From Ilumatobacteraceae bacterium (lineage in GTDB: Bacteria > Actinomycetota > Acidimicrobiia > Acidimicrobiales > Iamiaceae), in assembly GCA_025463265.1 (NCBI GenBank), contig JAOBWH010000195.1:1-44916 (forward strand): a stretch of DNA of 44,916 bases. Reading direction: 5' to 3'. Position numbers and translations under genes: made by a program. Under the pieces are notes generated by a model. The model was not told the origin of the DNA. It did no database searches and saw nothing but the letters and a program-made list of their open reading frames with translations. Positions 1 through 44,916 of this stretch are shown one piece after another (the first letter of the stretch is position 1; each line of letters begins with the position of its first letter).

Positions 1-36
1 GGGCGGGGCGGCCGCAGCAGCGCCCGGGCGGGTCAC
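1..36 (-). CDS. Possible 5' end of the gene after nadC (partial, tentative)
   Basis: A GTG at 36 on the minus strand opens a frame with no stop that runs off the left edge (about 12 codons, rich in Ala and Pro). It would follow nadC closely in the same direction. A gene such as coaX often follows nadC in actinobacteria, but too little is present to identify the product. No ribosome binding site is visible. The ATG that overlaps the nadC stop gives only six codons before a stop and is not a usable start. Confidence 0.2.
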   Translation of the reverse strand, partial: MTRPGAAAAAPP

Positions 37-52
37 GCCCGGCGGCTCGGCA

Positions 53-922
53 TCAGCGCACCTCGATGTCGAGGCCGATGTCGAGCACCGGCGACGAGTT
101 GGTGAGCGACCCGCTCGACACGACGTCGGCGCCGGTCTCCGCGTAGGTGCCGACCGTCTCGATGGTGATGCCGCCCGAGATCTCCAGCAGCGCGCGGCGC
201 GTGCCGTTGGCCGCAGCGTGCTCCTCGGCGACCACGACCGCAGCGCGCGCCTCCTCCGGCGTCATGTTGTCCAGCAGGAGGGCGTCGGCGCCGGCGTCGA
301 GGGCCTCCACGACCTGGTCGATGCGCTCGCACTCCACGTGCACCGTCCGGCCCGGCCAGCGGTCGCGGGCGGAGCGGACGGCCTCCACGATGCCGAGGGC
401 CGTGAGGTGGTTGTCCTTGAACATCACCCAGTCGCTCAGGTTCCCGCGGTGGTTGCGGGCACCACCGGCGCGCACGGCCGCCTTCTCGAGCGAGCGGAGG
501 CCCGGTGTGGTCTTGCGGGTGTCCCACACGCGCAGCGGCGCGGCGGCGTCGACGAACGCCCGGGTGCGGGTCGCGATGCCGCTGAGGTGGCCGAGGAAGT
601 TCAGCGCGGTGCGCTCCGCGGTGAGGATCGAGGCGAGCGGGCCGGTGACCACCCCGATCACCTGACCGGCCGTGGCCCGGTCGCCGTCGTCGATCTGCCA
701 CACGACGTGGACCTCGTCGTCGAGCTGGCGGAACGCTTCGGTGGCGCACGCCGTCCCGGCGATGACGCCATCGGTGCGGACGACGAACTCCGCCCGGCCC
801 TGCGCCTCGGGCGGCAGCAGCGATGCGCTGAGGTCACCCAGGGGCAGCAGGTCCTCGTCGAGCGCCCGGCCCACCAGGTCGGCGACCACGCGTGCCGGTG
901 CGTCGTAGGGGCCGGTGGCCAT
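53..922 (-). CDS. nadC: Nicotinate-nucleotide pyrophosphorylase (quinolinate phosphoribosyltransferase)
   Basis: NadC converts quinolinate and PRPP to nicotinate mononucleotide, CO2 and pyrophosphate, the third step of de novo NAD synthesis in the cytoplasm. The 289-residue product has the family's usual length. It carries the conserved ERTALNFLGHLSGIAT helix near residue 104, the PRPP/quinolinate-binding RKTTPGLR near 136, VMFKDNH near 167, and the barrel motifs LLLDNMTPEE and LEISGGI near the C-terminus. The start is the ATG at 922; no strong Shine-Dalgarno sequence is visible. It lies 88 nt after the membrane-anchored protein ending at 1011, on the same strand. nadB is nearby at 4301-5893 but is separated by other genes, so the two NAD genes may not share a transcript. 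No nadA is seen in the window. Confidence 0.97.
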   Translation of the reverse strand: MATGPYDAPARVVADLVGRALDEDLLPLGDLSASLLPPEAQGRAEFVVRTDGVIAGTACATEAFRQLDDEVHVVWQIDDGDRATAGQVIGVVTGPLASILTAERTALNFLGHLSGIATRTRAFVDAAAPLRVWDTRKTTPGLRSLEKAAVRAGGARNHRGNLSDWVMFKDNHLTALGIVEAVRSARDRWPGRTVHVECERIDQVVEALDAGADALLLDNMTPEEARAAVVVAEEHAAANGTRRALLEISGGITIETVGTYAETGADVVSSGSLTNSSPVLDIGLDIEVR

Positions 923-1010
923 CAGCGGGACCCGACCGGGTGGGACCGAACCATGGGAGTTCCTCCGTGCGACAGTCGAGGGGGCCGGGACGAGGGGCCG
1001 CCGAAGCGGC

Positions 1011-1751
1011 TCATGCGGCAGCGAGGGGAAGGTAGCCGAACAGGTCGATCTCGTTGCCCGGGCCGTCCGAGGTGAGGCCGACGAACGTGCCGCCTGCGGT
1101 CTCCGCCGGCACGTCGACCACGTAGATCCGGTCGTCGAAGGCGACCTTCACCTGGTCGCCCCGGCGGATGATCTGGACCGACGCGCCTGCGGTCGGTGCG
1201 GCGAACGTCTGCAGCACCTGTGGTGGGGGGCCGGACCGCTCCCACACCAGGTCCCACCGGTCGGGGCCCGTCGCCCGCAGCGCCAGGGCGGGCACACCGA
1301 CGGCCGATGAGGAGACGAGCACGCCGCCGCCCGGGGCGGCCTGCACGACCCGGACGTGGACGAGCACGTCCGGGGTCCCGGCGTCGACGGTGGCGGTGGC
1401 GAACCCGTCGCCGGAGCGCAGCACGCCACCGGAGGCGACGAACGGGGCCCCGTCCGAGCGCCACCCGCCGAAGCCCGGCGGCGCGTCGAGCGTCCCGTCA
1501 CGACCGAAGTCGTCGACCTCCGCAGCACGGGGCACGGGCAGCTTCCGCCACGCCGCACCCGGGACCTCGCCACCGTCCGCCGACCGGGCCCGGAGGACCA
1601 GCACGACCCCGATGACCAGGACCAGCACGGCGAGGACGCCCACGACGATGCGGCGCTGGGTCGTGAGCGGCGACGGGGGCCGGACCCGCAGCGGACCACC
1701 AGCGCCGTCGGAACCGTCCGGCGAGGGCGCCACCTCCGTCTGCGCCGACAT
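1011..1751 (-). CDS. Membrane-anchored protein with extracytoplasmic beta-rich domain
   Basis: A 246-residue protein of unknown function. The first 35 residues are polar and end in SPLTTQRR. One transmembrane helix follows (IVVGVLAVLVLVIGVVLVLRA, about residues 37-57). The remaining 190 residues look like an extracytoplasmic beta-sandwich, with alternating short strands and phrases such as FGGWRSDGAPFVASGG and VKVAFDDRIYVVDVP that recall laminin-G or DUF1080-like jelly rolls. That fold is my inference. An in-frame reading extends far upstream to 2786, but that part is antisense to the glycosyltransferase. The ATG at 1751 is chosen because the sensible membrane topology starts there. It is divergent from the glycosyltransferase, with only 18 bp between the two start codons. 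Confidence 0.8.
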   Translation of the reverse strand: MSAQTEVAPSPDGSDGAGGPLRVRPPSPLTTQRRIVVGVLAVLVLVIGVVLVLRARSADGGEVPGAAWRKLPVPRAAEVDDFGRDGTLDAPPGFGGWRSDGAPFVASGGVLRSGDGFATATVDAGTPDVLVHVRVVQAAPGGGVLVSSSAVGVPALALRATGPDRWDLVWERSGPPPQVLQTFAAPTAGASVQIIRRGDQVKVAFDDRIYVVDVPAETAGGTFVGLTSDGPGNEIDLFGYLPLAAA

Positions 1752-1755
1752 GGTC

Positions 1756-1766
1756 GGTAACGTACC
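1756..1766. promoter_or_regulatory. Candidate palindromic bidirectional -10 element
   Basis: The 18-bp gap between the divergent starts (ATG 1751 minus, GTG 1770 plus) contains the palindrome GGTAACGTACC. It gives a -10-like TAACGT on the plus strand, 6 nt before the GTG, and TACGTT on the minus strand, 7 nt before the ATG. Both spacings would place transcription starts at the start codons, so both mRNAs would be leaderless. No -35 element is obvious. This is inferred from the sequence alone. Confidence 0.4.
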
Positions 1767-1769
1767 CGC

Positions 1770-3140
1770 GTGCGCGTCGTGAGGTCCGGGTTCGGACGGT
1801 GGATCCTCCTCGCCACCGTCCTCGGTGCGCTGGTGCGCATCGCCTGGCTGATCGACCAGTGGAACAACCCGATCGGGTTCGAGGACGCGTTCTTCTACCA
1901 CCACCAGGCCAACCTCCTCGCCGACGGCAAGGGCTTCATCAGCCCGTTCCCCTACCTGAGCTCGGGCATCTCCTCGCCCGCCGCCGAGCACCCGCCGCTG
2001 TTCTCGCTCTACCTCGCGGTGTTCTCCGTGTTCGGGGCGACCTCGGTCGGCTGGCACCAGCTCGCCACGACCCTGCTGGGGATCGCCACCGTGCCGCTGA
2101 TCGGCTTCGCCGCCAAGGAGGCGGGCGGGGTGCGGGCCGGGATCCTCGCCGGCTTCATCGCGGCCATCTACCCGCACCTCTGGTACCAGGACGGCATCGT
2201 GTGGGCGGAGGCATCGGCCCAGGCCGCCGTCGCCCTGTTCGTGCTGGTGGCCTACCGGTACGTGCGCCGGCCGTCGGCGCGGACCCTCGGTGCGCTGGGC
2301 CTCGCCGCGGCCATCGCCGCCATGACCCGCACCGAGCTGGTGCTCCTGCTCCCGCTGGGCGTGGTCCCGCTGGCGTTGTGGACCGAGGGCCTGCCCCGCC
2401 GGGTGCAGCTGCGCTGGTGCGCCATCGGCCTGGCCGCCGGCGTCGGCGCCCTCCTCCCCTGGACCGCGTTCAACCTCGCCCGCTTCGACCAGCCCACCAC
2501 CCTGTCGTCCAACCTCGGACTGACCCTCGCCAGCGCCAACTGCGACAGCACCTGGTACGGCCCGAACATCGGGTACTGGGACTTCCAGTGCGCGGAGTCG
2601 GCCGGGACCGGCGCTGCGCTCACCGGCGGTGACCCCTCCGAGGTCGATGCCGCCGCCCGGGCCGAGGCGCTCGCCTTCATCGGCGACAACCGAGGGCGGC
2701 TGCCCGCCGTCCTGGCCGCACGGGTCGGGCGCATCGCCGGGCTGTGGAGCCCCAGCGAGCAGGTGGCCATCGACGTGATCGAGCACCGACCCCCGCGGGT
2801 CGCCCAGTCCGGCGTGGCCCTCTGGTACCTGGTGCTGGGCCTGGCGGCGGTGGGCGTCGTCGCCCTCCGACGGGCCCGGATCCCGAGCTGGCCGGCGGTG
2901 GCGCCGGTCGTCGCCATGCTCATCGGGGTGATCAGCGCCTTCGCCAGCACCCGCTACCGGGCGAGCGCCGAGCCGGCGATGGTCGTGCTCGCCGCCTGCG
3001 GTGCCGCCAGCCTCTTGTCGCGCTGGTGGGCCCGGCCGGTCCGATCGTCAGGTGCTGATGAGCCAGCCGAGCAGGGCGATCAGCGCGAACACGGCGACCA
3101 CCACGGCGACGCCGACCTGGACGGGCCAGTCCGGGTCTGA
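1770..3140 (+). CDS. Polytopic membrane glycosyltransferase (ArnT/GT39-like)
   Basis: A 456-residue integral membrane protein resembling the polyprenyl-phosphate-sugar (GT-C) glycosyltransferases related to ArnT and PMT. The N-terminal helix is followed by NPIGFEDAFFYHHQANLLADG, placing acidic residues in the first extracytoplasmic loop where GT-C enzymes keep their catalytic Asp/Glu. HPPLFSLYLAVFSVFG then matches the common P-P-L loop of the family. About ten hydrophobic segments follow, then a Cys-containing loop near residue 250. It probably moves a sugar from a lipid carrier to an envelope acceptor; donor and acceptor cannot be told. The start is the GTG at 1770, with no Shine-Dalgarno sequence. 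The last 93 nt overlap the convergent gene ending at 3048, so the polar C-terminal tail may not be conserved. Confidence 0.85.
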   Translation: MRVVRSGFGRWILLATVLGALVRIAWLIDQWNNPIGFEDAFFYHHQANLLADGKGFISPFPYLSSGISSPAAEHPPLFSLYLAVFSVFGATSVGWHQLATTLLGIATVPLIGFAAKEAGGVRAGILAGFIAAIYPHLWYQDGIVWAEASAQAAVALFVLVAYRYVRRPSARTLGALGLAAAIAAMTRTELVLLLPLGVVPLALWTEGLPRRVQLRWCAIGLAAGVGALLPWTAFNLARFDQPTTLSSNLGLTLASANCDSTWYGPNIGYWDFQCAESAGTGAALTGGDPSEVDAAARAEALAFIGDNRGRLPAVLAARVGRIAGLWSPSEQVAIDVIEHRPPRVAQSGVALWYLVLGLAAVGVVALRRARIPSWPAVAPVVAMLIGVISAFASTRYRASAEPAMVVLAACGAASLLSRWWARPVRSSGADEPAEQGDQREHGDHHGDADLDGPVRV

Positions 3141-3401
3141 GGTGACCGCTGCCGCCAGCCGCGGCGATGAGCCCCCGGGCCTCGCGGGACCGTCGACCGG
3201 TAGGGCCAGCACCGAGGTGTCCCGGCGCCGCACCCGCACCGCACCCAGCGAACGCACATCGGCGCGCAGCTCGTCGGGGGTGACGGCGATGCCCTCGTCG
3301 TCCAGCCGGGCGGCCAGGGCGCGCAGCCCGGTGATGTCGCCCGACGCCAGCTGGCGCTCGACCTCGGCCCGCCGGGCCGCGGCGTCGGACGAGGCGGCCA
3401 C
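3048..3401 (-). CDS. ArgR-like winged-helix domain with C-terminal membrane anchor
   Basis: A 117-residue protein. Residues about 10-58 read like the N-terminal DNA-binding domain of arginine repressor ArgR: an R-x-x-E-V-x-x-Q-L helix, then LAARLDDEGIAVTPDELRA, then DVRSLGAVRVRRR and a terminal VLALP, the same order and spacing as the ArgR winged helix. The ArgR oligomerisation/arginine-binding domain is absent. In its place are a 30-residue linker and one transmembrane helix (VGVAVVVAVFALIALLGWLI). It could be a membrane-tethered regulator, or a relic of the fold used for something else. The GTG start at 3401 directly follows the TAG of the scramblase-like gene, so the two are probably co-translated. 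It runs convergently into the glycosyltransferase. Confidence 0.75.
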   Translation of the reverse strand: MAASSDAAARRAEVERQLASGDITGLRALAARLDDEGIAVTPDELRADVRSLGAVRVRRRDTSVLALPVDGPARPGGSSPRLAAAVTSDPDWPVQVGVAVVVAVFALIALLGWLIST

Positions 3402-4238
3402 CTAGTTGAACCCTCGCGCGTCCTGCTTGAGCGCGGTGTCGACGCTCATCGCCGCCGCCACCACCAACGAGCGGAGCGGGTCCTCCAGCGGCCGGTGGAT
3501 CTGCACGACGTAGTTGTCGGCCTGGGTGAACACGGCCCGGGTGAGGCCGGAGAACGTCTTGGTGATCCGTCCGACCTCCTCGCCGTTGTGGTCCTGGATG
3601 TTCCAGTTCCAGGCTCGCCAGTTCTCGCCGTTGATCATCCCGTACTTCTGATCGTTGGCGACCAGGGCGAAGCGGATCTTGCCGATCGCGTTCTCCTGCA
3701 CGATCTGGCCGACCTCGACGCCGGCCGCGTCCTGGACGATGACCTTGGACTTCACGAACTTGGCGGGGCGGGTGAGCTGGAGCACGACCTGGTGGCTGTG
3801 GTCCAGGACCTGCAGCTTGTGGGTGAAGAACTGGTCGTAGGAGCCCATGAGCCGCAGGGCCTTCTTGGCCGTGCTCTGACCGACCTGGCGGACGGCGCCG
3901 ATCTGGTTGCCGTTCTGGTCCGAGATGGCGTACTCGTTGTTGAGCTCGATGAGCTTGGCCTTCTGGTTCACGACCAGGATCGGCTCGCTCATGAGGTGGC
4001 CGCCGCCTTGGACCTGCCCGGCCTGCACCCCCGCCGCTGCGAGGTCCTTGGCGATCTTCTCGGGGCTGACGTCTCGGATCGGCACCTTGGCCTGGGTGGC
4101 CACGGGGTCGACCGACTGCTTGCCGTGCGAGCTGACCTGGTCGGTCCACGTGGTGCCGTCGAACCACCGGTACTCGTGGCGCCCCATCGGGTCCGGGTAC
4201 CAGTTCGGCGCGTGGCCGCCGCTCCCACTGTCGCTCAT
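3402..4238 (-). CDS. DUF2510 plus phospholipid scramblase-related (LURP-one-like) protein
   Basis: A 278-residue protein. The N-terminus (about residues 10-35) is a DUF2510 repeat, recognisable by APNWYPDPMGRHEYRWFDG and TTWTDQV; it is common in actinobacterial membrane-associated proteins. From about residue 82 the protein matches the scramblase/LURP-one-related tubby-like barrel: ILVVNQKAKLIELNNEYAI, DQNGNQIGAVRQVGQS, then repeated beta-hairpins ending in FTQADNYVVQIHRPLEDPLR. Bacterial members have no established role; lipid or membrane binding is inferred from the fold. The ATG at 4238 is the first start that keeps the DUF2510 domain intact. It lies 62 nt downstream of nadB on the same strand and abuts the ArgR-like gene. 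Confidence 0.88.
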   Translation of the reverse strand: MSDSGSGGHAPNWYPDPMGRHEYRWFDGTTWTDQVSSHGKQSVDPVATQAKVPIRDVSPEKIAKDLAAAGVQAGQVQGGGHLMSEPILVVNQKAKLIELNNEYAISDQNGNQIGAVRQVGQSTAKKALRLMGSYDQFFTHKLQVLDHSHQVVLQLTRPAKFVKSKVIVQDAAGVEVGQIVQENAIGKIRFALVANDQKYGMINGENWRAWNWNIQDHNGEEVGRITKTFSGLTRAVFTQADNYVVQIHRPLEDPLRSLVVAAAMSVDTALKQDARGFN

Positions 4239-4300
4239 CCGCTTCGCTCCTGCCTGCTCGACGCCCGACGATACCCGTCGCGTGGGCGGGCCGGTCCTGG

Positions 4301-5893
4301 TCAGGCGTAGACGAACCGGTGGCCGAAGTCGGGGCTGGTGTCGGGGAAGTCGTCTCGCGTGTGGGCGCCGCGGCTCTCCTCCCGGCGGAGGGCGGCGTCG
4401 ACCGCGGCGCGGGCGACCGTGGCCAGGTTGGCGATCTCGGCCCCGGCGATGGAGTCGGTGCGGGGCGCGGCGAGCGTGTCGGCGACGACCTTGGCCGCCT
4501 GCTCCAGCGACGCGGCGTCGCGCAGCACGCCGGCGTGGACGGTGAGCTCGCGCTGCAGGCGGGTGCGGAGGGCGGCGGGGTCCTCGACGGGTCCGCCGCC
4601 GGTCACCTCGATGGGATCGAGGTGGACGAACCGGCCCCCGATGACACCGGCCGGGACCGAGTCGGGCCGGTCGGGATCCATGCCGAGCACGGTGCGCATG
4701 GCACCGGTGGGCTCCGGTCCCGACGCTCCGGCCTCGATCGCCTCGACGGCACGAGGGCCGAACACCATGCCTTCGAGCAGCGAGTTCGAGGCGAGCCGGT
4801 TCGCGCCGTGGACCCCGGAGCACGAGGCCTCGCCCGCGGCCCACAGCCCGGGCAGCGACGACGAGCCGCTGAGGTCGGTGACGATGCCGCCGCACGTGTA
4901 GTGCGCAGCGGGCGCCACCGGCAGCCAGTCCTTCGCCGGGTCGAGCCCGACGGCGCGCAGCTCCTTCGCGATGTTCGGGAACCGGGTGTCGAACGACTCC
5001 AGCCCGGTGGCGTCGAGGAACACGTGGTCCGCGCCCAGCTCGAGCATGCGCCGGGTCTCCGCCCGGGACACCACATCGCGCGGCTGCAGCTCGTCGACGA
5101 AGCGCTCGCCGGTGGTGTCGCGCAGCAGCGCGCCGTGACCGCGCAGGGCCTCGGTCAGCAGCGGCCGGGGCATGGCCTCGACCGACAGGGCCGTGGGATG
5201 GAACTGCGTGAACTCGATGTCGGCGACGGCCACGCCGGCCCGCAGCGCCATGGCGATGCCGTCGCCCGTGGCCTCCAGCGGGTTGGTGGTGACGGCGTAG
5301 AGCTGGCCGGCGCCGCCCGTGGTGACGAGCACGTTGGTGGCCCGGACCTCGCGGACCGATCCGTCGGGGAAGCGGGCGGTGACGCCGCGGCAGCGGCCGG
5401 CTTCGACGATGAGCTCGAGGGCGAAGGCGTGCTCGTGGATCGCCGCCATGGTGGCCTGCACCGCCTCCACCAGCGCCCGCTCCACCTCGGCGCCCGTCTG
5501 GGAGCCGCCGGCGTGGACGATGCGCGCCAGCGTGTGCCCACCCTCACGGGCCAGCTCGAGCTGGCCGTGGGTGTCGCGGTCGAAGATCGCACCGAGCGTG
5601 ATGAGCTCGTTCACCCGGTGCGGCCCTTCGTCGACCAGCACCCGCACCGCCTCGACATCGCACAGCCCGGCGCCGGCCTTGAGCGTGTCGGCCAGGTGCA
5701 GGTCCGTGGAGTCCGGGTCGCCGCTGAGCACGGCGGCCACGCCGCCCTGCGCCCACCGGGTGGTGGCCTGCGGCAGCTCGCCCTTGGTCAGGACCCCGAC
5801 CCGCATCTTGTGGGTCTCGGCGGCCCGCACCGCCGCCGACAGCCCGGCGACCCCGCTGCCCAGGACGAGCAGGTCCAGCTCCGATTCGGTCAT
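4301..5893 (-). CDS. nadB: L-aspartate oxidase
   Basis: NadB oxidises L-aspartate to iminoaspartate with bound FAD, the first step of de novo NAD synthesis. The 530-residue product has the Rossmann FAD site near the N-terminus (VLGSGVAGLSAAVRAAE, residues about 10-26), the conserved TTRWAQGGVAAVL near 44, HTLARIVHAGG in the substrate region, GHGALLRDTTGERF, and the late FAD-binding signature GEASCSGVHGANRLASNSLL near 360. Family length is normal. The ATG at 5893 lies 19 nt after the panD stop. The gap holds a 13-bp palindrome, CGGCAGTCTGCCG (5896-5908), that could fold over the initiation region. The downstream neighbours are the scramblase-like and ArgR-like genes. Confidence 0.97.
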   Translation of the reverse strand: MTESELDLLVLGSGVAGLSAAVRAAETHKMRVGVLTKGELPQATTRWAQGGVAAVLSGDPDSTDLHLADTLKAGAGLCDVEAVRVLVDEGPHRVNELITLGAIFDRDTHGQLELAREGGHTLARIVHAGGSQTGAEVERALVEAVQATMAAIHEHAFALELIVEAGRCRGVTARFPDGSVREVRATNVLVTTGGAGQLYAVTTNPLEATGDGIAMALRAGVAVADIEFTQFHPTALSVEAMPRPLLTEALRGHGALLRDTTGERFVDELQPRDVVSRAETRRMLELGADHVFLDATGLESFDTRFPNIAKELRAVGLDPAKDWLPVAPAAHYTCGGIVTDLSGSSSLPGLWAAGEASCSGVHGANRLASNSLLEGMVFGPRAVEAIEAGASGPEPTGAMRTVLGMDPDRPDSVPAGVIGGRFVHLDPIEVTGGGPVEDPAALRTRLQRELTVHAGVLRDAASLEQAAKVVADTLAAPRTDSIAGAEIANLATVARAAVDAALRREESRGAHTRDDFPDTSPDFGHRFVYA

Positions 5894-5895
5894 CC

Positions 5896-5908
5896 CGGCA
5901 GTCTGCCG
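5896..5908. repeat. Short perfect palindrome before the nadB start
   Basis: CGGCAG-T-CTGCCG lies between the panD stop and the nadB ATG. In RNA it would form a six-pair hairpin just upstream of the start codon, so it could tune nadB translation or serve as a small operator. Such a palindrome can also occur by chance in GC-rich DNA. Confidence 0.3.
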
Positions 5909-5912
5909 CGGA

Positions 5913-6332
5913 TCAGCCGGGTACCTCCACGTAGCGCCTCGGCGCCGGGGTGTGGAGCGCGGCGAGGGCGGTGGCGGTGGCCTCGTCGACGATCCCGTTG
6001 GCCGTGTCGACGTGGACGATGGCCGGTTGGTAAATCCCCAGCTCGGCGTCCTCGTAGTCGGCGTAGCTGATGAGGATCACCTTGTCGCCCGGGGAGACGA
6101 GCCGGGCGGCGGCACCGTTGAGGCAGATGTCGCCCGAGCCCCGCTCGCCCGCGATCACGTAGGTCTCCAAGCGAGCCCCGTTGTCGATGTCGACCACCGC
6201 CACCTGCTCGAACTCGACCAGGTCGGCGGCGTCCATCAGGTCCCGGTCGACCGTGACCGACCCCACGTAGTGCAGGTCGGCGTCGGTCACCGTGGCGCGG
6301 TGGATCTTCGATTTCATCATCCGTCGTCGCAT
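5913..6332 (-). CDS. panD: Aspartate 1-decarboxylase precursor
   Basis: PanD makes beta-alanine from L-aspartate for pantothenate synthesis. It is made as a proenzyme that cleaves itself to create a pyruvoyl group. The 139-residue product shows [19 protein letters not shown] with the Gly24-Ser25 cleavage site at the same residue numbers as in E. coli PanD, which supports the ATG at 6332. AGAGGA lies about 7 nt before that ATG as a ribosome binding site. Later motifs [16 protein letters not shown] and [12 protein letters not shown] are also typical. It lies 102 nt downstream of panC and 19 nt upstream of nadB, linking beta-alanine and NAD synthesis, both of which draw on aspartate. Confidence 0.97.
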
Positions 6333-6408
6333 GGCTGGGTCCTCTGGGTGGTGGGCGCCGGCGAGCCGGTCGCCCCCGTGTGGAACCCCATCAGTCTGCC
6401 ACCGCCGC

Positions 6409-6424
6409 TTTGTACCAGTACAAA
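6409..6424. promoter_or_regulatory. Inverted repeat between panC and panD, candidate operator
   Basis: TTTGTAC-CA-GTACAAA forms two 7-bp arms around a 2-bp centre in an AT-rich patch of otherwise very GC-rich DNA. It sits 11 nt after the panC stop and about 77 nt upstream of the panD start. Position and symmetry suit a repressor site for panD-nadB; no matching regulator is identified. As RNA the loop would be too tight for a good terminator, and no T-run follows on the minus strand. Confidence 0.4.
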
Positions 6425-6434
6425 TTTGCTGCGG

Positions 6435-7283
6435 TCAGGACCCCACGGCGATGTTGTCGAGCAGCCGGGTCGCGCCGAACCGGGCCGCCACCAGGAAGCG
6501 CTGGCCACCTCCCACGGCGGTGGCCGGTTCGAGGGTGGCGGCGTCGACGAGGGCGGCGTAGTCGAGGTCGGCTTCGGGCTCGGCGGCGATGGCGTCGGCC
6601 ACGACGGCCTCGACCGCAGCCACCGAGCGCTCTCCTGCGGCCGCAGCTGCAGCAGCAGCCCGGAGCGAACGGTGGAGGATCGGGGCGGCGCTGCGCTGGG
6701 CCTCGGTCAGGTACACGTTGCGGCTCGACATGGCGAGCCCGTCGGCCTCGCGCACGATGGGGCAGCCGACCACGTCGACCGGCATCGACAGGTCGGCGGC
6801 CATCCGGCGGACGACGGCGAGCTGCTGGTAGTCCTTCTCGCCGAAGTAGGCGGCGCAGGGCCCGACGATCGAGAACAGCTTGGCCACCACGGTGGCAACC
6901 CCGGCGAAGTGCGTCGGACGGGAGGCGCCTTCGTACCGCGCCGTGATGTCGGCCACGGTGACCGTGGTCAGCATCGGCGTCGGGTACATCTCCTCCACCG
7001 AAGGGACCAGCACGTGGGCCGCGCCGCAGTCGTCGGCCAGGGCGAGATCGCGGTCGAGGTCTCGTGGGTAGTCGCTCAGGTCTTCGCTGGCGGCGAACTG
7101 GAGCGGGTTCACGAAGATCGAGGCCGCAGCCACATCGCAGTCTCCGGCCGCGGCCCGCAGGAGCGAGCCGTGGCCCTCGTGCAGGTACCCCATGGTGGGC
7201 ACGAAGCCGATGCGCCAACCGGCGGTGCGCTCGCGATCGAGCGCGGCCCGGAAGGAGTCGATGGTGGCGTGGACCTCGGGCAC
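6435..7283 (-). CDS. panC: Pantothenate synthetase
   Basis: PanC joins D-pantoate and beta-alanine using ATP. The 282-residue product carries the nucleotidyltransferase HIGH-type motif in VPTMGYLHEGHGSLL (residues about 32-46), SIFVNPLQF near 67, HFAGVATVVAKLF near 138, YFGEKDYQQLAVVRR near 157 and the KMSKS-like GLAMSSRNVYL near 195. The reading frame stays open far upstream, but that part is antisense or out of frame to the DUF2520 gene. The GTG at 7283, just after the stop of that gene (TGA at 7287-7285), gives the normal family length. It is probably co-transcribed with the fol genes upstream. Confidence 0.96.
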   Translation of the reverse strand: MPEVHATIDSFRAALDRERTAGWRIGFVPTMGYLHEGHGSLLRAAAGDCDVAAASIFVNPLQFAASEDLSDYPRDLDRDLALADDCGAAHVLVPSVEEMYPTPMLTTVTVADITARYEGASRPTHFAGVATVVAKLFSIVGPCAAYFGEKDYQQLAVVRRMAADLSMPVDVVGCPIVREADGLAMSSRNVYLTEAQRSAAPILHRSLRAAAAAAAAGERSVAAVEAVVADAIAAEPEADLDYAALVDAATLEPATAVGGGQRFLVAARFGATRLLDNIAVGS

Positions 7284-7284
7284 G

Positions 7285-8046
7285 TCAGCGCTCCTCGGGG
7301 TACCGGTCGGTGAGCGACGCGGGCAGGCCGTCGTCGTCGACGAGGCGCCGTGCGGCGACGGCGAGGGCGAGGTAGGCGCTCCGCTCGGACGGGTCGATGG
7401 CGTCGAGGTGGCGGGCGACGGTGTCCCAGTCGCCGCGAGCCACCGGTCCGGTGAGGGCTGCTGCGGGCCCGACCTCGGCGACGTTCTGGAGGGCGCCGGC
7501 GGCCAGGTGGAGGTACGCCTCGCCGGGCACCCCGATCCCACCGGCGATGCGGTGGACCTGTCCCATGAGCGCGACGAGGTGGTTCGAGGCGACGGCCGCG
7601 GCGGCGTGGTACGCCGATCGGCCCTCGTCGGGGACCTCGAACCAGCGGCCGCCCAGGTCCGCGGCGACGCGCTGCACCAGCGGGTCGCCGGCGACGGCGA
7701 ACCAGGCGCCCGCCAGCCGCTCCGCGCCGCGCTCGGGATCGGGCAGGGCGACCAGCGGATGGACGGCCCCGCGGCGCGGGTGCCCGGCGAGCACGTCGAG
7801 GCCCAGCGATCCGGCAGCGTGGGCGATGACGGGCTGCGGCGACGGCTCGATGGCGGCCGCCACCTCGGCGACCGCCGCGTCCGGCGTGGTGATCAGCACG
7901 AGGTCGGCGCCGTCGCCCGCCCTGCGCACGTCATCACCTCGGCCGAGGAGCCCCACCACCTGCCACCCGGCGCGGTTGAGCGCCGAGGCCAGCGACCGTC
8001 CGGCGCGACCCGATCCGATCACCCGCAGCCGGGGCGCGACGGTCAC
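7285..8046 (-). CDS. Rossmann-fold DUF2520 protein (ketopantoate-reductase-like)
   Basis: A 253-residue protein with an N-terminal NAD(P)-binding Rossmann fold (LRVIGSGRAGRSLASALNRAG, residues about 6-26), then ADLVLITTPDAAV, and a C-terminal helical DUF2520 domain containing YHAAAAVASNHLVALM. This family often sits beside panC, and a role near ketopantoate reduction has been suggested from structure; the reaction is not proven. The start is the GTG at 8046, overlapping the folK stop by GTGA. Translation from further upstream would run antisense-like Arg-rich sequence and is rejected. No panE or ilvC-like gene is present in the window, which makes a reductase role plausible but unproven. Confidence 0.9.
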   Translation of the reverse strand: MTVAPRLRVIGSGRAGRSLASALNRAGWQVVGLLGRGDDVRRAGDGADLVLITTPDAAVAEVAAAIEPSPQPVIAHAAGSLGLDVLAGHPRRGAVHPLVALPDPERGAERLAGAWFAVAGDPLVQRVAADLGGRWFEVPDEGRSAYHAAAAVASNHLVALMGQVHRIAGGIGVPGEAYLHLAAGALQNVAEVGPAAALTGPVARGDWDTVARHLDAIDPSERSAYLALAVAARRLVDDDGLPASLTDRYPEER

Positions 8047-8519
8047 GGCTCCTCCGGCTCCCAGCCGACGAGCGGCTCGACCCGCTCGACCTGGCCCTGA
8101 GCACGGGCGAACACGTCCTCGTCGACCAGCTCGGGGGCGAGGTCGGCGAGCGGGGCGAGCACGAACGTGCGCTCGGACCACCGGGGATGGGGGATCACGA
8201 GGTCGGGCTCATCGACGGTGACGCCGTCGATCCAGATGATGTCGACGTCGAGCGTGCGCGGCCCCCACCGCTGCATCCGCACCCGCTGTGCGGCCGACTC
8301 GAGGCGGTGGCAGACGGCGAGCAGCTGGCGCGGCGTCAGATCGGTGTCGAGCTGGACGACCACGTTGAGGAACCGTCCCTGGTCCGGACCGCCGACCGGG
8401 TCGGTCTCGTACACCGGCGACACCGCGACGACCGCAGAGCCGAGCGACCCGACGGCCTCCGCGAGGAACTGGCGGCGGTCACCCAGGTTGGACCCGAGCG
8501 ACAAGAAGGCCCGGGTCAT
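8043..8519 (-). CDS. folK: 6-hydroxymethyl-dihydropterin pyrophosphokinase
   Basis: FolK transfers pyrophosphate from ATP to 6-hydroxymethyl-7,8-dihydropterin in folate synthesis. The 158-residue product opens with AFLSLGSNLGDR (pterin site), has VYETDPVGGPDQGRFLN near 43, and the HPPK signature RWGPRTLDVDIIW (residues about 88-100), followed by IPHPRWSERTFVLAPLADL. These are all the family hallmarks. The ATG at 8519 overlaps the folB stop (ATGA) and the end overlaps the DUF2520 start by 4 nt, so all three are tightly coupled. No folP is seen between folE and folB. Confidence 0.97.
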   Translation of the reverse strand: MTRAFLSLGSNLGDRRQFLAEAVGSLGSAVVAVSPVYETDPVGGPDQGRFLNVVVQLDTDLTPRQLLAVCHRLESAAQRVRMQRWGPRTLDVDIIWIDGVTVDEPDLVIPHPRWSERTFVLAPLADLAPELVDEDVFARAQGQVERVEPLVGWEPEEP

Positions 8520-8902
8520 GGCAGGCGGCGGATCCGCACACCCGAGGTGGCGAGGGCGTGGGGCACCGGCGGGCGGAGCTTCCGCACGGCCACGGTGACG
8601 GCGAGGACGCGCTGGTCGACGCCGATCACCGCACCGGCGATCTCGGCGGCGAGGTGCTCCAGCAGCTGCGGCTCGCCCGCCTCGACGACGCCGACCGCGG
8701 CGTCGCAGAGCGCGCCGTAGTCGATGGTGTCGGCGAGGGCGTCGGACCAACCGGAGGCGGACAGGTCGGCCTCGACGTCGAGGTCGATCTCCAGCGGCTG
8801 AGCGCGCTCGCGCTCCTCGGGCAGGGCGCCGCAGATGCCGACGACCTGGAGGCCGCGCAGCTCGATGACGTCGGCCGCGCCGCCAGCTGGAGCGTCAGCC
8901 AT
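8516..8902 (-). CDS. folB: Dihydroneopterin aldolase
   Basis: FolB cleaves 7,8-dihydroneopterin to 6-hydroxymethyl-dihydropterin and glycolaldehyde. The 128-residue protein shows the fold signature IELRGLQVVGICGALPEERERAQ; most homologues have a longer G-x-x-x-x-E segment, but the Glu is kept. DTIDYGALCDAA, EPQLLEHLAAEIAGAVI and VTVAVRKLRPPVPHAL follow, as in the family. The first 12 residues are extra. The ATG at 8902 overlaps the end of the phosphatase-like gene by 8 nt. Confidence 0.95.
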   Translation of the reverse strand: MADAPAGGAADVIELRGLQVVGICGALPEERERAQPLEIDLDVEADLSASGWSDALADTIDYGALCDAAVGVVEAGEPQLLEHLAAEIAGAVIGVDQRVLAVTVAVRKLRPPVPHALATSGVRIRRLP

Positions 8903-9410
8903 TGCCGGCCAGCTCCAGGGCGACGGTGACCAGCTCCCGCGCCGGGGGACCGAGCTGGCGGTGCAGCAGCCGTTCGGTGAGCGAGATGGCCTTGGGTCCC
9001 GAGGGGACGAGCCCGGTCCACACGAGGTACCCGGCGATGAGGCCCGACAGGCGATCGCCCAGCTCCTCGCCGTGGATCAGGACCTTGGCGTCGGGGACGG
9101 CGAGCAGCGACTGGAGCTCGGGGTAGAAGGCGGCGAGGTAGGTGGCGGCGTCGTCGTGGTTGCCGAACGGGCGGTGCTGCCACACGACGCCGAGCTCGTC
9201 GTAGTTGTGGAGGTTGGCCGGCGACGCCACGATCGAGATGACGGGGGCGAACCCCTGCTCGCGCACCCAGATGATCTCCTCCTGCCGGCGCACGCGCCGG
9301 TGGTTGGACCCGTACCCGCCCGGGCGCTCGCACACGGCGAGACTGCCCTTGATCACCCAACGGAAGTTGCGCGGCTCGATGCCCTGCGCCCACTTGCCCT
9401 TCACAGCCAC
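8895..9410 (-). CDS. Dual-specificity-phosphatase-like protein lacking the catalytic Cys
   Basis: A 171-residue protein. The C-terminal half has the layout of a Cys-based protein phosphatase: a strand pair (FAPVISIVASPANL), WQHRPFGNHDD where the general-acid loop would be, a helix (YLAAFYPELQSLL), then VLIHGEELGDRLSGLIAGYL. In real enzymes that last block is HCx5R followed by S/T-G. Here it reads H113-G114-x5-R120, so the nucleophilic Cys is Gly. It is therefore either a pseudophosphatase, perhaps binding a phosphorylated ligand, or a convergent look-alike. It sits inside the folate operon between folE and folB, overlapping folB. The GTG at 9410 is used; a GTG at 9404 is an alternative. Confidence 0.85.
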   Translation of the reverse strand: MAVKGKWAQGIEPRNFRWVIKGSLAVCERPGGYGSNHRRVRRQEEIIWVREQGFAPVISIVASPANLHNYDELGVVWQHRPFGNHDDAATYLAAFYPELQSLLAVPDAKVLIHGEELGDRLSGLIAGYLVWTGLVPSGPKAISLTERLLHRQLGPPARELVTVALELAGNG

Positions 9411-9551
9411 CGGCTGTTCTCCATCTGCTCAGGGTCGTCACCAGCGGACGACCGGTCTGCGGAACCTGCGGCGCCGAGGGCGGCCGCGGTGTCCGGCAGG
9501 ATTCCCATCGCCACCGGACGCACGGGAGACAATGGTATCCAGGCCGTCAAA

Positions 9552-9573
9552 TCGAGATCTCCGATGATCTCGA
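9552..9573. repeat. Hairpin-forming inverted repeat after folE
   Basis: TCGAGATC and GATCTCGA are exact reverse complements separated by TCCGAT. The repeat begins 6 nt past the folE stop, in the 169-nt gap before the phosphatase-like gene. On the minus strand the hairpin is followed by ATTTGACG, too short a T-run for a classical terminator. It may slow transcription or protect the folE 3' end. I see no gene in 9411-9579. Confidence 0.4.
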
Positions 9574-9579
9574 CGCAGG

Positions 9580-10148
<569 letters not shown>

Positions 10149-10152
<4 letters not shown>

Positions 10153-10730
10153 TTGATCTGGTCCAGACCGGACGCAGCGAGCAGCTGGAGGGTGGGTACG
10201 TCGATCGGCTCGAGCTTTCCCTCCGCCCGGCTGGAGAGGGTCAGGAGGTACGGGCCGGACTTGACCTGGAGCAGGGAGGTCTCCTCGGTCGACGAGGAGA
10301 AGGCCCCGTCGCCCAGGTCGGCCACATCGGCGGCACCGATGGTGCCGTCCTGGAGGTCCGCGTACTGCTCGAGCAGCGCCGCCTGGTCCTTGCCGAAATC
10401 GCGGATCTCGATCCGCAGGTTCAGCGAGTCGCCGTTGGGCTCGGTGCGCTGCCAGGCGCAGGTCTCGCCGTGGACCGCATCGCCGTCCTTGCCGATGGCG
10501 GCCGGGGGGAGGCGCTTGAAGTTCTCCTCCCCTCCGATCAGGTCCTTGATCTGGTCGAGCTCGTAGGCGTAGCAGAGCCCGATGTCGTTGGAGCCCTTCG
10601 GCGGGTCCTGGAAGGTGATCTTCCCGCGATCGTTGGCGGCCGTCTTCTTGTCGTCGCTGCTGCACGCCGCTGCGCTCAACAGCAGCGCGACGGCCAGCAC
10701 ACCGGCACCCAGGGTCCGCATCCGTGACAT
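10149..10730 (-). CDS. Secreted lipoprotein, DUF3558-like
   Basis: A 193-residue protein with a lipoprotein signal: MSRMR, a hydrophobic core and the lipobox LSAAACS, so Cys23 should be lipidated after cleavage. The mature part has two Cys (near residues 53 and 91) set as in actinobacterial DUF3558 lipoproteins, with [19 protein letters not shown] and GETCAWQR. Function is unknown; it probably sits on the outer face of the membrane. It is wedged between hpt and folE and overlaps folE by 4 nt, which looks like operon packing and does not show a role in folate synthesis. Confidence 0.85.
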
Positions 10731-10769
10731 GGGCGCCGACGCTAGCTCCGCGGGCCGGAGGCCCCAAGG

Positions 10770-11345
10770 TCAGTGATCGTCGGCGTCGGCGAGGTAGGAG
10801 GCGACGTAGGGCAGGTTCCGGTAGCGGTCCGACACGTCGAGCCCGTAGCCCACGACGAAGTCCGGCGGGATCCGGAAGCCGACGTACTTGAGATCCGGGT
10901 CCCGCTTCTGGAGGCCCTCGCGGACGAGCAGGGCGCAGACCTCCACGCTGGCGGGGTTGCGGGCGAGGAGGTTCTTGCGCAGGTAGGCGAGCGTCAGGCC
11001 GCTGTCGATGATGTCCTCGACGATCAGCACGTGGCGGCCGGTCAGATCGAGGTCGAGGTCCTTCACGATGCGCACGACGCCGCTGGACTTGGTGGCGTTG
11101 CCGTAGGAGGACACGGCCATGAAGTCGAACTCGACGGGGAGGGCGATCTCCCGGGCGAGGTCGGCCATGAACATGATCGCCCCCTTGAGCACCCCGACCA
11201 GGAGGGGCGGGCTCCCGGTGTAGTCGGCGGTGATCTGGGCGCCGAGCTCGGCGGTGCGCTGCCGCAGCTCATCGGTGCTCACCACGACCCGGCCGATGTG
11301 GGGGTCGCCCTCGTAGGGGCCGACGGGAGCGGAGGCGTCACTCAT
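10770..11345 (-). CDS. hpt: Hypoxanthine phosphoribosyltransferase
   Basis: Hpt salvages hypoxanthine or guanine with PRPP. The 191-residue product contains [20 protein letters not shown] near residue 48, the flexible-loop region [11 protein letters not shown] near 79, the PRPP-binding signature [14 protein letters not shown] (about 105-118), then [18 protein letters not shown] with the purine-contacting Lys and aromatic residues. The ATG at 11345 overlaps the tilS stop by 8 nt. hpt next to tilS is a widespread actinobacterial arrangement; ftsH, which often follows, is absent here. Confidence 0.96.
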
Positions 11346-12231
11346 GGGCGGCATCCTGCCATGGCTCGGACCTGCTGACCGACAGGCGGCCGTGCGAGCG
11401 CGCCACCCGCCACCCGCCCACGATCTCGGTGGCGACGACGGCGCCGCGGGCGACGTCGAGCACGCGCCCGACCGCAGCGGCATCGACGCCGTACCCCTCG
11501 CCCACCCCTTCGGCGACCAGCCAGGCGCGCACCGCTGCGCCGGCGACGGCCACGGGCGCACCGGCGAGGTCGGCGGCCACGGTGGGGTCCAGCAGGGCTG
11601 CCGCCGCACCGAGCGCGGCAGCGACGTCCGCGAACAGGTCGGCCTGGCGGACGAGCACCGGCACCGGGTCACGGTCGCCGATGTCCGCGATGAGCGGCAG
11701 CAGCTCGTGGCGCACCCGGTTGCGGCGGAAGCGCGGATCGTCGTTGGACGGGTCCCGGACCACCACGAGCCCGAGGGCGTCGCAGAGGGCCGTGGTCTCG
11801 TGGCGGCGCAGGTCCAGCAGCGGACGCTGCGGGCCGCGAGCGATGCCCACGGCACCGGCGGGGCCCGCCCCGCGCAGCAGGTGCAGCAGCACCGTCTCGG
11901 CCCGGTCGTCGGCGGTGTGGCCGGTGAGCACCCCCGCGGGCAGCACCCCGTAGCGCGCCGCCCGGGCCCGCGCCTCGAGGTTCGGGCCGTCGGGCACCTC
12001 CACCCGGTGGGACCGGAACCCCGCACCCAACCGCGATGCGGCGTCAGCGGCGACCGCGGCCTCTGCGTCGGATCCGGGCCGCAGGCCGTGGTCCACGTGG
12101 ACGGCCTCGACCTGGCACCCAGCCGCCACAGCAAGGGCGACGAGGGCCAGCGAGTCGGGTCCGCCGGAGCACGCACAGGCGACCGGCGTGCCCGCCGGCG
12201 GGAACGCCGAACGGGCCAGCAGCTCGACCAC
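11338..12231 (-). CDS. tilS: tRNA(Ile)-lysidine synthetase
   Basis: TilS modifies C34 of the minor tRNA-Ile to lysidine so that it reads AUA. The product has the PP-loop ATPase motif CACSGGPDSLALVALAV near the N-terminus, VDHGLRPGSDAEA, ARAARYGVLPAGVLTGHTADD, then HLLRGAG and RPLLDLRR, and the second conserved block DPSNDDPRFRRNRVRHELLP. The C-terminal part is short, as in actinobacteria. The true start is uncertain. The frame is open far upstream, but that part overlaps the DUF2342 gene; the GTG at 12231 gives about 297 residues and a sensible N-terminus. No clear ribosome binding site is present. Confidence 0.92.
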   Translation of the reverse strand: MVELLARSAFPPAGTPVACACSGGPDSLALVALAVAAGCQVEAVHVDHGLRPGSDAEAAVAADAASRLGAGFRSHRVEVPDGPNLEARARAARYGVLPAGVLTGHTADDRAETVLLHLLRGAGPAGAVGIARGPQRPLLDLRRHETTALCDALGLVVVRDPSNDDPRFRRNRVRHELLPLIADIGDRDPVPVLVRQADLFADVAAALGAAAALLDPTVAADLAGAPVAVAGAAVRAWLVAEGVGEGYGVDAAAVGRVLDVARGAVVATEIVGGWRVARSHGRLSVSRSEPWQDAAHE

Positions 12232-12260
12232 CAGCGGGTGGGCGAGGTCGACCGGCTCGT

Positions 12261-13328
12261 TCAGGCTGCGACGGTGGGGACGACCCGGGCGATCCACGCC
12301 TGCGGATCCCGGATCTCTTCGATGGTCGGCAGGTTGGCCGGGTCGATCCAGGCCACGTCGAGCAGCTCGGTGCCGCCCTCCTTCTCGACCGCCTCGATGA
12401 AGCGCTCGCCCTGCTCGTACTGCTTCATCTTGGCTTCGAGCCCGATGAACTTCTGCAGGAACTTGGTGAACGGGTTGGCCTGGGCGCGGCGGGCGCGCAG
12501 CACGGCGCCGAAGCGGTCGGCGCTGGGGATCTGGTCGGCCCCGGCCCGGTCCATGGTCACGTCGCCGTGGCCCTCGAGCAGGCTCATCAGCCCGGCCACC
12601 TGATCGAGCACGAGGCGCTGGTCGGGGGAGGCCAAGATGGCCATCACGCCGCCGTCGTCGAGCGGGTTCTTCCCGCTGCGGGCATCGGCGGCGAGGCGTC
12701 CGAGCGCGTCGAGGAACCGCTTCGGGTCCGGGTCGACGGCATCGACGGTCTGCGCGACCAGGCCGAGGAAGTGCTCGCGCATCCAGGGGATGCCGGTGAA
12801 CTGCGCCCGGTGCGTGACCTCGTGGAGGGCCAGCCAGTGGCGGAACTCCCGGGGCGGGAAGGCGAACTTCTTCTCCAGCCCGATGATGTTCGGGCCCACG
12901 TAGTACACGATGTCCTGGTCCTCGGGGTTCTCGTCCTCGACGACCAGGAGGTCGTACTGGCCGAGCACCCGAGACGACATCCACCCGAGCACCATGCCCA
13001 TCTCGGCGGCGGCGACGCGGCTGGCGACCGGGGCGAAGGGGTTGGAGGCCAGGTTCTCCTCGAGCCGGTTCGTGATGGGGCGCAGCAGGCGCTGGAACGA
13101 CGCGATGTTGGCGCGCACCCAGCCCTCCCGGTCGGTGACCCGGGCCCGGGCGAGGCCCGACGCGCTGCGCAGACCGGTGGCCTCGGCGACCTGCTGCTCC
13201 GCCAGCGCGGTCAGCTCCTCGAAGTCCGTGGTCAGCGAGGCGTAGTGGTACGACTCCGCGAACGGCTCACGCCCGGCTGCTCGAACCGCAACCTTCTCGG
13301 CCAGCGCCCAGTCGACCGCAGCAGCCAC
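12261..13328 (-). CDS. Zinc metalloprotease-like DUF2342 protein (F420-associated family)
   Basis: A 355-residue protein of the family annotated as coenzyme F420 biosynthesis-associated or zinc-dependent metalloprotease (DUF2342). It has an HExxH site in HWLALHEVTHRAQF (residues about 163-176), MMxR-like segments typical of the family (MGMVLGWMSSRVLGQYDLLV), EGHGDVTMDRAGAD with a candidate third ligand Glu, and a C-terminal QKFIGLEAKMKQYEQGERFI. Peptidase activity has not been shown for the family as far as I know, and no F420 synthesis gene is nearby. It lies just upstream of tilS on the same strand and the tilS start region overlaps its end closely. Confidence 0.92.
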   Translation of the reverse strand: MAAAVDWALAEKVAVRAAGREPFAESYHYASLTTDFEELTALAEQQVAEATGLRSASGLARARVTDREGWVRANIASFQRLLRPITNRLEENLASNPFAPVASRVAAAEMGMVLGWMSSRVLGQYDLLVVEDENPEDQDIVYYVGPNIIGLEKKFAFPPREFRHWLALHEVTHRAQFTGIPWMREHFLGLVAQTVDAVDPDPKRFLDALGRLAADARSGKNPLDDGGVMAILASPDQRLVLDQVAGLMSLLEGHGDVTMDRAGADQIPSADRFGAVLRARRAQANPFTKFLQKFIGLEAKMKQYEQGERFIEAVEKEGGTELLDVAWIDPANLPTIEEIRDPQAWIARVVPTVAA

Positions 13329-13334
13329 CGGCGA

Positions 13335-13472
13335 TCAGTTCTGGCCGCGCGGCGGGTACTTGGGCTTCACGACCTTGTTGAGGTAGCCGACGATGGTGGC
13401 GACCCCGAACAGAACGGCCCCGAGGGCGAGGGGCACGGCGATCCAGTAGTGCCAGACGTTCGCGAACAGCAT
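13335..13472 (-). CDS. 45-residue single-pass membrane microprotein
   Basis: ATG at 13472 to TGA at 13335 encodes MLFANVWHYWIAVPLALGAV followed by LFGVATIVGYLNKVVKPKYP and PRGQN. It has one strong transmembrane helix (about residues 9-31) and a basic, Pro-rich cytoplasmic tail. Codon third positions are mostly G or C, as in the neighbouring genes. It ends 6 nt before the start of the DUF2342 gene, so it is probably translated with it. Tiny proteins of this shape beside DUF2342 genes may be a conserved partner; that is inference. No named family is recognised. Confidence 0.75.
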   Translation of the reverse strand: MLFANVWHYWIAVPLALGAVLFGVATIVGYLNKVVKPKYPPRGQN

Positions 13473-13520
13473 GCGGTTGATCCTACGGGTGTGCGGGGCG
13501 GACGCGGAAAGCCGGCACGA

Positions 13521-13757
13521 TCAGCCTGGCTGCTGCTCGCGCTGGATGGCGTTGGCGATGCGGGCGCGAAGCGCCTCGGGCACCTCTTCGAAGCACCGGC
13601 TCTTCACCACGATCCTCAGCTCCGCCTCGAAGTCGTAGGCCTCCAGGCACGGCGAGCAGTCATCGAGGTGCTGCTGGATGTGCACGCGATCGTCGTCGGT
13701 GAGCTGACCGTCGAGGTAGAGGTACAACTCCCGGAGGGTTTCGTTGCAGTCGGCCAT
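13521..13757 (-). CDS. rsrA: Anti-sigma factor, RsrA/mycothiol-system type (ZAS zinc finger)
   Basis: A 78-residue redox anti-sigma factor. It has Cys4 near the start and the ZAS motif H30-x3-C34-x2-C37 in QHLDDCSPCLEAYDFE, the same pattern as RsrA of Streptomyces, where zinc release on disulfide formation frees SigR. LRELYLYLDGQLTDDDR is also typical. It follows the sigma-factor gene with a 12-nt gap and is surely co-transcribed. The expected role is to hold the sigma factor in reducing conditions and release it under thiol oxidation. Confidence 0.93.
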   Translation of the reverse strand: MADCNETLRELYLYLDGQLTDDDRVHIQQHLDDCSPCLEAYDFEAELRIVVKSRCFEEVPEALRARIANAIQREQQPG

Positions 13758-13769
13758 CGGGGATCCTGG

Positions 13770-14387
13770 TCAGTGCTCGGTGCCGGGGGCACTCGGGACA
13801 GGGGCGGGTTCATCGTCAGCTTCGACCCGGTCGGCGAGTCCGTGCGTGACGGCGTACTCGTACAACGCCTTCTGCAGCGCCTTTCTTCCCCGGTGCAGCC
13901 GGCTCATCACCGTGCCGATCGGGATGTCGAGGATCTCGGCGATCTCCTTGTAGGAGAACCCCTCGACATCGGCGAGCAGGACGGCCATGCGGAAGTTCTC
14001 CGGGAGCTCCTCGATCGCCGTCTTGACCTCGGCCTCGCTGAAGGTGTCCATCAGCTCGTCCTCGGCGCTGCGCCCGGACCGTGCCGCCTCGAGGCCGCCG
14101 AGCCGGCGGTACAGGTACAGGTCCTCGACCTCGTCGAGGTCGGTCTCGTCGGGACGCCGCTGCTTGGCCCGGTACGAGTTGATGTAGGTGTTGGTGAGGA
14201 TGCGGTACATCCACGCCTTCAGGTTGGTGCCGTCCTGGTAGCCGCCGAAGCCGCGGTAGGCCCGGAGGTACGTCTCCTGCACCAGGTCGTCGGCGTCGGC
14301 GGGGTTGCGGGTCATCCGCAGCGCACCGGAGTACAGGGAGTCCATGAGCGGCATCGCCTGCTCGGTGAACGTCGCCTGATCAGCCAT
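13770..14387 (-). CDS. sigR: ECF sigma factor, SigR/SigH type
   Basis: A 205-residue ECF sigma factor of the thiol-oxidative-stress group. Region 2 spans about residues 14-80 ([19 protein letters not shown], then [20 protein letters not shown]). Region 4 spans about 125-178 ([46 protein letters not shown]). The [14 protein letters not shown] stretch is characteristic of SigR/SigH/SigE-like proteins paired with ZAS anti-sigma factors. It is followed directly by rsrA. I could not see a convincing SigR-type promoter (GGAAT...GTT) in the 129-bp gap to the divergent GGDEF-EAL gene. Confidence 0.93.
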
Positions 14388-14516
14388 CCGTCCAACCTAG
14401 CGCCGGGGGCCGACGTCGGCCCCTGGGGCGGTGGGGCGATCGGGCCGTTCACCTCAGGCTGCGCCTCTCCGTGGCCGATGGCACACTGTGCGAGGCGGAG
14501 ACGGAGGGAAGCACCT

Positions 14517-16721
14517 GTGGCCGAGACCAGCGAACCGCAAGCACCGGTCGCTTCTGAGCGGTGGTTCCGCAGCCTCCTCACCAACATCAGCGACACGGTG
14601 TCGATCACCGACGCTGCGGGCCGACTGCTGTTCACCTCGGGGGCGCCGAACAACCTGCTCGGCTACGACACCGGGTTCTGGTCGGGCCGCGAGCCGATGA
14701 CGCTGGTGCACCCCGACGACCTGGAACGGGCGCTCGCCGGCTGGGAGCGGTCCATGGCCGAGCCCGGCGTCGAGATCTCCGAAGAGGTCCGCATGCGTTC
14801 CGCCAACGGGACCTGGCAGGACATCTCGGTCACCGGCGTCAACCTCCTCCACGACCCCGAGATCGGCGGGATCGTCGTCACCTCCCGCAACGTCACCGAC
14901 CTCCGTCGCGCCCAGCGGCTGGCTGCGAGCCAGGCCCGGGTTCTGGAGCTCATCGCCCGCAGCGAGCCCCTGCCCGTGGTCGCGGAGGCGTGCCTCGAGC
15001 TCCTCGCCGAGAACGGGGTGTCGGGCCGATCATCGATCTACCTGATCGAAGGCGACCACCTGGAGCTCAGCGCCGGGGGCGCCCCGGTGTCGCTGGTCGA
15101 GTGGATGCGCGAGGCGCCACCCTCGCCGGACCGCAGCCTGTGCGATCAGGCCATCGCCACCGGAGGACCGGTCATCGCCGCCGACGTGGAGACCGTCGAG
15201 CTGTCCGACGGCCTGCGCTACATCGCCGAGAACGAGGGCATCCGCGCCTCGTGGTCGCAGCCCATCCTCGCCATCAGCAGCGCGCTCCCGGTCGGGTCGC
15301 TCTCCACGCTCTACGACGAGGTGCACGAGCCCTCGCTGCACGAGCGCCAGGCCGCCGACGTGAGCTGCAGCCTCATGGCCATCGCGCTGGAGCGGGCCGA
15401 GACCGAGGCCCAGCTGGCCCACCAGGCGCTGCACGACGGCCTCACCGGGCTGCCCAACCGGACGTTGCTGCTGGACCGGCTCGACCACGCGCTGGCGCGG
15501 CGGGAGCGCAACCGGGCGGACATCGCGCTGCTGTTCTGCGACATCGACCGGTTCAAGGTCGTCAACGACAGCCTCGGCCACAACATCGGCGACCAACTGC
15601 TGGTGGCGTTCGCCCAGCGGTTCCGATCCGTCGTCGCACCAGGTGACACGGTGGCCCGGTTCGGCGGCGACGAGTTCGTCGTGCTCATCGAGGACATCAC
15701 CTCGCCGACCCACGCCGTCCAGGTGGCACAGGAGCTGTCCGAGGCCCTCGCCCAGCCGTTCCTGCTGCCCGCCGGCAAGGAGGTGTACCTGACCGTCAGC
15801 ATCGGGCTGGCCAACGCCACCGACCACCGGACCGGCGACGCCTGGCTGCGCGACGCCGACGCCGCCATGTACCGGGCCAAGGAGGCAGGCCGGAACCGCC
15901 TCGCCGAGTTCGACACCGAGATGCGCGACGCCGCCATGGTGCGCCTCCAGGTGGAGAGCGACCTGCGCCGCGCCGTGGACCGCGGCGAGCTCGTCGTCCA
16001 CTACCAGCCGGTCATCGACCTGCGCACCGGCCGCATCTCCGGCGCCGAGGCGCTGGTGCGCTGGCAGCACCCCGAGCGGGGGCTGCTCGGCCCGGCGGAG
16101 TTCATCGCGGTGGCCGAGGACATCGGCACGATCCACGACCTCGGGCGCCACGTCCTGGAGGTCGCCGTCACCTCCATGTCCGAGCTCGACCCGCTGCGCA
16201 ACGGGCGGCCGTTCCAGCTGGGCGTCAACGTCTCCGCCCGCCAGCTCAGCACCGGCGACATCGACCGGGTGGTGCACTCGGTCCTGGAGCGCACCGGCTG
16301 GCCGGGCGAGTCCCTGCTGCTCGAGATCACCGAGAGCGCCCTGCTGCACGGCATCGACGGGCCGATGGAGGAGATGACGCGGCTCCACGAGCTCGGCGTG
16401 TCGCTGGCCATCGACGACTTCGGCACGGGCTACTCCTCGCTCGCCCGGCTCGGCCACCTGCCGGTCGATCAGGTGAAGATCGACCAGTCGTTCGTCGCCG
16501 CCCTCGACCGCGCCCACGACCGCCTCGGCCGCATCGTCGACGCCGTGCTCGCCATCGCCGAGGCGCTCGGCCACCAGACCAGCGCCGAGGGCGTCGAGAC
16601 CACCGCCCAGCTCGACTACCTGCGCCGTGCCCACTGCGACTTCGCCCAGGGCTACCTGTTCTCGAAGCCGGTGCCGTTCGACGAGTTCGCCCGCCTGCTC
16701 GAGTCCGACCCCCGCTGGTAG
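14517..16721 (+). CDS. PAS-GAF-GGDEF-EAL cyclic-di-GMP protein
   Basis: A 734-residue soluble signalling protein. Domains in order: PAS (about 15-130, NISDTVSITDAAGRLLFTSG), GAF-like (about 145-290), GGDEF (about 300-460) and EAL (about 480-725). The diguanylate cyclase site is intact (RFGGDEFVVLI, near 383). The inhibitory RxxD site reads APGD, so product inhibition is probably absent. The EAL domain keeps its metal and catalytic residues: EALVRW, NVSARQL, LLEITESALL, DDFGTGYSS, VKIDQSF, AEGVET. Both activities are possible, with the sensors choosing between them. The GTG at 14517 has GGAGGGAA about 8 nt upstream. The frame is open far upstream, but that stretch is antisense to sigR, rsrA and tilS. 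Confidence 0.94.
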   Translation: MAETSEPQAPVASERWFRSLLTNISDTVSITDAAGRLLFTSGAPNNLLGYDTGFWSGREPMTLVHPDDLERALAGWERSMAEPGVEISEEVRMRSANGTWQDISVTGVNLLHDPEIGGIVVTSRNVTDLRRAQRLAASQARVLELIARSEPLPVVAEACLELLAENGVSGRSSIYLIEGDHLELSAGGAPVSLVEWMREAPPSPDRSLCDQAIATGGPVIAADVETVELSDGLRYIAENEGIRASWSQPILAISSALPVGSLSTLYDEVHEPSLHERQAADVSCSLMAIALERAETEAQLAHQALHDGLTGLPNRTLLLDRLDHALARRERNRADIALLFCDIDRFKVVNDSLGHNIGDQLLVAFAQRFRSVVAPGDTVARFGGDEFVVLIEDITSPTHAVQVAQELSEALAQPFLLPAGKEVYLTVSIGLANATDHRTGDAWLRDADAAMYRAKEAGRNRLAEFDTEMRDAAMVRLQVESDLRRAVDRGELVVHYQPVIDLRTGRISGAEALVRWQHPERGLLGPAEFIAVAEDIGTIHDLGRHVLEVAVTSMSELDPLRNGRPFQLGVNVSARQLSTGDIDRVVHSVLERTGWPGESLLLEITESALLHGIDGPMEEMTRLHELGVSLAIDDFGTGYSSLARLGHLPVDQVKIDQSFVAALDRAHDRLGRIVDAVLAIAEALGHQTSAEGVETTAQLDYLRRAHCDFAQGYLFSKPVPFDEFARLLESDPRW

Positions 16722-16815
16722 CGGCATCCCCCGCATGGGTGAGGTGATGAGAGGGCACCGGTCCGATCCGGCACCTACGCTGGGCCGATCGTCAGGGCCG
16801 GAAGGGGCGCCCGAC

Positions 16816-19395
16816 ATGGAACCTCCCACGGTCGCGAGCGGGTCGCGCCGACAGACTGCGGTGCTGGCCGTCCTCGCGCTCGGCGCGTACCTGGCTGCCG
16901 CGCTGTGGGCGCGAGAGATCAGCCTGGAGGGGCCGGCGCTCATCTGGTTCCCGCCTGCGGCCGTGGCGATCGCGGTGTGCTACTTCCGCCCGAAGCTGGT
17001 GTGGGTGGTCGTCGTCGCCGAGCTGGTGAGCACCCCGCTGGTCATGGGCCTGGGCGCCGAGTACGGGCCGCTGCTGCTCGTCGTGAACTCGGTCGGGCTG
17101 GCCCTCGCCTACGCCCTCGGCGGGTGGGTGCTGCGGCGCCTGGCGCTCGACCCCCGCCTGCGCGACCCAGAGGATCTCGCCGTGCTCGCCCTCGGCATCG
17201 GGGCCGGCGCGACGTGCGCCACGGCGATCGGCGTCCCCGTCCAGTGGGCCGCCGGGCTGCTCGACGGCGGCGAGATGGCTCGAGCAGCCGCCCTGTTCTG
17301 GGTCGGTGACCTCGTCGGCGCCGCCTGCCTCCTGCCCGCCCTCCTCATCGGGGGGAACGACCTCGCGCACCACCGCGCGCTGCGGCTGGCCGACGACGAG
17401 CTCGCGCTCCCCCGATGGCAGCTGGGCCTGGAGCTGCTCGCACCGTCGGTCATCGGGCTGGTGCTCATGGAGATCGGCCAGCAGCCGATGCGGTTCGTCT
17501 ACCTGGCCTTCCTGCCCGTGGTGATCGTGGCTGTCCGCCACGGCGTCGCCGCCGCCGCCCTCTCGACCGCTGCGCTGTCCGCCGTGATGACCGCAGGCGC
17601 CCACGTCCAGCTGGCCGACGCCCTGGACCGCTCCGACTTCCAGCTGCTCATGCTGGTCCTGGTGGCCACCGGTGTCACCACGGGCTCAGTGGTCAGCTCG
17701 CGGCGCGACCTCAGCGCGGCGAAGGCCCGGGTCAGCGAGATCGTCGAGGCCACGCCGGACCTGGTGGCCTCGGCCTCGCGAGACGGATCGATCCGCTACC
17801 TGAACCTGGTGGGCCGGAACCTGCTCGGCTTCTCGCCCGATTCCAGCCCGGCCAGCCGGGCGTTCGACTTCTTCCCCGACAAGCTCGCCCAGGACCTGGT
17901 GCGCGAGGGGATGCGCACCGCCGAACGGCTCGGCACCTGGACCGGCGAGAACCGGCTGCGGCGGCCCGACGGCCAGGAGATCCCCATCTCGCAGGTGCTC
18001 GTGGCCCACCCCGGGCTCGACGAGGACGGCCAACGCCTCTACAGCACCATCTGCCGCGACATGACCAGCCAGCGTGCGCTGGAGGACCAGCTGCGCCGAG
18101 CCGCCCTCTACGACGACGCCACCGGGCTGCCCAACCGGGTGCTGCTCGTGGAGCAGCTCGCCCGGATCGTGTCCGCCGTGGACCGCGACCGACGTGCCGC
18201 CGTGCTGTTCGCCGACCTCGACCACCTCCAGCGGGTCAACGAGACGTTCGGGTTCGCCGCCGGCGATCAGGTCGTGACCACCATCGCCCGCCGCCTGTCC
18301 GAGCTGATCCGCGCCCAGGACCTCATCGCCCGCCACGGCGGCTCGCAGTTCGTGGTGGTCCTCGCCGATGTGCCCGACGAGTTCGAGGCGATCCTCCTCG
18401 CCGATCGGCTCCTCAGCTGCTTCGCCGAGCCCGTGGTCGCCGACGGCCACGAGCTCAAGGTGACCGGCAGCGTCGGCATCACGCTCATCGAGAGCGGGCA
18501 GGACCACATCGAAGCCCTGCGCTGCGCCGAGATCGCGCTCCACCGGGCCAAGGAGGCGGGCGGCGGGCGCTACGCCCTGTTCGACGACGACCTCCAGCTC
18601 CGTTCGCTGACCCGCCTCGAACGCGAGGCGGACCTGCACGACGTCCTCACCAAGCAGGCGTGGACGCTGGCCTACCAGCCCATCTTCGACTCGCAGGACC
18701 GCCAGGTCGTGGGCGTCGAGGCCCTGCTGCGGTGGACGCATCCGACCCGCGGCCCCGTGGCCCCGTTCGAGCTCATCCGCCTCGCCGAGCACACCGGCGC
18801 CATCGTCACCCTCGGCCGCGAGATCTTCCGGCGGGCGTGCCACGAGGCCCGCCAGTGGCACGACATGGGGTTCGCCGTGCCGGTGAGCATCAACGTCAGC
18901 GCCCGGCAGCTGCGCGAGCCGAGCTTCCTGGAGGACGTCGAGTCGGTGCTCCAGGAGACCGGCATCGAGCCGGGGTGCGTCGTCGTCGAGCTCACCGAGA
19001 CCGTCCTCGCCACCCGCGAGCACGGCGAGATCGAGACCCTCCAGGAGCTCCGGTCCCTCGGCTGCCGGGTCGCGCTCGATGACTTCGGCACCGGCTACTC
19101 GTCGCTCAGCGAGCTGCGCGACCTGCCCATCGACGTCGTGAAGCTCGACCAGTCGTTCATCACCGACCTCACCACGTCAGCCCGCGCCGCCGCGCTCGTG
19201 GGCGCCGTGGTGCGGCTCTCGGCGGCACTGGACCTGGTGGTCGTCGCCGAGGGGGTCGAGCGCGATGACCAGATCGAGGCGCTCGCCGCGCTGGGCTGCC
19301 ACCGGATCCAGGGCTACGCCCTCTCGCGCCCGGTCGATCCGGCCATCATCACGGGGATGCTGCGAGACGCCCGCCGATGGCCGAGCCAAGCCTGA
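16816..19395 (+). CDS. MASE1-PAS-GGDEF(degenerate)-EAL membrane c-di-GMP phosphodiesterase
   Basis: An 859-residue protein. Residues about 15-290 form a MASE1-like membrane sensor of eight or so helices (ISLEGPALIWFPPAAVAIAV is the typical opening). A PAS domain (about 305-410), a GGDEF domain and an EAL domain (about 600-850) follow. The cyclase signature is broken to HGGSQF (near 508), but the RAQD inhibitory site five residues upstream is intact, so the domain probably senses c-di-GMP or GTP and does not make c-di-GMP. The EAL domain is complete (EALLRW, INVSARQL, VVELTETVL, DDFGTGYSS, VKLDQSF, AEGVE). The ATG at 16816 has GGAAGGGG upstream; an ATG at 16735 is less likely. It follows the first GGDEF-EAL gene by 94 bp. 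Confidence 0.93.
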   Translation: MEPPTVASGSRRQTAVLAVLALGAYLAAALWAREISLEGPALIWFPPAAVAIAVCYFRPKLVWVVVVAELVSTPLVMGLGAEYGPLLLVVNSVGLALAYALGGWVLRRLALDPRLRDPEDLAVLALGIGAGATCATAIGVPVQWAAGLLDGGEMARAAALFWVGDLVGAACLLPALLIGGNDLAHHRALRLADDELALPRWQLGLELLAPSVIGLVLMEIGQQPMRFVYLAFLPVVIVAVRHGVAAAALSTAALSAVMTAGAHVQLADALDRSDFQLLMLVLVATGVTTGSVVSSRRDLSAAKARVSEIVEATPDLVASASRDGSIRYLNLVGRNLLGFSPDSSPASRAFDFFPDKLAQDLVREGMRTAERLGTWTGENRLRRPDGQEIPISQVLVAHPGLDEDGQRLYSTICRDMTSQRALEDQLRRAALYDDATGLPNRVLLVEQLARIVSAVDRDRRAAVLFADLDHLQRVNETFGFAAGDQVVTTIARRLSELIRAQDLIARHGGSQFVVVLADVPDEFEAILLADRLLSCFAEPVVADGHELKVTGSVGITLIESGQDHIEALRCAEIALHRAKEAGGGRYALFDDDLQLRSLTRLEREADLHDVLTKQAWTLAYQPIFDSQDRQVVGVEALLRWTHPTRGPVAPFELIRLAEHTGAIVTLGREIFRRACHEARQWHDMGFAVPVSINVSARQLREPSFLEDVESVLQETGIEPGCVVVELTETVLATREHGEIETLQELRSLGCRVALDDFGTGYSSLSELRDLPIDVVKLDQSFITDLTTSARAAALVGAVVRLSAALDLVVVAEGVERDDQIEALAALGCHRIQGYALSRPVDPAIITGMLRDARRWPSQA

Positions 19396-19404
19396 CGCCC
19401 TCGA

Positions 19405-20868
19405 TCAGGCTGACGCCGGGCTGGAGACGTCGACGGTGGGGCTGTCGGCATCGACCTCAGATGGCCCGGACGGCGCGCCGGGGTCCGAGCCCGAACCGTC
19501 GTCGCCGGCCTCCGCGCGGCCGGCGAGCTGGGCGATCAGCACCTGCCATCCGGCCACCAGCAGGGCGATGAGGAAGAACGAGAGCCAGCTGAGCTCGACG
19601 AACCACAGCAGCAGGGCGCCCACCACGTAGCCGCCGATGCGGAGGGCGTCGACGTTGCGGGCGACCCACTGGAGCGTTGCGTCGTCGTTCGCCCGGCCCG
19701 AGACCGTCGTGCTCGCCGACTGGAACAGACCGACGAGCCCCCGGCGCAGCCGGACCACCCAGCCGTAGGGGCCGGTGACGGTGGCGATGACCGCCACGAT
19801 GGCGATGACCCAGAGCACGGTGGCGGCGCCGTCGGTGAGCGGGTTCACGAACGTGCGGACGATCGCGTCGGCGGCGGGGCGGTTCACCTCGATCTTCACC
19901 AGCCCGTCGACCTGGTCTTGGAGCGTGAAGCAGATCCGCCGGATCACGATGGCCCCGACGGCAGCGACGCCCAGCAGCTGGAGTAGCGTCCGCCGGCGGC
20001 GGACCGAGGCGAGGAGCGCACCGATGAACGACAGGATCGCCAGGGCCGTGGTGAGCGGCACGGCCGCGTCGAAGATCTTGACCGCCTGCTGGGCCGTGCT
20101 GAGCTTGCCGCCGTCGTAGACGGTGAACGTGCCGAAGTCCTCGCCCAGGTCCACGCCGAGGGCGTCGCCCAGCTTCTCGCGGGCCACCTTCGGGACGTCC
20201 TCCACGGTGATGGTGGGCAGCTTGGCGTCGCTGCCGACCAGACCCGGTGCCTTGGCCAGGATCTCGGCCAGCACCGCGTTGATCAGCGGGATGAAGTTGA
20301 TGGTGACCTTCTCGCCGTCGGCCACGACCGCCGGCGCGTCGCCCCGGAGGGTGCGGATCGCTGCGTCGTGCGCACGGGTGGCCGCGACCGTCCAGATCTC
20401 CTCGAACGCATCGGACCGGTAGAACTCGAGCACCTTGTCGGACACGAAGTCCTCGACGGCGGTGGTCAACGGGACCGCGAGGATCTGTGCTCGCGGCGGC
20501 AGCGCCTCCTTGAACAGCGCTTCGGGATCGACGACCTCCATCAGCTCCCGCGTGGTCCACGCGGCGAGCGCCTTCTGCACCTCGGGGTCCTGCCCGAGGG
20601 GGACCACCCGCTCGGCCCAGACGTCGTCGTTCAGCGTGTTGCGGTGCAGCCAGATGCCGACGCCCGACATCACGAAGGTGAGGGCGAACACCGCGACCAG
20701 GAGGACCGCGGTCACCTTGCGGACGCGGTGACGGCTCACCCGCTGCTTCGAGAGGTGCTCGACCTGCTGGTGCAGGGCATCGACCTCGGCCTTGAGCGCA
20801 TCGACGTCCGGGTCGACGGGCTCCGACGGCTCGCCCCGCGGGTATGGATCCGGTTCTGGTGCGTCCAT
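19405..20868 (-). CDS. Polytopic membrane protein with N-terminal coiled coil
   Basis: A 487-residue protein of unknown function. An acidic Pro-rich start is followed by a short coiled coil (VDALKAEVDALHQQVEHL, about 23-40) and a transmembrane helix (about 52-74, VTAVLLVAVFALTFVMSGVG). A long extracytoplasmic part (about 75-270) has a helical character (TRELMEVVDPEALF, VPLTTAVEDFVSDKVLEFY). Further helices follow around 275-300, 305-325, 355-378 and 415-455, then an acidic tail. It resembles large actinobacterial membrane proteins annotated only as hypothetical or integral membrane. It ends 9 bp from the convergent EAL gene. The 123-bp gap upstream (20869-20991) shows no gene. Confidence 0.85.
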   Translation of the reverse strand: MDAPEPDPYPRGEPSEPVDPDVDALKAEVDALHQQVEHLSKQRVSRHRVRKVTAVLLVAVFALTFVMSGVGIWLHRNTLNDDVWAERVVPLGQDPEVQKALAAWTTRELMEVVDPEALFKEALPPRAQILAVPLTTAVEDFVSDKVLEFYRSDAFEEIWTVAATRAHDAAIRTLRGDAPAVVADGEKVTINFIPLINAVLAEILAKAPGLVGSDAKLPTITVEDVPKVAREKLGDALGVDLGEDFGTFTVYDGGKLSTAQQAVKIFDAAVPLTTALAILSFIGALLASVRRRRTLLQLLGVAAVGAIVIRRICFTLQDQVDGLVKIEVNRPAADAIVRTFVNPLTDGAATVLWVIAIVAVIATVTGPYGWVVRLRRGLVGLFQSASTTVSGRANDDATLQWVARNVDALRIGGYVVGALLLWFVELSWLSFFLIALLVAGWQVLIAQLAGRAEAGDDGSGSDPGAPSGPSEVDADSPTVDVSSPASA

Positions 20869-20991
20869 GGGTGCCGTCCTGCGGTGAGGTGGTGTGGATG
20901 CGCCAGGCGGGTCAGATGTGTCCGGGTGGCGACACCGAAACCTAGCGCCCGACCTGCGCAGGAGCCGGGACGATCGGCCCGGGTCCCGGCG

Positions 20992-21285
20992 TCAGGGGTG
21001 CGACGGGGACGCCGGCGCGCCGTGGACCTCGAACATCAGCTCGTCGGGGTAGCACCACCACCAGTCCTCGCCGGGCTCGTACGACCTCACCAGCGGGTGG
21101 CCCGCCTCGCGCCAGTGGGCGGTGGCATGGCGGTTCGGCGAGCTGTCGCAGCAGCCGATGTGCCCGCACTGCTGGCACATCCGCAGGTGCACCCAGCGAC
21201 CGCCCGTCGCGAGGCAGTCCTCGCAGCCCTCCGCCGAGGGGGTGACCTCCTCCACCGTGTCGAGGTGCTCGCACTGGTCGGTCAT
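20992..21285 (-). CDS. UBP-type zinc finger protein
   Basis: A 97-residue protein made almost entirely of one ZnF-UBP domain: C5-x-H7 at the start (QCEHLDTV), CEDCLATGGRWVHLRMCQQC with zinc Cys pairs, HIGCCDSSPNRHATAHWREA with further Cys/His ligands, then HPLVRSYEPGEDWWWCYPDE. In eukaryotes the domain binds the ubiquitin C-terminus. Actinobacteria carry many stand-alone copies of unknown role, and nothing here points to a partner. The ATG at 21285 is divergent from the secreted hydrolase, 108 bp away. Confidence 0.93.
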   Translation of the reverse strand: MTDQCEHLDTVEEVTPSAEGCEDCLATGGRWVHLRMCQQCGHIGCCDSSPNRHATAHWREAGHPLVRSYEPGEDWWWCYPDELMFEVHGAPASPSHP

Positions 21286-21393
21286 CGGCTGCTCCTGGCT
21301 CGTCGCTGCAGCCCCCACGCTACGGGCGGGGAGCACCCCGCGCCGGAGGACGCCGACGCGTAGGGTCCGAGCGACGACCGAGCAGGGGGCGAC

Positions 21394-22449
21394 ATGGCGG
21401 ACACTCGACGGATGGGGGGCCGACTGCTGGCGGCGGCCGCGCTGGCGCTGGGGGCCCTCTTCGTGGTCGGCACACCGGAACCGGTCAGCGCTGCGTGCGC
21501 CACCGCGTCGGTCGCGGCGCAGGCGGCGACGCCGTTCTGCTCCCAGGTGTACGACGTCGACCTCACCCAGGACGGCACCGTGTACCGCACCGCCGAGGAC
21601 TACGAGGGGAACCAGGTCGACCTCGCCCTGGACGTGTGGGAGCCCGTCGGCGACCCGGCCGATCAGCTCCGACCCGCGGTGCTGTGGATGCACGGCGGCT
21701 ACTTCCAGTACGGCGACCGCACCGAAGACCAAGACGTCATCGAGGACTTCGCGTCCCGGGGGTTCGTGGTCGTCTCGATCGACTACCGCATGCGGCCGGT
21801 GCCCGACGGCGAGGGCCTCGCCGCCCCCCTCGAAGAAGCCGTGGTCGACACCCGCGACGACGCCATCGCCGCCGTCGGGTGGATCGACGACAACGCCGCC
21901 GCCCTGCGCATCGATCCCGCGTCGGTCGTGGCCTCGGGCTACTCGGCCGGTGCCATCACCGCGCTCGGCCTGGTGCACGAAGCCACCAACGCCGGGAGCC
22001 CGCCTCCGGTGGCAGCAGCCGTGTCCTTCAGCGGCGTCGACATGTACCGCACCCTCCCCGCCCGCGCCGGCGACCGGCCCGTCCTCATGTTCAACGGCGA
22101 GGACGACGGCATCGTCCCGATCGGCGCCGCCGTCAACGGGTGCGGGCAGACCGTCCTCGCCGGGTCCGAGTGCGACCTCATCCGGCTCCCGGACGCAGGC
22201 CACACCTCGGGCAGCGATGCGGACCGCCAGCAGGCCATCGGCTGGCTCGCCGCCCACGGCATCAGCCAGCTGTCCGGATGCGAGCCGTTCGACATCCCCG
22301 CCGTCGACTACACCACGACCACGACGTCGGCGACCATCCCGACGACCACGCCCACGACGGCACCGCCGACCACGGCGCCCCCGGTGGTCGACAACGGCAC
22401 CGCCGCCCCCGCCACGCCGGTCTCCGCCGCCCCCACCTTCACGGGCTGA
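21394..22449 (+). CDS. Secreted alpha/beta hydrolase with Thr/Pro-rich tail
   Basis: A 351-residue exported esterase-like enzyme. A Sec signal peptide covers about residues 1-33 (RLLAAAALALGALFVVG, then PVSAACA). The hydrolase core shows the oxyanion loop LWMHGGYFQYG, the nucleophile elbow VVASGYSAGAITAL (Ser in GYSAG), the acid region LMFNGEDDGIVP and a C-terminal LPDAGHTSG with the catalytic His. The last 50 residues are a Thr/Pro-rich linker (TTTTTSATIPTTTP), which suggests wall passage or surface display. Closest known groups are carboxylesterases and dienelactone-hydrolase-like enzymes; the substrate is unknown. The ATG at 21394 has AGGGGG just upstream. It is convergent with the regulator gene, with 38 bp between stops. 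Confidence 0.88.
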   Translation: MADTRRMGGRLLAAAALALGALFVVGTPEPVSAACATASVAAQAATPFCSQVYDVDLTQDGTVYRTAEDYEGNQVDLALDVWEPVGDPADQLRPAVLWMHGGYFQYGDRTEDQDVIEDFASRGFVVVSIDYRMRPVPDGEGLAAPLEEAVVDTRDDAIAAVGWIDDNAAALRIDPASVVASGYSAGAITALGLVHEATNAGSPPPVAAAVSFSGVDMYRTLPARAGDRPVLMFNGEDDGIVPIGAAVNGCGQTVLAGSECDLIRLPDAGHTSGSDADRQQAIGWLAAHGISQLSGCEPFDIPAVDYTTTTTSATIPTTTPTTAPPTTAPPVVDNGTAAPATPVSAAPTFTG

Positions 22450-22487
22450 TCCCTCGGTCGCGAGACGCAATCGGGTTCGAGCCGCCA

Positions 22488-24737
22488 TCAGGGCAGGAGG
22501 CGGACCCGCCGGGCCTCGGCCACCGCACCGGAACGGGTCGTGACGCCGAGCTTCCGGTAGATCGCCGACAGGTGGCTCTTCGTCGTGTTCTTGCTGATGA
22601 ACAGCTGGTCGCTGATCTCCTGGAGCGTGAGGTGGGTGGCGAGCTGATCCAGCACCCGCCGCTCCGCCTCCGTGAGCCGCGGCACGTCACGGCCGGCCGG
22701 GTCGCTGCCCTCGTAGTCCTTGCGGGCGGTAGCGAGCATCTGGGCGAGGCGAACCGCAGCAGGATCCGCAGCCGACAGCTCCTCGGCCCGATCGAGGAGC
22801 GGACGAGCCGCGTCGCGATCTCGGTTGGCCAGCGCGGCACGGGCCAACACGACGCTTGCGAGGTACTCGGCCCGAGGCAGGAGCCCTTCGAGGCGGGCGA
22901 GCAGCTCGAGCGCGTGGGCCGCGGAACGGGCTGACTCCTCCCGCCGACCCTCGAGCGCCTCGACGAGCGCAGCCACCTCGAACACCGGGACGACGATGAA
23001 GAGCCGCCCCAGGTTCTCGTCGTCGACGATGCGCTTCGCTCGACGCGTCAATCGGATCGCTTCGTCGCGATGGCCCGAGTCGAGCTCGAGCAGGGCGAGG
23101 TGTGCGGTCGCGAAGGCTTCGAACGACCGTTGGCCGGCCATCATCGGCAGCGACGCCCGGAGCATCGAGCGCGCACCGTCCACGTCACCTGACATCCATC
23201 CAGCCGTCGCCCGGAGGGCCGTGGCTCCGGCCCAGCACGGATTGGCGTCGGGGCCGACCGCCCGGGCCTTGTCTGCGTGGTCGCGCATCTCGGCGACGTC
23301 GGAGGTCATGCCGCGAAGGAAGGCCAGCACCGTCTCGATCGAAGGCGACCCATCAGGGAGGGGACCGACCCAGTCCAACTGCTCTGCTCGTGCCGCGGAC
23401 GTCCGGAACAGCACGACATCGTTGGTGGCGAACCCGTACCAGGCCATGGCCATCGACGCGAGCGCATCGTGCTCGACCCGGTGGCGGCCCAAGGCGAAGA
23501 GCCACCGACGGAGCGTTGCCGACTCCCCGGTGAGGGCGAGGCCGGCTGCGTGGCGGTAGATCAGCGTGGAGGCGCGATCGAGGTCGCCGCCCTCGATCGC
23601 GTGGGCGATCGCGGCGTCCGTGTCGTCCCGTTGCTCGAGCAGGATGCTGGCGCGCCGGTGCAGGACGCGGCTGCGCTCCGGGTCACGGCTCCTGAGGCGC
23701 TCGCGCAGCAGGTCACCGAAGAGGTGGTGGTACCGGTACCAGTGCCGTTCGTCGTCGAGCGGGACCAAGAAGTGGTTGCCGGAGCGCTCCACCCGGTCGA
23801 GCTGCCGTCGAGCATCGTCGCTCTCCAGCAGCTCGTCGAGGAGCTCGACCGACATCTCGGCCACCGTCGCCGATTCCTCGAGGAACGAACACTCGCCGTC
23901 GGAGAGCCCGGCGAGCACCTCCTCTACCAGGAAGTCGGCCACGAGCCGGTCCGGCCCGAGGAGGAAGCCGCCGCGGTGGGTGTCGGGCCGCCGTGCGATC
24001 GCCAGCGCGGCCAGGTGCAGGCCACCCGCCCAGCCCTCGGTGCGAGCGACCAGGTCGAGGACCATGGTGCCATCGAGATCGAGGCCCGCCTCGTCGAACA
24101 GACGCATCGCCTCGATCTCGTTGAGGGCGAGGTCGCCGGCGACGAGGTCGAGCACCGCATCGTGCATCCGGAGACGACCCAGCCGGTACGGCGGCTCGGA
24201 ACGGGTCAGCAGCGCGACCTGCTCCGCACCCGTCGCGGACTCGAGCAGCGCATCGACGCATCTCGTCGTGACGGCATCGGTCAGCCGGTGCGCGTCGTCC
24301 AGCACGAGCACATGGGCCCCGACCACCGACCGCGCCTCCTGCACCACCGGCAACAGGTCGATCTTCGCATCGCTCCCCGGCGCCTCGATGCGACGCTTCA
24401 GGTCCGGATCGACCGGCGCCACCTCCTCGATGGCGGCCAAGAGGTGGCGGAGGAACCGGACGGGATCGTCGTCGGAAGCCTCGATCTGCACCCAGATGAA
24501 CGGCCGCTCGTCCGCCGCTTCCCACAGCGCAGCGGTGGTGGTCTTCCCGTAGCCCGCCGGGGCCTGGATCACGACCACGGGCCGCTCTCGGCTGGCCGAG
24601 AGCCGGTCGATCAGCCCAGGACGCGGGATGACCCCGGACTTCGGCGCCGACGGGCGGGGGCGGACAGGCGCGACCGGCTGCGCTCCCACCGGCCCGCTGC
24701 CGCGAGCCTCACGACCCATCTCGGGACCGCCGCCCAC
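22488..24737 (-). CDS. MalT/LAL-type LuxR transcriptional regulator
   Basis: A 749-residue ATP-dependent activator of the MalT family. It opens with PRPGLIDRLSASRERPVVV and the Walker A motif IQAPAGYGKTTT (about 59-68), has a Walker B-type VLVLDDAHRL near 145 and YRYHHLFGDLLRERL in the STAND region. Helical TPR-like repeats run from about 370 to 670, and a LuxR helix-turn-helix (LTEAERRVLDQLATHLTLQE, then ISKNTTKSHLSAIYRKLGV) ends the protein. The inducer and targets are unknown. The start may be the GTG at 24737 or the ATG at 24719. It is the last chromosomal gene before the island. Confidence 0.93.
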   Translation of the reverse strand: MGGGPEMGREARGSGPVGAQPVAPVRPRPSAPKSGVIPRPGLIDRLSASRERPVVVIQAPAGYGKTTTAALWEAADERPFIWVQIEASDDDPVRFLRHLLAAIEEVAPVDPDLKRRIEAPGSDAKIDLLPVVQEARSVVGAHVLVLDDAHRLTDAVTTRCVDALLESATGAEQVALLTRSEPPYRLGRLRMHDAVLDLVAGDLALNEIEAMRLFDEAGLDLDGTMVLDLVARTEGWAGGLHLAALAIARRPDTHRGGFLLGPDRLVADFLVEEVLAGLSDGECSFLEESATVAEMSVELLDELLESDDARRQLDRVERSGNHFLVPLDDERHWYRYHHLFGDLLRERLRSRDPERSRVLHRRASILLEQRDDTDAAIAHAIEGGDLDRASTLIYRHAAGLALTGESATLRRWLFALGRHRVEHDALASMAMAWYGFATNDVVLFRTSAARAEQLDWVGPLPDGSPSIETVLAFLRGMTSDVAEMRDHADKARAVGPDANPCWAGATALRATAGWMSGDVDGARSMLRASLPMMAGQRSFEAFATAHLALLELDSGHRDEAIRLTRRAKRIVDDENLGRLFIVVPVFEVAALVEALEGRREESARSAAHALELLARLEGLLPRAEYLASVVLARAALANRDRDAARPLLDRAEELSAADPAAVRLAQMLATARKDYEGSDPAGRDVPRLTEAERRVLDQLATHLTLQEISDQLFISKNTTKSHLSAIYRKLGVTTRSGAVAEARRVRLLP

Positions 24738-24738
24738 C

Positions 24739-24759
24739 CCACGATCGTATCGGTCGTGG
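24739..24759. promoter_or_regulatory. Inverted repeat at the 5' end of the MalT-like gene
   Basis: CCACGA and TCGTGG face each other across TCGTATCGG, immediately before the possible GTG start at 24737. If the ATG at 24719 is used, the repeat lies 20 nt upstream, a suitable operator place. No other copy was noticed. Confidence 0.3.
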
Positions 24760-24807
24760 AATGCCTCATGTCGAGGATCACAATGTCCTGAGCTCGGCGA
24801 CAGGTAG

Positions 24808-24855
24808 TGGAGCCCAAGAAGGGAATCGAACCCTTGACCTTCTCATTACGAGTGA
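24808..24855 (-). tRNA. 3' remnant of tRNA-Thr(CGT), island attachment scar
   Basis: On the minus strand this reads from the anticodon stem to the 3' end. The anticodon loop is CTCGTAA (anticodon CGT at 24850-24848), followed by the variable loop AGGTC, the T-arm AAGGG-TTCGATT-CCCTT, the acceptor strand CTTGGGC, discriminator T and encoded CCA (24810-24808). The 5' half (acceptor GCCCAAG, D-arm) is missing: bases beyond 24855 do not pair with the anticodon or acceptor stems. It is therefore not a functional gene. It is the usual leftover where an element has integrated into a tRNA 3' end, with chromosome on the left and island on the right. Confidence 0.8.
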
Positions 24856-24878
24856 TCCCGGCCCGAGCGCTGTGCTGA

Positions 24879-24894
24879 CCTGCATCTATGCAGG
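24879..24894. repeat. Perfect inverted repeat beside the tRNA scar
   Basis: CCTGCAT-CT-ATGCAGG has two 7-bp arms, 24 bp inside the island end. Short palindromes next to an att core can be recombinase or excisionase binding sites; this is only a positional argument. The stretch 24856-25004 contains no gene that I can support. Confidence 0.35.
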
Positions 24895-25004
24895 AGTTCA
24901 CCGAGCGTTGTAGCCCAAGTAATCCGCTGTGCCCCATACGCCGTGCAGGACGCCCTGGCTCACAGGCACGACCGTCGCGCCTGCTCGTGCCCTACCCGCT
25001 CGCC

Positions 25005-26204
25005 TCACCACTCGTTCAGGCCCTGCTCCAGGTCCGTGAGCAGAAAGAAGCGATTCGATCGACGGTCTCGCTGAGTCTGCCGCTGGTGCCGAATCTCATC
25101 AGCTCCAGCCGCGAGGACGCCTGCTCCAAGAGCCGCAGCTCCGGCGAGGTCCGGCGCGTGAACCGCGAGTGCTGCCGCGAACCCGATCAGGCTCGTCGAA
25201 ACCTTGGGCACTGCTCGGGTGAGCGCGCCGATCGCACCCTCGTCCTCGAAGGATTCACGCAGTTCCTCTAGAGCAGGATCCACGACGCGGAGGCGGAGAT
25301 CGAGGAACGAACGATCGAAGTCATCGTCCAAGACGGACGCGCCAGCCTCCTCCTCCAGGTCCGCCACTGCTGCGCGGAACCGGACGAGGGATGGCGACAC
25401 CCGTTCACGAAGGTCGACCAGTTCATCCACCGAGGCGTCAGGAAATCCGGGAACCGCAGCGATCAATCGCGCCGCGATCTCCGCTCGATTCGCATACGTC
25501 AACGTAAACCTCGACTCGTTCTCCCCCACCAGGTTGCCGAGCGCACCCGTGGCATCGGCGGCGACCAGCGGGTGAACATGGCCGGACGGCTGCTCTAGGA
25601 GCGCGGCCAGGGATCCGACCACATGGTCGAATGCCTCATCGAGGCTGTCGAGATCGCTCGCCAGCACCTCGCTGGCATCGGCGAGATCCAGCTTGACGAA
25701 TCCGGTTCGGCCCAGCCTCAGCAGGTCGCGAAGTGCCGCCGTCTCGCGTGGAGACCCTTCCTGATCCTCCGACCGGAAGTAATTGTTCAGCGCGACTTCG
25801 ATCCGGGCGAACGCTCCTTGGCCTTCAGCTTCGGCTGGGATCGGCTTGTCTCGCATGTGCTCCGAGAGAAGCTCGGGTCCGTGCAGAAGGATCCCGGCGA
25901 TCACCTCGTCGGACAGACCGGCCCCGAGCTGCCGACGCACCTCCGCCGGGATGAGGTCAGCAACTTCTGGCCCTGCGCCCGACTGCCGAAGCATCTCAGG
26001 GATCCGGCGCATCTTGTACAGCATCCGGGCCTCAAGATTGATGGCCTTCGGCGAGAGAATTTCCACCGAATCGGCGTACAGGAGTGCCGCCTTGGTTCGC
26101 CGAACCTCGTACTCAAGGTCGCCCAGTGCGGTAGCCCCGGCAGATCCACCCACCACGACAACGAGGTCAGACGCCTTGCTCATCGCCGAAGCGTACGCAG
26201 ACAT
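25005..26204 (-). CDS. Hypothetical island protein, about 399 residues
   Basis: The function is not recognised. The N-terminal part reads ASDLVVVVGGSAGATALGDL then TKAALLYADSVEILSPKAIN, a strand-helix pattern seen in uncharacterised island proteins that begin with a phrase like ALLY-D-V-x-x-x-SP. The middle and C-terminal parts are mostly amphipathic helices (VSPSLVRFRAAVADLEEEAG, LRLRVVDPALEELRESFEDE) with a hydrophobic Ala/Gly-rich stretch near residues 345-375 (LIGFAAALAVHAPDLAGAAA) and a basic segment RHQRQTQRDRRSNR. The start may be the ATG at 26204 or the ATG at 26183; neither has a good ribosome binding site. It is the first gene inside the island and lies on the same strand as the ASCH gene, 109 bp away. 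Confidence 0.7.
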   Translation of the reverse strand: MSAYASAMSKASDLVVVVGGSAGATALGDLEYEVRRTKAALLYADSVEILSPKAINLEARMLYKMRRIPEMLRQSGAGPEVADLIPAEVRRQLGAGLSDEVIAGILLHGPELLSEHMRDKPIPAEAEGQGAFARIEVALNNYFRSEDQEGSPRETAALRDLLRLGRTGFVKLDLADASEVLASDLDSLDEAFDHVVGSLAALLEQPSGHVHPLVAADATGALGNLVGENESRFTLTYANRAEIAARLIAAVPGFPDASVDELVDLRERVSPSLVRFRAAVADLEEEAGASVLDDDFDRSFLDLRLRVVDPALEELRESFEDEGAIGALTRAVPKVSTSLIGFAAALAVHAPDLAGAAALGAGVLAAGADEIRHQRQTQRDRRSNRFFLLTDLEQGLNEW

Positions 26205-26313
26205 GCAAGATCGGTACGGAGGCACTGGACCGCAGCATGCACAGGGACCAATTGCATGTCGGTTGGCCGTACCCACGGCGGGGCGGGTTGAGGCGAAACG
26301 GTGGGACGCCCGC

Positions 26314-26760
26314 CTACGCCACAGACGCCCGCTGTGTCCTATCTTCGATCAGCCAGGAGACTCGCGCTGCGTCGAGGTACTGGAAACTCTGCGGTGGACG
26401 CTTCACGCCTGGAATCGCGTCGAGGCTCAGTGGCTCCCCGAGCCGGTGTGATCGCCGGACTCGGATGGCGGCTGCGGTGCGAGCACCCTCGAAGTAGGAG
26501 CGGAACTCGCGGCGGGTTATGCCGCACACCTCCCGGTGGTCGTTCCAGATCCGTGTCGGGGCCGCGAGGTCAACGCCTGCGACCTCGAACCAGCCGACGA
26601 TCGCGCTGACGGGGGCCGTGGCATAGACGATGACGTGGGTGGTGTCGCCTGAAACTGGCACCCGTCGAAGCTCGACGCGCTTGTGGCCGTCGAGGATGGC
26701 GTTGGCATGGCGCGGGTGGATCGACAGCAGGGCTACGCGCCCAATCGACTGATCAGCCAC
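26314..26760 (-). CDS. ASCH-domain protein (PUA-like fold)
   Basis: A 148-residue protein. The N-terminus VALLSIHPRHANAILDGHKR then VELRRVPV is the classic ASCH opening (S-I-x-P-x-x-A-x-x-I-x-x-G-x-K-x-x-E-x-R). VIVYATAPVSAIVGWFEV gives the next strands of the beta-barrel. ASCH domains bind RNA or nucleosides and some are amidohydrolases or RNases. Here the Lys-x-x-x-Glu-x-Arg trio is kept, so RNA binding or cleavage is possible. The GTG at 26760 lies within the end of the PIN-GNAT-PUA gene (28-nt overlap), so the two are translationally coupled and probably act together. Confidence 0.88.
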   Translation of the reverse strand: MADQSIGRVALLSIHPRHANAILDGHKRVELRRVPVSGDTTHVIVYATAPVSAIVGWFEVAGVDLAAPTRIWNDHREVCGITRREFRSYFEGARTAAAIRVRRSHRLGEPLSLDAIPGVKRPPQSFQYLDAARVSWLIEDRTQRASVA

Positions 26761-28190
26761 GGGATGGCCTCCTGGTTGATGCGGTTGATGGTCTGCGGCG
26801 CTGCCGTGAGCGCACGTTCACGCTTCAGTTCGCTGAGCGTGATCGGCTGGTCTAGGAACCGATCTTGGCGGAACAGGAGCGCCAGGACCTGATTCTTGGC
26901 GGACATTTCGCTGACCTGGGTCGACGAGTAGACGGTGCGGGTGCCGACGAGGGTCAGGATCGCGTCTTGATCCTGAGAAACAAGGGAGTCCTCCAGGACC
27001 CCGACGGTTGTGACGGCTCGTCGGTCCCCAGATCGGTAGAACAGCAGGGTCGCCCCAGGACGCATCTGGCGGACGTTTGCATGGCAGAGGTACGCCTTCC
27101 GAAGAGCGTTGCCGTGTGGGGGCGGCGCGAGCAGGGTGAACTGCTCGCCGGGAGCCTCGGGGAACAGGCTGCTGTGGAAATGCGGCTGGATGGGAATCAC
27201 GAAGGTCTGTTCTGGCTCGACGAGGAGGGCGGGTGGGCCGTACGCAACGTGGTGGGCCAGCGGCCCGAGCGCAGGTTCGCCGAGGTGTCCGGCCGTGAGC
27301 GTCTTGACCATCCTCCGCTCGCCGGTCGCTTGGTACCCGTGGTCGCGGAACCCGAAGGCTTCGAGCATGGCGATCAGCTCGACCTGGCGCGGGTAGGCCG
27401 TGACCCAGAGGGCGTCGCATCGTCCGTGGACGTGGTTGAGCATCGCCTTCAGGAGCAGTTCCCCATACCGGCTGCCCTTGAACTCCTCGCCCACCTTGAA
27501 GGTGCAGACCTTGGTGATCCGACCCCCGAGCTGCGGCTCGTCGTCGTCCTCCTTGACGATGCACAACCCGGCGACCTCGCGGTCCGGTCCGTCGATGACG
27601 AATGCCTTCCGTCCTTCACGGGCCTTTGCGCTGTACCACTGGTCGAAGTCGTAGTCCACCCGCAGCGAGTCGAAGAACGGGTCGGTGAGGTTGACCTCGT
27701 ACATGAAGCGGTGATCGACACTCGGGATGAAGTCGGCGGGCTTGAGCGCCAGCGCATCGAGCAGCGCCACGGCATCCGCGAGCGTGTAGACGCTGCTCGA
27801 CAGCCCGACGCGACGGGCCTTCCGGTGGATGCCATCGTCCTGGGTGACGAGGCCATGTACCGCGTCGCCTGCCACCGCGGCGAGGAGCTGGTGGTCGTAC
27901 CAGTCATGGCTGCCAGCAGCAGGGACACCCAGTTCGGCTTCGAGAGCAGGCTGGGGACCCGGCGGATGTTCGAGCGTGGGGTACCGGCGGATGAGTTCCA
28001 GCCGCATCTGCCGCCGCTTCTCGTCGCGGTCGTGGCTGATCTCGTCGGGCAGCGTCGGGTGGACGAGAAGTTGATGTCCGCCCGACGCCAGGCGAGCGAG
28101 GTCCAAGCTCAGCCGGGTCGCACCCTCGACATCGCCGCTCGCGACAGGCTCACTGCTGATGACCACATTGGTGTCGATCAGGAACCGCAC
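26733..28190 (-). CDS. PIN-GNAT-EVE/PUA triple-domain protein
   Basis: A 485-residue fusion. Residues 1-150 are a PIN nuclease: LIDTNVVIS with D6, HPTLPDEI with D49/E50, D96 and D99 in HDWYDHQL, and D118/D119 in VTQDDGIHRKARRVGL, the full acidic set. Residues about 165-300 are a GNAT acetyltransferase (AFVIDGPDREVAGLCIV, the acyl-CoA loop FKGSRYGELLLKAM near 237-250, ELIAMLEAFGFRDHG). Residues about 325-455 are EVE/PUA-like (FVIPIQPHFHSSLFPE, MRPGATLLFYRSGDRRAVTT). An RNase, an acetyl donor site and an RNA or modified-base reader in one chain suggest a toxin or defence effector acting on RNA. The GTG at 28190 has GGGAGG about 5 nt before it. It overlaps the ASCH gene. Confidence 0.88.
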   Translation of the reverse strand: MRFLIDTNVVISSEPVASGDVEGATRLSLDLARLASGGHQLLVHPTLPDEISHDRDEKRRQMRLELIRRYPTLEHPPGPQPALEAELGVPAAGSHDWYDHQLLAAVAGDAVHGLVTQDDGIHRKARRVGLSSSVYTLADAVALLDALALKPADFIPSVDHRFMYEVNLTDPFFDSLRVDYDFDQWYSAKAREGRKAFVIDGPDREVAGLCIVKEDDDEPQLGGRITKVCTFKVGEEFKGSRYGELLLKAMLNHVHGRCDALWVTAYPRQVELIAMLEAFGFRDHGYQATGERRMVKTLTAGHLGEPALGPLAHHVAYGPPALLVEPEQTFVIPIQPHFHSSLFPEAPGEQFTLLAPPPHGNALRKAYLCHANVRQMRPGATLLFYRSGDRRAVTTVGVLEDSLVSQDQDAILTLVGTRTVYSSTQVSEMSAKNQVLALLFRQDRFLDQPITLSELKRERALTAAPQTINRINQEAIPWLISRLGA

Positions 28191-28280
28191 GCCGCCTCCC
28201 AGGCCATCCCCTGGGACACCCTACGGAGCGCCGCGTTCCATCAGGAGCATGTCACCTCGGATCGGCAGTTGGTCCCCGCC

Positions 28281-28323
28281 GCCCCACTCGCGCCATCGGC
28301 GCTCGTTGAGAGTTGAGTGGGGC
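28281..28323. repeat. Nested hairpin between the PIN-GNAT and PGN_0703-like genes
   Basis: The outer arms GCCCCACTC (28281-28289) and GAGTGGGGC (28315-28323) are perfect reverse complements. Inside lies a second hairpin, GCGCC-ATC-GGCGC (28290-28302). It sits in the 331-bp gap 28191-28521, downstream of the PGN_0703-like gene and upstream of the PIN-GNAT gene. It could be a terminator for the first, a 5' regulatory element for the second, or a small structured RNA. No T-run follows on either strand. No gene is supported in the rest of the gap. Confidence 0.45.
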
Positions 28324-28521
28324 CTGATCGGTTACACGTCGAGGGTTCCGTCGGTCGAAGAATCGCCGAGCACGGGTCGGTACGGCACGTCTCGCCGTCG
28401 TTGGCCCCTGTCTCGCCCCGTGTGCCGGTCACCAGCCTCGTCGGCACCCAGAGACGCTGGATTCGACGTGGGGCCTCGTGGCGGCTGGTTCAGGGTTGCC
28501 GGGTTGGTCAAGGGTTCGGGG

Positions 28522-29742
28522 CTAATGGTCGGCGTGGAGGCCGACGAGGTCCTGGGACAGGTTGAGGTTGAGATATCGGTCCCGGAAGTCCTGGAGCCAC
28601 TGGACATCGGCTGCTGCTTCGATCTGTCCGGTGAGGGCATCGGCGATGGCGGCAATGTCGACGGCCTGGACCGCATCGGGGTCCGTCAGAAGCGCCCGGT
28701 AGCCGTCGACCACCTCAGCGCACTTGGGGTCGCCGGGGTGGTGGACCACGAGCACGATCGGCTCACCGACCTCGGGGAGGACTCGGCTTTCGGACTGAGC
28801 AAGGAGGTGGTTGCGGAACAACTGGGACCAGCGGAGGTCCCCGAGGAGGGCGGGGTCGTCGGTAGCCCACACGTCCCGTGTGAATGCCTCATGGGCGATG
28901 TAGGTGGGCCAGTCGTACGTCTGCTGGCTGAACGGCTCGGTGAGCTTGGTCTCGATGGCAATGCAGCCGGACGTGCCGTCGGGCCGGACGTAGGTGGCGA
29001 AGGCGTCGAAGGCGGTGCCGTCGCCGAGCGCGCTGGAGTTGCGCTCGACCTCGACCGAGGCGACGTGGTCGACCTCGTCATCACCGAGGAGGCCCGCCAT
29101 GAACGCCGAGGCGAGGTCCAGGCGGTGGCGGAGGTGGCCGAACAGGTTGAACGCCATCGGCTGCGAGGCGAGGAGGTTCCGGCTCGTGCGCCACTCGCTC
29201 ACCCCGACTCGGGTGAGGGCAAGTCGTTCGGTGAAGGCTCGATGCGCCTCTGGCGTCAGGAAGTTCCGGCCTGCTGCTGCGGCTTCGTCGTCGAGCATGT
29301 TGCCGCGGATCACGGTGCTGCCCTTATTGGGGCCGACGCCGGGCGACACTCGGAGGCGGAAGGCTCGCCACCAGGTCTGGTGGAGTCGCATCCGGGCGGT
29401 CCAAGGGTCGTCGGAGCCGGACTGCTGGCCGAGGAAGTCGTGCCACGGCCGGGCCAGCAACGTCAGGTCACCCGGCTCCGGCTGGCGGATCACGGCGGAC
29501 TCCAGCGTCATCTTGCCGGTCTCGGAGGCGGCGAGCAGATCGTCCTGGGTGGCCCATTGAAGGGTGTCGCCTGGGTCCCGCTCGAATCGCAGGAGTACCC
29601 GACCGTCAGGCTCGGGGCCTTCCACCACGCCGAAGCGCAGCGACACGAAGCTGCCGCCGTCAGCGGTGTCGACTGCGGCCCGCCAGGGGAATGCGTCGTG
29701 GAGCTGTCGGTCGGCGTGCTGTCCAGTCCAGGGGTCCGTCAT
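28522..29742 (-). CDS. PGN_0703-like putative restriction endonuclease (PD-(D/E)XK)
   Basis: A 406-residue protein. The block LLASQPMAFNLFGHL (about 190-204), VEVERN (near 230), AFDAFATYVRPDGTSG with D246, and CIAIETKLTEPFS with E264-x-K266 follow the layout of PGN_0703-family putative restriction endonucleases, which carry a PD-(D/E)XK nuclease core. The N-terminal 140 residues (FVSLRFGVVEGPEPDGRVLL) resemble no family I can name. Activity is inferred only from the D...ExK core. The ATG at 29742 lies 19 nt downstream of the UDG-like gene, making this the last gene of the hsdM-S-R transcript. Confidence 0.8.
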   Translation of the reverse strand: MTDPWTGQHADRQLHDAFPWRAAVDTADGGSFVSLRFGVVEGPEPDGRVLLRFERDPGDTLQWATQDDLLAASETGKMTLESAVIRQPEPGDLTLLARPWHDFLGQQSGSDDPWTARMRLHQTWWRAFRLRVSPGVGPNKGSTVIRGNMLDDEAAAAGRNFLTPEAHRAFTERLALTRVGVSEWRTSRNLLASQPMAFNLFGHLRHRLDLASAFMAGLLGDDEVDHVASVEVERNSSALGDGTAFDAFATYVRPDGTSGCIAIETKLTEPFSQQTYDWPTYIAHEAFTRDVWATDDPALLGDLRWSQLFRNHLLAQSESRVLPEVGEPIVLVVHHPGDPKCAEVVDGYRALLTDPDAVQAVDIAAIADALTGQIEAAADVQWLQDFRDRYLNLNLSQDLVGLHADH

Positions 29743-29761
29743 GGCGTGCCTTGGTGGGGGG

Positions 29762-30979
29762 TCAGGGTGTGATGCCGGGCAGGCGATCGAGGGTGGTGGG
29801 CCACGCCAGGATCACGTCGGCCTCGGCGCATACCTGCAGCCAGCGTTGGTCGAGGGGTGCCCGTTCGACCACGAGGGCGGCTTGCACGTCGGGGTGGCCG
29901 TAGCTGCGGAGCCGGTGCCGGTAGTCGAGTACCTGGCCGAGGCCGTAGCGGATCTGATGGGCTTCGTTGTCGGGGGTGAGGCTCTTGATCTCGGCGACGA
30001 TGGTGGTACCGCCAACGGTCCAGGCGAGGTCGTATGGGCAGTCGGGAAGCTGTCGTCGGGGCTGGTGGCCGTGGGCGATGAGTCTCTGAGCCAGAAGCTG
30101 CTCGGTAGATGCGTGCGCTTGGATTCCTCGGCCGACGAGGTCTGGGTCGGGTTGCGCCGGACGGATGATCACCGGGGTCGCTGGTGGGTCAGTGCCGACC
30201 CATGTGGGTCCGAGCAGCGGGACGTGGTCGGGGGTGCCTGGTTGGCTCGGGGAGTCGAGCAGGCTCCGGGCCTGGTGGGCGAGGCGGGGTACCCAGTCCT
30301 GCTTCTTCTCGCCGTGTCGTTCGTAGGTGCGGCCGTTCCAGGCGATGACGAGCGGTTCAGGATCGAAACGGGAGGGGTCGATGAAGCCCTCCACCCGGAC
30401 CGTGGGGGCGACGATGACTGATGGCTGGATCATGGCGACGATCTGGGTGAAGTCGTGGACCGGCTGGCACAGGCGCGCAAGCCGATCGCCGAGGCCGTCG
30501 CGAGACATCTGGCACGCAGCCAGGTTCGCTATGGCGACCTGGCTGCGGTCGAGGCCCAGGTGCTCCTCGACGAACCAGGCGATGCGGCTGCGCCAATACG
30601 GGTTGCTGTCCTGGTCGAGACGCGCCGCCGTACGCCAGTCGTCAAGGAATCGCCGATCAGCCTTGGCTCCTTCGTAGGGACGGTTGCGGACCCATGCCTC
30701 ACACACTCCAGCCCGCTGATCATGTGGGCGCGTGGGTTCTGCGGGATCTTGCCCCCAGGCAAGTGACGTGACGAGTACCCCTCCGGGCGCGTAGGCGCTG
30801 CCGACGTAGGCGGGGTTCAGACGACTCGGATCGCTGACGCTGCCGCCTGCTGCCCGGCACGCTTCGAGGTGGCCTTCGGGCGTCTCGGCGAGCACGCGCC
30901 AGGCCCACGCCAACCAGTTCACTTCGCTGGCGGTGAACTCCCCCGCCAGCGTGCTGGGCATGGCGATCGGATCAGGCAT
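29762..30979 (-). CDS. UDG-like domain fused to a PD-(D/E)XK nuclease
   Basis: A 405-residue two-part protein. Residues about 65-230 resemble family 4/5 uracil-DNA glycosylases in order: GGVLVTSLAWGQDPAEP for the G-x-x-P loop, VAIANLAACQMSRDG for the central N-x-x-x-C strand, then a helix and QPSVIVAPT. The classical C-terminal H-P-S motif is not obvious, so activity is doubtful. Residues about 290-360 form a nuclease core: E293, D317 (CPYDLAW), E330-x-K332 (VAEIKSL) and Q349 (GLGQVLDYR), the E-D-ExK-Q order of many restriction-type nucleases. The ATG at 30979 overlaps the hsdR stop by one base. A base-recognition module joined to a nuclease would suit attack on modified phage DNA. Confidence 0.8.
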   Translation of the reverse strand: MPDPIAMPSTLAGEFTASEVNWLAWAWRVLAETPEGHLEACRAAGGSVSDPSRLNPAYVGSAYAPGGVLVTSLAWGQDPAEPTRPHDQRAGVCEAWVRNRPYEGAKADRRFLDDWRTAARLDQDSNPYWRSRIAWFVEEHLGLDRSQVAIANLAACQMSRDGLGDRLARLCQPVHDFTQIVAMIQPSVIVAPTVRVEGFIDPSRFDPEPLVIAWNGRTYERHGEKKQDWVPRLAHQARSLLDSPSQPGTPDHVPLLGPTWVGTDPPATPVIIRPAQPDPDLVGRGIQAHASTEQLLAQRLIAHGHQPRRQLPDCPYDLAWTVGGTTIVAEIKSLTPDNEAHQIRYGLGQVLDYRHRLRSYGHPDVQAALVVERAPLDQRWLQVCAEADVILAWPTTLDRLPGITP

Positions 30980-33957
30980 CAGGAAGCGTCTCGGAGCCGG
31001 TCGTAGACGATGCGGGCGAAGTGGGTCTGGACGGCTTCGCGGAGGGTCTTGTCGTCGAGGATGCGCTTGAAGATCTCGTCGTTGGCGTCGGTGCGGGAGA
31101 TGACAGCGGCGAGGAACTTGCGGTCGAAGCCGAAGGTGAAGTTGTCGAAGTCGTTCTCCAGGGCTTGGGCCTGGATCTCCTCGTCGGCTTCGAGGTCCAT
31201 ACCGACCTGTTCGAAGAACAGTTGGTCTGCGTCGGTGAAGTTCGTGCCGAAGCGGGTGTTCAAGGTGTCGACTAGCGAGGAGAGCGGGATCTCGTTGGGG
31301 TCGGTCTGCTTGCCCTTGCCGTCGAAGATCTGGATGACCTCGCCGGTCTCGGGGTCTAGGGAGATGGACCCTTCGCTGATCATTTCGTGGCGGAGGTGGG
31401 TGAGTTCGACCTCGGAGCCGAGATCGAGCCGGTCGCCGGGTTCGGCCTTGATGAGCGCGGCGAGGGCACGGCAGTAGCGGTAGTCGCGTTCGAGGCCGGT
31501 GTCGGTGAAGGTGACGACCTGGGCCAAGAAGGCGTAGGTGCGCAAGAAGCGGTTGAGCTTGTCGGCAAACTCGATCTGCTCCTCATCGTCGAGGGCGATG
31601 AAGCGGTCGACCGCCGGTGAGAGGGCTGCGTGGATGCGGCCGTGGTCGGTCACATCGCCCATCGACATGAGCACCGCAACCACGGAGGCGATCTCATCGG
31701 AGCGCAGCACTCCGAAGGGGTCGAGGGCGGTGCGAGTGTCGTACAGCAGGTTGGGGTCCGTTGGCGGGGCGACCGTCGCGGTGTACCAGGGTTGGAACGC
31801 CTCGGCGATGTCGTCGGCGTCGTTGCGGAAGTCGAGGACGAAGGTGTCCTTCTTGTCGGGGTGGGTGCGGTTGAGCCGCGAGAGGGTCTGGACGGCGGCG
31901 AGGCCGGTGAGGGTCTTGTCGACGAACATGGTGTGTAGCAAGGGCTGGTCGAAGCCGGTTTGGTACTTCTCGGCCACTACGAGGACTTGGTAGGCGTCGG
32001 TGTCGAACGCCTTGACGGTCTGGGACTCGGGGATGCCGTTCATGTTCGACTCGGTCCGGTCCTCACCGGAGTCGGCGACCTTGCCGGAGAAGGCCACCAG
32101 GGCGGAGATGTCGGCGTAGCCCTTCTCGGCGATGTAGGCGTCGATCGCGTCTTTGTACCGAACCGCATGAAGGCGGGAGGAGGTGACGACCATCGCTTTC
32201 GCCTTGCCGCCGATCTCGGTGGAGGTGTGGCGGCGGAAGTGCTCGACGACGATCTCGGCCTTCTGAGCCAGGTTGTGGGGATGGAGGTCCACGAACCGGG
32301 CGATCGCCCGGCGGGCCTTGACCTCGTCGTACTCGGGGTCGGTCTCGACCTTCTTCTGGATGCGCCAGTACGTCTTGTATGTCGTGTAGTTGGCGAGCAC
32401 GTCGAGGATGAAGCCCTCCTCGATCGCTTGGCGCATCGAGTACAGGTGACTGGCCTCGTACCGCTGCGTGTCTGGGTTCAGGTGCCCGAACAGTTCGAGG
32501 GTCTTTGCCTTCGGGGTGGCGGTGAACGCGAAGAACGACAGGTTCTGCTGGGGGCCTCGTCCGGCGACGGCCTTCGCCATTGCCTCCTCGACCGGGTCGA
32601 CCGGCTCTGCGAGGAGGTCGTTGTCCTCGGCTTCGGCGGCGGTGAGTTCTTGCTCCTCGGAGCCGGACAGGGCGAGGCGGAGGTCCTTGGCGGCTTCTCC
32701 GGTCTGGGAGGAGTGGGCCTCGTCGACGATCACGGCGTAGCGGCGACCCGGTGTCGCGCCGATCTTGTCGAGCACGAACGGGAACGTCTGGATCGTGGTG
32801 ATGATGATCCGTGCCCGCTCCCCCTCCAGTGCCTCCGCCAACTGCTTCGAGCCGGACTCGATGCGCTCCACCACGCCGTGGGTGTGCTCGAACTGGTAGA
32901 TCGTCTCCTGCAACTGGCGGTTCAAGACGATGCGGTCGGTGATCACCACCACCTTGTCGAACACCTTCGCATCCGCCTCCGAGTGCAAGACCGAGAGCCG
33001 GTGCGCTAGCCAGGCGATCGTGTTCGACTTCCCGGACCCGGCGGAGTGCTGGACCAGGTAGTTCTCCCCTGCACCGTTCGCCCTAGCGTCGGCTTCGAGG
33101 GTGAGAACGGCGTCCCACTGGTGGAACCGCGGGAAGATCACCGACGCCGGTGCCCCCTTCTTATCGGCGGGTTCGACATGGACGAAGCGGTTCAGCAGGT
33201 CAAGCCACGCGTCGCGCTGCCACACCCGCTCCCACAGATACGCGGTCCGGTGCCCAGCGGCGTTCGGTGGGTTCCCCGGTCCGAGGTCGTGTCCGCGGTT
33301 GAAGGGCAGGAACCTCGTCGACTTCCCCGCCAGCCGGGTGGTCATCGCCACGGTCTCGGTGTCCACTGCGAAGTGGACCACGGCTCGGCGCAGCAGCGTG
33401 TTCTTCGGGTCCCGATCCTGGCGGTACTGAGTCTTGGCGTGCTCCACCGACTGCCCCGTCAGGTGCGTCTTGAGTTCAGCCGTCGCCACGGGGAGGCCGT
33501 TCACGAACAGGCACAGGTCCAAGGTCTTGGTCGACTTCGGGTCGAACGGCAACTGCCGGGTCACCGTCAGCCTGTTCGCTGCGTACCGCTCTGTCAGCAC
33601 CTCTGTCAGGCCGTGAGCCGCCTTGAAGAACGCCAGACGGATCGTCACCCCGTGATCGACGACGCCATGACGCAGCACGTCCACCGTGCCTCGCGCATCA
33701 AGCTCCGAGGCCAGGCGCTTCACAAACTTCGACTGCGCGCCCTCATCCGCCCCGCCGTACCGGGACTTGAGCTTCTCCCACTCGTCCGTCTGCGTGGCAC
33801 CGATGAACGAGAACAACTCGGCTGTGTCCACCGCCGCCACCGCATCGAAGTCCTTCGGCGACCCCTGCGCCGTCCCGACCTTCACCGCCTGATAGCCGCC
33901 AGCCTCCACGAGTGCCTTGCAGATCGCCTCCTCGAACACACCCTCGGTCGCCTTCAC
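30979..33957 (-). CDS. hsdR: Type I restriction enzyme, R subunit
   Basis: HsdR, 992 residues, is the motor and nuclease of a type I restriction-modification enzyme. The N-terminal nuclease has D147 (LDLCLFVNG) and E161-L-K163 (ATAELKT). The SF2 helicase shows Walker A SAGSGKSNT (305-313), VVITDRIVLNRQLQ, DEAH at 412-415 (VIVDEAHSSQTG), SFFAFTATPK, and later EKYQTGFDQPLLHTMFVD and LSRLNRTHP (motif VI). The C-terminal helical part should bind the methylase. The protein looks complete, so restriction is probably active. The GTG at 33957 overlaps the hsdS stop by 4 nt. It acts in the cytoplasm on DNA lacking HsdM/HsdS methylation. Confidence 0.96.
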   Translation of the reverse strand: MKATEGVFEEAICKALVEAGGYQAVKVGTAQGSPKDFDAVAAVDTAELFSFIGATQTDEWEKLKSRYGGADEGAQSKFVKRLASELDARGTVDVLRHGVVDHGVTIRLAFFKAAHGLTEVLTERYAANRLTVTRQLPFDPKSTKTLDLCLFVNGLPVATAELKTHLTGQSVEHAKTQYRQDRDPKNTLLRRAVVHFAVDTETVAMTTRLAGKSTRFLPFNRGHDLGPGNPPNAAGHRTAYLWERVWQRDAWLDLLNRFVHVEPADKKGAPASVIFPRFHQWDAVLTLEADARANGAGENYLVQHSAGSGKSNTIAWLAHRLSVLHSEADAKVFDKVVVITDRIVLNRQLQETIYQFEHTHGVVERIESGSKQLAEALEGERARIIITTIQTFPFVLDKIGATPGRRYAVIVDEAHSSQTGEAAKDLRLALSGSEEQELTAAEAEDNDLLAEPVDPVEEAMAKAVAGRGPQQNLSFFAFTATPKAKTLELFGHLNPDTQRYEASHLYSMRQAIEEGFILDVLANYTTYKTYWRIQKKVETDPEYDEVKARRAIARFVDLHPHNLAQKAEIVVEHFRRHTSTEIGGKAKAMVVTSSRLHAVRYKDAIDAYIAEKGYADISALVAFSGKVADSGEDRTESNMNGIPESQTVKAFDTDAYQVLVVAEKYQTGFDQPLLHTMFVDKTLTGLAAVQTLSRLNRTHPDKKDTFVLDFRNDADDIAEAFQPWYTATVAPPTDPNLLYDTRTALDPFGVLRSDEIASVVAVLMSMGDVTDHGRIHAALSPAVDRFIALDDEEQIEFADKLNRFLRTYAFLAQVVTFTDTGLERDYRYCRALAALIKAEPGDRLDLGSEVELTHLRHEMISEGSISLDPETGEVIQIFDGKGKQTDPNEIPLSSLVDTLNTRFGTNFTDADQLFFEQVGMDLEADEEIQAQALENDFDNFTFGFDRKFLAAVISRTDANDEIFKRILDDKTLREAVQTHFARIVYDRLRDAS

Positions 33958-35243
33958 GCCGCCGCCCCAGGAATCTCAAGCTCGCCTGTCACCGCTGCGG
34001 TGATCAACGCCTGGCGATGCTCGACAAGCAAGCGGATCTGCCGTTCCAAACCCGCGACGATTCCCTCCTGGGCCGCTGTCTTGCGCCGCAGGATCGTCAG
34101 GACCGACTCCTGCTCATCCAGGGGTGGCACCACTATCGGGATGTCAGAGATGTCACTCATGTTGAGGTGAGCCACCGTCGTCGAGTTGGAGAGGACCTCG
34201 ATGAACTGTTGAGCCGCTCCGGCATAGATCGAGTGAACCAGCCACTCACCGGACACAACGGAGGGATCAACCCGGAGCAGGACCATTCGCTGGCCGATGC
34301 AGAGCGGCAGATCAGGAGGCACCTGACAGGCCTCACCGGCGGGAGCCTCCCGCGTGAACATCACGTCGCCTGGTCTCGGCACGCCTCGCTCCGTCCATTC
34401 CTTCCAACCCGCCTCGTCGGTGTACCGGGCACCCTCAAGGACCAAGCGACCCTTCTTCACGTTTGCAGTGCGCACCACTAGGAATCGACCTTCGTCAACC
34501 ACGGGGGCCGTCTTGTGGGCGGTGTCGAGGATCTCACCGACGACATGGCGCAGCCGGTGGAGCCGCCAGCCCTCGGGAATCTCCGGGGCGAACTCGTTGC
34601 CCGTGGGACGGAGAGTTGCCTCGGCATTCAGTCCCACCGTTACGGCGCGCGAGACAAGCTGCTGTCTCCATTCGCTTGCGAGGGAAATCAATGACCGCTT
34701 CTTGGCGACGAGGGAATCGATGCGGCTCGTCTCTGCATCGAGGTATTCCGCCAGCGCGATCTGCGTTGGGACGGGTGGCACGACGATCGGGATCGGGTGA
34801 AAGTCTGCCTTGGTGATCCGACGATCGAACGTCGTCTCCGCCCGGACCAGCAGCTTGTACTGATCGAAATACGGCTGCGAACGAAGTAGGTGGTGGAGGT
34901 AGCGAGGATGGACGCTCGGGTCGAGTCGGTACACGCGGTAGTCCGGGCTGACCGCACCACGAACCTGCGACACGCCGATCGCCCCTCCGATGAGCCACAT
35001 CGGGTTCACGACGAGATCGCCCGGCTCGACCAGCCAATAGCGAAGGAGGTAGTCGGCGGACGGCTGCTGTCGTGCGTCCTCGGCCCGCGGGCGCACCTCG
35101 CCAGCAGAGGTGAGCGACAACAGGACCGCGTCGCCGTGGGCGTTCGGCTCCTCGCGCAGGGTCGCGACCCGTCTGATCTCAACGCGGCCCCAGGCGGACG
35201 GCGATGCATCAAGGCGTGGGGTCACAGCACCGAACGCCTTCAC
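33954..35243 (-). CDS. hsdS: Type I restriction enzyme, specificity subunit
   Basis: HsdS, 429 residues, chooses the bipartite target. Two target-recognition halves each end in the conserved P-P-x-x-x-Q block and a long helix: IPIVVPPVPTQIALAEYLDA then ETSRIDSLVAKKRSLI (about 151-190), and IPIVVPPLDEQESVLTILRR then GIVAGLERQIRLLVEHRQAL (about 370-420). The halves differ, so the site should be asymmetric; the sequence cannot be predicted by eye. No internal frameshift, extra hsdS copy or invertible repeat is seen. The GTG at 35243 overlaps the hsdM stop by 4 nt. Confidence 0.95.
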   Translation of the reverse strand: MKAFGAVTPRLDASPSAWGRVEIRRVATLREEPNAHGDAVLLSLTSAGEVRPRAEDARQQPSADYLLRYWLVEPGDLVVNPMWLIGGAIGVSQVRGAVSPDYRVYRLDPSVHPRYLHHLLRSQPYFDQYKLLVRAETTFDRRITKADFHPIPIVVPPVPTQIALAEYLDAETSRIDSLVAKKRSLISLASEWRQQLVSRAVTVGLNAEATLRPTGNEFAPEIPEGWRLHRLRHVVGEILDTAHKTAPVVDEGRFLVVRTANVKKGRLVLEGARYTDEAGWKEWTERGVPRPGDVMFTREAPAGEACQVPPDLPLCIGQRMVLLRVDPSVVSGEWLVHSIYAGAAQQFIEVLSNSTTVAHLNMSDISDIPIVVPPLDEQESVLTILRRKTAAQEGIVAGLERQIRLLVEHRQALITAAVTGELEIPGAAA

Positions 35244-37273
35244 TCGGTGACCTCGGCGAGCAAGGCTTGGATCTCACCCTCCAGTTGTTTGATCTCGGCG
35301 TCGATCTCCGCGAGCGGTCGGGGTGGGACGTACTGGTAGAAGTGCCGCGTGAGGGGAATCTCGTAGCCGAGCCTGGTCTTGGTGTGGTCGACCCAGGCGT
35401 CGGGCACCCAGGGCAGAACCTCGCTGCGGACGTAGTCCTCGATCGCGGTGCGGTACTCGATGGTGGCGAGGCGGGCGGTCACGTCGTTCTCATAGGTGAC
35501 GGGCACCTCGGGTAGCGGGACGTTCTCGGCGTCGCGGAGGTCGGGGTCGGGTTCGGGGTTGCCCTTGCGGTCGATGATCGCTGGGGCGGCGGGGTCTCTG
35601 ATTGCGAGCGCGTTCATGACTGCCTTGTGCATGGGTTTGCCGCCCATACCGGACCCGCCGGATCCGCACACTGCGTGGTTGGCGATCGAGGTGGCCGCAT
35701 CGAGGTCGTCAGATCGAAGGATGCCGACCTGGCTCGGGAACCAGTCGCGCATGTACGCCTGGTCCTCGGCGTTGAGCTTTGCGAATGGCCTCGAAGCCTC
35801 GACGGAAGCGAGCGTCTCGTCGGTGACCTCCCAGCGGAGTCGGAGGGGGCGCTCCACCGTGATGCGCTGGAATCCGAAGGCGGTGTTGGGGAAAATCTTG
35901 ACCCGGTCACCTTCGGTGAACTCGCCGTAGAGCCGGGTGATCTCGTCGATCTGGTCGGCGCTGATCTCCTTTCGCTTCTCGCCGAGGCTCTTGCGCATCT
36001 TTGCGAACAGGTCGCGGGCGTCGACCAACTGGACCTTGCCTCGGCGTTCGGGCTTCTTCCGGTTAGTGACGACCCAGAAGTAGGTCGAGATGCCGGTGTT
36101 GTAGAAGATCTGATCTGGCAGGGCGACGACCGCTTCAAGCCAATCGTTCTCGATGATCCACCGGCGGATCTCGGACTCCCCGGACCCTGCGGCTCCCGTG
36201 AACAGTGGGGAGCCGTTGAAAACGATCGCCAAGCGAGAGCCGCCCTTCTCGACGGGGCGCATCTTGGAGATCATGTGCTGGATGAACAGGAAGCTGCCGT
36301 CGTTGATGCGCGGCAGCCCGGCTCCGAACCTTCCGGCGAACCCCTTGGTCGCCGCCTCGTCCCGGACCACGTCCTCGATCTTGTTCCAGGCCACTCCGAA
36401 GGGCGGGTTGGCGAGGAGGTAGTCGAACTGCTGGCCGTCGTGGCCGTCCTCGGAGAAGGAGTTGCCCTGCGTGATGTGGGAGGCGTCCTGCCCCTTGAGC
36501 ATCATGTCCGACCGACAAATCGCGTACGACTCGGGGTTGAGTTCCTGGCCGAACACCTCCAGGCGGGCGTTCGGGTTCAGGGTGCGGAGGTGGTCCTCGG
36601 CGACGGAGAGCATGCCGCCGGTGCCGCACGCGGGATCGAACAGGGTCTTGACGACGCCGGGCTTGCGGAGCAGGTCGTCGTCCTCGATGAACAGGAGGTT
36701 CACCATGAGCCGGATGACCTCGCGCGGGGTGAAGTGCTCGCCTGCGGTCTCGTTGGAGAGTTCGGAGAACTTCCTGATCAGCTCCTCGTAGAGGTAGCCC
36801 ATCTCCAGGTTGGACACGGCCTCGGGGTGCAGATCGATCTCGGCGAACTTCGAGGTCACCAGGTAGAGGAGCTTCGCCTTGTCCATGCGGGCGATGTGCG
36901 TGTCGAAGTCGAACTTCTCCAGCACGTCGCGCGCCCCGGTGGAGAACCCGGCGATGTACGCCTGCAGATTCGCGGCCACGTTGTTCGGGTCGTCGAGCAC
37001 CCGGCTGAGCGTGAGCGGAGAGGTGTTGAAGAACTGCTGCCCGGCCACGCCTTCGAGGACCGGGTCGATGTTCTCGATCCCCCGCTTCGTAAGCGCCTCG
37101 TGCTGGGCCAGCACCTCAGCCTTGGTGGCCTCAAGCACGCAGTCGAGTCGGCGCAGCACCGTGAACGGCAGAATCACCCGTCCGTACTCATGGGGCTTGT
37201 AATCACCACGGAGCAAATCAGCCACCGACCAGATGAACGCCCCGTGATTCTTGACCACTGCACTGTCCGACAC
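35240..37273 (-). CDS. hsdM: Type I restriction enzyme, N6-adenine methyltransferase subunit
   Basis: HsdM, 677 residues, methylates adenine in the HsdS target. The N-terminal helical domain (HGAFIWSVADLLRGDYKPHE) is followed by the SAM-binding motif FDPACGTGGML (212-222) and the catalytic motif NPPF (289-292, LLANPPFGVAW). GSRLAIVFNGSPLFTGAAGS and ALPDQIFYNTGISTYFWVVT are also typical. A C-terminal extension of about 150 residues has basic and coiled regions (EIDAEIKQLEGEIQALLAEV). The frame is open upstream, but the GTG at 37273 has GGAGAGG about 9 nt before it and matches family N-termini. It follows the Abi-like gene by 71 nt and is the first gene of hsdM-S-R. Confidence 0.96.
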   Translation of the reverse strand: MSDSAVVKNHGAFIWSVADLLRGDYKPHEYGRVILPFTVLRRLDCVLEATKAEVLAQHEALTKRGIENIDPVLEGVAGQQFFNTSPLTLSRVLDDPNNVAANLQAYIAGFSTGARDVLEKFDFDTHIARMDKAKLLYLVTSKFAEIDLHPEAVSNLEMGYLYEELIRKFSELSNETAGEHFTPREVIRLMVNLLFIEDDDLLRKPGVVKTLFDPACGTGGMLSVAEDHLRTLNPNARLEVFGQELNPESYAICRSDMMLKGQDASHITQGNSFSEDGHDGQQFDYLLANPPFGVAWNKIEDVVRDEAATKGFAGRFGAGLPRINDGSFLFIQHMISKMRPVEKGGSRLAIVFNGSPLFTGAAGSGESEIRRWIIENDWLEAVVALPDQIFYNTGISTYFWVVTNRKKPERRGKVQLVDARDLFAKMRKSLGEKRKEISADQIDEITRLYGEFTEGDRVKIFPNTAFGFQRITVERPLRLRWEVTDETLASVEASRPFAKLNAEDQAYMRDWFPSQVGILRSDDLDAATSIANHAVCGSGGSGMGGKPMHKAVMNALAIRDPAAPAIIDRKGNPEPDPDLRDAENVPLPEVPVTYENDVTARLATIEYRTAIEDYVRSEVLPWVPDAWVDHTKTRLGYEIPLTRHFYQYVPPRPLAEIDAEIKQLEGEIQALLAEVTE

Positions 37274-37344
37274 GCGTGCCGCCTCTCCCGAGTCCGAGTT
37301 GTCGCCGAAGGGTATGCGACTGACCCTGAGCCGCGGGTCGGGAC

Positions 37345-38046
37345 TCAGAACGTTGCGAGTTCGGCCCTGGAGACAGCCAGTGCGGTCGGCACCGTCGTGT
37401 GATGTTGGACCCAGGTGAGCGTTGGCCGGTGGAGGAACCCGATGATGTTCACGATCCGAGCGTGGTCCTCGTTGAGCTTGCGGCCGAAGATCGGCTCGTG
37501 GTGAGCGATGCGGTTGCGAAGGGTCCGCAACTGGTCCAAGGCGGTGTGCAGCCCATGACGCTGTTTCACCTTGGGCGTGAAGATCCGATGGAGGTCCGAC
37601 CGCCAGACGGTGGTGTCGTAGGCGTTTGCGAATAGTGCCACCCAAAAGCCGTAGGAGAGTTCGGCCACTACTCGGTCAGGTGTCACGGGCTTCGACCGAT
37701 CAGTCAGTCGCTCGATGGCGTCCTCAACACGTCGGATCTCCGGGCCTCGGAGGTTCTTCGAGTCGAGGATCCAGCCTTCTCCATGCCCTGCGGTCATCGC
37801 TCCGTGAACCGAGTTGCGGAGAGTGACCTCTAGCGCCTGAAGTGGCCCGTAGAAGGCAGAGGCCACCGCCGTGTTCCATGCGTAGAGGCGCATAGCTGCC
37901 TCGGGGTCCCCCTCGCTCGCTTCGAGGTACGTCTTGAACCGGACCTCCGTCATCGCCTGAGCGAGGTCGGCTGCGACCCCGTTCCCGTAGTCAAATGGTT
38001 GATCCTGCACGAACCCTCCGGTATGGTGGTCGCCGTAAGCCCCCAT
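37345..38046 (-). CDS. Abi-like HEPN protein
   Basis: A 233-residue protein of the Abi_2/AbiD-F-like group (HEPN RNases linked to abortive infection). It shows YAWNTAVASAFYGPLQALEV then TLRNSVHGAM in the helical core, ELSYGFWVALFANAYD, and the HEPN catalytic motif R177-x4-H182 in LRTLRNRIAHHEPIFGR, exactly as in Abi proteins. HEPN members usually cut RNA when triggered by phage. The ATG at 38046 has AGGAGAGG just upstream; longer frames start upstream but lack a good site. It precedes hsdM by 71 nt on the same strand, so it may be co-expressed and act when restriction fails. The 186-bp gap upstream (38047-38232) shows no gene. Confidence 0.9.
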   Translation of the reverse strand: MGAYGDHHTGGFVQDQPFDYGNGVAADLAQAMTEVRFKTYLEASEGDPEAAMRLYAWNTAVASAFYGPLQALEVTLRNSVHGAMTAGHGEGWILDSKNLRGPEIRRVEDAIERLTDRSKPVTPDRVVAELSYGFWVALFANAYDTTVWRSDLHRIFTPKVKQRHGLHTALDQLRTLRNRIAHHEPIFGRKLNEDHARIVNIIGFLHRPTLTWVQHHTTVPTALAVSRAELATF

Positions 38047-38232
38047 CAGCCTCTCCTCGCCTCGGCGGGTGATGCGGTTGGGGGCAGATACCTTTTGGGG
38101 CCTGACCTGCGGCGACTGCATCGTACCCCGCATGCCGCCCACGACAGGGACGCATCGTCGGCGCTGGCGCTGGTGCGGCTGCATGCAGTCGTCCGAGGGT
38201 CGGCCGTTGGGGAACCTCACCGCCTGACGCCG

Positions 38233-38991
38233 TCAGGAAGCAGCGCGAAGCCGAGCAACCTCGACCCGACGGCGGGCACGCTCCCGAGCGGCCGGGTCCA
38301 GCACGCGGGCCACAGCGTCTGCTCGCCAGATGCCTCCTCGCTTGGATGGTGCTCCCTCGGCGGTCAGGGCAGTGGCGATGGCGTTCATGGAGAGGCCGGA
38401 GGCCTTCAGCTCGACCATGCGGGCGATGACGGCCTGCTCGACGGGGTCCTCGACGAGTTCCCCGCTCTCGGCCCTCCAGCCATACCTGGGAGACCCAGCG
38501 GTGTAACCGCCAGCAGCCGCCTTGGCCTGCCGACCGTCACGAAGGCGTTTGACGATGAGTGACCTGTCGAGCTGCGCCGCCGAGCCAACCACCAACCGCA
38601 GGAAGGTTCGCATCGGGTCGTCGGGGTCGTCGGCCAACACCTCACCCTGATCGGCCGTTAGTACTCGGCCCTGGTGCCGCCAGATGTGGGCGAGGATGGC
38701 CTCCTGGGTGGTCAGCGCCCTCGCAAGCCGATCCATCCGGGCAACAAGCAGGCCGTCGGACTCACCTGCCTCGATGGCTGAGATGGCGCAGGACAGGCCC
38801 TCGCGATCGACAGCATCGGCAGTGCCGGAGATGCCTTCGTCGGTACAGACCTGCACGATGCGATGGCCGTGCTTCGACGCCCAACTAGCAACAGCCTCGG
38901 CCTGGACCTGCAGGCCGTAGCCGTCGAGTTGCTGCTCGGTACTCACCCGAAGGTAGGACACGAGCCGGAGCGACTTCTCAATGGTTCTCAT
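38233..38991 (-). CDS. Serine recombinase (resolvase/invertase family)
   Basis: A 252-residue site-specific recombinase. The N-terminal catalytic domain has the nucleophile in VSYLRVSTEQQLDGYGLQVQ (Ser17) and the Arg-rich site VARMDRLARALTTQEAI. The C-terminal 100 residues carry a short recombinase/helix-turn-helix region (GGYTAGSPRYGWRAESGELV, LSMNAIATALTAEGAPSKRG). It is shorter than large phage serine integrases (usually 450 or more residues) and longer than simple resolvases, and has no zinc-ribbon or coiled-coil domain. It may resolve, invert or integrate a small element. An inverted repeat lies upstream at 39049-39083. The ATG at 38991 is used. Confidence 0.93.
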   Translation of the reverse strand: MRTIEKSLRLVSYLRVSTEQQLDGYGLQVQAEAVASWASKHGHRIVQVCTDEGISGTADAVDREGLSCAISAIEAGESDGLLVARMDRLARALTTQEAILAHIWRHQGRVLTADQGEVLADDPDDPMRTFLRLVVGSAAQLDRSLIVKRLRDGRQAKAAAGGYTAGSPRYGWRAESGELVEDPVEQAVIARMVELKASGLSMNAIATALTAEGAPSKRGGIWRADAVARVLDPAARERARRRVEVARLRAAS

Positions 38992-39048
38992 GTGTTGTGT
39001 TGTACCTCTGTTCGCGCCTGGGTGTTGGCAGAATCAAAGGTGTTCGTT

Positions 39049-39083
39049 GACTAGCAGGTCAGCGACTTCTGTCGGTGCTAGTC
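39049..39083. repeat. Inverted repeat upstream of the serine recombinase
   Basis: GACTAGCA (39049-39056) and TGCTAGTC (39076-39083) are exact reverse complements. CGAC-TTCT-GTCG (39063-39074) forms an inner hairpin. The repeat lies 58 bp upstream of the recombinase start and 18 bp after the stop of the next gene. It could be a recombinase target or a terminator; no T-run follows. The rest of 38992-39101 shows no gene. Confidence 0.4.
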
Positions 39084-39101
39084 GTAGCGGCCGAGAGCGC
39101 G

Positions 39102-39914
39102 TTATTCGCCCTCGGGCCGCACCTTGAAGGCACCGGGTGGAGCGTCAGCGGGGGGAGGAGGTGCGACGGGTCCGCCGAGTAGCAGTTCGGCTCGCTGGCG
39201 CATCAGAGCGTTGGCCTCATCCACCTCAGTCCCGTGCAGGCTCTCGAACTGGGCTTGGACCCAGTCGTGGAACTCTCCCAACAGACCGAGGTGCTCGGAC
39301 ACCACGGGAGCGATCACCAGTTTCCCGTCCTCCTGGCCGTTGAGGTATGTCCGATCCGCAACATTCCAGCCGTCCCATGCAAGCAGCGACTCGACCTTCA
39401 GCCAGACCAGGAACTCGCTGGTCCCTCCCGCTGGCCTCGTCTGGTGGGTGAATCCAAAATCCGGCAGTGATCGATGAAGCATGAAGTTGCGGAGCTTCTT
39501 GAGCAGCGGTGAGGTCGAGTTGGCGTTGAGCACAGAGAGCCGCTCTGCATACTCCGTCTCGAACTCGGATCCCTCGTACCGCTCCTTGACCCGATGGGTC
39601 TGGTCGATGAGGGTGCCGGTCGCTGCGACGTAGTTGTGAAGGGTCCGAAACACTTCACCGATGTACTCCTCCCGTGCAGGAGAGGGGCGGACGTTCTGGA
39701 TCAACTCAATGTCGAAGCCCAGCGGCAAATCCACCAGGTTGACGAGGTCGAGAAGTTCCCCACCGTTGGCGACGAACACGTCGACGTACATGTGGCGCAG
39801 CAGCGTCCACTGGCCGTGCGCGATCTTGCCGGGGTGCGCCTTGATCTGCTCATCGAGCAGACGAATCGCGTCGAAATTCGGGTGGCGGATCGTTCGGGCG
39901 GACTCGTCGGACAT
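39102..39914 (-). CDS. Hypothetical helical protein with HEPN-like motif
   Basis: A 270-residue protein, largely helical. The stretch LLKKLRNFMLHRSLPDFGF contains R142-x4-H147, which fits the HEPN R-x4-6-H catalytic motif and lies near the middle of a helical protein, as HEPN motifs do. The preceding helices (YIGEVFRTLHNYVAATGTLI, DQTHRVKERYEGSEF) are compatible. The C-terminus is Pro-rich (APPPPADAPP). I cannot assign a named family, and Rx4H is short enough to occur by chance. It stands alone between the serine recombinase and the toxin-antitoxin-like pair. The gap 39915-40179 (265 bp) holds a 12-bp direct repeat (CACCGCCACCTC at 39941 and 39970) and no supported gene. Confidence 0.75.
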   Translation of the reverse strand: MSDESARTIRHPNFDAIRLLDEQIKAHPGKIAHGQWTLLRHMYVDVFVANGGELLDLVNLVDLPLGFDIELIQNVRPSPAREEYIGEVFRTLHNYVAATGTLIDQTHRVKERYEGSEFETEYAERLSVLNANSTSPLLKKLRNFMLHRSLPDFGFTHQTRPAGGTSEFLVWLKVESLLAWDGWNVADRTYLNGQEDGKLVIAPVVSEHLGLLGEFHDWVQAQFESLHGTEVDEANALMRQRAELLLGGPVAPPPPADAPPGAFKVRPEGE

Positions 39915-40179
39915 GCCGTCGGAACCTAATCCGAGGTCCGCACCGCCACCTCTGGCGTTGTCGAGATGCCACCGCCACCTCGATGGCCATGATGAAGGGG
40001 CCGGTCAACGACCAAAGCGCCGACGGCCGCTGCGGTAGTCACCACCTCGAAGCCGCAGCGGACGACAACGGCGGCTGCGCCGACCACCACGACGACTCCC
40101 GCGCTACCGGAGGGATGTCTGCCCGGTACCGGCCGGGCGGGCGACACCATCGGCGGAGTCGAGATCGCTACGCCGGGGT

Positions 40180-40473
40180 TCAGCCCTTGGGCGGGTAGAG
40201 GTAGTCGTTCCCGACATCGTCGATGTCGATTTCACCCAGGATCGGATCAAGCGTGTAGATGACCACCACGTCCTCCACCTCGGGCAAGCGGGCAACTCGG
40301 CGCTCGGGCCTCATGTCATTCGGGTCCATTGGAAGCGCAACCGACTCAACGGGCCTCGGGTCCTTCTCCAGATCCATGACCCAGGCGTAGACGTACCGAC
40401 GGTCGTCATCCGTGCCTTCCCCGAGTGCAAGCCAATCGTCCAGCCCGCCAAGCGATCTCAGTTGCCAGCCCAA
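40180..40473 (-). CDS. Small protein, candidate toxin of a toxin-antitoxin pair
   Basis: A 97-residue protein starting at a TTG (40473), 12 nt after the stop of the gene before it. MGWQLRSLGGLDDWLALGEG is followed by a DRRYVYAWVMDLEKD strand, a polar loop and VVVIYTLDPILGEIDIDDVG, a strand-rich ending that faintly recalls RelE/ParE-fold toxins. I do not recognise a family. Its size, its place second in a two-gene unit and its neighbour's make-up are the arguments for a toxin. Confidence 0.65.
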   Translation of the reverse strand: MGWQLRSLGGLDDWLALGEGTDDDRRYVYAWVMDLEKDPRPVESVALPMDPNDMRPERRVARLPEVEDVVVIYTLDPILGEIDIDDVGNDYLYPPKG

Positions 40474-40485
40474 GGGGCGATCTAA

Positions 40486-40695
40486 CTACCCGGCGGCGAG
40501 CGGATCCACGCCACCGAAGTGACGTTCGATCAGGTCTTGTCGAGTGACCACTCGGTCCTTGCTCCGGTCGCGCGCTAGTTGAGCCTGGATCCTCGGATTG
40601 CGGGCGACGTGCAACGCGGCCTCAGACGACCGGCGGCGGTCCTCAAGCATTTGCCGCTGGGCCGGGGTGAGGTCGTTCTCCTCGGCGATGCTCAT
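40486..40695 (-). CDS. Small charged protein, candidate antitoxin
   Basis: A 69-residue, highly charged helical protein (LTPAQRQMLEDRRRSSEAAL, ARDRSKDRVVTRQDLIERHF) with the character of a type II antitoxin. No ribbon-helix-helix or HTH could be assigned with confidence. The ATG at 40695 is the start. It is preceded by a good promoter with no room for a leader. Next in line, 12 nt away, is the candidate toxin. The region upstream (40731-40961) shows no supported gene. Confidence 0.7.
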   Translation of the reverse strand: MSIAEENDLTPAQRQMLEDRRRSSEAALHVARNPRIQAQLARDRSKDRVVTRQDLIERHFGGVDPLAAG

Positions 40696-40730
40696 GACAT
40701 CACTGTAGTTACATCGTTGACGCTTGTCAG
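40696..40730 (-). promoter_or_regulatory. Sigma-70-like promoter, leaderless, with operator-like palindrome
   Basis: On the minus strand CTGACA (40730-40725, 5 of 6 matches to the -35 consensus), a 17-nt spacer and TACAGT (40707-40702, 4 of 6 to the -10) lead with 6 nt to the ATG at 40695. Transcription should begin at or next to the start codon. The imperfect palindrome TGTAGTTACA (40704-40713) overlaps the -10, a fitting site for autorepression by the candidate antitoxin. Confidence 0.6.
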
Positions 40731-40961
40731 CCGTTCCTTGATTGGTCAGACCCGGTCGGAGCAGAGCAGTGGTGCTCTCGTGGCCTCAAACGACGCCGAC
40801 TACGAGACCGCCAAGGCCCAGTTGCTGGCCGGACCGCAGTAGGGGACCGGCACGTCCACCACCTCGGGCCACGACAAAGTTCCTCACCTGCCTCTCGGAC
40901 GCGTGCTGCCACTGTCTCCAGCAGGCCCCCTTCTGCACGGGCGAGGACATGCCGGTGACGG

Positions 40962-41771
40962 CTAGTCCCGTCGCTGTTCCGACCGACATGGAGCGATGAT
41001 CGTCGCTGCCGGTCGCTGCACCCCGTCGACTGCGCCAAGGACCTGGCAGTGGCTCGCGCCATGCCGGACCCATAGCTGGGCGGTCCACGCGCACAGCGCA
41101 GCGTCGAACAGATCCTCCCGGTGCTTGTAATCGCGGTCCGCCAGCGGAGACGGCACGTTGACGAGTTCCCTCAAGTCAGGATGACTCCGAAGCAGCAGTG
41201 GTGGGTCGGTGGTCTCCAACCTGCCGACCCGACGCACCATGTCATCGAAGTTGCGGGCACGGATGGGCCGGAACTCGGCGGTCCGCACCTTCGGCGGCTT
41301 GCGCTTGTACACGGGCCGCTCGTCGTCGTAGCCCAGCACTGGCGTGCCGACCAGGGTCGTGTAGGGGTAGCACTCACTGAAGACCCGGCCGTGCGAAGGT
41401 GGTCCGTCAAGGCCGTCGTCGTAGCGCCATCCCATGCCTTCGAGCTGCTGCCTGAGTACGACGCCAGCGAGGCGGGCTGAGCCGAGATTGGTGCTGTTCG
41501 CCGATACCTTCCAGCGCCCGTACCGCTGGCCGACCTGCTTCTCACACACTCGCTGGCCCATCGAGTTGTCGACGATCAACGGTGCGTCCACGAACACGAG
41601 CGAGTCATCGGTGGCGAGTCGCTCGATCCAGGCGATCGTGTCCGCGACGCCGATGGTCCACCCGGCGTCGACCACCGTTCCGTCGGGGTCCAGGGCCACA
41701 ACGCCAGTCTCGTTCGCGGCTCGGCTACCAGTCCCTTCCGCCCACGCCAAATCGATCCCGATCGTCCGCAT
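40962..41771 (-). CDS. DUF429 protein (RNase H-like fold)
   Basis: A 269-residue DUF429 protein. It opens with MRTIGIDLAWAEGTGSR, a metal-site-like D in the first strand as in RNase H-fold families, then VVALDPDGTVVDAGW, SLVFVDAPLIVDN, RVCEKQVGQRYGRW and a late DYKHREDLFDAALCAWTAQ with acidic residues that could complete an active site. DUF429 proteins are predicted nucleases or nucleotide-binding proteins; none of this is proven. The ATG at 41771 overlaps the stop of the GIY-YIG-like gene by one base. Third and last gene of a compact operon. Confidence 0.9.
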   Translation of the reverse strand: MRTIGIDLAWAEGTGSRAANETGVVALDPDGTVVDAGWTIGVADTIAWIERLATDDSLVFVDAPLIVDNSMGQRVCEKQVGQRYGRWKVSANSTNLGSARLAGVVLRQQLEGMGWRYDDGLDGPPSHGRVFSECYPYTTLVGTPVLGYDDERPVYKRKPPKVRTAEFRPIRARNFDDMVRRVGRLETTDPPLLLRSHPDLRELVNVPSPLADRDYKHREDLFDAALCAWTAQLWVRHGASHCQVLGAVDGVQRPAATIIAPCRSEQRRD

Positions 41772-42493
41772 CAATGCGTGCGTCCGATCCAGTAGTCCAG
41801 CCGTTCACACAGCCGAGAGTTGACTGAGTCGTTGACGTGGTTGACGTTCCAGAGGCCGGAGCGTTGGATCGCTGCGCGGTCGGCGTGGTGGCCGAGCCAG
41901 CCTGGGGACGGCCGGTCGGCTTGGGAGTTGGCGAGGTTGCTTAGGAGGGCGATCGAACTGGACTCGATCAGTCCTCGGTCACTGGCCCTGCCCGGCGCGT
42001 CGTCGACGTCGAGCCAGAGGAACGGCATCTGCCCGATGCGCTGGCTGACCGCCCGCTCCAGGGTCAGCTCCAGGTCCTTTGCTCCTGGCGGCGCACTGCC
42101 GCCTCGACCCCAGGTCTGACGGGCTGGGTCGTGCTCGAAGTCGGACTCCGACGCCAATAGGGCGGTGCCGGTGTGGAGCCGGAAGATCGAGCCGCGGTGG
42201 TTGCCTCCTCCGGCGTAGGTCCCGCCGACGGTTCCCCGGTGCTGGGAGAGGCGACCCCAGAGCGTCGACTTGGAGGTGGCCGTCAGGGCGTGGGTGCCTA
42301 CTCGAACGACGCGCGGAGTGCCATCTCGGCGGAGTTCGCCTGGCTCGAAGAAGAAGTACACGCCGCGGTCGGGCCAGCCCGTTCTGCCACCGCACTCCGA
42401 TAGCCGCCGTGGACCGCCCGTTCGCTCAGCGAGTGTCCCGAGTAAGGCGTAGAACTCGTCGAGGTCTGCAGGAGTGGGCATGGGCGAGGTCAC
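41771..42493 (-). CDS. GIY-YIG-like domain protein
   Basis: A 240-residue protein. DRGVYFFFEPGELRRDG (GVY near 44-46) followed by PRVVRVGTHALTATSKSTLW and GRLSQHRGT resembles a GIY-YIG nuclease core in which the second motif reads RVG, with Arg81 and His85 in the helix that usually bears the catalytic Arg. NHRGSIFRLHTG could supply the next strand. The catalytic Glu is not located with certainty. The C-terminal half (SSSIALLSNLANSQADRPSP, GWLGHHADRAAI, LWNVNHVND) is typical of uncharacterised island proteins with this N-terminus. The GTG at 42493 overlaps the DUF6884 stop by 4 nt. Confidence 0.8.
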   Translation of the reverse strand: MTSPMPTPADLDEFYALLGTLAERTGGPRRLSECGGRTGWPDRGVYFFFEPGELRRDGTPRVVRVGTHALTATSKSTLWGRLSQHRGTVGGTYAGGGNHRGSIFRLHTGTALLASESDFEHDPARQTWGRGGSAPPGAKDLELTLERAVSQRIGQMPFLWLDVDDAPGRASDRGLIESSSIALLSNLANSQADRPSPGWLGHHADRAAIQRSGLWNVNHVNDSVNSRLCERLDYWIGRTH

Positions 42494-42936
42494 CGATGTC
42501 CGCTGGAGGGGCCGCGGGCGTAGAGCGCAAGCTGCTCACCTTGGCGCAGTCCAGCCGCCGGGATCGTGACAGACGCACCCGCGGCGACCAGGCCGTCGAC
42601 AAGGCCCCAATCCCGGTAGTCGGCACCGGCATGGATCTCGAACTCCCGCGCCGCCAAGGTGCCCAACTCGGCGTTGAGCTGGCGGAGCACCCGCTCGGTC
42701 CAAGCACGCTTCGCGGATCGCGAGGCAGTGGTGAGGGATTCGTCGTAGGGGTCAAGGAGGCCGTCAGAGGCGACCAGACCGTGCTTCGCCGACAGGATGA
42801 ACCACCTTCCGCACGACTGTTCGACCCACCGCCGTCGGCCGCGAAACAGCGCGGAGGTGTAGAGGTCCTTAGCCGGGGCGCACGAGGTGCCCTTTTGCTT
42901 CACGCAGCCAACCAACCCAACCCGTGTGCCAACCAC
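42490..42936 (-). CDS. DUF6884 protein
   Basis: A 148-residue DUF6884 protein. GLVGCVKQKGTSCAPAKDLY then TSALFRGRRRWVE, WFILSAKHGLVASD and DPYDESL match the family pattern (C-x-K at the front, S-A-K-H-G-L, P-Y-D). The fold is thought to be related to the YaaA-like/archaeosine-TGT accessory superfamily; function is unknown. Starts with GTG at 42936. It is the first gene of the three-gene operon, divergent from the DUF1643 gene across a 173-bp gap with a strong palindrome. Confidence 0.88.
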   Translation of the reverse strand: MVGTRVGLVGCVKQKGTSCAPAKDLYTSALFRGRRRWVEQSCGRWFILSAKHGLVASDGLLDPYDESLTTASRSAKRAWTERVLRQLNAELGTLAAREFEIHAGADYRDWGLVDGLVAAGASVTIPAAGLRQGEQLALYARGPSSGHR

Positions 42937-43047
42937 GACCGGAAACCTAGTGCGGGGCTACGACGCTCACTCTCCTGAAGGATCGCCTCGGCGCTCGTCG
43001 CGCACTCTGTTGCGCCAAGTGCGCTGACCTGCGGATTCGTCGGTGGA

Positions 43048-43078
43048 ACTAGTATCGAATCCCGGATTCGACACTAGT
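43048..43078. promoter_or_regulatory. 31-bp near-perfect palindrome in the divergent gap
   Basis: ACTAGTATCGAATC (43048-43061), a CCG centre, and GATTCGACACTAGT (43065-43078): 14-bp arms with a single mismatch. It lies between the divergent DUF6884 and DUF1643 genes (gap 42937-43109), 32 bp from the DUF1643 start. The size and symmetry fit a dimeric repressor's operator or a recombination site. The central AT-rich arms contrast with surrounding GC. Confidence 0.65.
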
Positions 43079-43093
43079 GGGGTACCCACTTTT
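43076..43093 (+). terminator. Hairpin plus short T-run overlapping the palindrome
   Basis: AGTGGG-GTA-CCCACT is followed by TTT (43076-43093). Its left arm shares AGT (43076-43078) with the right end of the 31-bp palindrome, so in RNA the two hairpins cannot form together. This may be a weak terminator or attenuator before the DUF1643 gene; four T's make it marginal. Confidence 0.35.
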
Positions 43094-43109
43094 GGCGCAT
43101 AGTCACGCC

Positions 43110-43628
43110 ATGACCACCAACGCCGCATCCCCGCTGACCCCATACCGACCCGAACCGTTCCTGCTGCGCCCCGGTCAGCCTGGACCCGTGCTCGGCGTCC
43201 TGGCAAAGAACCCGTCTGAGCCAGATTCAGAGAGAAATCGAACGTTTGCCAGCATCGCCGCCTATGCAGCCGGAAACGGGTTCGGCGAGGTCCTGGTGGT
43301 CAATCTGTTCTCCCTTCGAGCCAAGAACCCCGACCGGCTCGGGAGGGTGGACTACGCCAAAGCCGTCGGCCCCGGCAACGACGAGGCGATCACCACCTGG
43401 GCGCAGTCCTGCGACCGGCTGGTCTGTGCTTGGGGCGGCGCACGCCCGATTCCAGCTTCGAGGTACAAGCGCCGAATCTCAGAGGTTCGCTCCTTGCTCG
43501 GTGGTCGTGCTCTCTGGTCAGTCGGCGATCCGACCACGGACGGCTACCCCCGCCACCCCTGCCGCAACGGATGGCCCATCACAGCGGAACTCCGCCCCTA
43601 CGCCGGGGCCATCTGGACCTGGGAGTAG
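43110..43628 (+). CDS. DUF1643 protein
   Basis: A 172-residue DUF1643 protein. PGPVLGVLAKNPSEPDSERN, then IAAYAAGNGFGEVLVVNLFS, RAKNPDRLGR, VGPGNDEAITTWAQSCDRLV, CAWGG and DGYPRHPCRNG match the family closely (N-P-S, G-F-x-x-x-x-V-V-N-L-F, G-x-N-D, W-G, G-x-P-x-H-P). The fold is predicted to be related to uracil-DNA glycosylase-like or nucleoside-binding proteins; function is unknown. The ATG at 43110 is chosen; a GTG at 43077 lies inside the hairpin. The only plus-strand gene in the island part of the window. 43629-43840 (212 bp) shows no supported gene. Confidence 0.9.
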   Translation: MTTNAASPLTPYRPEPFLLRPGQPGPVLGVLAKNPSEPDSERNRTFASIAAYAAGNGFGEVLVVNLFSLRAKNPDRLGRVDYAKAVGPGNDEAITTWAQSCDRLVCAWGGARPIPASRYKRRISEVRSLLGGRALWSVGDPTTDGYPRHPCRNGWPITAELRPYAGAIWTWE

Positions 43629-43840
43629 CTCATTGGATCCAGAGCGCCGAGGCCGTCTCCAGCTCCTCCGTCTCCACCATCGAAAGCGGCCACAGCTACA
43701 CCGGTCACCATCAGTCCGCCGACGCTGCGAAGATCGAGGGCGACCTTCATGCCGAGCGACACGGCCCCGCTGAGCAAACGGTCAGCCAATTCGCCACTGC
43801 CTGCTCGATGCCCTTGACGCGCGGCGTGGCCACGGCGAAC

Positions 43841-44179
43841 TCACCACCACATCCGGTTGCGCATCTCGCCACTCGTGATGCGGCCTGGCGGACGCACCCG
43901 CGGGACCAAGGCGGCTTCGGGGTCTTCGAAGCCCCCCGGCCACGAACATCGGCCTCGTCCCGGTGCGTGTGGATGGGCGTAGGCCGGGCACGGGCAGGTG
44001 GGATTGCCCGCGCGGAACACCACCACCCGGCTCGGCAGCCTCGACCGCGGACCAGTCGCATGCAGCCCGAGGTGAACCGCGCAGGCTTCGCCGCCCCAGA
44101 GGCGGAAGTTCCGACACAGCTCGCCGTCGGCACGGATGGCCGGGCAACGCCGGAGGGTTCGGTACTCCTCGCTGGTCAT
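43841..44179 (-). CDS. Small Cys/His-rich (zinc-binding) protein
   Basis: A 112-residue protein. RRCPAIRADGELCRNFRLWG then GEACAVHLG gives C-x7-C-x10-C-x2-H, the knuckle seen in many phage and island proteins of the C-x-x-x-x-x-x-G-x-x-C-x(n)-G-x-x-C-x-x-H type. CPCPAYAHPHAPGRGRC then SWPGG supplies a second Cys/His cluster. Zinc binding and possibly DNA binding are inferred. The ATG at 44179 has GGAGG 7 nt before it; the frame is open further upstream, but that part runs through the repeats at 44258-44322 and is not convincing. It follows the Toprim gene on the same strand. Confidence 0.7.
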   Translation of the reverse strand: MTSEEYRTLRRCPAIRADGELCRNFRLWGGEACAVHLGLHATGPRSRLPSRVVVFRAGNPTCPCPAYAHPHAPGRGRCSWPGGFEDPEAALVPRVRPPGRITSGEMRNRMWW

Positions 44180-44234
44180 CGCGAAACCTCCAACGGCGGG
44201 TTCAAGAACGCGGAGAATTGCCCAGGGACCACTC

Positions 44235-44254
44235 GAATCGGAGCAAAGCGATTC
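44235..44254. repeat. Inverted repeat next to the iteron-like repeats
   Basis: GAATCG (44235-44240) and CGATTC (44249-44254) face each other across GAGCAAAG, directly beside the three 12-bp direct repeats. It may be part of the same protein-binding region. Confidence 0.35.
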
Positions 44255-44257
44255 AAC

Positions 44258-44322
44258 CGGGAACACGCCTTGATTGACCGTTCCGGTACGGGAACACGCC
44301 GCTGACCGCTCGGGAACACGCC
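44258..44322. repeat. Three iteron-like direct repeats CGGGAACACGCC
   Basis: CGGGAACACGCC occurs exactly at 44258-44269, 44289-44300 and 44311-44322 (spacings 31 and 22 bp). Each copy is followed within a few bases by TGACCG or TGACGG, so the full unit is nearer 20 bp. They lie in the 190-bp gap between the Toprim gene and the Cys/His-rich gene. Clustered direct repeats beside replication genes can be iterons bound by an initiator; operator boxes for the small zinc protein gene are the alternative. No coding sequence fits the gap 44180-44369. Confidence 0.6.
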
Positions 44323-44369
44323 GATCTGACGGCAACTCTGGGAGTAGTAGGGAGAGGTGAAAGTCATAG

Positions 44370-44916
44370 CTACCTCTCATCTCCACCAGGAGACTCATGC
44401 GGGAGGAGATACCAGGGACGCTTGTGCTCGATCAGGTACCCCCCGGCGATGAGCTGCGCCAGCCCGCCTGCGACCGCCTTCGGTCCGACACCGAGGTACG
44501 ACGCAAGTTCCGCCTTCGTTGCCCTCGCTCGACCGCTTCCAGCCGCGAGCTTGCTCAGGCAGATGTAGATCCTGGCCCCGTGCGGGCCGCACCGTTCGAC
44601 TCCAGTTGGAGTCCTGGCGAAGTAGCCCTCCATCCGCTCCTCGAAGCTCGGCATGGGCACCCACTCGGACACCGGCCGGAGAGTCATCAGGACATGAACC
44701 GCGAAGTCCTCGTCATCCCGCCCGACCTCGCGCTCTGCCCAAGCGAAGGCATCGGAGAGATCCGGCTTCTTCAGGCCAGGAACCACAGGGAACAGCACGG
44801 CGCTATCCGGCAGGCGCACTCCAGCGGCCCGGAGCAGGCTGGCACGGGTCGCGCCGAGCTTGATGCCAGCGTCGTCCGCATCGCAGATGACGACTCCGTG
44901 CAGCCCGGCCAGCGGC
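44370..44916 (-). CDS. Toprim plus winged-helix protein, primase/replication-like (5' truncated by window)
   Basis: The frame runs off the right edge, giving 181 residues of the C-terminal part. It begins with PLAGLHGVVICDADDAGIKL then GATRASLLRAAG: the Toprim D-A-D-D-A-G strand that binds metal in primases and topoisomerases. VPGLKKPDLSDAFAWAE is the matching later Toprim segment. A winged-helix region follows (ARIYICLSKLAAGSG, TKAELASYLGVGPKAVAGGL, LIAGGYLIEHKRPWYLL). A Toprim-wHTH protein in an integrated element is usually part of its replication module. A GTG at 44819 is an internal codon: the Toprim motif lies before it. The stop TAG is at 44370. Confidence 0.85.
   Translation of the reverse strand, partial: PLAGLHGVVICDADDAGIKLGATRASLLRAAGVRLPDSAVLFPVVPGLKKPDLSDAFAWAEREVGRDDEDFAVHVLMTLRPVSEWVPMPSFEERMEGYFARTPTGVERCGPHGARIYICLSKLAAGSGRARATKAELASYLGVGPKAVAGGLAQLIAGGYLIEHKRPWYLLPHESPGGDER

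Follow-up and report, generated by a model that had tools for sequence, protein, structure and literature searches.

Gene organization around the fusion gene

The window analyzed in the present study is the whole 44,916-nucleotide stretch of DNA from an Ilumatobacteraceae bacterium, and all positions below refer to it unless another locus is named. The genes of interest, in the order of transcription, are as follows.

35240..37645, minus strand: hsdM, N6 adenine methyltransferase (PADLOC MTase_I, 2e-275; HsdM_N from residue 136)
33954..35243, minus strand: hsdS, specificity subunit (Methylase_S; PADLOC Specificity_I, 7.8e-71)
30979..33957, minus strand: hsdR, type I restriction subunit and upstream neighbour of P0001 (HSDR_N, SWI2_SNF2, T1R_D3-like)
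29762..30979, minus strand: P0001, fusion gene of 405 aa, a real open reading frame encoding a UDG-like / PD-(D/E)XK protein
28522..29742, minus strand: PDDEXK_13 / REase-ARP nuclease gene, downstream of P0001 (PF20796, 6.4e-62; PF22558, 6.3e-23)

The initial annotation had given the same position for P0001 (29762-30979), the motifs that it named are present (GQDP at residues 76-79, VAIANLAACQ at 148-157 and QPSVIVAPT at 185-193), and its numbering of E293, D317, E330, K332 and Q349 is correct. The ATG of P0001 shares one base with the stop codon of hsdR (TGATG), hsdM and hsdS as well as hsdS and hsdR overlap by 4 bases, and the PDDEXK_13 gene begins 19 bases 3' of P0001. Because of these stop/start overlaps and the short 19-base gap, hsdM, hsdS, hsdR, P0001 and the PDDEXK_13 gene look like one coupled five-gene operon, with P0001 as the fourth gene. 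The GC3 of P0001 is 0.80, and that of its neighbours is similar. The listed TTG start of hsdM is probably too far upstream. The host genome is a draft (about 4.0 Mb in 204 contigs); the fusion lies deep inside one 44.9-kb contig and is read in one uninterrupted frame, and both points speak against an assembly artefact.

Several other features were seen at this locus. The PDDEXK_13 / REase-ARP gene is a second accessory nuclease within the hsd operon. Directly upstream of hsdM are genes for an Abi_2 protein and a serine recombinase (37345-38991, minus strand), the presence of which suggests a mobile defence island. Beside the operon (26314-28190, minus strand) are two overlapping genes, one for an ASCH-like protein (a weak match, below the cut-off) and one that begins with a PIN-like region and also has a GNAT match. 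A further stretch (40962-42936, minus strand) holds overlapping genes for DUF429, for a protein without a family and for DUF6884.

The C-terminal nuclease module

The C-terminal part of P0001 has the following features.

29765..30166, minus strand: C-terminal module, XisH/NucS-like PD-(D/E)XK nuclease, residues 272-405 (AF2 and fold matches)
30029..30031, minus strand: D317, predicted catalytic Asp (invariant in 13 of 13 members)
29984..29992, minus strand: E330-I-K332, ExK motif (E and K in 13 of 13)
29933..29935, minus strand: Q349, in the GQ of the next helix (invariant in 13 of 13)

An AF2 model made with the C-terminal homologues only gave residues 281-400 at pLDDT values of mostly 90-98, and the closest solved structures to the module are 2VLD, 5GKE, 2INB and 2OKF. 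Its neighbours by Foldseek and VIA-align were EndoMS/NucS (Z 10.8), the Cdn1/Can2 nucleases, XisH (Z 9.8) and McrC (Z 8.6). The module has the alpha/beta core of PD-(D/E)XK enzymes, which are its top matches (Z up to 10.8). Among the 13 aligned members, D317, W320, E330, K332, G348 and Q349 are invariant. The initial annotation had proposed an E-D-ExK-Q nuclease core, the conservation of which was set in advance as a check; D317, E330, K332 and Q349 passed this comparison, whereas the column of E293, in the first helix, contains E, Q, I, R, C or V, mostly Q, and is thus not a conserved motif residue. In the PD-(D/E)XK superfamily, the acidic residue in the first helix varies and is not a required feature. 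XisH (PF08814) matches 9 of the 13 members (best E value, 1e-4), and P0001 itself scores 16.9 bits against the Pfam cut-off of 25. Since the invariant D, E, K and Q residues, the confident AF2 fold and the structural neighbours agree, the module is, as judged from conservation and modelling, a PD-(D/E)XK nuclease with intact active-site residues, as had been claimed; it is XisH-like, yet not a XisH member by the Pfam rule.

Relationship of the N-terminal half to UDGs

Uracil-DNA glycosylases (UDGs) are repair enzymes that detect aberrant bases in DNA. The N-terminal half has the following features.

30242..30979, minus strand: UDG-superfamily-like putative sensor region, residues 1-246 (profile comparisons)
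30308..30580, minus strand: significant match to the family-4 UDG profile, residues 134-224 (hhalign 135-224, probability 93.9)
30743..30754, minus strand: GQDP, residues 76-79, candidate UDG motif 1 (MAFFT onto GEGPG/GQDP of UDGs)
30524..30526, minus strand: N152, aligned to the base-reading Asn of family-4 UDG (IANV; hhalign and alignment)
30512..30514, minus strand: C156, aligned to a family-4 UDG Fe-S cysteine (invariant column)
30467..30469, minus strand: C171, aligned to a family-4 UDG Fe-S cysteine (invariant column)

Residues 1-246 belong to no family in Pfam, PHROG, PADLOC or NCBIfam, and the Pfam UDG family (PF03167) gave no match to this domain at E values up to 10. The nearest PDB sequence is the family-4 UDG of S. 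tokodaii, with an E value (0.12) that is not significant alone. When 397 genomes were searched in six frames with residues 1-246, the marginal matches included many UDG genes of roughly 200 aa, aligned at about residues 134-191; marginal matches to residues 1-130 were set aside, as these ORFs resemble antisense frames of GC-rich genes. Comparison of residues 1-246 with a family-4 UDG profile by hhalign gave a probability of 93.9% and a score of 52.6, with 200 shuffles at 20.5 or below, and hmmsearch of the UDG profile gave 23.5 bits, with 20,000 shuffles at 13.0 or below. In 1.18 Mb of comparable DNA with 7,937 ORFs, P0001 was found at E = 5.9e-5; every higher-scoring ORF was a UDG, and the best non-UDG was at 0.81. 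The relationship is firm because the hhalign, ORF-field and shuffle controls agree: at the level of sequence, the N-terminal half is related to the UDG superfamily beyond chance. A broader UDG profile gave a weaker signal (E 0.02), and the half is therefore closest to family 4. The division into a UDG-superfamily relative and a PD-(D/E)XK nuclease, as made in the initial annotation, is upheld by the sequence statistics and, in the C-terminal half, also by the structural model.

The UDG-like order of motifs described in the initial annotation was borne out in part. The match beyond chance covers about residues 134-224, which include N152, C156 and C171; GQDP lies outside it, and the alignment that makes it motif 1 is a weaker one. 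In the S. tokodaii UDG, N82 has the base-reading role (PMC11078745). The CxxC pair of the family-4 Fe-S cluster is absent from the N-terminal half, which has only C41 and C93 as other cysteines. As for motif 3, neither HPS nor HPA is present, only H222-G-E or H235-Q-A, in agreement with the earlier remark that a terminal H-P-S motif is lacking. With neither HPS nor the CxxC pair present, catalysis has possibly been lost. The N-terminal motifs of the fusion are known from one sequence.

One explanation of these motifs, the catalytic form of the sensor-nuclease explanation favoured below, is that the protein excises and then cuts. An active glycosylase would make an abasic site in phage DNA, with D78 of GQDP activating water, N152 reading the base and H222 or H235 replacing the His of HPS; the fused nuclease would then cut at or opposite this site. 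A strand break could thus arise without host AP endonucleases, and a single polypeptide would serve as a back-up to the type I system. The letters of GQDP are the same as in the GQDPY loop of UNG (L113), which is its catalytic loop, and resemble GQDPA of a divergent UDG (L147); moreover, N152 is retained, the catalytic set of the nuclease is intact, and excision by Brig1 (see below) offers a precedent. However, besides the position of GQDP beyond the significant match and the missing HPS, GQDP and N152 are about 35 residues further apart than their counterparts in family-4 UDG, and no homologues were found that would show selection on D78, N152 and H222/H235. Taken on its own, we regard this catalytic form as unlikely.

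The N-terminal fold was the other check set in advance. When only the C-terminal homologues were supplied, AF2 gave the N-terminal half in blocks of pLDDT about 30-60, too low for a usable model. With UDG rows added, the mean pLDDT was 46.5, and Foldseek then matched UDGs, a result that is circular owing to the supplied rows and does not count as evidence. A UDG fold is what the profile match would predict. The low pLDDT could instead indicate that the N-terminal half is no more than a UDG in decay, or an alpha/beta domain of other origin, with a role in binding DNA or the HsdR/HsdM complex, so that the specificity would come from the type I complex. The loss of HPS and CxxC and the lack of a Pfam match are consistent with this explanation, but the hhalign, ORF-field and shuffle statistics and the retention of N152, C156 and C171 speak against it, and we consider it unlikely.

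Distribution of the module and its other N-terminal domains

Of 396 genomes sampled from the phylum, 9 have homologues of residues about 258-400; among 397 genomes of the order, 17 have them (the host counted), and scanning GTDB with the alignment of the module turned up 44 loci. The relatives come chiefly from Acidimicrobiia and Streptomyces, and no Pfam family of its own describes the module above the cut-off. Module loci (L012-L018, L021-L034, L065-L110, L165 and L166) are mostly actinobacterial and widespread.

Elsewhere, this module is preceded by varied N-termini. It is fused to MTaX1 (8e-20 and 1.6e-22), a proposed discriminator of modified DNA (PMC10853773), and to an SRA-like domain (SAD_SRA, 2e-6, slightly below the cut-off; ScoMcrA chains in PDB, 4.5e-5). 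Weak matches link it to EVE-like (0.045), Mrr_N/wHTH-like (0.002-0.003) and BRCT-like (0.014) domains, the last of which are not known modified-base readers. Because several of these N-termini are readers of modified DNA, the module seems to be an all-purpose nuclease part that is combined with exchangeable sensors. The proposal that a base reader directs cleavage in P0001 thereby gains independent support from the fusions to SRA-like, EVE-like, MTaX1 and Mrr_N-like domains.

A second fusion of a UDG-like domain with this nuclease was found neither in about 2,000 genome searches (host phylum only, some genomes repeated) nor, with peptide patterns, in GTDB contigs, nor in viral contigs, plasmids and phages; these contained the C-terminal module alone, including two viral contigs. 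None of the 44 GTDB module loci has a UDG-like N-terminus, none of the 23 further genomes searched in the host family contains the fusion, and no description of a UDG-nuclease restriction fusion was found in the literature searched. In the two viral contigs, from IMG/VR (L109 and L110), the module is joined to different N-terminal domains without a family. In Aldersonia sp. NBC_00410 (L108, 9799-10452, minus strand), a stand-alone UDG gene is located some 1.5 kb away from a gene for a BRCT-like/nuclease-module protein, possibly by chance.

These data also bear on the possibility of a role in repair or quality control, in which P0001 would cut at deaminated or mismatched bases of the host chromosome in the manner of NucS/EndoMS. 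EndoMS/NucS are the best structural neighbours of the module, and a UDG-like partner domain would suit such a role. However, presence is patchy (the C-terminal module occurs in 1 of the 23 other family genomes), the gene sits in an hsd operon with Abi_2 and recombinase genes nearby, and the partners of the module include restriction-type readers; this role seems to us very unlikely. A housekeeping repair gene was rejected as the main explanation on the grounds of the operon and the patchy distribution. Furthermore, four other UDG-superfamily genes are present elsewhere in the host genome, and thus P0001 is not the repair copy. These four genes, together with the absence of the fusion in family relatives, point to an accessory, probably defensive role.

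Comparison with known systems and possible function

P0001 resembles family-4 UDG (UDGa; S. tokodaii 4ZBX/4ZBY) significantly along a stretch of about 90 residues, in which the base-reading Asn and two of the four Fe-S cysteines are kept. Unlike family-4 UDG, it lacks the CxxC pair and HPS, has GQDP in place of GE(A/G)PG, and carries extra residues ahead of motif 2 and a fused nuclease. The C-terminal module shares its fold and ExK core with XisH (PF08814) and EndoMS/NucS; the match to the XisH family is below the Pfam cut-off, and NucS has an N-terminal domain different from that of P0001.

Brig1 and Brig3 are UDG-superfamily proteins that protect bacteria from phages through the excision of glucosyl-hmC or hmC; Brig1 homologues occur mostly in Actinobacteria, with the S. 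tokodaii UDG named above as the structurally nearest protein (PMC11078745, PMC13160076). Like them, P0001 is a UDG-superfamily protein in a defence setting, but it carries a fused nuclease, and none is mentioned for the Brig proteins in the text available. With SRA-HNH, EVE-HNH, McrBC and Mrr (PMC3874153, PMC7897488), P0001 would share the layout of a reader joined to a nuclease, and its module is fused in other proteins to SRA-like, EVE-like and Mrr_N-like domains. In contrast to those systems, its putative reader is UDG-like, belonging neither to the PUA superfamily nor to the wHTH domains, and its predicted nuclease is an XisH/NucS-like PD-(D/E)XK enzyme.

We therefore favour, with a probability of roughly 0.55, the explanation that P0001 is an accessory restriction nuclease of the modification-dependent (type IV-like) kind, with a UDG-type sensor, carried by a type I operon. 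In the proposed mechanism, the N-terminal UDG-superfamily domain would scan DNA for a non-canonical base, either uracil or a modified pyrimidine, and flip it out; N152 would hold the base, which might also be excised. The linker (about residues 247-275) would let the XisH/NucS-like PD-(D/E)XK domain cut the backbone nearby, and P0001 could thereby cover phages with modified bases that escape HsdR. In short, P0001 probably cuts invading DNA at unusual bases that it recognizes.

A role of UDG-superfamily glycosylases in bacterial defence was demonstrated only recently, for Brig1 and Brig3. If our explanation is true, UDGs would join SRA, EVE and Mrr_N as modified-base sensors of modification-dependent restriction, and the modular XisH/NucS-like nuclease family, with its swapped N-termini, may be a source of candidate modified-base readers.
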